A program made the position numbers and the translations under genes. The notes under the pieces are model-generated. The model searched no databases. It was not told where the DNA came from and saw nothing but the letters and a program-made list of their open reading frames with translations. A DNA stretch of 36,703 nucleotides from Bacteroidota bacterium (GTDB lineage Bacteria; Bacteroidota; Bacteroidia; Chitinophagales; Chitinophagaceae): positions 1 to 36,703 of the forward strand of contig JABDCE010000023.1 in the NCBI GenBank assembly GCA_013288285.1, in the 5' to 3' direction. Shown piece after piece: positions 1-36,703 of the stretch; position 1 is the stretch's first letter; each line of letters starts with the position of its first letter.

Positions 1-366
1 ACGACAGATGATCTGTACCAGCTATTCTCTAAACCGCTCTCGGCATACTGGATACTGGAAGCGGGTGGTAAGATAGTGGGCGGCAGCGGTGTATACCCTA
101 CAGAAGGGCTGCCCGACGGCTGCTGCGAGCTGGTAAAGCTATACCTGCTGCCTGAAGTGAGGGGGCGCGGATACGGCAGGAAGCTGATAGAACAGTGCTT
201 TGCCTCGGCAGCCGGGTTCGGGTTTAAGCAGGTGTACCTGGAAACGATGCCCGAACTGAAGATGGCCGTGGGCCTGTACGAACAATGCGGATTTAGCTAT
301 CTAACCCAATCACTCGGCAACTCGGGACACTTCGGGTGCGACCTGTGGATGCTGAAAACGCTGTGA
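1..366 (+). CDS. GNAT family N-acetyltransferase (5' end outside window)
   Basis: The reading frame is open from the first base, so the gene begins upstream and only the C-terminal ~121 residues are visible. The acetyl-CoA binding signature VRGRGYG (R/Q-x-x-G-x-G) follows the strand LVKLYLLPEV, and a later segment LYEQCGF is the usual GNAT motif B/C ending. GNAT enzymes move an acetyl group from acetyl-CoA to an amine of a small molecule or protein; the substrate cannot be told here. Its stop codon directly abuts the stop codon of the convergent PqqB-like gene, with no spacer and no visible terminator hairpin between them. Family assignment is firm; function beyond that is unknown. Confidence 0.85.
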   Translation, partial: TTDDLYQLFSKPLSAYWILEAGGKIVGGSGVYPTEGLPDGCCELVKLYLLPEVRGRGYGRKLIEQCFASAAGFGFKQVYLETMPELKMAVGLYEQCGFSYLTQSLGNSGHFGCDLWMLKTL

Positions 367-1290
367 TCAGAGGCGCTGACCCTGATCAGCGATGTGAAAG
401 CCGAGTGACTTTACCTCCTTCTGCTTCTGTTGGTCCCACAACATAGGATTGGTATGGTTGAAGTGGATGAAGTACACTCTGGAGATAGCATCTGCACCAG
501 CTTTCTGAAACAGGCTTATCGATTCAGTGACAAGGGGGTGAGGCACTTCGCTCATATTCCTGCCGGGTAATTCGGTGTTGTCGTAAAAGGTGGCATCGAG
601 CAGGGCTACATCTACTGATTGCACTTCGTTTACAATGTTTCTGTCCCACTTAGCCCATTTATCAATGTCGGGTATAAATAGGTACCTCTTAGCGGGTGTA
701 CTGATCCTAAATCCGGCGGTCTCTGAATATTCATCGCGGTGGGGCACGGTGAATGCACTTACTGTGATGCCATCAGAAAGGGAAACGGGTTTATCAGCTT
801 GCAATTCGTGGAGGTCAATGTTATGCAGCTTTACCAACTGGCTCCATGGACCATTGGTCTCCAGGAAAGCCTTCATGCGCGGCAATACGTAGACGGGTAC
901 ATTTTTAGTTCCCATTACTTCCTTGCCCAGTTGCATGAGCCCGGTATAGTGGCCTATATGCGCATGCGTGATGAATATGCCATCCGGCAGGAAGCTATAA
1001 TAGCCATGAGTAAGCGTTTGAAAGTAATGTAACTGTTCCTTAATGTCGGGCGTGGCTTCAAACAGCCACCACTTCTTTGCTACGGAATCTACCAATGCCA
1101 GCGCTACCACGTTTCGCCGCATGGAGTCGTGCTCCCAGGCCATATTACAGCACTTCTTGGTACAACCCATGTGGGGGTAACCTCCATCTTGTGCTACGCC
1201 AAGAACGACAATGTGAATGCCACTTTCATTCTGCGCCAACAGTGGCTGCGCACAGCATAACAATAAAATAAAGAAGACGTATCTTATCAT
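367..1290 (-). CDS. PqqB-like MBL-fold metallo-hydrolase, secreted
   Basis: The 307-residue product starts with a signal peptide (about residues 1-20, ending LLAQ). The segment LGVAQDGGYPHMGC (30-43) is the N-terminal signature shared with PqqB, and THAHIGHYTG (108-117) is the metal-binding loop of the metallo-beta-lactamase fold. The usual HxHxDH has Gly instead of Asp (H109, H111, G113, H114), so the second metal site may be altered. Further His residues (PHRDEY near 183, HFNHTNP near the C-terminus) could complete a metal site. PqqB itself acts in pyrroloquinoline quinone synthesis, but no other pqq gene is present and the signal peptide argues for a periplasmic role, so the substrate is unknown. 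It lies 24 bp after trxB on the same strand and is probably cotranscribed with it. Confidence 0.85.
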   Translation of the reverse strand: MIRYVFFILLLCCAQPLLAQNESGIHIVVLGVAQDGGYPHMGCTKKCCNMAWEHDSMRRNVVALALVDSVAKKWWLFEATPDIKEQLHYFQTLTHGYYSFLPDGIFITHAHIGHYTGLMQLGKEVMGTKNVPVYVLPRMKAFLETNGPWSQLVKLHNIDLHELQADKPVSLSDGITVSAFTVPHRDEYSETAGFRISTPAKRYLFIPDIDKWAKWDRNIVNEVQSVDVALLDATFYDNTELPGRNMSEVPHPLVTESISLFQKAGADAISRVYFIHFNHTNPMLWDQQKQKEVKSLGFHIADQGQRL

Positions 1291-1314
1291 TAGCTACGGG
1301 CTATAAGTTGCCAA

Positions 1315-2253
1315 TCAATGTTCCAGTGTCCCTAAGTATCGTTCTGCATCGAGGGCAGCCATACAGCCGCTGCCTGCCGCGCTTACTGCCTGGCGGTATA
1401 TTTTATCCTGCACATCTCCGCAGGCGTATACTCCCTCAATATTAGTGCGGGTAGAACCGGGCTGTGTAATAAGGTAGCCCTGGTCGTCCATATCCAGTAT
1501 GCCGTTAAACAAGCCGGAATTTGGCTGGTGGCCTATGGCTACGAAGTAGGCTTTCAACGGAATAATGCTTTCCTCGCCGGTCTTAGTATTCCTGATCTTC
1601 ACGCTGTCTACTTTATGCTCGCCCAGTATCTCTACGGTATCTGTATTCCAATATACCTTGATGTTGGGAGTCTTCAGTACACGTGCCTGCATGACCTTAC
1701 TGGCGCGCATCTCCTCGCGGCGGATGAACATGTGCACCTGGGTGCAGAGCTTAGACAGATAGAGTGCTTCTTCGCAGGCGGTATCGCCGGCACCCACTAT
1801 CGCCACTTCCTGGTTCTTGAAGAAGAAGCCATCGCACACGGCGCAAGCTGAAACACCATGCCCGTTGAGGCGCTGCTCAGATTCCAGCCCCAGCCACTTG
1901 GCCGATGCGCCTGTAGCTATGATCACAGAGTCAGCCTCTATCCACTTCTCCTCATCTATCTCTACCCTGAACGGACGGCTCGAAAAGTCAACCTTTGTGG
2001 CCAACCCCCAGCGTATATCTGCGCCCATGCGTTGTGCCTGCTGCTCAAAATCTACCATCATCTGCGGCCCCATAATGCCATTTGGATAGCCGGGGTAGTT
2101 CTCTACATCAGTAGTAATGGTCAACTGCCCGCCGGGCTGCAGGCCCTGGTATAATACGGGGTTAAGATTGGCGCGCGCTGCATATATGGCCGCGGTATAA
2201 CCCGCAGGCCCTGATCCTATAATAAGGCAATGTACTTTTTCAATTTCACTCAT
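1315..2253 (-). CDS. trxB: Thioredoxin reductase (NADPH)
   Basis: This 312-residue cytosolic FAD enzyme reduces oxidised thioredoxin with NADPH. The FAD Rossmann motif GSGPAG is at 13-18, the redox-active CAVC at C137/C140, the NADPH-binding GAGDTA follows, and the C-terminal FAD motif YACGDVQD with QAVSAAGSGCMAA is intact. Length matches bacterial low-molecular-weight TrxB (about 310-320). The ATG at 2253 begins MSEIEKVHCLIIGSG, the normal distance from the FAD motif. A TAAATTTG box (complement of 2342-2349) resembles a Bacteroidota -7 element but has no matching -33 and is about 90 bp away. Downstream on the same strand is the PqqB-like hydrolase. Identification is secure. Confidence 0.97.
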   Translation of the reverse strand: MSEIEKVHCLIIGSGPAGYTAAIYAARANLNPVLYQGLQPGGQLTITTDVENYPGYPNGIMGPQMMVDFEQQAQRMGADIRWGLATKVDFSSRPFRVEIDEEKWIEADSVIIATGASAKWLGLESEQRLNGHGVSACAVCDGFFFKNQEVAIVGAGDTACEEALYLSKLCTQVHMFIRREEMRASKVMQARVLKTPNIKVYWNTDTVEILGEHKVDSVKIRNTKTGEESIIPLKAYFVAIGHQPNSGLFNGILDMDDQGYLITQPGSTRTNIEGVYACGDVQDKIYRQAVSAAGSGCMAALDAERYLGTLEH

Positions 2254-2387
2254 TTCAGTTAGTCTGGTTTATTACTGCCCGATTGCATGTATAAAGCAAT
2301 AGCAATAAATATAATGTTTGTATTAAAACTTAAAGATGCAACAAATTTAGGAATTTGCCGCGAAGCCGGAAAATGATACAGCTTTTC

Positions 2388-3296
2388 CTAGTGCGGCACC
2401 ACCAAATTTTTATAGGTTGAGCCATATCCTGCCCATATTCCAAGGCCGCCATTGGAGATGTTGGTCAGTAAATTGATGGGCGATGCGAATGGGTTGCCTA
2501 CATCGCTTGCCGCAAACTCGTAGGAGTTCCAGAAATTGTAAACTGCTTTATCTATCTCGCACCACTTAAGGCTTACTGAGTCGCCGGGATAAAAATATCT
2601 TAATGAATCACCGTTCACATTGTCGCCATTATCGTAGCCGGCGAGCAGGCCAATGTTGCCGACCTTCTGGTCATTAACGACCTCGTCACTGAATATGCCG
2701 CCGGGGAAAAACTGGCCGCCGTTGCGGGAAGTAAAGTAGCGGACATAATTGCCGGGGGTATCGGGATCGGTATAGTTAGCGAACAGCTCTACCGCATTTG
2801 CCGGCGTCTTCTTGCTCATGAACTCAGGTGTACCAAACCATGCAGTATCTACTCCCTTGGGGTTAGGGATCTTGGTAACGGCGGTATAGGTCTGCCCGTT
2901 GCAGGTGACGGAGAGCGTATAGAACTTATTGACCGTACCCAAAATAATGGCCGACAGGTTTGCGGTATCAATAGAGTATACGTAGTATTTATTATTGACG
3001 CCGGTATCTAATGCATACTCCCTTAATGTAATTGTAGTGGTGCCGTCTGATACCTTCACAGTAGCGCCGTGTATGAAGCTCTTCTCCAAGGTGGCCAGGT
3101 CGATATTTGAAAAGAAACTCAATGTGCTGGTGATGACTACAAATGGCGGCTGCCCGGTCTCTATCTGGCCCTGTATGACCACCTGTGTGGCGGATGTACC
3201 GAGATTGATATGCACCTCCTTCTGGCAAGCCGATAGCGTGACCAGGAAAACACTGATCAGCAGCAGGAGACAATATGTAGAACGCAGGTAGCGCAT
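2388..3296 (-). CDS. DUF4249 domain-containing lipoprotein
   Basis: The product has a lipoprotein signal peptide: MRYLRSTYCLLLLISVF then LVTLSAC, with Cys as the lipidated residue followed by QKEV. After it comes the DUF4249 pattern (VVIQGQIETGQPPFVVIT, VKVSDG, then repeated beta-strand segments). DUF4249 proteins are outer-membrane-associated lipoproteins typical of Bacteroidota, often next to TonB-dependent receptors; none is present here, so the partner is unknown. I start at the ATG at 3296 rather than an upstream TTG at 3308, because it begins a textbook lipoprotein signal. The C-terminus ends NLVVPH. It follows the L,D-transpeptidase gene by 50 bp on the same strand, so the two may share a transcript. 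Confidence 0.85.
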   Translation of the reverse strand: MRYLRSTYCLLLLISVFLVTLSACQKEVHINLGTSATQVVIQGQIETGQPPFVVITSTLSFFSNIDLATLEKSFIHGATVKVSDGTTTITLREYALDTGVNNKYYVYSIDTANLSAIILGTVNKFYTLSVTCNGQTYTAVTKIPNPKGVDTAWFGTPEFMSKKTPANAVELFANYTDPDTPGNYVRYFTSRNGGQFFPGGIFSDEVVNDQKVGNIGLLAGYDNGDNVNGDSLRYFYPGDSVSLKWCEIDKAVYNFWNSYEFAASDVGNPFASPINLLTNISNGGLGIWAGYGSTYKNLVVPH

Positions 3297-3346
3297 AATA
3301 AAAAGCAAAATTACGGATTACAAAGTGATCTCAATCATTACAAAGT

Positions 3347-4111
3347 TTAGTTCACATACTTACCATCCGGGGAGTACATAACGGGGAGCAACTTATGGGT
3401 CTTCTCGAAATACTCATACTCATTCCTCAGATCGGCCCAGAACTGCTGGCGGGGCACATCGTTCGGGTATTCCTTCATCAGGTAGGTGATACCGTTCTTA
3501 TTGAGGCGGGTGGGGTAGATATGTACCGGTATATTCTCCTCGCCATTAACGCGCGCACTGAGACAAAGGGTATATATCTCCTCTATACCTTCATTGGTCA
3601 TGGGCAGGCAGCCGATGGTGACGCAGCCGCCATGAATATATATATCCCCGCCCAGGTTTGGCTTGCCGGAGGCCTGGTCGGCGAAGTTGGGATAACTGAC
3701 CTGTAGTGAAAGATAGTATTCACTTTTGGGGTTGAAGTCTTCTATAAAGTAGAAGCCTTCCGGCACCTGCCTGTCGCCCTGGATACGCTTGGGGCCCAGG
3801 GAGCCGGAGATGGCGCATATATGATAGGTCTTTATGAGCTTGTACTCTGTGGCGTCGCTGTTGCGGGCCCATAACTCCAGTTCATTCTGCGACTTAAATG
3901 CCCGGAGGTAAATGTCCTTACAGGGATAGGCTACATTCTTGCGGCTGAACAAGCGGCTGAGCGAATCGTCATACTTCTTCCAGGCATCGGCTACACGACT
4001 GGATGACATCTGGGCGTTTTTGAAGGCCTGATCGGTGGACTGGGCAGATACCTGGTAGGGGCAAAGACCTATGACTACCATTATACCACCGAGCAGTTGC
4101 TTTATCATCAT
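3347..4111 (-). CDS. L,D-transpeptidase family protein (YkuD/YafK-like)
   Basis: A 254-residue secreted protein with a signal peptide (about 1-24, ending QVSAQ). The catalytic motif IHGGCVTIGCLPMTNEGI lies at 159-176: the conserved His is H160 and the nucleophile is expected to be C168 in IGC. This spacing resembles the YafK/DpaA branch rather than classical YkuD. Enzymes of this fold form or cleave L,D cross-links or cleave lipoprotein-peptidoglycan links in the periplasm; which of these applies cannot be decided here. The region before the motif (YHICAISGSLGPKRIQGDRQVPEG) is the usual substrate-cleft lead-in. A TATATTTG box on the minus strand (4135-4128) sits 17 bp before the ATG and may be its -7 promoter element. 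Confidence 0.88.
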   Translation of the reverse strand: MMIKQLLGGIMVVIGLCPYQVSAQSTDQAFKNAQMSSSRVADAWKKYDDSLSRLFSRKNVAYPCKDIYLRAFKSQNELELWARNSDATEYKLIKTYHICAISGSLGPKRIQGDRQVPEGFYFIEDFNPKSEYYLSLQVSYPNFADQASGKPNLGGDIYIHGGCVTIGCLPMTNEGIEEIYTLCLSARVNGEENIPVHIYPTRLNKNGITYLMKEYPNDVPRQQFWADLRNEYEYFEKTHKLLPVMYSPDGKYVN

Positions 4112-4127
4112 TATATTTTGGACCTAA

Positions 4128-4135
4128 CAAATATA
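4128..4135 (-). promoter_or_regulatory. Possible -7 promoter element for the L,D-transpeptidase gene
   Basis: On the minus strand this reads TATATTTG, a full match to the Bacteroidota -7 consensus TAnnTTTG, 17 bp before the ATG at 4111. No TTG is found at the expected 19-21 bp upstream, so the call rests on one half of the promoter. Confidence 0.4.
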
Positions 4136-4310
4136 ATGGAAGTACTGCAAAGTGTATCTGAAAAAAGCAAAGCCCCGGCGCCGCGCCGAAGCCTTGCTCC
4201 TATTTGAAACCAGAAACTCTTAATCCTACACTACATATGACGTAGGATGGAGAGAAAATGTTAGTAAACATCCAATATATATTCTAAGAATGGTGTTAAC
4301 CTAACAAGAT

Positions 4311-4413
4311 TGTACACAATTCTTTTTCAGCGTTCATTTCGTGATTATTGCTCACATTGGTATTGATAATCAATGGCAGTGTGTGCAATTTTGGTAATCT
4401 GACCACTGGAAAA
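4311..4413. repeat. Palindromic repeat element, copy A
   Basis: This ~103 bp segment aligns with 4604-4704 throughout, with small indels. Its core, 4347-4389, is a 43-bp palindrome centred on base 4368; 17 of 21 position pairs are Watson-Crick and two are G-T wobbles. The central 13 bases ATTGATAATCAAT are perfectly symmetric. The outer flanks (TGTACAC at 4311; the complement of AGTGTACAC just past the end) are loosely inverted copies of each other, so the whole unit behaves like a small inverted-repeat element. Confidence 0.75.
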
Positions 4414-4482
4414 GTGCACAAAAAGTGTACACTTTCTTGACAGCTTATACAGTATCCTGATATGCGGCCCCATCATCACCCT

Positions 4483-4519
4483 GACTTATCAAAAGCCGCT
4501 GACGCTCTTTTGATAAGTC
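4483..4519. repeat. Perfect 13-bp inverted repeat
   Basis: GACTTATCAAAAG at 4483-4495 and its exact complement CTTTTGATAAGTC at 4507-4519 are separated by 11 bases. It lies between the two palindromic element copies. No T-run follows on either side, so it does not look like a rho-independent terminator; a protein site or element end is possible. Confidence 0.7.
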
Positions 4520-4603
4520 GTCCCTCTTCGAAAATGAAGCGGGAAGTTAAAAGCGACCTATTTCCGAAGGTAATAGTGACGGACTGTTGCCCTCGCATAA
4601 GTT

Positions 4604-4704
4604 TGTACACTTTCTTTTTCAGTGTCCAATTTTTGGTTATTGCTCAGATAGGTATTGATTATCAATGTCTATGTGTGCAATTTTAGACTTGGGCTACTGG
4701 AAAA
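4604..4704. repeat. Palindromic repeat element, copy B
   Basis: Second copy of the element at 4311-4413. The 43-bp palindromic core is 4639-4681, centred on 4660, with inner sequence ATTGATTATCAAT. Compared with copy A the arms differ but remain paired: the T-A pair 4358/4378 is A-T at 4650/4670, and the T-G wobble 4357/4379 is T-A at 4649/4671. That pattern suggests the symmetry itself has been maintained. Confidence 0.75.
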
Positions 4705-4745
4705 CTGAACCCACCTACGCAAAAAGCCGCTTCGGTCGGCAGGCA

Positions 4746-4789
4746 AAAAGTGTACAAAAAGTGGACAAAAACTGAACAAAATTTGTACA
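4746..4789 (-). repeat. Four tandem 11-bp iterons (TGTNCANTTTT)
   Basis: Read on the minus strand, four consecutive 11-mers occur with no spacer: TGTACAAATTT (4789-4779), TGTTCAGTTTT (4778-4768), TGTCCACTTTT (4767-4757) and TGTACACTTTT (4756-4746). Two further tandem copies, TGTACACTTTT and TGTGCACTTTT, occur at 4431-4410 on the same strand. Plus-strand copies occur at 4382-4392, 4623-4633 and 4674-4684, with near copies at 4311 and 4604. An 11-bp period places each copy on the same face of the helix, as expected for cooperative protein binding. Confidence 0.75.
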
Positions 4790-4832
4790 TGCCTAAAAGC
4801 TGTTAATCCGGGTTTTGGGTTCGCCGATGGAA

Positions 4833-4906
4833 TGTAAAAATGACAGATTTAGGGCTATGCTAATATGCTGCAAAAACCGAGCCAGATTTTGTGAAAATGA
4901 CAGATG
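4833..4906 (+). repeat. 16-bp direct repeat pair
   Basis: TGTAAAAATGACAGAT at 4833-4848 recurs with one change as TGTGAAAATGACAGAT at 4890-4905, 57 bp apart. The second copy overlaps the first available ATG (4904) of the NHL reading frame, which argues that this ATG lies in non-coding repeat rather than being the true start. Confidence 0.65.
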
Positions 4907-5053
4907 GGGATACATATTTTTCGTGTGGATGCAAATGGGGCTGTGACGAGACAGGAACTCTGCAAAATAGACTTGACATTGTTTAAAGTAATTAAAAACA
5001 TTTACAGATGTAAAAACCGGCTTTTATATTCGATTAATCATTATTTTTATGCA

Positions 5054-6376
5054 GTGAAGCACCTCCTGTATATACCATTCCTTTTATCATTTCTTTTTCT
5101 GCCGCTATATAACTCAGCCCAGATCATCACAACCGTTGTAGGCACTGGCACACCCGGAGCTACCGGAGATGGCGGCTCTTGTAAATTGGCTGAATTATAT
5201 GAACCTAATAGCCTCGTCTTCGACAAAGCCGGTAACATGTACATTACAGATGCAGGCAATAATAAAATACGAAAGGTCAATACTACAGGCATTATTACTA
5301 CCATCGCAGGTACAGGGCTCCAGAATTATTCAGGTGATGGCGGACCGGCTACTGCGGCAGAGCTAAATAAGCCGACCAGTATAGCTATAGATACCGATGG
5401 TAATTTATACACCGGCACAATTGGAGATTACCGTATCCGGAAGATCAGTAAGGAGGGTATCATCACTACAATAGCAGGTACTGGAAGTTTAGGCTATGGT
5501 AGTGACAATATCCCTGCTACCGCTTGTGATTTATATGGCCCATACATGGGCGCGGTAGACAAAATGGGTAATATAATTTTTACCGATAGGGGCAATTACC
5601 GGGTATGTAAAATAAATACGGCCGGTATCATTACCACCATTTGCGGGAATGGCACAGATATCCACAGTGGTGATAATGGCCCTGCTACGGCAGCTACCTT
5701 AAAAGACCCAGCTTTTACATCAATAAGCTCTTTGGGAGATATTTTTATCCCTGAAGATTATGGTTATTGTATCCGGAAGATCGATGCTGCGGGTATCATC
5801 ACGACTTTTGCAGGCACAGGCATCATAGGTAATGATGGTGATGGAGGGGCCGCTACCGCTGCCCGGTTTACGTTGCCTAATGGGGTGGCTTTTGATGATA
5901 CTGGCAATGTATATATTGCCGATTATCAGGCTGGCGTAGTGCGCAAAGTAAGTCCTACGGGTATTATTTCTACTTTGGCTGGAAATGGGGTAGTAGGTTA
6001 TAGTGGCGATGGCGGTCCGGCTATTAAAGCGCAGATCATGCCTAATGCAGTAGCTGTAGATAATAATGGTTATTTATATATTGCTGATTCTGATAATGAC
6101 CGAATTCGGAGGGTTGTGCCAAGTACGGTGGGGATAAACGAAGTAGAAAAGCTATCGACAAATGTATCCATTTTTCCTAACCCGGTTACTTCTGAGTTGT
6201 TTGTTACTGCTTCATTTCGTTTGGGGCGTGTTGTTATTGTTAACTCTATTGGGCAGGCTGTATATACCTATGAGTATTTTGACACGAAAGCAACAGTTGA
6301 TATATCAGCGCTGCCGGTAGGTGCTTATTTAGTATGCGTTAACGGTACTACGTTCCGGAAATTCATAAAAGAATAA
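5054..6376 (+). CDS. NHL-repeat beta-propeller protein with T9SS type A sorting domain
   Basis: Six consecutive repeats of about 57 residues, each of the form IITTIAGTG...GDGGPAT...AVDxxGNLYIADxxNxRIRKV, are expected to fold as one six-bladed NHL propeller. The C-terminus, from VSIFPNPVTSELFV to VGAYLVCVNGTTFRKFI, is the T9SS type A sorting domain, so the protein should cross the outer membrane by the type IX system and be released or surface-anchored. Start choice: the frame opens at an ATG at 4904, but the GTG at 5054 gives MKHLLYIPFLLSFLFLPLYNSAQ-type signal peptide, whereas the upstream 50 residues are unlike any secretion signal and overlap a repeat. It is a paralogue of the genes at 26598 and 30116. 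The ligand of the propeller is unknown. No clear promoter was found. Confidence 0.82.
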   Translation: MKHLLYIPFLLSFLFLPLYNSAQIITTVVGTGTPGATGDGGSCKLAELYEPNSLVFDKAGNMYITDAGNNKIRKVNTTGIITTIAGTGLQNYSGDGGPATAAELNKPTSIAIDTDGNLYTGTIGDYRIRKISKEGIITTIAGTGSLGYGSDNIPATACDLYGPYMGAVDKMGNIIFTDRGNYRVCKINTAGIITTICGNGTDIHSGDNGPATAATLKDPAFTSISSLGDIFIPEDYGYCIRKIDAAGIITTFAGTGIIGNDGDGGAATAARFTLPNGVAFDDTGNVYIADYQAGVVRKVSPTGIISTLAGNGVVGYSGDGGPAIKAQIMPNAVAVDNNGYLYIADSDNDRIRRVVPSTVGINEVEKLSTNVSIFPNPVTSELFVTASFRLGRVVIVNSIGQAVYTYEYFDTKATVDISALPVGAYLVCVNGTTFRKFIKE

Positions 6377-6563
6377 CAGCGATGGATAAACAAACATGTT
6401 CGTGCAACAATTCAGTTGGTATTGGGACTAGAGTGTATTGAGCTACATTCCCAGCACCCAGAAGCGGACCTTTCGTGAAACATGCGGGCCTGCAAGAAAT
6501 AAGTGACCAGCGATTCCCTTTTTTCAAAATACTCTACGTACATTTCCAATAAATTAAACAATT

Positions 6564-7499
6564 ATGGAGTTCGGTTATATTTTTCTGGCGATTGTGCTCA
6601 TCATATTGCTGATGAGTTTTGTGACGGTGCAGCAGGGCAACGTGGCCGTGATCACTGTCTTTGGTAAGTTCAGGCGGGTAATAAGGCCGGGTCTGAATAT
6701 GCGTATACCCTTTATAGAGCAGATCTATAAGCGAATATCCTACCAGAACCGGTCGATGGAACTGAAATTCCAGGCGATATCGCAGGACCAGGCCAATGTG
6801 TACTTCACAGCTATGCTGCTGTACTCTGTGCTGAATGAAGACAGCGCTACGATAGAGAATGTGGCTTTCAAATTTATGGACGAGCGCAGTTTTATGCAGG
6901 CGCTGATACGCTCAGTAGAAGGGGCTGTGCGGGCGTTTGTAGCTACTAAAAAACAATCAGAGATACTGCTGCTGCGCTCAGAAATAATACTGCATGTGAA
7001 GGAGCAATTAGACAAACAACTGGAAGGGTGGGGCTATCACCTGATGGACCTGCAGATCAACGACATTAACTTTGATGAGGACATACTGAAGTCGATGTCG
7101 CGGGTGGTGGCCTCTAATAATCTGAAGGCCGCGGCGGAGAATGAAGGACAGGCACTGCTGATCACGAAGACGAAGGCAGCAGAGGCGGAAGGAAACGCTA
7201 TAAAAATATCTGCTGATGCAGAACGCACAGCGGCGCAGATGCGCGGGCAGGGCGTGGCACTCTTCAGGGAAGAGGTGGCCAGGGGCATGGCCAATGCAGC
7301 AAAGGAAATGGAGACCGCTAACCTGGACGCATCTTACATACTCTTCTCTATGTGGACAGACGCGCTGAAACACTTTGCGGAATATGGCAAGGGCAATACG
7401 ATATTCCTGGACGGATCGAGCGACAACTATAAGCGTACCATGCAGCAACTATTGTCTACACTACAGGGATTTGAGGGGAAGGGAGATGGGGATAAATAA
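6564..7499 (+). CDS. SPFH/prohibitin (stomatin-like) membrane protein
   Basis: The 311-residue protein has one N-terminal membrane segment (about 4-24, GYIFLAIVLIILLMSFVTV) followed by the SPFH core: QGNVAVITVFGKFRRVIRPGL, then DMR-like QNRSMELKF and the helix region around VRAFVATKKQSEILL. A long Ala/Glu-rich coiled-coil follows (KAAAENEGQALLITKTKAAEAEGNA), typical of stomatin/flotillin relatives that build oligomeric scaffolds in membrane microdomains. It usually travels with an NfeD-type protein, which is not seen here. It stands alone between the NHL gene and purA. The 187 bp upstream shows no good promoter or other gene. Confidence 0.88.
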   Translation: MEFGYIFLAIVLIILLMSFVTVQQGNVAVITVFGKFRRVIRPGLNMRIPFIEQIYKRISYQNRSMELKFQAISQDQANVYFTAMLLYSVLNEDSATIENVAFKFMDERSFMQALIRSVEGAVRAFVATKKQSEILLLRSEIILHVKEQLDKQLEGWGYHLMDLQINDINFDEDILKSMSRVVASNNLKAAAENEGQALLITKTKAAEAEGNAIKISADAERTAAQMRGQGVALFREEVARGMANAAKEMETANLDASYILFSMWTDALKHFAEYGKGNTIFLDGSSDNYKRTMQQLLSTLQGFEGKGDGDK

Positions 7500-7580
7500 A
7501 GAACGTAGAAGGGGCATAATAAGCATTTTACGTTAGATTATAATGTTCTGTTTTTTACTTTTTTATTTGGGCTGAAATAT

Positions 7581-7612
7581 TTTGTCTTCTTCATCCAGAC
7601 TATCTACTTTTG
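7581..7612 (+). promoter_or_regulatory. Promoter for purA (Bacteroidota type)
   Basis: TTG at 7582-7584 is followed after 20 bp by TACTTTTG at 7605-7612, matching the Bacteroidota primary-sigma pattern TTG-N19/21-TAnnTTTG. Transcription would begin about 7617, some 32 bp before the purA ATG. A second -7-like box, TACATTTG, lies at 7619-7626 but lacks a spaced TTG. Confidence 0.55.
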
Positions 7613-7648
7613 GCTTTTTACATTTGAAATATACCTAAAAGAAGTTTC

Positions 7649-8914
7649 ATGATCGATGTTTTGTTGGGATTGCAATGGGGTGATGAAGGCAAAGGAAAAA
7701 TTGTGGATCACCTTGCTGAAAAGTATGACATTATAGCCAGGTTCCAGGGCGGGCCCAATGCCGGCCATACGTTGTATGTGAATGGTACCAAGGTTGTATT
7801 GCATACCATCCCATCGGGGGTGTTTCACGAGCACTGCCTGAACCTGATAGGCAACGGGGTAGTGATAGACCCGGTGACGCTGCAAAACGAGATACAGAAA
7901 ATAAAGCCATTATGCCCCGGCCTTACAGACAGGTTGTTCCTGTCGCACCGGGCGCACCTGATACTGCCTACGCACCGCGCGCTGGACGCGGCCTCTGAGA
8001 CCGCCAAGGGCGCAGATAAGATAGGATCTACCCTGAAGGGTATAGGGCCAGCCTATATGGACAAAACGGGCAGGAACGGCCTGAGAGTAGGCGATATACT
8101 GAGCAAGAACTTTAAAGAGAAATACGACAGGCTGACCAGGAAGCACCTGGAGATACTGGGACAATATGAGCAGGTGGTGGACTGGAAGCAGTGGGAGCAA
8201 CCGTTCTTTGAAGCGGCGGAACAGATAGCGCAGCTACAGATAGTGAATGCGGAATACTGGCTGGATAACCACATGAAAGCAGGCAAGCGCGTGCTGGCAG
8301 AAGGCGCCCAGGGCAGTATGCTGGATGTGGACTTTGGTACGTACCCATTTGTGACCTCATCAAATACCATAGCTGCGGGTGTATGTAATGGTTTGGGTGT
8401 AGCACCATCGAAAATAGGTGAGGTGTATGGCATTACGAAAGCGTACTGCACACGTGTGGGTGGCGGTCCGTTCCCTACAGAACTGCTAGATGAAACCGGT
8501 GAGGCACTGCGCGCTGCGGGTAATGAATTTGGCGCAACAACAGGCCGCCCGCGCCGCTGCGGATGGATAGACCTGGTGGCGCTGCGCTATGCAGTGATGC
8601 TGAGTGGTGTGACCAAACTGATCATTACCAAGGCCGATGTGATGGATAATTTCAACCCGATAAAAGCAGCCACTGCTTATATTGCCGACGGCAGAGAGAC
8701 AAAGGAGTTTCCGTATGACGTTTGTGATGTGACGATAGAGCCTGTGTATGAGTCGTTTGCAGGCTGGGACCAGCCAATAGGCAAATGTACCCAGTATGCA
8801 GACCTGCCGCAGGTTTTCAGGGATTATTGCCGGTTTGTGGAAGACTACCTGGAAACAAAGATCGCCTATATCTCGAACGGTACCGGGCGCGACCAACTGT
8901 TGTCCATTCCTTAA
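7649..8914 (+). CDS. purA: Adenylosuccinate synthase
   Basis: This 421-residue cytosolic enzyme joins IMP and aspartate using GTP, the first committed step from IMP to AMP. The signature QWGDEGKGKIVD is at residues 9-20, with the catalytic Asp (D12) and the P-loop lysine; GGPNAGHT, the IMP-binding GNGVVIDP, the RRCGWIDLVALRYA segment and VGGGPFPTE are all present. Length fits the family (about 420-430). The ATG is placed directly at the conserved N-terminus (MIDVLLGLQWGDEG). A good promoter lies just upstream. Downstream is an A/T homopolymer-rich spacer (8915-8999) that may weakly terminate transcription. Confidence 0.98.
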   Translation: MIDVLLGLQWGDEGKGKIVDHLAEKYDIIARFQGGPNAGHTLYVNGTKVVLHTIPSGVFHEHCLNLIGNGVVIDPVTLQNEIQKIKPLCPGLTDRLFLSHRAHLILPTHRALDAASETAKGADKIGSTLKGIGPAYMDKTGRNGLRVGDILSKNFKEKYDRLTRKHLEILGQYEQVVDWKQWEQPFFEAAEQIAQLQIVNAEYWLDNHMKAGKRVLAEGAQGSMLDVDFGTYPFVTSSNTIAAGVCNGLGVAPSKIGEVYGITKAYCTRVGGGPFPTELLDETGEALRAAGNEFGATTGRPRRCGWIDLVALRYAVMLSGVTKLIITKADVMDNFNPIKAATAYIADGRETKEFPYDVCDVTIEPVYESFAGWDQPIGKCTQYADLPQVFRDYCRFVEDYLETKIAYISNGTGRDQLLSIP

Positions 8915-8999
8915 AAAAAAAATTATATTTTTTTTGGTCAAAAAAAATTTGGCAATTTCACCAAACTATTAAAATTTTACGGTACCAAGCAAGAGCGCA

Positions 9000-9596
9000 A
9001 TGAAATCAGAACCTAACAAAAAAGCCGCAACTAAAAAGACCGCAACGACAAGTGCAAAGCCGGCACCTAAAAAAGCGTCTGCAAAACCTAAAAAGTCTGG
9101 CAGTGACGATGATGATGAGCTGGATGAAGAAGTGAAAGCGCCATCGAAAAAAGCTGCATCGAAGAAGTCTGCGCCGGCTTCGACCAAGAAGAAGAAGGCG
9201 GATGATGATGACGATGATGACGACGACGACCTGGAGGATACGCCTAAGAAAAAATCGGCCGCAAAAAAATCCGGTGCTAAAAAAAGCAAGGATGATGATG
9301 ACGACGATGATGACCTGGACGAGGACGAAGACGACGACTTTGGAAAGGAGGAAGAAGACGAGTTTGACCTGGACAAGGAATTTGAAGAGTTTGATATGCC
9401 GAAGTCAAAAACGAAGGCGCCTAAAAAGAAAACATCGAAAGATGATGACTTTGATGTGGATGAGGAGTTCAAGGACCTGGGCTTTTTCTCTGAAGGCGGC
9501 GGTGGTGGTTTTGATGATGACGATGATGATTTTTTAAATGATCCATGCAACTGCAACGGCATAAAGTTAATTATCCGCTTACGGGCGCACAGGTGA
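9000..9596 (+). CDS. Low-complexity Lys/Ala and Asp-block protein
   Basis: A 198-residue protein of alternating blocks: an N-terminal Lys/Ala/Pro-rich part like histone H1 tails (KKAATKKTATTSAKPAPKK), then at least five runs of Asp, including one of ten, separated by KKK-rich stretches, and a C-terminal part EEFKDLGFFSEGGGGGFDDDD. No known domain is recognised and it should be largely disordered. The alternating charge suggests binding to nucleic acid or partner proteins, or phase-separating behaviour, but that is inference. The end of the gene overlaps pabB by 52 bp in another frame, and the last ~20 residues (NCNGIKLIIRLRAHR) read unlike the rest, so the stop might have been acquired by a shift. 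GAT/GAC runs make it prone to slippage. The antisense Ser-rich frame is a shadow. Confidence 0.7.
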   Translation: MKSEPNKKAATKKTATTSAKPAPKKASAKPKKSGSDDDDELDEEVKAPSKKAASKKSAPASTKKKKADDDDDDDDDDLEDTPKKKSAAKKSGAKKSKDDDDDDDDLDEDEDDDFGKEEEDEFDLDKEFEEFDMPKSKTKAPKKKTSKDDDFDVDEEFKDLGFFSEGGGGGFDDDDDDFLNDPCNCNGIKLIIRLRAHR

Positions 9597-10846
9597 GAGA
9601 AATAAAACAAAGGATGCTGAACTGGGCCAACCAATTCAGCATCCTTCTTTTTTTGGACAGCAACCATTATCCTTCGGCATATGATGGCTATGAGTGCCTG
9701 CTGGCTGTGGGTGCAACGGAAGTAGTGGGCGGACATGAGCATGACCTGCTGGCGCAGCTACAGCAGCGCCACAATGCCAATCCTGACTGGCTGTTCGGGC
9801 ATATCTGCTACGACTATAAGAATGTGCTGGAGCCGAAGCTGGAATCTGCACATGCAGCGAAGACGGGTTTTGAGCTGCTGCAATTCTTTGTGCCGCAGAC
9901 GGTATGCTACATCAACAAGGAGCAGACGTTCCTGACCATAGAATCGTTTGAGGATACCAACGCCATCTATAACGCCATCATAGATGTGGACCTGGAGTCA
10001 GTGCAGAAGCGGATACCGCATCTACAGTTCACACCTGTAGTGGACAAGGCAGACTACCTGGCCACGATAGAAAGGCTGCGCACCCACATAGCAGATGGTG
10101 ACTGTTATGAGATCAACTATTGCACGGAGGGATATTGTGAAGGGGCAGAGATAGATCCGCTGCAGGTATTTAATGCGCTGAATGGATTGTCGCCGGCGCC
10201 ATTTGCGGCTTACTACCGATCGGGGGCGCAGTATATGATGTGTTCCAGCCCGGAGCGGTACCTGAAGAAACAGGGTAGCAAGGTGCTATCGCAACCGATA
10301 AAGGGAACTGCACGCCGCGATAAGGATAGCGAAACAGATGCACAAATAAAGAACGCACTGCGTAACGACATAAAGGAGCGGGCAGAGAATGTAATGATTG
10401 TGGACCTTGTACGTAACGACCTGGCGCGCTGCTGCGAAACAGGGAGCGTGCAGGCCGATGAACTTTTTGGTATCTACTCTTTTCCGCAGGTGCACCAGAT
10501 GATCTCCACAGTGAGCGGTACCCTGAAGGCAGCGCTGCCCTTCACAGAGGCCATCCGCTATTCCTTCCCCATGGGCAGCATGACGGGCGCACCCAAGTAT
10601 AAGGTGATGCAACTGACGGACAGGTATGAACGATCGAGACGGGAGCTATATGCCGGCACGGTAGGATATATAACGCCGGGTGGTGATTTTGATTTTAACG
10701 TGGTGATACGCAGTATGTTTTACAATGAGGATACGAGATACCTGACCTACCAGACGGGCGGGGCCATCACCTATGATAGCGTACCAGAACAGGAATGGGA
10801 TGAAATGCGGCTGAAGGCGTGGGCGCTGGAACGTATATTTGCATGA
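9545..10846 (+). CDS. pabB: Aminodeoxychorismate synthase component I
   Basis: This chorismate-binding enzyme of 433 residues makes 4-amino-4-deoxychorismate for folate synthesis, normally with a PabA glutamine amidotransferase that is not in this window. Motifs seen: LDSNHYPS near the N-terminus, PIKGTARR from 251, ERAENVMIVDLVRNDLAR, and MGSMTGAPK (GAPK 348-351). I favour PabB over anthranilate synthase (TrpE) because of the short N-terminal region with LNWANQF-LDSN, but PabB/TrpE cannot be fully separated by eye. The ATG at 9545 overlaps the previous gene by 52 bp; an alternative ATG at 9614 would remove the overlap but also the conserved first ~23 residues. tRNA-Gln follows 64 bp downstream. 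Confidence 0.9.
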   Translation: MQLQRHKVNYPLTGAQVREIKQRMLNWANQFSILLFLDSNHYPSAYDGYECLLAVGATEVVGGHEHDLLAQLQQRHNANPDWLFGHICYDYKNVLEPKLESAHAAKTGFELLQFFVPQTVCYINKEQTFLTIESFEDTNAIYNAIIDVDLESVQKRIPHLQFTPVVDKADYLATIERLRTHIADGDCYEINYCTEGYCEGAEIDPLQVFNALNGLSPAPFAAYYRSGAQYMMCSSPERYLKKQGSKVLSQPIKGTARRDKDSETDAQIKNALRNDIKERAENVMIVDLVRNDLARCCETGSVQADELFGIYSFPQVHQMISTVSGTLKAALPFTEAIRYSFPMGSMTGAPKYKVMQLTDRYERSRRELYAGTVGYITPGGDFDFNVVIRSMFYNEDTRYLTYQTGGAITYDSVPEQEWDEMRLKAWALERIFA

Positions 10847-10910
10847 TATATATTGGAGGTGTGTTTCATTTTTTTAGAAAATACCCCTAATATTGCACTC
10901 CGAAAGACAC

Positions 10911-10981
10911 AGTTCGATTGTGTAACGGTAGCACAACAGACTCTGACTCTGTTTGTCTAGGTTCGAATCCTAGTCGAACTA
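10911..10981 (+). tRNA. tRNA-Gln (anticodon CTG)
   Basis: A full cloverleaf can be drawn: acceptor AGTTCGA/TCGAACT, D-stem GTGT/GCAC, anticodon stem ACAGA/TCTGT enclosing loop CTCTGAC with anticodon CTG, and T-arm CTAGG-TTCGAAT-CCTAG. The discriminator is A and CCA is not encoded. It decodes CAG. A weak promoter-like TAATATTG lies at 10888-10895. A strong terminator follows immediately. Confidence 0.95.
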
Positions 10982-10985
10982 CTTG

Positions 10986-11016
10986 AAAAAAGCTGCCATT
11001 TATTGGCAGCTTTTTT
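10986..11016 (+). terminator. Rho-independent terminator after tRNA-Gln
   Basis: AGCTGCCA (10991-10998) pairs with TGGCAGCT (11004-11011) around a 5-base loop and is followed by a run of T's; A's before the stem extend the pairing. It ends the tRNA-Gln transcript. Confidence 0.85.
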
Positions 11017-11043
11017 GTATTTTTACATTAGTTATATAGTCAA

Positions 11044-11250
11044 ATGACCCGGTTAGATAGAATTGAAGAGATTACTAAAGACAAATTGGTTGACTTGAGT
11101 AAGTTCAAGTTTAACAGGGACGAAGCAAATGATTATGATGAAACTCTTGATGAGGCTCTCCGCCTTGGAGAAAAGAGTGGATTTGAAAGAGACTTTGACG
11201 CAAAAGATCATCTGAAAAAGCTAAATGAAGATACTCCTTCCGAAATTTAA
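11044..11250 (+). CDS. Small antitoxin-like protein (ParD-tail-like), orphan
   Basis: A 68-residue charged protein. The C-terminal half, DEALRLGEKSGFERDFDAKD followed by HLKKLN, resembles the toxin-binding tail of ParD/CC2985-type antitoxins (pattern ALxEGExSGxxxxFDxxxFLxxL). The N-terminal half (MTRLDRIEEITKDKLVDLSK) is not an obvious ribbon-helix-helix. No ParE-like toxin ORF follows; the next gene on this strand is the His/Ala-rich protein and a short minus-strand ORF faces it. It could be an orphan antitoxin left after toxin loss, or an unrelated small protein. It begins 28 bp after the tRNA-Gln terminator. Confidence 0.5.
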   Translation: MTRLDRIEEITKDKLVDLSKFKFNRDEANDYDETLDEALRLGEKSGFERDFDAKDHLKKLNEDTPSEI

Positions 11251-11257
11251 AACTGGA

Positions 11258-11419
11258 CTATCTTCCAACAAGTTTGGTATTACTTTCAGACAGTTTCTTT
11301 TTTATGTACGTCTTTAATTCGTCAAAGGTCATGTTCTGGGTTTCGGCACTGATCTGATCTCTGATCTCGCGCATCATGTTGACGGCATCAAAGCTTTTGT
11401 GTTTCTTATTATTCTCCAT
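11258..11419 (-). CDS. Short antitoxin-like protein, 53 residues
   Basis: An ATG at 11419 opens a 53-codon frame ending at the TAG at 11258, convergent with the previous gene and only 7 bp from its stop. The product begins MENNKKHKSFDAVNMMREIR and continues with DQISAETQNMTFDELKTYIK. This layout (FDAV-MMR-IRDQI-E-M-FDELKTYI) resembles small Bacteroidota proteins annotated as antitoxin components that precede PIN/VapC or similar toxins. No toxin ORF follows. A TATCTTTG box on the minus strand (11448-11441), a full TAnnTTTG match, sits 21 bp before the ATG and supports real expression. Too short for routine gene finders. Confidence 0.5.
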   Translation of the reverse strand: MENNKKHKSFDAVNMMREIRDQISAETQNMTFDELKTYIKKKLSESNTKLVGR

Positions 11420-11515
11420 AGTTAAGCCCTATCATCATTACAAAGATAATTAAGGTTTGGTTGCTTTTATCAGTGATGGCATTGTTATACTGCACTATGA
11501 GCAAACCAATTTTTT

Positions 11516-11722
11516 ATGAAACATAACCATCACGAAGAGGCAGCGAAGCATCATGAGCAAGCTGCAAAGCACCAAACTGAAGTGCATAAGAGCCACCAGG
11601 AAGGTAACGACGAACAGGCTGCGTATCATGCGCAGACAGCCAACGGACATAGCACACTAGCTAATGACCATTCAAAGGAAGCTGCTAAGAAGCACACCGA
11701 GAAAGCTGGTTCAAAGAAATAA
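11516..11722 (+). CDS. Small His/Ala-rich helical protein
   Basis: The 68-residue product is built of imperfect seven-residue repeats such as HHEEAAKHHEQAAKHQ and AAYHAQTANGH, with about one residue in five His. It should form one or two amphipathic helices and could bind metal ions, but no function is established. Similar small His/Ala/Glu/Lys-rich proteins are common in Bacteroidota and are usually left as hypothetical. It has no signal peptide. Two hairpins follow the stop codon, suggesting it is a single-gene transcript. Confidence 0.65.
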   Translation: MKHNHHEEAAKHHEQAAKHQTEVHKSHQEGNDEQAAYHAQTANGHSTLANDHSKEAAKKHTEKAGSKK

Positions 11723-11753
11723 ATGCTCTAAGCGATTGGAGCATTTGTTATTT

Positions 11754-11784
11754 AATGGGGAAAGCTGTGAAAGCTTTCCCCATT
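11754..11784. terminator. Strong hairpin, likely terminator of the His/Ala-rich gene
   Basis: AATGGGGAAAGCT (11754-11766) pairs perfectly with AGCTTTCCCCATT (11772-11784) around a 5-base loop. It follows a weaker hairpin AAATGCTC/GAGCATTT (11721-11746) that overlaps the stop codon. The downstream sequence is only moderately T-rich. Confidence 0.6.
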
Positions 11785-11909
11785 ATTTATTAACGGTTGT
11801 TCCCTTTTTCAAGAAATATTTAAAAATCCCCCTTTTATTAACCTGATAATGCCGTAACTTTAATATGAAATTGATGTTAGTAATTCCTTAACCACTTAAA
11901 TGTTTATTT

Positions 11910-12125
11910 ATGGAAACTAATACACTTAATGACCAACAGGAAGGCACCTACCAGCCAGAATTACCAGCCACAGAAAACAACCAGGACAACCAGGAGCCGA
12001 ATGAGGCAAGCAGTGAGGAGCAAGTAGCGAGAAAGAAGTACCACTCCTCAGCCATGTACGCAGCCAGCAAGTGGCACAATACCATAGACCATGTAAAGCC
12101 AAAGCATCCCGGTCTGAATCTATAA
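11910..12125 (+). CDS. Small acidic disordered protein
   Basis: A 71-residue protein, rich in Glu, Asn, Gln and Pro in its first 40 residues (NDQQEGTYQPELPATENNQD), followed by a more ordered C-terminal part KKYHSSAMYAASKWHNTIDH. It is not recognised. There is no signal peptide or membrane segment. The gene stands alone between the His/Ala-rich gene and the convergent isomerase gene, with a hairpin after it. Coding status rests on the clean ATG, the plausible composition and the isolated position; no family can be named. Confidence 0.5.
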   Translation: METNTLNDQQEGTYQPELPATENNQDNQEPNEASSEEQVARKKYHSSAMYAASKWHNTIDHVKPKHPGLNL

Positions 12126-12147
12126 CGGTAGTGTCGTAAAAATAAAA

Positions 12148-12174
12148 GGCCGGAGCTATTGTAAAGCCCCGGCC
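12148..12174. terminator. Hairpin between convergent genes
   Basis: GGCCGG (12148-12153) pairs with CCGGCC (12169-12174), with GCT/AGC further in. It lies between the stop of the small acidic gene and the stop of the isomerase gene, and A-rich sequence precedes it, so it could terminate the minus-strand transcript. Confidence 0.5.
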
Positions 12175-12193
12175 CCTGATAGTATTGTGCCTG

Positions 12194-13177
12194 CTATACT
12201 TTTGACAAAGATTTCTTGAGGAAGTCTATCACTTTTACTTCGGTGGCGTCTAACTGACGGAGATCGGCGAGGAAGACAGAGACCCAGTCGGTAAGGTGAA
12301 TGAGATAAAAGGCTTCTTCGAGATAACTGCTGCCCTCGGAATAAATTTCGATGATGGTAGAAGTATGTTTTTTGAAGACCTTTTTATTGATCTCCATTCG
12401 CGTTTGTATGCGTTCGTAATCATTTTTATTCCTGAGCAATATCACGGCCTTGTCTGCGGCATCATCGCGCCAGCCTACAAGCTCATTATGATTCATTTCA
12501 GGTATAGCGCCGTGCCAGGCGAGCATCTTGCTGTTCTCGTTGAGCTGCTGGCGGAAGCGTACGGCAACGCCTTCGAAGTGATCGGAAGAATAAATGATCG
12601 GCAATTTACCGAAGACCTTTTTAGCAATGACCATCGCTTTCTTCTGTGTGTCGGCCTCTGCGGCTTTCATTTCTTTGATCGTCTTTTTGATGTCGCGCTC
12701 AAAGCCATTACCTATCAAGCTGAAATGAGACAGCACATATAACAGCTGCACGAGGGAGTAACCCAGGCATGCACGTGGCGGCATGCCGGCAGGCACTAAT
12801 ATGCAGTCGATCTTTTTCTGTGTGGCTATCTCTGCTACCGTGCCGCCAGATGTAACGCAGACAACAGTAGCACGCTTCTTTATGGCTTCTTTCATGGCCA
12901 TGACAGTCTCCTCGGTATTGCCGGAATAAGAGCAAACAATGACGAGCGATTTACGGCTAACGAAAGCAGGAAGTGAGTATCCCTTATTTACAATAAATGG
13001 TGTCTTCAGTTTATCAGAAACGAAATTCTGTACGATGGAGCCGCCTATGCCGCTGCCGCCGAGACCGGTAACGATAACGTTATTAAATTCTTTTCCGGTA
13101 GCAATGAAACGGTAATTTTTTCCTATTATTAATGCTTCTTGTAATTGTAGTGGGAAGTCCAGTACTAACTTTTTCAT
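12194..13177 (-). CDS. Bifunctional phosphoglucose/phosphomannose isomerase
   Basis: A 327-residue SIS-domain sugar isomerase. VIVTGLGGSGIGGS (34-47) is the first sugar-phosphate binding loop, VCSYSGNTEETVMAM is the second SIS loop, and WHGAIPEMNHNELVGW contains the catalytic Glu/His region of the Pgi/PMI family. The enzyme interconverts glucose-6-P, fructose-6-P and mannose-6-P in the cytosol, linking glycolysis with mannose and GDP-sugar supply. Length matches the archaeal/Bacteroidota two-function type (about 320-340) rather than classical Pgi (about 450-550). It is divergent from yraN, with only 17 bp between the two start codons. Confidence 0.9.
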   Translation of the reverse strand: MKKLVLDFPLQLQEALIIGKNYRFIATGKEFNNVIVTGLGGSGIGGSIVQNFVSDKLKTPFIVNKGYSLPAFVSRKSLVIVCSYSGNTEETVMAMKEAIKKRATVVCVTSGGTVAEIATQKKIDCILVPAGMPPRACLGYSLVQLLYVLSHFSLIGNGFERDIKKTIKEMKAAEADTQKKAMVIAKKVFGKLPIIYSSDHFEGVAVRFRQQLNENSKMLAWHGAIPEMNHNELVGWRDDAADKAVILLRNKNDYERIQTRMEINKKVFKKHTSTIIEIYSEGSSYLEEAFYLIHLTDWVSVFLADLRQLDATEVKVIDFLKKSLSKV

Positions 13178-13194
13178 GCCAGATCTATTGATTT

Positions 13195-13551
13195 ATGCTC
13201 AAACATAGTGAAATTGGGGTAAAAGGCGAACAAATAGCAGCAGACTTTCTGATAAAGAAAGGTTATATTATTGTGCACCGCAACTGGCGCAGCGGTAAGA
13301 AGGAGTTAGATATTATAGCGCAAAAGGATGATATGTTGGTGATCGCTGAAATAAAGACGCGCTCGAACTATGAGCTGGGTTTTCCGGAGGAGTCTGTGAC
13401 GAAGAAGAAGCAACAATTCTTAAAAGCGGCTGGGGCGGCTTTCGTGGAAGCCCACCCGGAATATAAATTTGTTAGATTTGATATTATCAGCGTACTGTTG
13501 ACCGGAGAGGGCGTGAAGGAGATCGTGCATTTTGAAGAGGCGTTTTATTAA
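13195..13551 (+). CDS. YraN family (UPF0102) nuclease-like protein
   Basis: The 118-residue protein matches the UPF0102/YraN family: GVKGEQIAADFLIKKGY, NWRSGKKELDIIA and LVIAEIKTRS. The ELD...EIK arrangement (E37, D39, E52, K54) is the PD-(D/E)xK nuclease core also found in Holliday-junction resolvases, so a DNA-processing role is likely, though the function of the family is not firmly settled. Length is typical. The start at 13195 is 17 bp from the divergent isomerase start, leaving no room for two separate promoters between the genes; one or both must overlap coding sequence. Confidence 0.9.
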   Translation: MLKHSEIGVKGEQIAADFLIKKGYIIVHRNWRSGKKELDIIAQKDDMLVIAEIKTRSNYELGFPEESVTKKKQQFLKAAGAAFVEAHPEYKFVRFDIISVLLTGEGVKEIVHFEEAFY

Positions 13552-13657
13552 CTTCAGGTTACATGCACTATTCCATGGTCTGTCACCTGCAAAGGGGGAA
13601 GAATATCCGGTGCAATAGTGCTATTTTTGCCGCTTCACCCATTACGAAGCACCATTG

Positions 13658-16282
13658 ATGAAATACGTCTTCCTGCTTATCACCATGCTGTTTGCCGGCA
13701 CTTGCAGTATTGCGCAACCAGCCACGAAAGATACCATACAAGAAATAACATTAGACACGATGACAGTAACTGTGCCGGGCGGCCCGCAGGTATACCGTGC
13801 GTCGGCGCCGAGGGCTTGGGAGATAGTACATACCCGTATAGCACTTACATTTAACTGGGCGAATAAGACTTCAAAAGTAAAAGAATGGATAAAACTACGG
13901 CCTTACTTCTATGCCACAGATACACTGGGCCTGGATGCCAAGAGCGTGAAAATTGACAACATATGGCTGGTAACTAAAAGCGGAAACGTGCCGGTGAAGT
14001 ATGACTACAAGGATGATGAACTGAAGCTACACTTCGGGCAAAAGTATACGGATAAAGACAGCATAGAGCTGTACCTGGAATATACAGCAATGCCGGATGG
14101 CGAGCCAAACGGGGGCAGCAGTGCTATTACCGACGATAAGGGTCTGTACTTCGTTAACACAGACCATAAGCAACCTCACAAGCCATCAGAGATATGGACA
14201 CAGGGAGAGACGGAATCGAACTCGCACTGGATGATAACTATAGACAGGCCCAATACACGGTTTACGACGCAGGTGGAACTGACCGTGCCGGACAGCCTGA
14301 CCACGCTGAGCAACGGAGCGATGGTGAAGCAGATAAAGGGTACTAACGGTATGCGCACAGATATATGGAGCATGAATATGCCCATCCAGGCTTATGCAGT
14401 GATGTTTGCTATAGGAAAATACAGCATCATAAAAGACCATTGGCGCGACAAGGAAGTGAATTATTATGTAGAGCCTGAGTACGCGCCATATGCCAGGCTG
14501 ATGTTTCAGCATACGCCTGAAATGATGGAGTATTTTTCACAGCGGACGGGGGTGCCGTATCCGTGGAACAAGTATGACCAGGTGGTGGTGCGCGATTATG
14601 TATCAGGGGCGATGGAAAATACTACGGCGGCATTATTTGGTGAGTTTATGAATCAGAACGTAAGGGAGATAGCGGACAGAAATGCAGAAGATGTAGTATC
14701 TCATGAATTGTTCCATATGTGGTTTGGAGACTACGTAACCTGCGAGTCGTGGAGCAACCTGACGGTGAATGAATCATTTGCAAATTATGGCGAGCAACTG
14801 TGGCGGCGGCATAAGTACGGAAATGCATCGGCAGATGAGATGGCATTTACGGAACTGCTGGGGTACATAGGCCAATCGCAAATTAGCGACCCGCAATTAG
14901 TGCGTTTCTACTACGACAGCCGTGAAGATATGTTTGACGGCATATCATACAACAAGGGTGGTGCTATACTGCGGTACCTGAACACACTGACAGGTGATGC
15001 GGCATTTGACAAGGCTATGAAGCTATACCTGACTAAAAATGCACTGCACAGCGGAGAAGCGCAGAACTGGCGCATGGCGGTAGAGGAAGCGACGGGGCAG
15101 GACTGGAATTGGTTTTTCAATGAATGGTATTACCATGCAGGGCATCCGGTTATTAAGGTTGTGTACACTTATAATGACTCAGCGAACGTGCTGGGCGTAT
15201 CTGTGACGCAAACACAAAATGACAGCCCATTCCTGTATGAGCTGCGCCTGAAAACAGAGGTGATAGAAGGTGGCGAAAAAAAGATAGTTGACTGGAACCT
15301 GCACAAGCGCAAGGATACATTCACCTATGCCTACACGAATGGACAAAGGCCGGTAGTGATACCAGACTATTACCATGTAATGCCGGGCGAACTGAAGGAC
15401 GGTAAAAAGCCGGAACAGTGGCTGGTGCAGTACGTGCATAGTGGCGACTATGCCAATAAACGGCTGGCAGTAGCTGCGGCAGGAAAGATGCTGTCTGATT
15501 CGTGCTCACAGATAGTTATAGACCTGGCGCTAAATGATACGTTACCATCGATAAGGCGGTATACGCTGGGGCAATTGAAAGACGCTGGAAGCGAAAAGTA
15601 CCATAAGAAATGGACAGACAAAGTAATGGCGATGTCTATGAATGATAGTAGTAAACTGGTGAGGGCTGATGCCTTTGCCGTGCTGGGAAAATGGAAGGTG
15701 AAAGCGGCGCAGGAGAATATGCTGTCGGTATTGTATGACAGCTCTTATATGCTGGCTGGTGCGGCACTGGAGGCGCTGAGCAGGATAGATACAAATACGG
15801 CATACGCCCGGGCAAAAGAACTGATGCAAACCAGTCCGCGGTCGATGCTGGAGTATAATATATGGGTGATACTGGGCAACAAAGCAATGGACGGTGACAT
15901 AAAGATATACGAAGACCGCCTGCCATATATTTATGGCGGGAGAAGGTATATGTTTGCGTTTAGCCTGAACAGTTACCTGAAGAATGTGAAAAGCGATGAA
16001 TCGTTCAGCAGAGGGGTGGACGTATATACTGCTTTTATCCTTGAGCAAGATATGAAGGCCATCAGGTCGTCATTTGTCGGTTTCTTATTCCAGGTAGCCA
16101 GTGAGGAGAAAGACGATGTAAAATCTGAGAATAAAGTGGAAGCCGAAACGGCACAGCGAAGGCTGGCTGTAGTACAGATGGCGCTGAAAAAAATAATAGC
16201 TGCAGAGAAAGACCCGGAGACGCTGAAAGAGTTTAATAAAAAGATGAAGAGTACATTTGACGAAAGCAAGCCGGCTAAGTAA
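13658..16282 (+). CDS. M1 family metallopeptidase (aminopeptidase N-like), secreted
   Basis: The 874-residue product has a signal peptide (MKYVFLLITMLFAGTCSIAQ). GAMEN (317-321) binds the peptide N-terminus; HELFH (349-353) with E372 forms the HExxH-x18-E zinc site. After the catalytic domain come helical HEAT-like repeats (from about residue 590) and a Lys/Glu-rich C-terminal end. It should cleave N-terminal amino acids from peptides outside the cytoplasm and serve nutrition or peptide turnover. I use the ATG at 13658 instead of the TTG directly before it. A TATTTTTG box (13622-13629) fits a -7 promoter element but has no matching -33. The SDR gene follows after 30 bp and may be cotranscribed. 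The peptidase is unmistakable. Confidence 0.95.
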   Translation: MKYVFLLITMLFAGTCSIAQPATKDTIQEITLDTMTVTVPGGPQVYRASAPRAWEIVHTRIALTFNWANKTSKVKEWIKLRPYFYATDTLGLDAKSVKIDNIWLVTKSGNVPVKYDYKDDELKLHFGQKYTDKDSIELYLEYTAMPDGEPNGGSSAITDDKGLYFVNTDHKQPHKPSEIWTQGETESNSHWMITIDRPNTRFTTQVELTVPDSLTTLSNGAMVKQIKGTNGMRTDIWSMNMPIQAYAVMFAIGKYSIIKDHWRDKEVNYYVEPEYAPYARLMFQHTPEMMEYFSQRTGVPYPWNKYDQVVVRDYVSGAMENTTAALFGEFMNQNVREIADRNAEDVVSHELFHMWFGDYVTCESWSNLTVNESFANYGEQLWRRHKYGNASADEMAFTELLGYIGQSQISDPQLVRFYYDSREDMFDGISYNKGGAILRYLNTLTGDAAFDKAMKLYLTKNALHSGEAQNWRMAVEEATGQDWNWFFNEWYYHAGHPVIKVVYTYNDSANVLGVSVTQTQNDSPFLYELRLKTEVIEGGEKKIVDWNLHKRKDTFTYAYTNGQRPVVIPDYYHVMPGELKDGKKPEQWLVQYVHSGDYANKRLAVAAAGKMLSDSCSQIVIDLALNDTLPSIRRYTLGQLKDAGSEKYHKKWTDKVMAMSMNDSSKLVRADAFAVLGKWKVKAAQENMLSVLYDSSYMLAGAALEALSRIDTNTAYARAKELMQTSPRSMLEYNIWVILGNKAMDGDIKIYEDRLPYIYGGRRYMFAFSLNSYLKNVKSDESFSRGVDVYTAFILEQDMKAIRSSFVGFLFQVASEEKDDVKSENKVEAETAQRRLAVVQMALKKIIAAEKDPETLKEFNKKMKSTFDESKPAK

Positions 16283-16312
16283 CTTCGCAAAAACAGTAAA
16301 GTGATCTTTTGA

Positions 16313-17134
16313 ATGAGCATGTATTCATTGAATAATAAGGTTGTTGTTATCACGGGTGGTTCATCTGGTATAGGGAAGGCCCTTGTGGAGCGTGCTTTAG
16401 GGGCAGGCGCAAAGGTGGCTGTGTGCGCCCGCAACCTGGATAAACTGCAAAGTTTGTTTCCGCAATCTGAGCGTTTGTTTTGCTGTAAGGCAGATGTAAG
16501 TATTGAAGCCGATTGTAAAGCATTCATAGCAAAGACAACTGAGCGATGGGGTGGGATAGATGTGCTGATCAATAATGCGGGCATCAGCATGCGGGCATTG
16601 TTTGAAGATGTAGACCTGTCCGTTTTGAAAGAATTGATGGATATTAACTTCTGGGGCTCGGTATATTGTACCAAGTACGCATTGCCATCTATCATTAAAC
16701 AAAAAGGAATTGTGGCTGGTGTGTCGTCTATAGCAGGGTATAGGGGGCTGCCGGGGCGCACAGGGTACTCGGCATCCAAGTTTGCTTTGCAGGGTTTCCT
16801 GGAGGCGCTGCGGACGGAACTGCTGTATACCGGCGCGCATGTGATGTGGGTATCGCCGGGCTTTACTGCGTCTAACATACGTAATGTGGCGAGGAGCAGC
16901 GATGGGTCGGCGCAGGCAGAGACACCGCTCGATGAAAGCAAGCTGATGACCGCTGAAGAATGTGCCCGGTTGATAATAGCGGGGATGGAAGCAAGAAAAC
17001 GTACGATTGTAATGACCGGGCAGGGTAAACTGGCGGTATGGCTGAACAAACTGCTGCCCGCGCTGGCCGATAAGATGGTGTACAAGCATTTCCTGAGTGA
17101 GCCAGACTCCCCGCTGAAGAAGTATACGCCTTAG
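16313..17134 (+). CDS. SDR family NAD(P)-dependent oxidoreductase
   Basis: A classical short-chain dehydrogenase/reductase of 273 residues. TGGSSGIG (14-21) binds the cofactor, NNAG is at 85-88, and the catalytic set is N110, S137, Y150 and K154 (YSASK). The C-terminal part (SPGFTASNIRNVA) resembles the DHRS7B/dehydrogenase-reductase branch acting on lipid or keto substrates. The actual substrate is unknown. The gene lies 30 bp after the M1 peptidase with no terminator visible between, so cotranscription is likely. No signal peptide: cytoplasmic. Confidence 0.92.
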   Translation: MSMYSLNNKVVVITGGSSGIGKALVERALGAGAKVAVCARNLDKLQSLFPQSERLFCCKADVSIEADCKAFIAKTTERWGGIDVLINNAGISMRALFEDVDLSVLKELMDINFWGSVYCTKYALPSIIKQKGIVAGVSSIAGYRGLPGRTGYSASKFALQGFLEALRTELLYTGAHVMWVSPGFTASNIRNVARSSDGSAQAETPLDESKLMTAEECARLIIAGMEARKRTIVMTGQGKLAVWLNKLLPALADKMVYKHFLSEPDSPLKKYTP

Positions 17135-17202
17135 GGATTTATTTTGCCAACGTTCCTTAGATATTTTTTTGCGTATAATTTAATTTCGCTAATTTTAGGG
17201 GA

Positions 17203-19521
17203 ATGTTTAGCTATATGCGGTCGCGGGCGACACTTATTATTTTGCTTATCGTGTTGATCCCGGTACTGGCTAACGCCCAGGTATCGTTATACCAACAGGA
17301 CTCCAGTATAAAAGTATATGCTTACGGAAATGAACAGACCATAGCATGGTGCGGTGGGTTCAATACGCCGCAATTCGCGATGGGCGACCTGAATGATGAT
17401 GGACTACAGGACCTGGTTGTATTTGTGCCGTGGACGGGAGTGCAGACGTTCATCAACAAGGGTGTGGCCGGAAGTCCTGACTACCTATACGCCCCGGAAT
17501 ACGCCATCAACTTCCCGCCGATATACGATTACATGATACTCGCAGATTATAACTGTGATGGCATACCCGATCTTTTTCACCAGGGCACGGGTGGCTTTGC
17601 AGTTTATAAGGGGTATTACAATGCTGCCAAACAGCTCTGCTTTACTTACTACAAGGATTTGTATTATTCCAATGATACTTATGCGGGAGGCGTGGCCAAC
17701 GCCTTTAATAATCCCGGTGATATACCTGCCATAGTGGATATAGATCATGATGGCGATCTTGACTTTATTTCTTACAACATAACCGGAGGAAGCATAAACC
17801 TATACAGGAATATGCAGGTGGAGAAGGGGTTGCCTTGCGACAGTATAGACATAGAACTCAAAGACAGGTGCTGGGGAAAGGTATACCAGGGTTTTTTCCG
17901 GACGCACGAGCTCAATTATTCCTGTGACAACAGCGGGCTGCTGCGGGAATCGGCGGGTGCTGGTAAAAAAGCACATTCGGGTAATACACCCTGCCTGTTT
18001 GACTGGGACATGGACGGCGACTATGACTACCTGGACGGCAGCGTGTCATTTAATGAAATGACCTTCCTGAAAAATGGTAAGGTAGAAACGGGCAGTACTG
18101 TAGATACCATGATACTACAGGATACCACCTGGCAAACCGGCGGTAAGCAGATTGGGATACCGATATGGCCTGCGGCATTTAACGTAGATATAGACCAGGA
18201 TGGAAGGAAGGATATACTTGTAGCGCCCAACGCCCCAAGCGCATCTGAAAACTACAAGTGTATCTGGTATTACCAAAACTTATCGACGCCGGGCGCTCCG
18301 AACTGGCAGTTCAGGTCGGACTCTTTTCTTACCGATAAGACGATAGACCTGGGTACGGCATCTTACCCTGCCTTGTTTGACTATGATAAAGATGGCAAGC
18401 CCGACCTGTTTGTAGGATCTGACGGATATTTTCAGAGCAGCAGCGGATTGCTGCAAAGCAAGCTCAGTTTTTACCTTAATACCACTACCGGAGGAAAACC
18501 CTCCCTAACCTTACAGACGCAGGATTTTATGGGTATCAGCAGTTATGCATTTGAGGGCGCAGCACCGGCATTTGGGGATATTGACAACGATGGTAAGTCG
18601 GACATGATCATAGGGCATAGTGATGGGACATTGACCTACTTTACCAATACAGCAGCCAGTGAAAGTGTGCCGCCGGTATGGCAACTAATGCAGCTAAAGC
18701 TGACGGATAATACAGGGGCCACTATAAACGTAGGCGGCAATGCAGCGCCATTCATCTACGATATAGACAAGGATGGCAAGAAGGACCTGGTGATAGGCGA
18801 TATATATGGCTACATACAGTATTACCAGAATGTAACCACGACACCCGGAACTATAAGCCTGAAGCTGGTAAACACCGAACTGGGTAAGGCAAAAGCAGAC
18901 CCACTGCATAATTATGGTGTATACAGTGCGCCATTTATAGGGAAGATAGACAGCACTGGTACAGAGTACTTATTGCTGGGCAGCAGCTCGGGAAATATAT
19001 ACCGTTATACCGGTTTCCAGACAGGGGACACTACTGCCACCTACACACTGCTTGATACGAACTATGCGTATATCGATTCAACCCATAATTTATATAACCA
19101 TCCAGGAACTGAGTATGGGATATATGGCGGCCTGCGCAGTACGCTTACCGTAGGTGATATAGCCGGAGACGGCGGGTATGAAATGCTGGTGGGCAATATA
19201 AAAGGTGGACTGGAACTGTATAAACAGAAGCTATATGTGCCGGTGCAAACAAAGACTGTAGTGGGAGCCGGTAATGTGGTGGTAGAAGTATACCCGAACC
19301 CTACGGCAGCACTGCTGAACATAAAGTGGAGCGGTATAACCGATGCCATGGTGAATATAAGCATCATTAACATGGAAGGCCAACGACTATATATGGCTAC
19401 GGAGCCTACTGCTGATAACAAATCAGCAATGGATGTAAATATGCTGCCAGCAGGTATTTATGTATGTATACTGCAGGCCGATGGTAAAAGGTATTATAAT
19501 AAGTTTACCATCATTAGGTAG
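17203..19521 (+). CDS. FG-GAP/VCBS-repeat protein with T9SS type A sorting domain
   Basis: A 772-residue secreted protein: signal peptide (about 1-25, ending LANAQ), then at least nine Ca-binding FG-GAP-type repeats with the pattern D-x-D-x-D-G-x-x-D, for example DLNDDGLQDL, DIDHDGDLDF, DYDKDGKPDLF, DIDNDGKSDM and DIDKDGKKDL, which should form an integrin-like beta-propeller. The C-terminus from VVEVYPNPTAALLNI to GIYVCILQADGKRYYNKFTI is a T9SS type A sorting domain. It is thus predicted to be on the cell surface or released. Roles in adhesion or polymer binding are usual for such proteins but not shown here. Alternative start: ATG at 17215 (fifth codon). Confidence 0.9.
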   Translation: MFSYMRSRATLIILLIVLIPVLANAQVSLYQQDSSIKVYAYGNEQTIAWCGGFNTPQFAMGDLNDDGLQDLVVFVPWTGVQTFINKGVAGSPDYLYAPEYAINFPPIYDYMILADYNCDGIPDLFHQGTGGFAVYKGYYNAAKQLCFTYYKDLYYSNDTYAGGVANAFNNPGDIPAIVDIDHDGDLDFISYNITGGSINLYRNMQVEKGLPCDSIDIELKDRCWGKVYQGFFRTHELNYSCDNSGLLRESAGAGKKAHSGNTPCLFDWDMDGDYDYLDGSVSFNEMTFLKNGKVETGSTVDTMILQDTTWQTGGKQIGIPIWPAAFNVDIDQDGRKDILVAPNAPSASENYKCIWYYQNLSTPGAPNWQFRSDSFLTDKTIDLGTASYPALFDYDKDGKPDLFVGSDGYFQSSSGLLQSKLSFYLNTTTGGKPSLTLQTQDFMGISSYAFEGAAPAFGDIDNDGKSDMIIGHSDGTLTYFTNTAASESVPPVWQLMQLKLTDNTGATINVGGNAAPFIYDIDKDGKKDLVIGDIYGYIQYYQNVTTTPGTISLKLVNTELGKAKADPLHNYGVYSAPFIGKIDSTGTEYLLLGSSSGNIYRYTGFQTGDTTATYTLLDTNYAYIDSTHNLYNHPGTEYGIYGGLRSTLTVGDIAGDGGYEMLVGNIKGGLELYKQKLYVPVQTKTVVGAGNVVVEVYPNPTAALLNIKWSGITDAMVNISIINMEGQRLYMATEPTADNKSAMDVNMLPAGIYVCILQADGKRYYNKFTIIR

Positions 19522-19592
19522 TGGATATCTTACGCTTTCCGGTTGCTTAGCATCCATTTGGTATAGTTGAAATCAAACCTTCGAGTTTGAGA

Positions 19593-19630
19593 CAGTACGG
19601 TATATTATTGGATAATAATATACCGTACTG
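19593..19630. terminator. Perfect 17-bp inverted repeat between convergent genes
   Basis: CAGTACGGTATATTATT (19593-19609) and its exact complement (19614-19630) are separated by only GGAT. It sits between the stop codons of the FG-GAP gene and the holin gene. The half near the loop is A/T-only and no T-run follows, so it is atypical as a terminator, but its position suits a bidirectional one. A small hairpin TCAAAC/GTTTGA lies at 19573-19590. Confidence 0.55.
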
Positions 19631-19663
19631 CTGAACAGACATTTCTAAAGACAATAACGTCCA

Positions 19664-20167
19664 TCACTTGCCAGGAGCCTGACTCTGATCATGCATTTTT
19701 TCAATCAACGCATTTTTCGCCTGGCTACCCTGAGAAGAGCCAAAATAGAAACTAAAAATCTGTGATAGAATAGCGCTTAATACGCCAAGCACATACAGGA
19801 TAATGTCCTTATTTTTCTCTTCTAAATTTTTGTTATCAAACATTAAGATGTAAAAGAGAACAAAGGTTATCAGTGTTGTGCCCAATGCAAGTATTGGAGA
19901 AGTATTCTTAGATAGTGGCGACGCATTGGCGCTGGTTTGCACAGCAGTGTCCATTTTCCGGGCACTATCAATATCGCCATATACGGCCTGTTGTTCGGAT
20001 AATGAAAGCTTTGCCATTTCAACCTGGTAGTCGTTATCCGCTTTTTTCAACTCATTTTCGAGTTGCATTTTATCACCCTTGGTTGTAACTACCTTATCAA
20101 GGACATTGCCTACGGAATCTACAAGCTGGCTGGCGCCTCCTGAAACTAAACTCTCAATAAAACTCAT
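19664..20167 (-). CDS. Holin-like protein (3TM GTA-type)
   Basis: A 167-residue protein with an N-terminal helix (MSFIESLVSGGASQLVDSVG), a charged coiled-coil section (GDKMQLENELKKADNDYQVEMAK), and two hydrophobic segments: PILALGTTLITFVLFYILMF and DIILYVLGVLSAILSQIFSF. The tail YFGSSQGSQAKN is typical of the holin family found in phages and gene transfer agents (Holin_3TMs). Holins make holes in the inner membrane so that a lysin can reach the wall. It lies 15 bp downstream of a lysin gene on the same strand, which strengthens the reading. No other phage gene is nearby. Confidence 0.75.
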   Translation of the reverse strand: MSFIESLVSGGASQLVDSVGNVLDKVVTTKGDKMQLENELKKADNDYQVEMAKLSLSEQQAVYGDIDSARKMDTAVQTSANASPLSKNTSPILALGTTLITFVLFYILMFDNKNLEEKNKDIILYVLGVLSAILSQIFSFYFGSSQGSQAKNALIEKMHDQSQAPGK

Positions 20168-20182
20168 ATAATTTGGTTTTTT

Positions 20183-20716
20183 TTAATTGTCACCTAATGC
20201 ACGTCTTACCCAACCATAAAAATATTTTTGGCTGGAGGGTCTCTTTTTTACAATGCTTGCGTACCTGGCAATCTTCGCTACAATAAATGCGGCGATAAAA
20301 TGGTCGGCGTCAAAAGCATTTATTTTTGTCAAAGTGTCAACACCCATCACCCCATCCGCATCTACGTCTACGACCATTTGGGCCAAACTAATACTTGTGC
20401 CCACACCTGCATTTACTGCAAAATCAAAAATAGAAAATCCGATAGTATCATTAGTAATGTCATCGCCTTTTACTCTATCCCAGTAATTTGTTTTGTAAAA
20501 ATCGCTCACCTTTTCCTGCAAATCAACATTACTGTCTAAACTTGCCGGAAATTTTGGTTGTTTTTTTTGCTGGTCAATTATATCCCATCCATCCCATTTA
20601 CTATTCATATTCCTGGCAATGCCTTTGTAAGTTTCGCCACCCGGATCACTTGGATCATTGACGTAGCCGCCCTCATTTTTAACTACTTTCTGAAATGCGC
20701 TGGAGAAATCTGCCAT
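20183..20716 (-). CDS. Glycoside hydrolase family 108 lysozyme (endolysin-like)
   Basis: A 177-residue N-acetylmuramidase. The N-terminal motif KNEGGYVNDPSDPGGETYKG contains the expected catalytic Glu (E15) in EGGY and the family's DPGG-T-KG signature. The C-terminal half (DFAVNAGVGTSISLAQ, then DVDADGVMGVDTLTKIN) is the peptidoglycan-binding domain seen in GH108/secretion-activator proteins. It lacks a signal peptide, as in phage endolysins that depend on a holin, and the holin-like gene follows after 15 bp. Together they form a compact lysis cassette. Upstream is a 378-bp A/T-rich spacer with no obvious promoter. Confidence 0.88.
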   Translation of the reverse strand: MADFSSAFQKVVKNEGGYVNDPSDPGGETYKGIARNMNSKWDGWDIIDQQKKQPKFPASLDSNVDLQEKVSDFYKTNYWDRVKGDDITNDTIGFSIFDFAVNAGVGTSISLAQMVVDVDADGVMGVDTLTKINAFDADHFIAAFIVAKIARYASIVKKRPSSQKYFYGWVRRALGDN

Positions 20717-21094
20717 AATTTTAATTAAGTTATTATTTTAAATATTAATAGTATGATTCTGAACGATGTTTTATGTATAAGTGAGCTGTAATTTATAATA
20801 ATTCCTTTCCTATATTGCTTGTAAAGCTATAGTCCCTATCTGAAATAAAAAATAGCACTTTCTGAAAATAGCTGTTTTTTGTTTCAGGATTTTTTCTATA
20901 TAAAAAGAAAACGCCTTTGGAGTTTTACTTCATAATACTTAATCATTCCAGTGATCAACCTTAATTATAGTCATATTATACTGGTAACATCATTATTAAT
21001 CTAAAGGTTTTTGCAAACCTTTGGGCATCAGTATTTTTAGTTTTATATTGCTATCGTATATTTGGCAATCATAGAATAACCGGCTACATGCAAC
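20717..21094. other. A/T-rich intergenic region between lysis cassette and TMTC-like gene
   Basis: 378 bp separating divergent genes. I see no ORF of interest. It contains a perfect 8-bp-stem hairpin AAAGGTTT-TTGC-AAACCTTT (21003-21022) and a TATATTTG box (21057-21064) that may be the -7 element for the plus-strand gene. The rest is A/T-rich without clear repeats. Confidence 0.6.
21057..21064 (+). promoter_or_regulatory. Possible -7 element for the TMTC-like operon
   Basis: TATATTTG is a full match to TAnnTTTG, 30 bp before the ATG at 21095. The -33 position carries TTT (21036-21038, spacer 18) instead of TTG, so the match is partial. Confidence 0.4.
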
Positions 21095-23035
21095 ATGGCT
21101 AAACAGAAACAAACGAACAGGAACAACCCACCATCACCACCGAAAACCCCGGTAGCCAGTAAACCGACGCCGCAACCTCCTAAGGTGAAAAAGGCAGCCG
21201 GTATTACTGACCGTACCCTCATCATGATCCTTATAGCAGTGGCATTTGTGGTGAACATCCGCACCATTAGTTACAGCTATACGTATGACGACACTGTTTT
21301 TGCCACAGAGCAAACATTGATAGGCATAAGAGGCATATCGGCTATACCTGCGCTGTTTACACATGCTAAAAATTACAATTACGACAAAAGCAATACCGGG
21401 TCTTACAGGCCGCTGCTGCCCATAACGTTTGCGATAGAGCACGAGATATTCGGCTTTAAACCGGCCATCAGTCACTTTATAAATCTTGTCTTGTTTGGCG
21501 TTATGTTAATGGTCTTGTACCAGCTACTGAGGAGGATGTTTTCGAATTACTCTATGTATATCCCGTTTTTCATATTGCTGCTGTTTGAACTGCACCCGGT
21601 GCATACGGAGGTGATAGCGAGTGTAAAAAGCCGGGATGAACTGATGACCTTGCTGTTTACAGCAATGAGTATGATACAAACCTTTAAGTACATAGACACT
21701 GAAAAAAGCAAACACCTGGCCTTATCGGGTGTCTACTTCCTGATAGCGCTGTTGGCCAAGGAGAGTCCTATTCCCTTTGTGGCAATAGTGCCGATGACTC
21801 TTTACTTCTTCACAGAGGCCAAAATGCAGAAGATCGTTGTCGCCACTGTTCCTTACGTTTTATCTACTGTTATTTTTGTTTCTCTGGGGTTGGCGTTCTT
21901 AGACAAAGCGCCTAAAACGGCAGTTGTTGCGGTGACTGAAAATGCGTTGATGGCGGCTACCAATTTATCAGAAAGGCTGGGTACAGCGCTTTTTATACAA
22001 CTGAAGTATATAGGGTTACTGCTGTTCCCGCATCCGCTCACATTTGATTATTCCTTTAACCAGATACCGCTGATAGGGCTTACAAACTTCAAGGCGATCA
22101 TAGCGATAGTGTTAATAGTGGCCTTGCTGGTATACGCGGTCATGGGCGTGATGAAGAAAAGCATCTTTTCGTACAGTATCCTGTTTTACTTTATTGCGCT
22201 GAGCATTACCTCTAATATCCTCCTGCTGATAGGTACCACTATGGGAGAGCGGCTTTTGTTCATACCATCACTGGGCTTTTGCATAGCGGTAGTATTTGCA
22301 CTGGCTAAATTGTTCAAGACCGATCTGGCTACAGTGACATATAGCAATGCGCCTAAGTTTGCGTATGTAATTATTGGCATTTGCGTACTGTATAGCGTTA
22401 AGACCATGGCGAGAAATGAAGACTGGCAGAATAATTTCACATTGTTCCAGAGTGGGGTAGAGGTGAGTCCCAATAGCTGGCGGGCGCAGTATTGCCTGGG
22501 GGCAGAGTACAAGATAAAAGTACTGGCGGAGACTAACCCGGATGAAAAGAATAAACTGATAGCCGAGGCCATAAAATATTTCGATAATTCGCTGGCTATT
22601 TACCCAAACAAGGCAGATACACATGGCGACCTGGGAGCTATTTACCTGACCGCCAAGCAGAATGATTCGGCAATCGTTCATCTGAAAAGGGCTATCGAAT
22701 TGAACCCGCGCTTGTCGAGCGCGGCTGCCAACTTAGGTACGGTATACCTGACCGAAGAGAAATACCCGGATGCATCGGTTTATTACAAACAGACAATCGC
22801 AGTAGATCCTAACAACATAACAGCGGTCTTTAACGAAGCAGTATGTGAGGTACAGTTCAGGCAGTATGACTCGGCTGTGAATAATTTTAAACGGGCTATG
22901 GTGATTTCCCCTGACTATAACAACCACAAAGCATTTGATTATACCGCATTGGTGTATAAAATGATGGGGCGGATCGACTCGGCAGTGAAATATATGAATA
23001 TGGCGAGAGTGTATAATCCTGCGTTTTCGCTATAG
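21095..23035 (+). CDS. TMTC-like membrane glycosyltransferase with C-terminal TPR repeats
   Basis: The 646-residue protein has a Pro/Lys-rich cytoplasmic N-terminus (1-38), then about ten membrane segments, then TPR repeats from about residue 460 (WRAQYCLGAEYK, DTHGDLGAIYLTAKQ, SSAAANLGTVYLTEEKY). The first outer loop has YTYDD (D65, D66), and LLLFPHPLTFDYSFNQIPL is the signature loop of the TMTC/DUF1736 family, which in eukaryotes transfers mannose to protein Ser/Thr. GT-C enzymes of this kind use lipid-linked sugars on the periplasmic side. Substrate here is unknown. It starts an operon: the next gene follows after 23 bp and that one overlaps the third. Confidence 0.85.
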   Translation: MAKQKQTNRNNPPSPPKTPVASKPTPQPPKVKKAAGITDRTLIMILIAVAFVVNIRTISYSYTYDDTVFATEQTLIGIRGISAIPALFTHAKNYNYDKSNTGSYRPLLPITFAIEHEIFGFKPAISHFINLVLFGVMLMVLYQLLRRMFSNYSMYIPFFILLLFELHPVHTEVIASVKSRDELMTLLFTAMSMIQTFKYIDTEKSKHLALSGVYFLIALLAKESPIPFVAIVPMTLYFFTEAKMQKIVVATVPYVLSTVIFVSLGLAFLDKAPKTAVVAVTENALMAATNLSERLGTALFIQLKYIGLLLFPHPLTFDYSFNQIPLIGLTNFKAIIAIVLIVALLVYAVMGVMKKSIFSYSILFYFIALSITSNILLLIGTTMGERLLFIPSLGFCIAVVFALAKLFKTDLATVTYSNAPKFAYVIIGICVLYSVKTMARNEDWQNNFTLFQSGVEVSPNSWRAQYCLGAEYKIKVLAETNPDEKNKLIAEAIKYFDNSLAIYPNKADTHGDLGAIYLTAKQNDSAIVHLKRAIELNPRLSSAAANLGTVYLTEEKYPDASVYYKQTIAVDPNNITAVFNEAVCEVQFRQYDSAVNNFKRAMVISPDYNNHKAFDYTALVYKMMGRIDSAVKYMNMARVYNPAFSL

Positions 23036-23058
23036 GAAGGACAGTAAACTAATATAAC

Positions 23059-24636
23059 ATGGAAAAACAGGGTAACCCCATATTGCAACATCCTTATCTG
23101 CCCGGCCTGATCATGTTCGTACTGGCTGTGATCGTGGGACTATTTGTGTTTCACGATTATGGTATGTGCTGGGATGAACCGTACCAGAGAGCTCCGGCCA
23201 TACTCAGCTACAACTACATTATGCATGGCAGCCAGGACCTGTTCATTAAAAAGAGCGATAACCACGGCGCCGGGTTTGAGATATTGCTGGTGTTCATAGA
23301 AAAGTTGATGAAGCTAAACGATTCACGCGACATATACATGATGCGGCGTATTGTATCGAACATCTTTTTCCTGGGCAGTGTGTTTGCGGCGTATGTGCTT
23401 ATCTACAAATTATTTAAGAACAGGTTTCTTGCCTGCCTCGGTTTCTTTATGCTGGCATTCATGCCCCGCATGTTTGCGCACTCGTTTTATAATACCAAGG
23501 ACATACCGTTTGTGGCAATGGTGATCGTGATATTTGCGGTATGCCAGGCGGCATTTGAAAAAGATAAATCGTGGCTGTTCCTTATGCTGGGGTTTGCGTG
23601 CGGCTATGCCACCAGTATTCGAATAATGGGGATCATGTTTGCGCTGTTCATTTTGCTGTTCCTGGCCGCTGACATTGTTTTTAAGGTGGTCCGTAAAGAG
23701 AAAGCTACGAAGCAGTTTATTCATGTGCTGCTGTTTACGGTAGGGTTTCTCTTACTGCTGTATATCCCGTGGCCCTTCATTTGGAAGCATCCCATCAAGC
23801 TGTTCTTAGAATCGTTCGGAAAGATGTCGCACTATGCGTGGACAGGTGGGCTGCTATTTGACGGGCAGATCATGATGAGCGATAAGCCACTGCCGTGGAC
23901 ATATTTCCCTACCTGGTTTATGATCACTGTGCCGGAGCTTTGGTTGCTGGCAGGCCTGGTGGGCATAGGTTGGCTATCTTATGATTTTTTCAAGCGTCCG
24001 AAGGTGTATATACAGAATACCTACGAGCGCAATTTCCTACTGTACCTGTTCAGCTTTTTTGCCCCGGTAATCTCTGTGATATTCCTACATTCTGTGATCT
24101 ATGACGACTGGCGGCACCTGTATTTCGTGTACCCGCCATTTGTGTTCATGGGCCTTTATTTCATCAATAAATTCATCAATGGCAAGTATGCTAAGATCGT
24201 GCAGGGGGTATGTGTTCTTCAGGCAGCCGTAGTGATCTTATTTATGGTGCAGAACCATCCGTTTGAAGAGGTGTACTTCAATAATCTTGTTTCGCATGAA
24301 GAAGAATCACTGAGGAATAAATACGATATGGAATACTGGGGATGTTCCTTTAAGCAAGGCCTCGACTACCTGGTGGAAAACGATACATCTCGGCACATGC
24401 ATGTTTGCTGCGAGTACAAAACCATGCTTGATAACAATATTATGCTGCTGCATAAAGAAGACCGTGGCCGTTTTCAGTTTACGATGTTTGACACAGCAGA
24501 CTATTATATGTCCAACTTCAGGCTGCACCCGCAAGACTATCCGGGTACGAATATCGTGTACCAGGCACAGGTACTGAACAGCACAATTTTCCGCGTTTAT
24601 AAATTAAAGGGAACGCCAAACGTTAAACTAAGATGA
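23059..24636 (+). CDS. GT-C (GT39-like) membrane glycosyltransferase, copy 1
   Basis: A 525-residue polytopic protein with roughly ten to twelve membrane helices. The first extracytoplasmic loop carries GMCWDEPYQRAP (D39-E40), the acidic pair position used by GT-C/GT39 enzymes such as ArnT and PMT. A second strongly conserved segment is YDDWRHLYFVYPPFV, and a soluble C-terminal part begins around YFNNLVSHEE. It is a close paralogue of the next gene across its full length. It probably uses a lipid-linked sugar donor to modify protein or glycan in the periplasm; donor and acceptor are unknown. The last four bases ATGA contain the start of the next gene. Confidence 0.82.
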   Translation: MEKQGNPILQHPYLPGLIMFVLAVIVGLFVFHDYGMCWDEPYQRAPAILSYNYIMHGSQDLFIKKSDNHGAGFEILLVFIEKLMKLNDSRDIYMMRRIVSNIFFLGSVFAAYVLIYKLFKNRFLACLGFFMLAFMPRMFAHSFYNTKDIPFVAMVIVIFAVCQAAFEKDKSWLFLMLGFACGYATSIRIMGIMFALFILLFLAADIVFKVVRKEKATKQFIHVLLFTVGFLLLLYIPWPFIWKHPIKLFLESFGKMSHYAWTGGLLFDGQIMMSDKPLPWTYFPTWFMITVPELWLLAGLVGIGWLSYDFFKRPKVYIQNTYERNFLLYLFSFFAPVISVIFLHSVIYDDWRHLYFVYPPFVFMGLYFINKFINGKYAKIVQGVCVLQAAVVILFMVQNHPFEEVYFNNLVSHEEESLRNKYDMEYWGCSFKQGLDYLVENDTSRHMHVCCEYKTMLDNNIMLLHKEDRGRFQFTMFDTADYYMSNFRLHPQDYPGTNIVYQAQVLNSTIFRVYKLKGTPNVKLR

Positions 24637-26240
24637 CAAAAACCATAAAGCAGGAAGTACCTGCGACACCACCTGCTGCAACAAATAAACTGGCGCCTTA
24701 CCTTCCGGGCATCGTGTTGTTTATAGTGGCGCTGGCGATAGGATTGCTTACCTACCAGGATTATGGCATAGGTTGGGATGAGCCTTACCAGAGAGCGCCT
24801 ACGATACTCACGTATGACTATATGTTTCACGGCAGTCAGGAGATGTTCAAGAAAGAAGAGGACAACAACCACGGTGCCGGGTTTGAGCTGGTGCTTTTGT
24901 TTATTGAGAAGGGGTTGCATCTGACCGATACAAGAGATATTTACTTCAACCGGCACATTGTTACCCATGTGTTCTTTCTGCTGTGTGCTTTTTCGGGTTA
25001 TGTGCTGGTGTTGCGGCTGTTTAAGGATAACCGCTTCCTGGCCAGCCTTGCCTTCATCATTTTTGCGTTTACGCCGCGCATGTATGCCCACTCCTTTTTT
25101 AACAGTAAGGATGTGCCGTTCATGTGTATGATATTAGTGACATTGGCGGTGAGCCGGGCGGCATTTGACAAGAACAAAAGCTGGCTGTACTTAGTGACTG
25201 GCCTTGCGTGTGGGTACGCCACCAGTATCCGCATCATGGGTGTAATGGTATGTGGTTTCCTGGCTATGTTCTTACTGATAGACCTGCTGGCGGCACTGAA
25301 GAAGAAAGAAAATCTGATGAAGCCGGTGCTGAATATGGTGTCGTTTGTGGTGGGTTTTTGTTTCTCACTGTATATATCATGGCCGTATCTGTGGCGGCAC
25401 CCGATAAAGAATTTCATCAGCAGCTTTACCAATATGTCGCACTATCAGTGGGGGGCAACAACGCTGATAGGCGGTAAGGCCATAGTGGCTACGAGCCTGC
25501 CATGGTATTATATACCTACCTGGTTCTGGATAACTACACCTGTATTGTGGCTGATTGCCGGCCTTGGTGCAATATGCTGGATCATTTACGAACTATCGAA
25601 AAGTCCGGCGGCTTATTTACAGAATACGCGGGAGCGCAATTTTGTGCTGTACATACTTTGTTTCTTTGTGCCTGTGCTGAGCATTATTGTACTGCACTCC
25701 GTGGTGTATGACGACTGGCGGCACCTGTATTTTATTTATCCGCCATTTGTGCTGCTGGCGCTTTACCTGGTAGATAAGGGGCTGCATAACAAATACAAAA
25801 TGGTGGTGCAGGGATTATGCGCACTGCAGGTAGCGATGATAGGCTTTTTTATGGTGAAGAACCATCCGTTTCATGAGGTGTATTTCAATGAAATGGTATC
25901 GCATGATGACCAGTACCTGCGGAAAAATTATGAAATGGACTACTGGGGCAATTGCTACAAGCAGGCATTTGAGCACATAATGGAGAATGATAACCGCAAG
26001 AAAATCTATGTATGCAGCAATCTGTCGGCTTATGTAGAGAACAATCTGCTGATACTGCGCCCTGAAGACAGGGTACGTTTTCAATTTACGCCGCCCGACT
26101 CAGCCGATTATTTCATTACCAATTACCGTGGGCATCCGGATGATTACACGGGTGCGAACGTGTACTATGACATTACCGTGCTTAATAGCAGTATACTCCA
26201 GATATTCAGGCTGAAGGCTACAGATGTAAGGCTGAGGTAA
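24633..26240 (+). CDS. GT-C (GT39-like) membrane glycosyltransferase, copy 2
   Basis: A 535-residue paralogue of the preceding gene. Shared blocks include DYGIGWDEPYQRAPTI (D49-E50), ACGYATSIRIMG, SHYQW, RNFVLYILCFF, YDDWRHLYFIYPPFVLLALY and the C-terminal KNHPFHEVYFNEMVSHDDQYLR. The N-terminus is about ten residues longer and begins with a Pro/Ala-rich piece. The ATG overlaps the previous stop codon (ATGA), so the two are translationally coupled. A recent-enough tandem duplication with divergence mainly in the loops suggests two related substrates or a heteromeric pair; that is inference. Confidence 0.82.
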   Translation: MTKTIKQEVPATPPAATNKLAPYLPGIVLFIVALAIGLLTYQDYGIGWDEPYQRAPTILTYDYMFHGSQEMFKKEEDNNHGAGFELVLLFIEKGLHLTDTRDIYFNRHIVTHVFFLLCAFSGYVLVLRLFKDNRFLASLAFIIFAFTPRMYAHSFFNSKDVPFMCMILVTLAVSRAAFDKNKSWLYLVTGLACGYATSIRIMGVMVCGFLAMFLLIDLLAALKKKENLMKPVLNMVSFVVGFCFSLYISWPYLWRHPIKNFISSFTNMSHYQWGATTLIGGKAIVATSLPWYYIPTWFWITTPVLWLIAGLGAICWIIYELSKSPAAYLQNTRERNFVLYILCFFVPVLSIIVLHSVVYDDWRHLYFIYPPFVLLALYLVDKGLHNKYKMVVQGLCALQVAMIGFFMVKNHPFHEVYFNEMVSHDDQYLRKNYEMDYWGNCYKQAFEHIMENDNRKKIYVCSNLSAYVENNLLILRPEDRVRFQFTPPDSADYFITNYRGHPDDYTGANVYYDITVLNSSILQIFRLKATDVRLR

Positions 26241-26298
26241 ATACGGTGCTTTCAGTCATAGGGCTTCATTTACTAATTTAGTATTTCAAAGCAGGTAT

Positions 26299-26520
26299 AT
26301 GAGTGTTGAGGTAGATAATGATAATTCAAATTACGATGACGAAGCTGATGATCCAAAAAATTGGTGGGGAGTTCATTATTTTAATCCGAGAGACAACAGA
26401 TTTTTTATCATCAATACGCGTGCATTTAGCGTGAACTGGGGAAATCCGAGTGCTATAGCATTTTATTTCCTTTTGCTGCTGGTCATTTGTTATCTTAAGA
26501 TGAAACAAATGCATTACTAA
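26299..26520 (+). CDS. Small DUF5808-like protein with C-terminal membrane helix
   Basis: The 73-residue product has an acidic N-terminus (VEVDNDNSNYDDEAD), then DDPKNWWGVHYFNPRDNRFF and FSVNWGNPSAI, and ends with one membrane helix (AFYFLLLLVICYL) plus KMKQMHY. The middle matches the pattern of DUF5808 (D-x-W-x-G-x-F/Y-Y-NP-D-R-F/V ... G-W-NF), usually the C-terminal domain of membrane proteins in Firmicutes and Bacteroidota; here it stands alone. It lies 58 bp after the glycosyltransferase pair and may be in that operon. Function unknown. A strong bidirectional hairpin follows. Confidence 0.6.
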   Translation: MSVEVDNDNSNYDDEADDPKNWWGVHYFNPRDNRFFIINTRAFSVNWGNPSAIAFYFLLLLVICYLKMKQMHY

Positions 26521-26540
26521 TAGAACTGCATTTAACCTAA

Positions 26541-26581
26541 AATAAGAATGCCCGTTGGATAGGACAACGGGCATTCTTGTT
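26541..26581. terminator. Bidirectional terminator
   Basis: AAGAATGCCCGTTG (26544-26557) pairs perfectly with CAACGGGCATTCTT (26565-26578) around a 7-base loop, between the convergent ends of the DUF5808-like gene and the NHL/Big_2 gene. The 14-bp stem is G/C-rich in the middle and A/T-rich at the base, so it can stop transcription from both sides. Confidence 0.85.
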
Positions 26582-26597
26582 TGTTATCGGTATACGG

Positions 26598-28193
26598 TTA
26601 ATGCATTACAGAAACTTTCTCACTCCATTTTTCAGTAGGGGATGATGCGGTAAGGAAGTATATACCCGGCGCTACGTCCAGTTTCATATCTGTTTCCTTA
26701 TTGGTAGCCGTGGTAAATGTCTTCACCTGTACGCCTACTATATTGGTAACAATTATTGTTGCCTGCTCTTGCAACGGAGAGGAAATGAGTACAGCGAAAG
26801 CACCGTTATTAGGGTTAGGGAATACCTTTAAGCCACTTGTTGCAGTTTCAGTGTTGGCAACGCCCACATGAGATGTGCAGTTGGTAACGGTAACTGTTTG
26901 GGTTGCTGCATCAGTTGTAGTTTTGTAGGTTATGGTTGCAGTACCTGCGGCTACCCCGGTCACGATGCCTGAAGTACCTACAGTTGCAATTGCGGAGGCG
27001 CTGCTGCTCCAGGTACCGCCTGCTATTGCATCACTCAATGTTTCTGTGGCTTTAATGCATACAGAAGTAGTGCTGGCACCAAGTATAGCAATAGTAGGGA
27101 ATGGAGTCACTTTTCTTACTTTGTTATTGCCGATATCACCGATATACATATTGCCGGAGGCATCGAAAGTCATGTCGGCCGGCAGGTTTAACCCCGCCGC
27201 GGAAGCCGGGCTACCGTCTCCTCCAATACCCGCGGTAGGCGGTGTACCTACAACAGTAGTAATTGCAGCCGATGAAGCGCTGACCCTGCGGACACAGTTG
27301 TTTTTAAAATCCGCTATATAGACATTGTTTGAAGCATCAACTGCCAGGCCTAAAGGCTTATTCAGCTTAGCTGAGCCTGCGGCGCCGCCATCACCTGAAA
27401 ATCCCGCAGTAGGGATGCCCGCGAGGGTAAATATTTTGCTGGTTAAATGGTCGACATAGCGAACGCGGTTGTTGCCCGAGTCTGAGATGTACACTTGGCC
27501 GTTACCATCGATAGCTATACCGGCCGGGCCCCATAACTGGCCGGCTGTAGCCGGGCCGTTATCGCCACCATAAGCGCCTGCGCCACCTATGCCGGCATAT
27601 GCACTGATGGTGCCGCTGCTTATTTTGCGTACCCTGTTATTGCCATTGTCTACAACGAAAATGTCGCCAGCGGCGTCGAGCGCTAAAGCTACAGGCTGAT
27701 TTAACAATGCAGCAGTTGCCGCGCCATTGTCGCCTGTAGTTCCTGGCGAGCCAACGACACTACCTGCTATGGTACTGATTATGCCGGTTGATTTGGTTAT
27801 TTTACGGACATTATTATTGCCTTTGTCTGCTATGTATATGTTGCCGCTGGCATCTACTGCCACGCCCATGGGGTAGCTTAGCTGGGCCGCAGTGGCTACT
27901 AAGCCATCGCCTGTTATGCCGGGAGTACCCGTGCCACAGATAGTAGCGATAATTCCGGACGATGTTATTACCCTCACCTTTGCATTGGCAGCATCTGCTA
28001 TGTATACATTGCCGCTGGCATCCGTTGCCGTGCCGTATGGTTGATTTATTTCAGCAGTGGTGGCAGGGGTGAGATCACCGCTGCTACCGGGTGAACCGTT
28101 GCCTGCGTAGGTGCTGATGGTTTGTGCATTTGCTGCGAATGATGCGCCGGCAAGCATGGCTGCCGCGGCCAAAGAATAAAGGTTCTTCTTCAT
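26598..28193 (-). CDS. NHL-repeat propeller protein with Big_2-like and T9SS sorting domains
   Basis: Signal peptide MKKNLYSLAAAAMLAGASFA then ANAQ. Six NHL repeats of about 55-60 residues follow (each with AGxGxxGxxGDxG..., AVDASGNIYIADxGNNxVRKI). Next is a short bacterial Ig-like segment (GGTWSSSASAIATVGTSGIV, GVAAGTATITYKT) of the Big_2 type, then a T9SS type A sorting domain (LKVFPNPNNGAFAVLI ... GIYFLTASSPTEKWSEKVSV). Predicted to be exported to the surface. I start at the second ATG (28193) because it begins a standard signal peptide; an ATG at 28223 would add ten residues. Paralogue of the genes at 5054 and 30116. Transcribed away from the FAD monooxygenase gene. Confidence 0.87.
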   Translation of the reverse strand: MKKNLYSLAAAAMLAGASFAANAQTISTYAGNGSPGSSGDLTPATTAEINQPYGTATDASGNVYIADAANAKVRVITSSGIIATICGTGTPGITGDGLVATAAQLSYPMGVAVDASGNIYIADKGNNNVRKITKSTGIISTIAGSVVGSPGTTGDNGAATAALLNQPVALALDAAGDIFVVDNGNNRVRKISSGTISAYAGIGGAGAYGGDNGPATAGQLWGPAGIAIDGNGQVYISDSGNNRVRYVDHLTSKIFTLAGIPTAGFSGDGGAAGSAKLNKPLGLAVDASNNVYIADFKNNCVRRVSASSAAITTVVGTPPTAGIGGDGSPASAAGLNLPADMTFDASGNMYIGDIGNNKVRKVTPFPTIAILGASTTSVCIKATETLSDAIAGGTWSSSASAIATVGTSGIVTGVAAGTATITYKTTTDAATQTVTVTNCTSHVGVANTETATSGLKVFPNPNNGAFAVLISSPLQEQATIIVTNIVGVQVKTFTTATNKETDMKLDVAPGIYFLTASSPTEKWSEKVSVMH

Positions 28194-28457
28194 AAGTGGA
28201 AATTGTTTTGAGCTATGATTCATTAAATTGAGAGAAATTGGTGTTTATGGCAAGTAAGACACTTAAAATAATGACAAGGTTGGGTAAAAAAGGTTGTATC
28301 AATGTGCGGTTTGACAAATGTACTACATTGATTATTAACTATTTGTTAGTGTGTTACTGAATAAACACCGTGAAAATATTGCTTTTTAGCAATTTTTTAT
28401 TTTTTTTTAAAGGTTGTACTATTAATTGATGGTATAAAAGTTGTAGCTAAATATATA

Positions 28458-29930
28458 ATGAATGAAACCCAACAAGTACTGATAGCTGGCGCCGGACCGA
28501 CCGGGCTGATGATGGCATGCCAGCTATCTCTGCATAACATCCCGTTCCGGATAATTGACAAGAATGAAGACCATACAACGCAGTCGCGGGCGATTGTGAT
28601 TCATGCTGCCTCTATGGAGATACTGGCTCAAATGGGCATAGTAGAGGAGTTCTTAAAGCTGGGGAAGAAGGTGCAGGCTTTAAACTATATAGTAAAGGGC
28701 AGGGTTGCCGCCCACATACCTATCTTTTCTACGTATGGTACCGGATTGACACCATTCCCGTTTTTCCTGGCTTTAGAACAGTCTAAAACAGAGCAACTGC
28801 TGATTGGCTTTCTTGAAAAAAGGGGGCATACCATAGAATGGAACAAGGAGCTTGTTTCCTTTACGCAGACCAGTGAACAGGTACAAGCAGTAGTAAAAAA
28901 TAAAGATACCACAGAAGAGCATATAACAGCAGCGTGGCTGGTAGGGGCAGATGGCGCTAAAAGTGTGGTGCGGCATGTGCTGGACATTCCTTTCGGTGGC
29001 GAGACGTATCCGCTGGATCTGTTTGTGCTGGATTGTAAAGTGAGCTGGCCATTAAAAGATGATGAGTTGTGCCTGGCTTTTTCTGATACCTCATTTGCCG
29101 GGTTTTTCCCGCTACCTGGTGGCTATTGCCGGATAGTAGGGATAAGTCGCGATGAACAAGGTGAAGAAGAGAAGGAACTGACATTTGAAGAGGTGAACAA
29201 GGACTTTGCCCGGGAGATGCAGATGGAAATTAAACTGTCTGACCCCAAGTGGGTATCCCGATACCGGGCGCATCACCGTTATGTTTCCCAATTCCGCATG
29301 GGCCGGTGTTTCCTTGCCGGCGATGCGGCACACATCCATTCCCCGGTAGGCGCACAAGGTATGAATACAGGCCTGCAGGACGCCTATAACCTTGCCTGGA
29401 AACTGGCATTTGTGATCAAAGGACAAGCGAAGACGGAGCTACTTGACTCGTATGGGGCAGAGCGGCTTCCCTTTGCCAGGCAATTGGTGCATAGCACCGA
29501 TCGTGCGTTTGCTATTGCGGTAAAGAAAGGCTGGTATTACCGGATCATGCGCCTGTACATAATGCCACACATTGCGAAGATGATTTTCAGGATAACAAAG
29601 CTTGCGAGGTATTTGTTCAGGCAGTTGTCCCAGATCGGGATCACTTACCCGAAACATGTTATTTCGGGTACAGACACTTACGGACAGTTCTCTTCCAGCG
29701 CGCCGAGGCCGGGAGAACGGCTGCCCTATTTTGAATTTAAGGACACAAACGGGTTGCGCACCCATACACAACAATTAGTAAGCGCCACTAAGCTATGTCT
29801 GCTTGTTTTTACCAGCGATAACACCTCTGTAGCGGCGATAACGAAGAAATACAGCAACATCTTGTCTGCCGGATACATACCCTTCAATGACTACACCCGG
29901 GACCTGTATAAAGCGCTGGATATACGATAA
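28458..29930 (+). CDS. FAD-dependent aromatic monooxygenase (PHBH-like)
   Basis: A 490-residue flavoprotein of the p-hydroxybenzoate hydroxylase type (PF01494). GAGPTG (11-16) binds the ADP part of FAD, the internal GADGAKSVVR is the second motif, and GDAAHIHSPVGAQGMNTGLQ from G288 (GD motif plus isoalloxazine contact) is intact. The C-terminal thioredoxin-like domain found in phenol hydroxylase/MhpA/RdmE relatives is short here. It would use NAD(P)H and O2 to hydroxylate an aromatic or polyketide-like substrate; no pathway partner is nearby. It stands between two NHL/T9SS genes, divergent from one. The 234 bp upstream holds an 8-bp dyad (28298-28332). No clear promoter. Confidence 0.9.
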   Translation: MNETQQVLIAGAGPTGLMMACQLSLHNIPFRIIDKNEDHTTQSRAIVIHAASMEILAQMGIVEEFLKLGKKVQALNYIVKGRVAAHIPIFSTYGTGLTPFPFFLALEQSKTEQLLIGFLEKRGHTIEWNKELVSFTQTSEQVQAVVKNKDTTEEHITAAWLVGADGAKSVVRHVLDIPFGGETYPLDLFVLDCKVSWPLKDDELCLAFSDTSFAGFFPLPGGYCRIVGISRDEQGEEEKELTFEEVNKDFAREMQMEIKLSDPKWVSRYRAHHRYVSQFRMGRCFLAGDAAHIHSPVGAQGMNTGLQDAYNLAWKLAFVIKGQAKTELLDSYGAERLPFARQLVHSTDRAFAIAVKKGWYYRIMRLYIMPHIAKMIFRITKLARYLFRQLSQIGITYPKHVISGTDTYGQFSSSAPRPGERLPYFEFKDTNGLRTHTQQLVSATKLCLLVFTSDNTSVAAITKKYSNILSAGYIPFNDYTRDLYKALDIR

Positions 29931-30079
29931 CAGGGCTGTTACCTGGTGCGCCCTGACCTGTATATTGCTTATCGTAGCAACGGTATAAATAATCAGCATT
30001 TAGAAGGTTTTCTGAAAACTTTCCTTTGCTGATCAGGTAGATTACGTATAGTTTTTTTCATGGGGAATAGAAATAGCTG

Positions 30080-30087
30080 TAGTTTTG
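30080..30087 (+). promoter_or_regulatory. Possible -7 element for the NHL/T9SS gene at 30116
   Basis: TAGTTTTG matches TAnnTTTG and lies 28 bp before the ATG. The -33 region is a T-run without TTG at exact spacing, so the promoter is only half supported. Confidence 0.35.
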
Positions 30088-30115
30088 GGTCACTACATTA
30101 ACTACACTATCTTAT

Positions 30116-32032
30116 ATGAAATTTACAACCCATTGCGCCTTAGCTGTTCTATCACTGTTTTTTGCCTGTTCATCCAGAGCCCAGATCATTACCACTTTTG
30201 CCGGCGACCATAGCTTAGGTACCACCGTTAGCGGTGATTACGGACCTGCGACTGGGGCTGGCATCGATCGTCCTTATGGCCTGGCTACAGATGCTGTCGG
30301 CAATGTATACATAGGCACACCTTTTACTATCCGTAAGGTGGATGCGGCGGGTATCATCACCACTATTGCCGGTATTGGCACTGCGGGGTATACCGGCGAT
30401 GGTGGGCCGGCTACGGCAGCACAGATAGGAAATGCCTATGGCCTGGTGGTAGACGCTGCAGGGAATATTTTTATGGCCGACATCGAGTTTAACGTGATCC
30501 GCAAGATCAATACCTCCGGTATCATAAGTACGATAGCCGGAACAGGGACGGCAGGATACAGTATGGACGGTGGGCATGCTGCAGATAGCAACCTGGCCCA
30601 TCCTACATCAGTAGCAGTAGATGGCGCTGGTAATGTATACTTTACTGAATTCACCTCAAGGGTGCGTATGGTGAGCCCATCGGGTGCGTTAAGCACTGTG
30701 GTGGGTACGGGCTACCCTGGCTATGCTGGTGATGGCGGTCCGGCGACTAACGCTAATCTTGGTTTCCCCTATGGCCTTGCCCTGGATGGCGCGGGTAATA
30801 TGTATATTGCCGACCAGCTCTACAACGTGGTGCGTAAGGTAAATGCGTCGGGCCAGATAAGCACGGCTGTAGGCTCATATTCACTCTCAGGGTTTGGTGG
30901 TTACTCAGGAGATGGTGGCGCTGCAACACAGGCGCTATTAAATAAGCCACAGGGTATAGCTGTGGATGCTGCGGGCAACCTGTTCATCAGCGATTATTTC
31001 AATAGTGTGGTGCGCAAGGTAAATACATCCGGGATCATTACCACGTATGCGGGCAATGGGTTAGCCGGTTATTCGGGCGATGGCGGCCCGGCGCCTGTGG
31101 CCAGGCTGGATAGCAACTTCAACGTAACAGTAGATGCTATTGGCAGATTGTATATCTCCGACCCTTATAACTATGTGGTGCGCCGCGTAGATACTACCTC
31201 TGATCATTTCCCTACGCTTGTAGCAGCAACAGATACAGTAGGGGTTTGTGAGAACACTGTAATGTCTCTTGGTTCAAGTCTGTCTGTGTCTGACCTGGAT
31301 GCGGGGCAGACTGAAACCTGGACCATCCTCACTGCCCCTCAGCATGGTTCGCTGGGTGGTTTTAGCGCAGTGAGAGCGTCAACAGGTGGAGTAGTTACTC
31401 CTACCGGATTGAACTACACACCGGTTTCGGGCTATATAGGCACCGATACGTTTGCGGTGCAAATATCTGATGGCACATCTGCGGTTACGGCATACAGGTC
31501 GGTAACTGTGCTTCCTACCAATGCGGGCGTAATAACCGGTACGGATACAATGTGTGCGAATACAATAGTCATTTTGTCAGATTCGGTAATGAACGGTGCC
31601 TGGACCAGTTATGACACGACAATAGCACAAGTATATTATGGTTACTTCGCTCTTTATGTCGAATCATTCTTACCAGGTACTGATACTGTTTTTTATACGG
31701 TAACCAACGGTTGCGGAACTTATATAGCTAGTTATGCCATCGACGTACTGACCCAGGAACTATGCCCTTTGGGCGTGCATACGGTTGTGCCAACAACAGA
31801 AGGGATGAAAGTATATCCTAACCCTTCTACAGGCACGTTTACTATTGAGATGCCGGATGGTGCAAGATCGATCAGCATTACGGATATGATGGGCAAGACC
31901 GTAGCTACAAGAAATGTGAGTCCGGGTGCTGCTAAGCAAACCATTGATCTTGAGAATATTCCGGCCGGTAACTATATCATACGGCTGACAGCAGGCGATA
32001 AGATATACCGGGAGCATATTGCAGTGTGGTAG
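30116..32032 (+). CDS. NHL-repeat propeller protein with cadherin/Ig-like region and T9SS sorting domain
   Basis: The 638-residue product has a signal peptide (about 1-22, ending SSRAQ), six NHL repeats (IITTIAGIGTAGYTGDGG type, each with VDAAGNxxxxD and VVRKV), then an extracellular beta-rich region whose segment VSDLDAGQTETWTI...GLNYTPVSGYIGTDTFAVQISDG reads like a tandem cadherin/Ig-type (VCBS/Big) domain, and a T9SS type A sorting domain (MKVYPNPSTGTFTIEM ... AGNYIIRLTAGDKIYREHI). Expected on the cell surface. Closest in layout to the gene at 26598, with which it flanks the FAD monooxygenase. The small LTxxQ-like gene follows after 51 bp. Confidence 0.88.
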   Translation: MKFTTHCALAVLSLFFACSSRAQIITTFAGDHSLGTTVSGDYGPATGAGIDRPYGLATDAVGNVYIGTPFTIRKVDAAGIITTIAGIGTAGYTGDGGPATAAQIGNAYGLVVDAAGNIFMADIEFNVIRKINTSGIISTIAGTGTAGYSMDGGHAADSNLAHPTSVAVDGAGNVYFTEFTSRVRMVSPSGALSTVVGTGYPGYAGDGGPATNANLGFPYGLALDGAGNMYIADQLYNVVRKVNASGQISTAVGSYSLSGFGGYSGDGGAATQALLNKPQGIAVDAAGNLFISDYFNSVVRKVNTSGIITTYAGNGLAGYSGDGGPAPVARLDSNFNVTVDAIGRLYISDPYNYVVRRVDTTSDHFPTLVAATDTVGVCENTVMSLGSSLSVSDLDAGQTETWTILTAPQHGSLGGFSAVRASTGGVVTPTGLNYTPVSGYIGTDTFAVQISDGTSAVTAYRSVTVLPTNAGVITGTDTMCANTIVILSDSVMNGAWTSYDTTIAQVYYGYFALYVESFLPGTDTVFYTVTNGCGTYIASYAIDVLTQELCPLGVHTVVPTTEGMKVYPNPSTGTFTIEMPDGARSISITDMMGKTVATRNVSPGAAKQTIDLENIPAGNYIIRLTAGDKIYREHIAVW

Positions 32033-32083
32033 GCCTGGTTTAAACTATTTAGCAATTATCGTGTCCAATTAAAAACTATAATT

Positions 32084-32467
32084 ATGACGATCAATCATTT
32101 TGTAAAAAGCACATTGGTATTTGCATTGCTGTTATCTGCCACCATGGTATTTGCCCAGGACGGACAAAACCAGAAAAAGACGCCTGAAGAAAGAGCCGCA
32201 AACCAAACAGCATGGATGCAGAAAAACCTGGGCCTGACAGGCGACCAGTTCACAAAAGTGCATGATATTATACTCGCCTCGGCTCGCAGCCAGGAGAACG
32301 TAAATACTGCGGCTGGTAACAACACGGGCGCACGGCAGAAAATAGCCAAAAACCGCGACGAACAGATAAAAAATGTTTTAACAGCCGACCAATACACAAA
32401 GTACCAGGCGCACGTAGAGGAAATGAAGCAGAAAATGATGGAGCGCCGGGGTAATATGGGGCAGTAG
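32084..32467 (+). CDS. Small periplasmic Spy/LTxxQ-like protein
   Basis: A 127-residue secreted helical protein: signal peptide (about 1-24, ending VFAQ), then KTPEERAANQTAWMQKNLGL and LTGDQFTKVHDIILAS, and later VLTADQYTKYQAHVEEMKQK. The two LT-x-x-Q/D-Q units recall the Spy/CpxP family of periplasmic chaperones and metal or stress sensors, in Bacteroidota often a short Glu/Gln/Lys-rich form. Function is not established. A hairpin lies 25 bp after the stop codon. Confidence 0.65.
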   Translation: MTINHFVKSTLVFALLLSATMVFAQDGQNQKKTPEERAANQTAWMQKNLGLTGDQFTKVHDIILASARSQENVNTAAGNNTGARQKIAKNRDEQIKNVLTADQYTKYQAHVEEMKQKMMERRGNMGQ

Positions 32468-32492
32468 GGTAGACACAGAATTGCATTCAAAT

Positions 32493-32526
32493 AAATAAGG
32501 ATCATCCATTTCGGGTGATCCTTATT
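32493..32526 (+). repeat. 34-bp direct repeat, copy 1 (hairpin/terminator-like)
   Basis: Identical over 34 bp to 33073-33106. It contains AAGGATCATCC paired with GGGTGATCCTT around ATTTC (one T-G wobble). Downstream, this copy is followed by ATTGATTATAG instead of a long T-run, so it is a weak terminator for the preceding Spy-like gene. Copies 1 and 2 bracket the toxin-antitoxin module. Confidence 0.85.
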
Positions 32527-32554
32527 GATTATAGTTTCTTTGCTGGAAACACTT

Positions 32555-32585
32555 TTGACAATAACTACATAATTCATTAAATTTG
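32555..32585 (+). promoter_or_regulatory. Promoter for the toxin-antitoxin operon
   Basis: TTG (32555-32557), a 20-bp spacer and TAAATTTG (32578-32585) form a full Bacteroidota promoter. The -7 box ends only 4 bp before the antitoxin ATG, so transcription would start at or within a few bases of the start codon, predicting a leaderless or nearly leaderless mRNA. Confidence 0.6.
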
Positions 32586-32589
32586 CATA

Positions 32590-32811
32590 ATGAGTACACT
32601 AACCGTTCAGCCGGATAATATGGATCAGGAAACAGCTATAAGATTGTTTCTGGACGCTTTGCATGTTAGCTACAAGACCAGCGAAAAGGATGTTGACGAA
32701 ACGGATTATCTCTCAGCGTCACCGGCAATGAAAGCTCATCTGGATAAAGCAGCAGAACAAGAGAAAAACAATGAAGGGGTTACCATTTCCTTAGATGATA
32801 TATGGAAGTGA
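32590..32811 (+). CDS. YefM/YafN-like antitoxin
   Basis: A 73-residue acidic protein MSTLTVQPDNMDQETAIRLF... ending ITISLDDIWK-like (VTISLDDIWK). Short antitoxins of this type (N-terminal TV-P-N-x-x-Q, C-terminal acidic tail ending DxxW/DLWK) usually precede YoeB or YafQ toxins in Bacteroidota; they bind and block the toxin and repress the operon. The toxin reading frame begins inside this gene at 32802, giving a 10-bp overlap. The antitoxin gene is intact although the toxin frame is broken. The promoter just upstream leaves almost no leader. Confidence 0.75.
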   Translation: MSTLTVQPDNMDQETAIRLFLDALHVSYKTSEKDVDETDYLSASPAMKAHLDKAAEQEKNNEGVTISLDDIWK

Positions 32812-33065
32812 TATTCATGCCAACTGCCCTGGAAGACTTAGCTTATTGGAAAAAGTCGGGTAGTATTATTATTCTTAAAAGAATCAGGCAGTTGATTGAA
32901 GCTATTCAACAAAATCCATTCGACGGCATTGGCAAGCCTGAAAGATTAAAACATAATTGGTCTGATTAGTGGTCAAGGCGTATAAATGAAGAGCATCGGA
33001 TTGTTTACAAATGTGAGCAAAACAAAATTACAGTTTACTCGCTCAGATACCATTACCAAAAGTGA
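32802..33065 (+). pseudogene. yoeB: YoeB-like mRNA interferase with in-frame TAG
   Basis: The frame opens with ATG at 32802, inside the antitoxin gene: MEVIFMPTALEDLAYWKKSG, a classical YoeB N-terminus. It runs through IGKPERLKHNWSD and then meets TAG at 32967-32969 (codon 56 of 88). The same frame continues without shift as WSRRINEEHRIVYKCEQNK and ITVYSLRYHYQK to a TGA at 33063. In YoeB the stop position is an aromatic or other hydrophobic residue before WSRR. The lost part holds the catalytic Arg (in SRR...EHR) and the terminal His-Tyr pair, so the truncated 55-residue product should be inactive. A single-base change such as TAT/TAC or TTG to TAG explains it. Sequencing error and stop readthrough are the alternatives. 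Confidence 0.85.
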
Positions 33066-33072
33066 TAAATAA

Positions 33073-33110
33073 AAATAAGGATCATCCATTTCGGGTGATC
33101 CTTATTTTTT
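33073..33110 (+). terminator. Terminator after the toxin frame; 34-bp direct repeat copy 2
   Basis: 33073-33106 repeats 32493-32526 exactly. Here the hairpin AAGGATCATCC/GGGTGATCCTT is followed by a run of seven T's (33104-33111 region), so it is a good rho-independent terminator of the toxin-antitoxin transcript, 7 bp past the toxin TGA. Confidence 0.8.
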
Positions 33111-33132
33111 TACCGATCAGTAATTTGTACAA

Positions 33133-33167
33133 GCAAAAATCCCTCCCAGTATAGACCGGAAGGGATT
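33133..33167 (-). terminator. Terminator of tRNA-Glu
   Basis: On the minus strand AATCCCTTCC pairs with GGGAGGGATT (33158-33167 with 33138-33147, one wobble) around a 10-base loop and is followed by TTTTTGC. It lies 16 bp past the tRNA-Glu 3' end. Confidence 0.7.
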
Positions 33168-33182
33168 CTTGTTTTTGTGTTG

Positions 33183-33254
33183 TAGCATGTACGGGAATCG
33201 AACCCGTCATTCCTCCGTGAAAGGGAGGCGTCTTAACCGATTGACCAACACGCC
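33183..33254 (-). tRNA. tRNA-Glu (anticodon TTC)
   Basis: On the minus strand the cloverleaf is acceptor GGCGTGT/ACATGCT (two G-T pairs), D-arm TTGGTCAATCGGTTAA, anticodon stem CCTCC/GGAGG with loop CTTTCAC (anticodon TTC) and T-arm ACGGG-TTCGATT-CCCGT. The discriminator is A and CCA is not encoded. It decodes GAA/GAG. A canonical promoter and a terminator enclose it. Confidence 0.95.
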
Positions 33255-33272
33255 AATCTTGTTTTGGGAGTG

Positions 33273-33302
33273 CAAAGATACATACCTATTTGTTCCCTTC
33301 AA
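33273..33302 (-). promoter_or_regulatory. Promoter of tRNA-Glu
   Basis: On the minus strand TTG (33302-33300), a 19-bp spacer and TATCTTTG (33280-33273) match the Bacteroidota promoter, placed 19 bp before the tRNA 5' end. Confidence 0.65.
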
Positions 33303-33327
33303 AATTTCAAGCCTATTTTTTTAACTA

Positions 33328-34104
33328 TTATGCTTCTACCGCTGCCGCCATGGCGGTTATTATTCCCAGGAACTCGCTGGCTTTCAGTGCGGCGCCGCCT
33401 ATAAGGCCGCCATCTACATCGGGGCACGCAAATAATTCAGCCGCGTTAGATGGTTTGCAACTGCCACCATAGAGTATGGCGGTGTCATTGGCTACCTCTG
33501 CTCCATAGTTTGCGGCCAGTACCTGGCGTATGTGTGCGTGCATGTCCTGTGCCTGCTGCGACGTGGCTGTGCGGCCGGTGCCTATGGCCCATATAGGCTC
33601 GTAGGCTATGGTTATATCGTTCATCTGCCGGTCGCCGAGGTGAAAGAGGCCTGCGCGCACCTGGCTTTCCACATAGGCGTTCTGGGTGCCGGCGTCGCGT
33701 ACTTCCAGTGGCTCTCCGCAGCAAAAAATCACTTTCATACCGTTCACCAGCGCCTGGTTTACTTTTTTGGCTACGGTGGCATCATCCTCTTTAAAATATT
33801 CCCTTCTTTCAGAGTGTCCCACTATCACATATTCCACTTCCGCGCTCTTGAGCATAGCGGCAGATATTTCGCCGGTATACGCGCCTGCCGTCTCGCTGTG
33901 GCAGTTCTGTGCGCCCAGGTGCACATCGGCCATGCCGGCCAGTTGTGCACTGGTCTGTGTCAGGTGTGTATAAGGCGGTGCAATTACTACCAGGTTATTT
34001 TCATTGAGCTGCGGCATGCCTTTGAACAGGTCATTGACCAGTTCAGCCCCCTCTATCAGGGTCAGGTTCATTTTCCAGTTTGCTGCTACTATTTTTTTAC
34101 GCAT
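33328..34104 (-). CDS. tpiA: Triosephosphate isomerase
   Basis: A 258-residue glycolytic TIM-barrel enzyme that interconverts dihydroxyacetone phosphate and glyceraldehyde-3-phosphate. Substrate-binding N9 and K11 (AANWKMN), catalytic H97 (VGHSERR) and E169 (AYEPIWAIGTG), and the phosphate-binding ILYGGS near the C-terminus are present. Length is normal (about 250). It lies 42 bp downstream of the GlmU-like gene on the same strand with no hairpin between, so the two are probably cotranscribed. No separate promoter is evident. Confidence 0.98.
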   Translation of the reverse strand: MRKKIVAANWKMNLTLIEGAELVNDLFKGMPQLNENNLVVIAPPYTHLTQTSAQLAGMADVHLGAQNCHSETAGAYTGEISAAMLKSAEVEYVIVGHSERREYFKEDDATVAKKVNQALVNGMKVIFCCGEPLEVRDAGTQNAYVESQVRAGLFHLGDRQMNDITIAYEPIWAIGTGRTATSQQAQDMHAHIRQVLAANYGAEVANDTAILYGGSCKPSNAAELFACPDVDGGLIGGAALKASEFLGIITAMAAAVEA

Positions 34105-34146
34105 AGTTCTGTGTTAAAGATCGTTAGTTATTAAAGTTCGTTTCGG

Positions 34147-35331
34147 TTATTTGTGGTTACGTTGTTTGAACAAATGCAGGTACATAGTCCGCTCATCTGC
34201 CGATAGCTCTATGTTTCTTCTGCCCATCATACGGTTGGCGGTTTCCATAGCTTTATCAAATTCATAGGTGACCATATTATCACTGCCTCCCCATGAGAAG
34301 GACGGAATATGTTTTTCAGGAAATCCGCCACCGAAAATATTGCATGATACCCCTACTACTGTTCCGGTATTGAACATGGTATTGATACCGCATTTCGAGT
34401 GGTCGGCCATCAGCAGCCCGCAAAAAGTAAGCCCGGTAGGTACCAGCTTATTGCTATGCTCGCTCCATATTTTCACTTCGTCATAGTTGTTCTTCAGGTT
34501 AGAGCAGTTGGTATCGGCTCCCAGGTTGCACCATTCGCCTATTACTGCATTGCCTAAGTAGCCGTCGTGGGACTTATTGCTATTGGCAAAAAATACCGCA
34601 TTGTTTATCTCGCCGCCTACTTTACAGCCCGGGCCTATAGTGGTGGCTCCATATATTTTGGCGCCCATTTTTATTACTGCATGGTTGCCTGTTGCCAGCG
34701 GTCCGCGTATCATTACCCCTTCCAGCACTTCGGTATCAGCGCCTATGTACACAGGCCCGGTAGTGGCATTGATGATGCAGCCGGCATAGATTTTCGCACC
34801 GTGTTCAATGAACAAATGTTCTTTACCAGATACGGTTACGCCATCGGGCAGGAGAGTGCTTTTTCGGCCTGCAGTTACCAAGTCAAAATCGTCTTTTATA
34901 GCCCGGTCGTTGAGTGAGAATATGTCCCAGGCGTTTTTCAGCGCATATACCTCTCCGTCAAAATCTTTCTCCCTTAATGAGACATTGTGCAGATGAAATT
35001 CGCTTATGGTCAGGTTGCCTTCTGCTATGCGCGCAGCTATTACTATTTCTCCCTTTACCAGTTTCTGTCCCTGTTGCAGGTTCAGGATAGCCTGTGCCAA
35101 CTGACTATTGCCAAATACGGCTCCGTTCACATAAACATTGTCGTGGCCGGCATGCGATGGAAATACTTTTTGCAGGTAAGCCTCAGTGAGTGATCCTGTT
35201 GTGGTACCGAGTAGCTTTTCCCAGCGCTCCCGCATGGTGAGTATACCACATCGTATATCGGCTACCGGGCGGGTATGTGTAAAGGGTAAGAGATGGGGGC
35301 GGGCAATGTCGTCAAAAAGAATATAATTCAT
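34147..35331 (-). CDS. GlmU-like putative sugar nucleotidyltransferase
   Basis: A 394-residue protein beginning MNYILFDDIARPHLLPFTHT followed by RPVADIRCGILTMRERW, the hallmark of the Bacteroidota GlmU-related family in which the usual LAAGxGTRM loop is absent. The central part is a divergent nucleotidyltransferase-like domain; the C-terminal half has many hexapeptide turns (GPVYIGADTEVLEGVMIRG, MGAKIYGATTIGPGCKVGGE, GEWCNLGADTNCSN), giving a left-handed beta-helix as in acetyltransferases. It likely makes or acylates a sugar nucleotide, but the first domain's activity is uncertain because the canonical loop is missing. Upstream of tpiA. Confidence 0.82.
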   Translation of the reverse strand: MNYILFDDIARPHLLPFTHTRPVADIRCGILTMRERWEKLLGTTTGSLTEAYLQKVFPSHAGHDNVYVNGAVFGNSQLAQAILNLQQGQKLVKGEIVIAARIAEGNLTISEFHLHNVSLREKDFDGEVYALKNAWDIFSLNDRAIKDDFDLVTAGRKSTLLPDGVTVSGKEHLFIEHGAKIYAGCIINATTGPVYIGADTEVLEGVMIRGPLATGNHAVIKMGAKIYGATTIGPGCKVGGEINNAVFFANSNKSHDGYLGNAVIGEWCNLGADTNCSNLKNNYDEVKIWSEHSNKLVPTGLTFCGLLMADHSKCGINTMFNTGTVVGVSCNIFGGGFPEKHIPSFSWGGSDNMVTYEFDKAMETANRMMGRRNIELSADERTMYLHLFKQRNHK

Positions 35332-35379
35332 AAGCTAACTGATAAAAGAACACCCTCTATACTACAGCAATTGCCACAT

Positions 35380-35411
35380 ACAAAAATCCCGACAAAAGTC
35401 GGGATTTTTCG
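35380..35411 (-). terminator. Terminator after rpmE2
   Basis: AAAAATCCCGAC (35382-35393) pairs with GTCGGGATTTTT (35398-35409) around AAAA; on the minus strand the stem is followed by a T-run, and it lies 23 bp past the rpmE2 stop codon. Confidence 0.85.
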
Positions 35412-35432
35412 TGCGTAATGCAAGTTTTATGA

Positions 35433-35684
35433 TTAAGCTTTCTTTTCGTAACGTTTTCTGAATTTTTCGATACGGCCCGCTGTATCCACAAACATAGATT
35501 TGCCGGTGTAGAAAGGATGCGAAGTATTTGAAATTTCCACCTTTACTATAGGGTACTCCTTACCATCTTCCCACATTACTTTTTCCTTTGTTGGCGCCGC
35601 AGAGCGGGTCAGGAACATAGTCTCGTTTGATGTGTCTTTGAATACTACCAGGCGGTAAGCTTCCGGATGAATGCCTTTTTTCAT
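35433..35684 (-). CDS. rpmE2: Type B 50S ribosomal protein L31
   Basis: An 83-residue ribosomal protein starting [20 protein letters not shown], with the L31 segments [27 protein letters not shown] and the C-terminal FRKRYEKKA. It has no Cys at all, so it is the zinc-free type B (RpmE2) form that replaces zinc-binding L31 when zinc is scarce, or serves as the only L31 in many Bacteroidota. I place the start at the ATG at 35684; the frame extends 23 codons further upstream but those residues are not part of the family and lie downstream of the promoter. A weak hairpin GCATGG/CCATGC (35700-35717) sits in the leader. Confidence 0.95.
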
Positions 35685-35731
35685 TGTTTTATTTTTAATG
35701 CATGGGTTTTGCCATGCGTGAATTAAGGGTG

Positions 35732-35761
35732 CAAAGGTAAGGAAAATTACCAATTGAGCAA
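35732..35761 (-). promoter_or_regulatory. Promoter of rpmE2
   Basis: On the minus strand TTG (35761-35759), a 19-bp spacer and TACCTTTG (35739-35732) match the Bacteroidota promoter. Transcription would begin near 35727, about 43 bp before the ATG, confirming the shorter rpmE2 start. Confidence 0.65.
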
Positions 35762-35764
35762 AAT

Positions 35765-36298
35765 CTATTCCTTTACAAACTTCTTGATATCGCTTTCTGC
35801 TTCTTCTGCACGGTTATACTTGCCTACTATATTGCCCTTTGGGTCTATCAGGAACGCCTGCGGGATATACTGTAATCCGTAGATAGGGCAAGCTGCCGAA
35901 CGCCACTGTTGCGGGTTCAGATCGCTCATGTGGTCGGGCCAGGTAAGTCCGTCGTGTGCGATGGCATTTACCCAGTTCTCTTTTTGCATATCCAGTGAGA
36001 AGCTAACTACGGTAAATCCCTTCTTTGCGTCCTTGAATTTCTTTGAAGAATACTCTTTATACAAACGCACGAGGCCCGGATTTGACATACGGCATGGCCC
36101 GCACCACGATGCCCAGAAATCGAGCAGCACATAGGTTCCTTTATTGATCTCAGACAGTTTCAGCACCTTGCCTTCAGGGTTGGGAAACGCAAGCTCGGGG
36201 GCTTTTTGGCCTATTTTTATGGTTGTATTCTCATATTGCGCCGTGGCAGACACAAACATACCCAAAGCCAGGGTGAGCGTTGTCAGTATTTTTTTCAT
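35765..36298 (-). CDS. TlpA-like periplasmic thioredoxin-fold protein
   Basis: A 177-residue exported protein with signal peptide ([20 protein letters not shown]) and an AhpC/TSA-Redoxin type thioredoxin domain: [10 protein letters not shown] with C66 and C69, preceded by [17 protein letters not shown] and followed by [15 protein letters not shown] and [22 protein letters not shown]. It resembles TlpA/ResA/DUF4369-type proteins that keep periplasmic cysteines reduced, for instance for cytochrome c maturation. Which partner it serves is unknown. It lies between pyrD and rpmE2 on the same strand, 63 bp after pyrD's neighbour region on one side; rpmE2 has its own promoter. Confidence 0.92.
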
Positions 36299-36361
36299 AT
36301 TGGTTTAAATATCTGGTAAATGTAAGTAAGAAACACAAATTATGCGCAAACAGCGCAGACT

Positions 36362-36703
36362 TTAGGACTTTTTTTTCATGATGCCCTTGCAGATGTTCTT
36401 TGCAATTCCCGGCCCTTCATAAATAAAGCCGGTATACACCTGTACCAGCGAAGCACCGGCATTCAGCTTTTCCAGCGCATCATCGGCAGTAGAAATACCT
36501 CCGGAAGCAATGATGGGTATCTCGCCGTTGCTGTGTGTATGTATATACCTGATCACTTCTGTGGCACGATGCCGGAGCGGTGCGCCACTCAATCCTCCGG
36601 CCCCTATATCTGTGATCTCGTTTGCAGGCGTGTTCAGTCCGGCCCGGCTGATGGTTGTATTGCTGGATACGATGCCGTGTAATTTTGTGCTGCGTATTAT
36701 TTC
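36362..36703 (-). CDS. pyrD: Dihydroorotate dehydrogenase (quinone), 3' part
   Basis: The frame is open to the window edge, so only the last 113 residues are visible. GIVSSNTTISRAGL, GAGGLSGAPLRHRA, the FMN-binding IIASGGIST and VQVYTGFIYEGPGIAKNI are the C-terminal signatures of class 2 dihydroorotate dehydrogenase, the membrane-associated enzyme of pyrimidine synthesis that passes electrons to quinone. An internal ATG (36592) falls in the middle of the family's conserved region and is not the start. The protein ends KGIMKKKS. Confidence 0.95.
   Translation of the reverse strand, partial: EIIRSTKLHGIVSSNTTISRAGLNTPANEITDIGAGGLSGAPLRHRATEVIRYIHTHSNGEIPIIASGGISTADDALEKLNAGASLVQVYTGFIYEGPGIAKNICKGIMKKKS

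Follow-up and report, generated by a model that had tools for sequence, protein, structure and literature searches.

Palindromic intergenic repeats of a Chitinophagaceae genus and their association with a multi-copy gene for a terminase-like helix-turn-helix protein

The window, i.e., the whole stretch of 36,703 nucleotides that was analysed (contig JABDCE010000023.1 of a Bacteroidota bacterium of the family Chitinophagaceae), carries two 43-bp palindromes centred on positions 4368 and 4660. Each has 17 Watson-Crick and 2 G-T pairs out of 21, as the preliminary description had stated, and the letters it gave at 4357/4358/4378/4379 and 4649/4650/4670/4671 are indeed present. The palindromes are flanked by divergent ORFs at 3347-4111 (minus strand) and 4904-6376 (plus strand), and their assignment to non-coding DNA was borne out, with no ORF of at least 80 aa in the intergenic region 4112-4903. 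The best odd-centre palindromes in eight first-order shuffles of the window had 14-15 pairs out of 21. Three further places in the window (11769, 26561, and 33090) have odd-centre palindromes that likewise reach 17 Watson-Crick pairs out of 21. The two copies sit in a 73-nt direct repeat with 84% identity and a spacing of 292 bp, and each core is flanked by TTGTACAC on the left and by GTGnACA units on the right. The region comprises the following features:

4310..4432, plus strand: repeat unit 1, with the block order TTGTACAC left block, TTTTTCAGCGTTCA, 43-bp core, right block GTGCACAAAAAGTGTACAC (from the sequence, direct repeats D1 and D2, and matches elsewhere in the genome; limits set by eye)
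4347..4389, unstranded: core palindrome 1, TTGCTCAC-n6-ATTGATAATCAAT-n6-GTGTGCAA (matches the strict core pattern on both strands)
4433..4602, unstranded: inter-unit spacer occupied by another type of repeat, whose 13-bp inverted repeat is at 4483-4495 / 4507-4519 (from the sequence)
4603..4709, plus strand: repeat unit 2, block order as in unit 1 (from the sequence and direct repeats; limits set by eye)
4639..4681, unstranded: core palindrome 2, TTGCTCAG-n6-ATTGATTATCAAT-n6-GTGTGCAA (no match to the strict core pattern)
4746..4789, plus strand: direct array of four 11-bp units, AAAAGTGTACA, AAAAGTGGACA, AAAACTGAACA, and AAAATTTGTACA-like (direct repeat D2)

The array at 4746..4789 probably belongs to repeat unit 2, although about 35 bp of other sequence intervenes. 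The inverted repeat of the spacer (GACTTATCAAAAG / CTTTTGATAAGTC) is part of a second repeat family, and similar stretches were observed on contigs C52, C9, and C25 of this genome.

Further copies, for which the preliminary description had proposed a search, were found, and the palindromes belong to a dispersed intergenic repeat family. The genome of the window, searched as 2.57 Mb in 128 contigs with 58% completeness, contained 52 matches to window positions 4300-4800, of which several lay at the end of a contig. With the strict core pattern, TTGCNCANNNTNNNNTTGATWATCAA, 18 matches were obtained in this genome, which correspond to 17 places because palindrome 1 matches on both strands. Across the genus, the strict core was present in 21 of 35 genomes, with 0 to 49 matches per genome (49 in G028, 19 in G016, 14 in G031, 13 in G013, and 12 in G027), and this pattern undercounts the family, since G020 has no strict match yet shows BLAST matches to the G028 unit. 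The reversed pattern, used as a control, had no matches in all 35 genus genomes. Among 395 other genomes of the order sampled, three contained the strict core, with one match each, and a BLAST search with the window stretch matched 14 of 60 genomes, all of the same genus. Core sites avoid long reading frames (6 of 71 sites lie in such frames, compared to 160 of 245 positions drawn at random from these loci), and copies frequently stand in direct tandem with a spacing of about 180-290 bp. The solitary unit of G028 is about 105 bp long with inverted ends of about 10 bp, AATTGCACAC...GTGTGCAATT, as judged by eye; its alignment included 19 of the 21 copies found. Comparison of one G028 site with other genomes at the nucleotide level returned only the coding flank and the repeats themselves.

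The preliminary description had interpreted two differences between the window copies as compensated base pairing. We aligned the 15 matches to the full palindrome pattern that were present in the stretches fetched from this genome, more degenerate copies being excluded. The claim did not hold across these copies: the pair that changes from T-A to A-T (alignment columns 35/55) is formed in 3 of 15, and the pair that changes from T-G to T-A (columns 34/56) in 8 of 15. The 20-pair helix had a covariation score of 0.089, below the shuffle mean of 0.106, and 460 of 500 shuffles scored at least as high. Four pairs (6 cells) were changed on both sides, compared to 4.6 pairs (7.3 cells) in shuffles, and nine pairs of the helix were invariant. 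Pairing was possible in 79% of cells, close to the shuffle mean of 80%, and in 26%-46% when the partner was slid by 1-3 columns; the 79% arises because the palindromic blocks are conserved as sequence. RNAalifold predicted 12 pairs in the 15 copies, none with a change on both sides. The conserved parts are the sequence blocks TTGCnCA, ATTGATWATCAAT, and TGnGCAA, and the spacers between them vary.

A family of RNA or single-stranded DNA hairpins, either a structured RNA or an attC-like site, could account for the inverted-repeat form of the units in genomes G000 and G028, and the fixed place 3' of an ORF (see below) recalls integron cassettes. However, the lack of covariation in the 15 copies gives no support for a selected RNA hairpin, and a search against Rfam returned only two tRNAs in the window at the gathering threshold. 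Moreover, the TTGCTCAC blocks of the relatives L053, L054, L058, and L065 are direct rather than inverted repeats and so cannot pair with each other. We regard the hairpin explanation as very improbable. Conserved blocks without covariation are the pattern expected for protein sites on double-stranded DNA. Of the possibilities offered in the preliminary description, a dimer-binding site and a small mobile element pointed in the right direction, while the RNA hairpin is not supported.

The location of the cores relative to genes also points to a protein. Three cores of this genome were found about 60-90 nt after the stop codon of a repeated gene encoding a helix-turn-helix protein; the gene copies are on C7, C64, and C89, and contig ends cut two of them. 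To evaluate this association, a weight matrix was trained on those cores of loci L029-L068 that had been identified through their similarity to the window, with a threshold of 8.2, just over the top score of 8.1 in 300 shuffled 450-bp tiles. It was applied to 46 distinct genes, excluding five genes of the training loci (C9, C3, C7, C64, and C89), phage and outgroup loci, and genes without a stop codon or with short flanks. A core was found within 450 bp 3' of 19 of the 46 genes, in all 19 cases on the minus strand relative to the gene, and within 450 bp 5' of none; control tiles gave 0 of 150. The other 27 genes had no core above the threshold within 450 bp. These misses include genes with degenerate cores (L082 and L099) and the G010 subfamily, in which the array lies inside the end of the ORF, and many of the 27 show nothing recognisable. 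The density of TTGnnCA blocks was also higher 3' than 5' of the genes, 3.7 compared to 1.8 per 750 bp (n = 44). Since the palindromic repeat often stands right behind multi-copy genes for phage-like DNA-binding proteins, it is probably a binding site for these proteins and not a folded RNA. The DnaA-box-like sequence TGTGGATAA stands between the core and the array in L049, L052, L056, and L067.

The window itself carries only solitary copies of the repeat, without the helix-turn-helix gene. Four genes of the window subfamily were found in this genome, and the genes on C7, C64, and C89 form a different subfamily. Two of them, on C9 and C3, have the array type of the window about 0.5-0.75 kb 3' of the stop codon, the C2 gene has no array in the 0.6 kb up to the contig end, and the C48 gene has no 3' flank. 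Window positions 4410-4455 match C3:3231-3273 with 89% identity, and positions 4746-4778 match C9:26803-26835, about 0.7 kb 3' of the helix-turn-helix gene, with 91%. Comparison of the 5' leaders of the G000 genes with window positions 3501-6000 gave only 11-16 nt matches with E-values of at least 0.14. In G028, a palindromic stretch around GTATAC or similar (L150:1660-1810) resembles the 5' leaders of the genes of that genome, and matches to it precede such genes in other genomes; at L150 the stretch occurs without the gene, and a solitary core lies about 270 bp away.

The complete product of the gene family represented on C7, C64, and C89 is a helix-turn-helix protein of 239 aa. It matched Pfam Terminase_5 above the cut-off, DUF1804 with an E-value of 1e-4, below the cut-off, and PHROG 4151 "DNA binding protein" with 4.7e-13 over residues 2-142. 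Terminase_5 matched 26 of 26 members and DUF1804 18 of 26 (E ≤ 0.01); in the two members for which scores are shown, Terminase_5 was above its curated cut-off and DUF1804 below its own. The one member shown for NCBIfam matched no model above the cut-off. The family thus resembles small terminase subunits (TerS) in sequence, the similarity to those of Mu-like phages extending over approximately the first 140 residues. In Mu, the small terminase subunit described by Terminase_5 and DUF1804 is gp27. A structural model of the first 159 residues was all-helical (pLDDT 82.7, pTM 0.47). It places the helix-turn-helix at residues 20-40 and gives no indication of a catalytic fold. A structure search of PDB found no matches at E ≤ 0.001, and the single significant match in a viral fold library was a protein named "DDE transposase family protein" (E-value 1.6e-5). 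The proteins end with Ala-Ala in 29 of 54 distinct cases (e.g., L030, L052, L101, and L115), compared to 4 of 297 background ORFs, and this ending, which resembles the ssrA degradation tag, is kept although the C-terminal halves vary strongly.

Of the 35 genus genomes, 34 contained members of the family (1 to 15 matches per genome), whereas none of 25 genomes from 24 other genera did so at E ≤ 0.001. The family is not confined to the genus, since a profile search of the order found it in 18 of 395 other genomes (E ≤ 1e-10); 17 of these had one or two matches, and G188 had seven. The 37 loci on named contigs were from MAGs labelled Bacteroidetes, Bacteroidia, Chitinophagaceae, Taibaiella, or Flavipsychrobacter, with one weak match in Lentisphaerae. 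Inspection by eye showed that an apparent large terminase frame follows the gene in the six loci that were examined from other genera besides G188 (L235-L240), and that in G188 two of seven copies precede an apparent large terminase and the other five stand alone. The relative on the viral contig L137 also precedes an apparent large terminase gene. In phage SuMu, a DUF1804 gene adjoins a terminase (PMC3447690). By contrast, reading of the ORFs by eye in 13 genus loci with the gene revealed no large terminase neighbour. With apparent large terminase genes 3' of the relatives elsewhere, the genus family appears to be a branch of the Mu-type small terminase subunits that stands alone, distinguished by up to 15 matches per genome, a C-terminal extension, and the linked 3' array.

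Signs of mobility of the gene were seen in G010, where it forms units of about 1 kb that are scattered over the genome. For one subfamily, the eight copies that were fetched had 83%-93% DNA identity, and the ORFs neighbouring the copies differ, as judged by eye. Pairwise matches start 149-225 bp before the ATG in 24 of 28 cases and extend to 416-761 bp in the other four, and their 3' ends lie 620-915 nt after the ATG. The last block common to all copies, GTGCGCAAAA (TTGCGCAAAA in one), is located near the ORF end, and the copies diverge beyond it. The 149-nt leader had 23 matches in G010. A copy beside rfbC was found only in G010, in one of the 30 rfbC loci fetched out of 31 strong matches (two of the 30 have a 3' flank shorter than 350 bp); the loci were compared through their neighbouring gene, which is no proof that the places are orthologous. 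Inspection of the ends of the G010 units by eye revealed neither terminal inverted repeats nor target duplications. On contig C19 of G010, inverted core pairs and outer inverted matches (L154:1751-2136 and 12180-12562) flank about 10 kb. A composite transposon was considered for this arrangement and rejected, since the 10-kb interior contains ORFs that resemble, by eye, housekeeping genes (malate dehydrogenase, SAM synthetase) and none that resembles a transposase.

Repeats that are short, palindromic, intergenic, multi-copy, and clustered could also form a family like REP/BIME or MITE elements, with an ordinary transposase of the RAYT/Y1 or IS type as the mover and the helix-turn-helix gene as a passenger. 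REP sequences of RAYT transposases are likewise short palindromic intergenic repeats that occur in clusters, also beside their partner gene (PMC3733652). The inverted ends of the G028 unit fit this explanation, as do the name of the viral fold match and the finding that 33 of the 35 genus genomes carry Y1 transposase genes. However, no core was found near any of 23 distinct Y1 loci (24 of 105 Y1 matches), of which 17 were from the genome of the window and five other core-bearing genomes and 6 were best matches picked by the search, one of them also from those genomes. Thus, the REP-type element considered in the preliminary description failed the search for a RAYT partner. In addition, G010 has many helix-turn-helix units and no Y1 matches, nothing transposase-like was noticed by eye among the ORFs read in 23 core loci, and the core is fixed 3' of one gene family. 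The partner here is a terminase-like helix-turn-helix protein instead of a Y1 tyrosine transposase, with the site found only 3' of its gene. As judged from these Y1 loci and core loci, movement by an ordinary transposase appears unlikely.

It could also be proposed that the system is purely regulatory, the protein being a multi-copy transcription factor or nucleoid protein, the repeats its operators, and the genes multiplied by ordinary duplication. The dyad form of the sites, their intergenic location, the position of the window copies between divergent ORFs, and the absence of a catalytic fold would agree with such a role. On the other hand, the site lies 3' and not 5' of its own gene, copies of one gene occur in unrelated surroundings with similar borders, and the number of strict cores differs between genus genomes over the range given above. 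Regulation alone therefore seems a rather improbable explanation.

The protein and the array appear to vary together. One TTGnnCA type dominated in the 3' region of 26 of 54 distinct genes, and the remaining 28 had no single dominant type. Genes with P+H helices (PRRTLH type, 11 genes) had TTGCTCA in 6 of 6 labelled cases. Other helices with H at that place were accompanied by TTGCACA in eight and TTGCGCA in two cases, and helices with S by TTGCGCA in six and TTGCTCA in one; there were three others. The mutual information between array type and protein type in the 26 labelled genes was 1.13 bits, compared to 0.32 in shuffled data, and none of 5,000 shuffles reached this value. Since protein columns outside the helix score equally well and the array types track protein clades, the joint change of helix and array is suggestive and is no proof.

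Taken together, a core with TTGnnCA blocks stands 3' of many genes in a fixed orientation, the genes are multi-copy and dispersed, and solitary 3' sites are scattered between genes. We consider it probable (about 60%) that the window palindromes derive from the cis-acting 3' end of mobile one-gene units of this genus, of which they would be solitary and partly decayed copies, and are candidate binding sites of the encoded protein. Binding and the mode of spread we infer as follows. The gene product, a helix-turn-helix protein apparently related by descent to the small terminase subunit of Mu-like phages, would recognise double-stranded DNA at the TTGnnCA blocks and at the central TTGATWATCAA dyad, with cooperative binding where the blocks are in phase at about 11 bp. 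Small terminase subunits line up on packaging sites, and by analogy the protein would bind the TTG(n)CAA dyads and align on the phased blocks. The 3' site would mark the gene for recognition by its own product, and a putative strand-transfer activity could have left the solitary copies behind or could have spread them as derivatives that are not autonomous.

Such one-gene units would differ from known systems in several respects. Like PICIs, the phage satellites that carry TerS, they keep a TerS-like gene together with a putative recognition site; here, however, a single gene of about 1 kb occurs in many copies per genome, and no integrase or capsid gene was noticed alongside. In gene cassettes of integrons, a palindromic site of fixed orientation comes after the ORF. 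The units described here share this order but are dispersed singly, have another site sequence, and show no covariation in the 15 copies aligned. Bacterial interspersed palindromes are commonly linked to RAYT or IS transposases, whereas this repeat family is tied to a phage-packaging-like protein without a recognisable catalytic domain. A search of the literature, covering titles and the beginnings of abstracts, found no published description of this repeat or gene family.

If the protein binds the sites, the genus would offer a naturally diversified set of protein-site pairs, and two proposals could be tested: spread of the gene without a known transposase, and promotion of DNA transfer by chromosomal packaging-type sites. 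A broader scenario, which we think doubtful, is that a phage small terminase subunit has turned into a minimal selfish single-gene element with a 3' recognition array, the array type changing with the helix, and has multiplied within one genus. A Mu-like phage could then use the solitary sites in trans, as packaging-like sites or as start sites of transfer, to move host DNA.

A comparable arrangement may occur outside the genus. In G188, which belongs to another genus of the same family, loci L241, L242, and L244 contain stand-alone multi-copy relatives of the gene, two of which are 87% identical over 929 bp. Repeated GGAAGTTT-like words were noticed by eye 3' of the gene at these loci, so that the G188 copies possibly have the same arrangement of gene and site with a different site.
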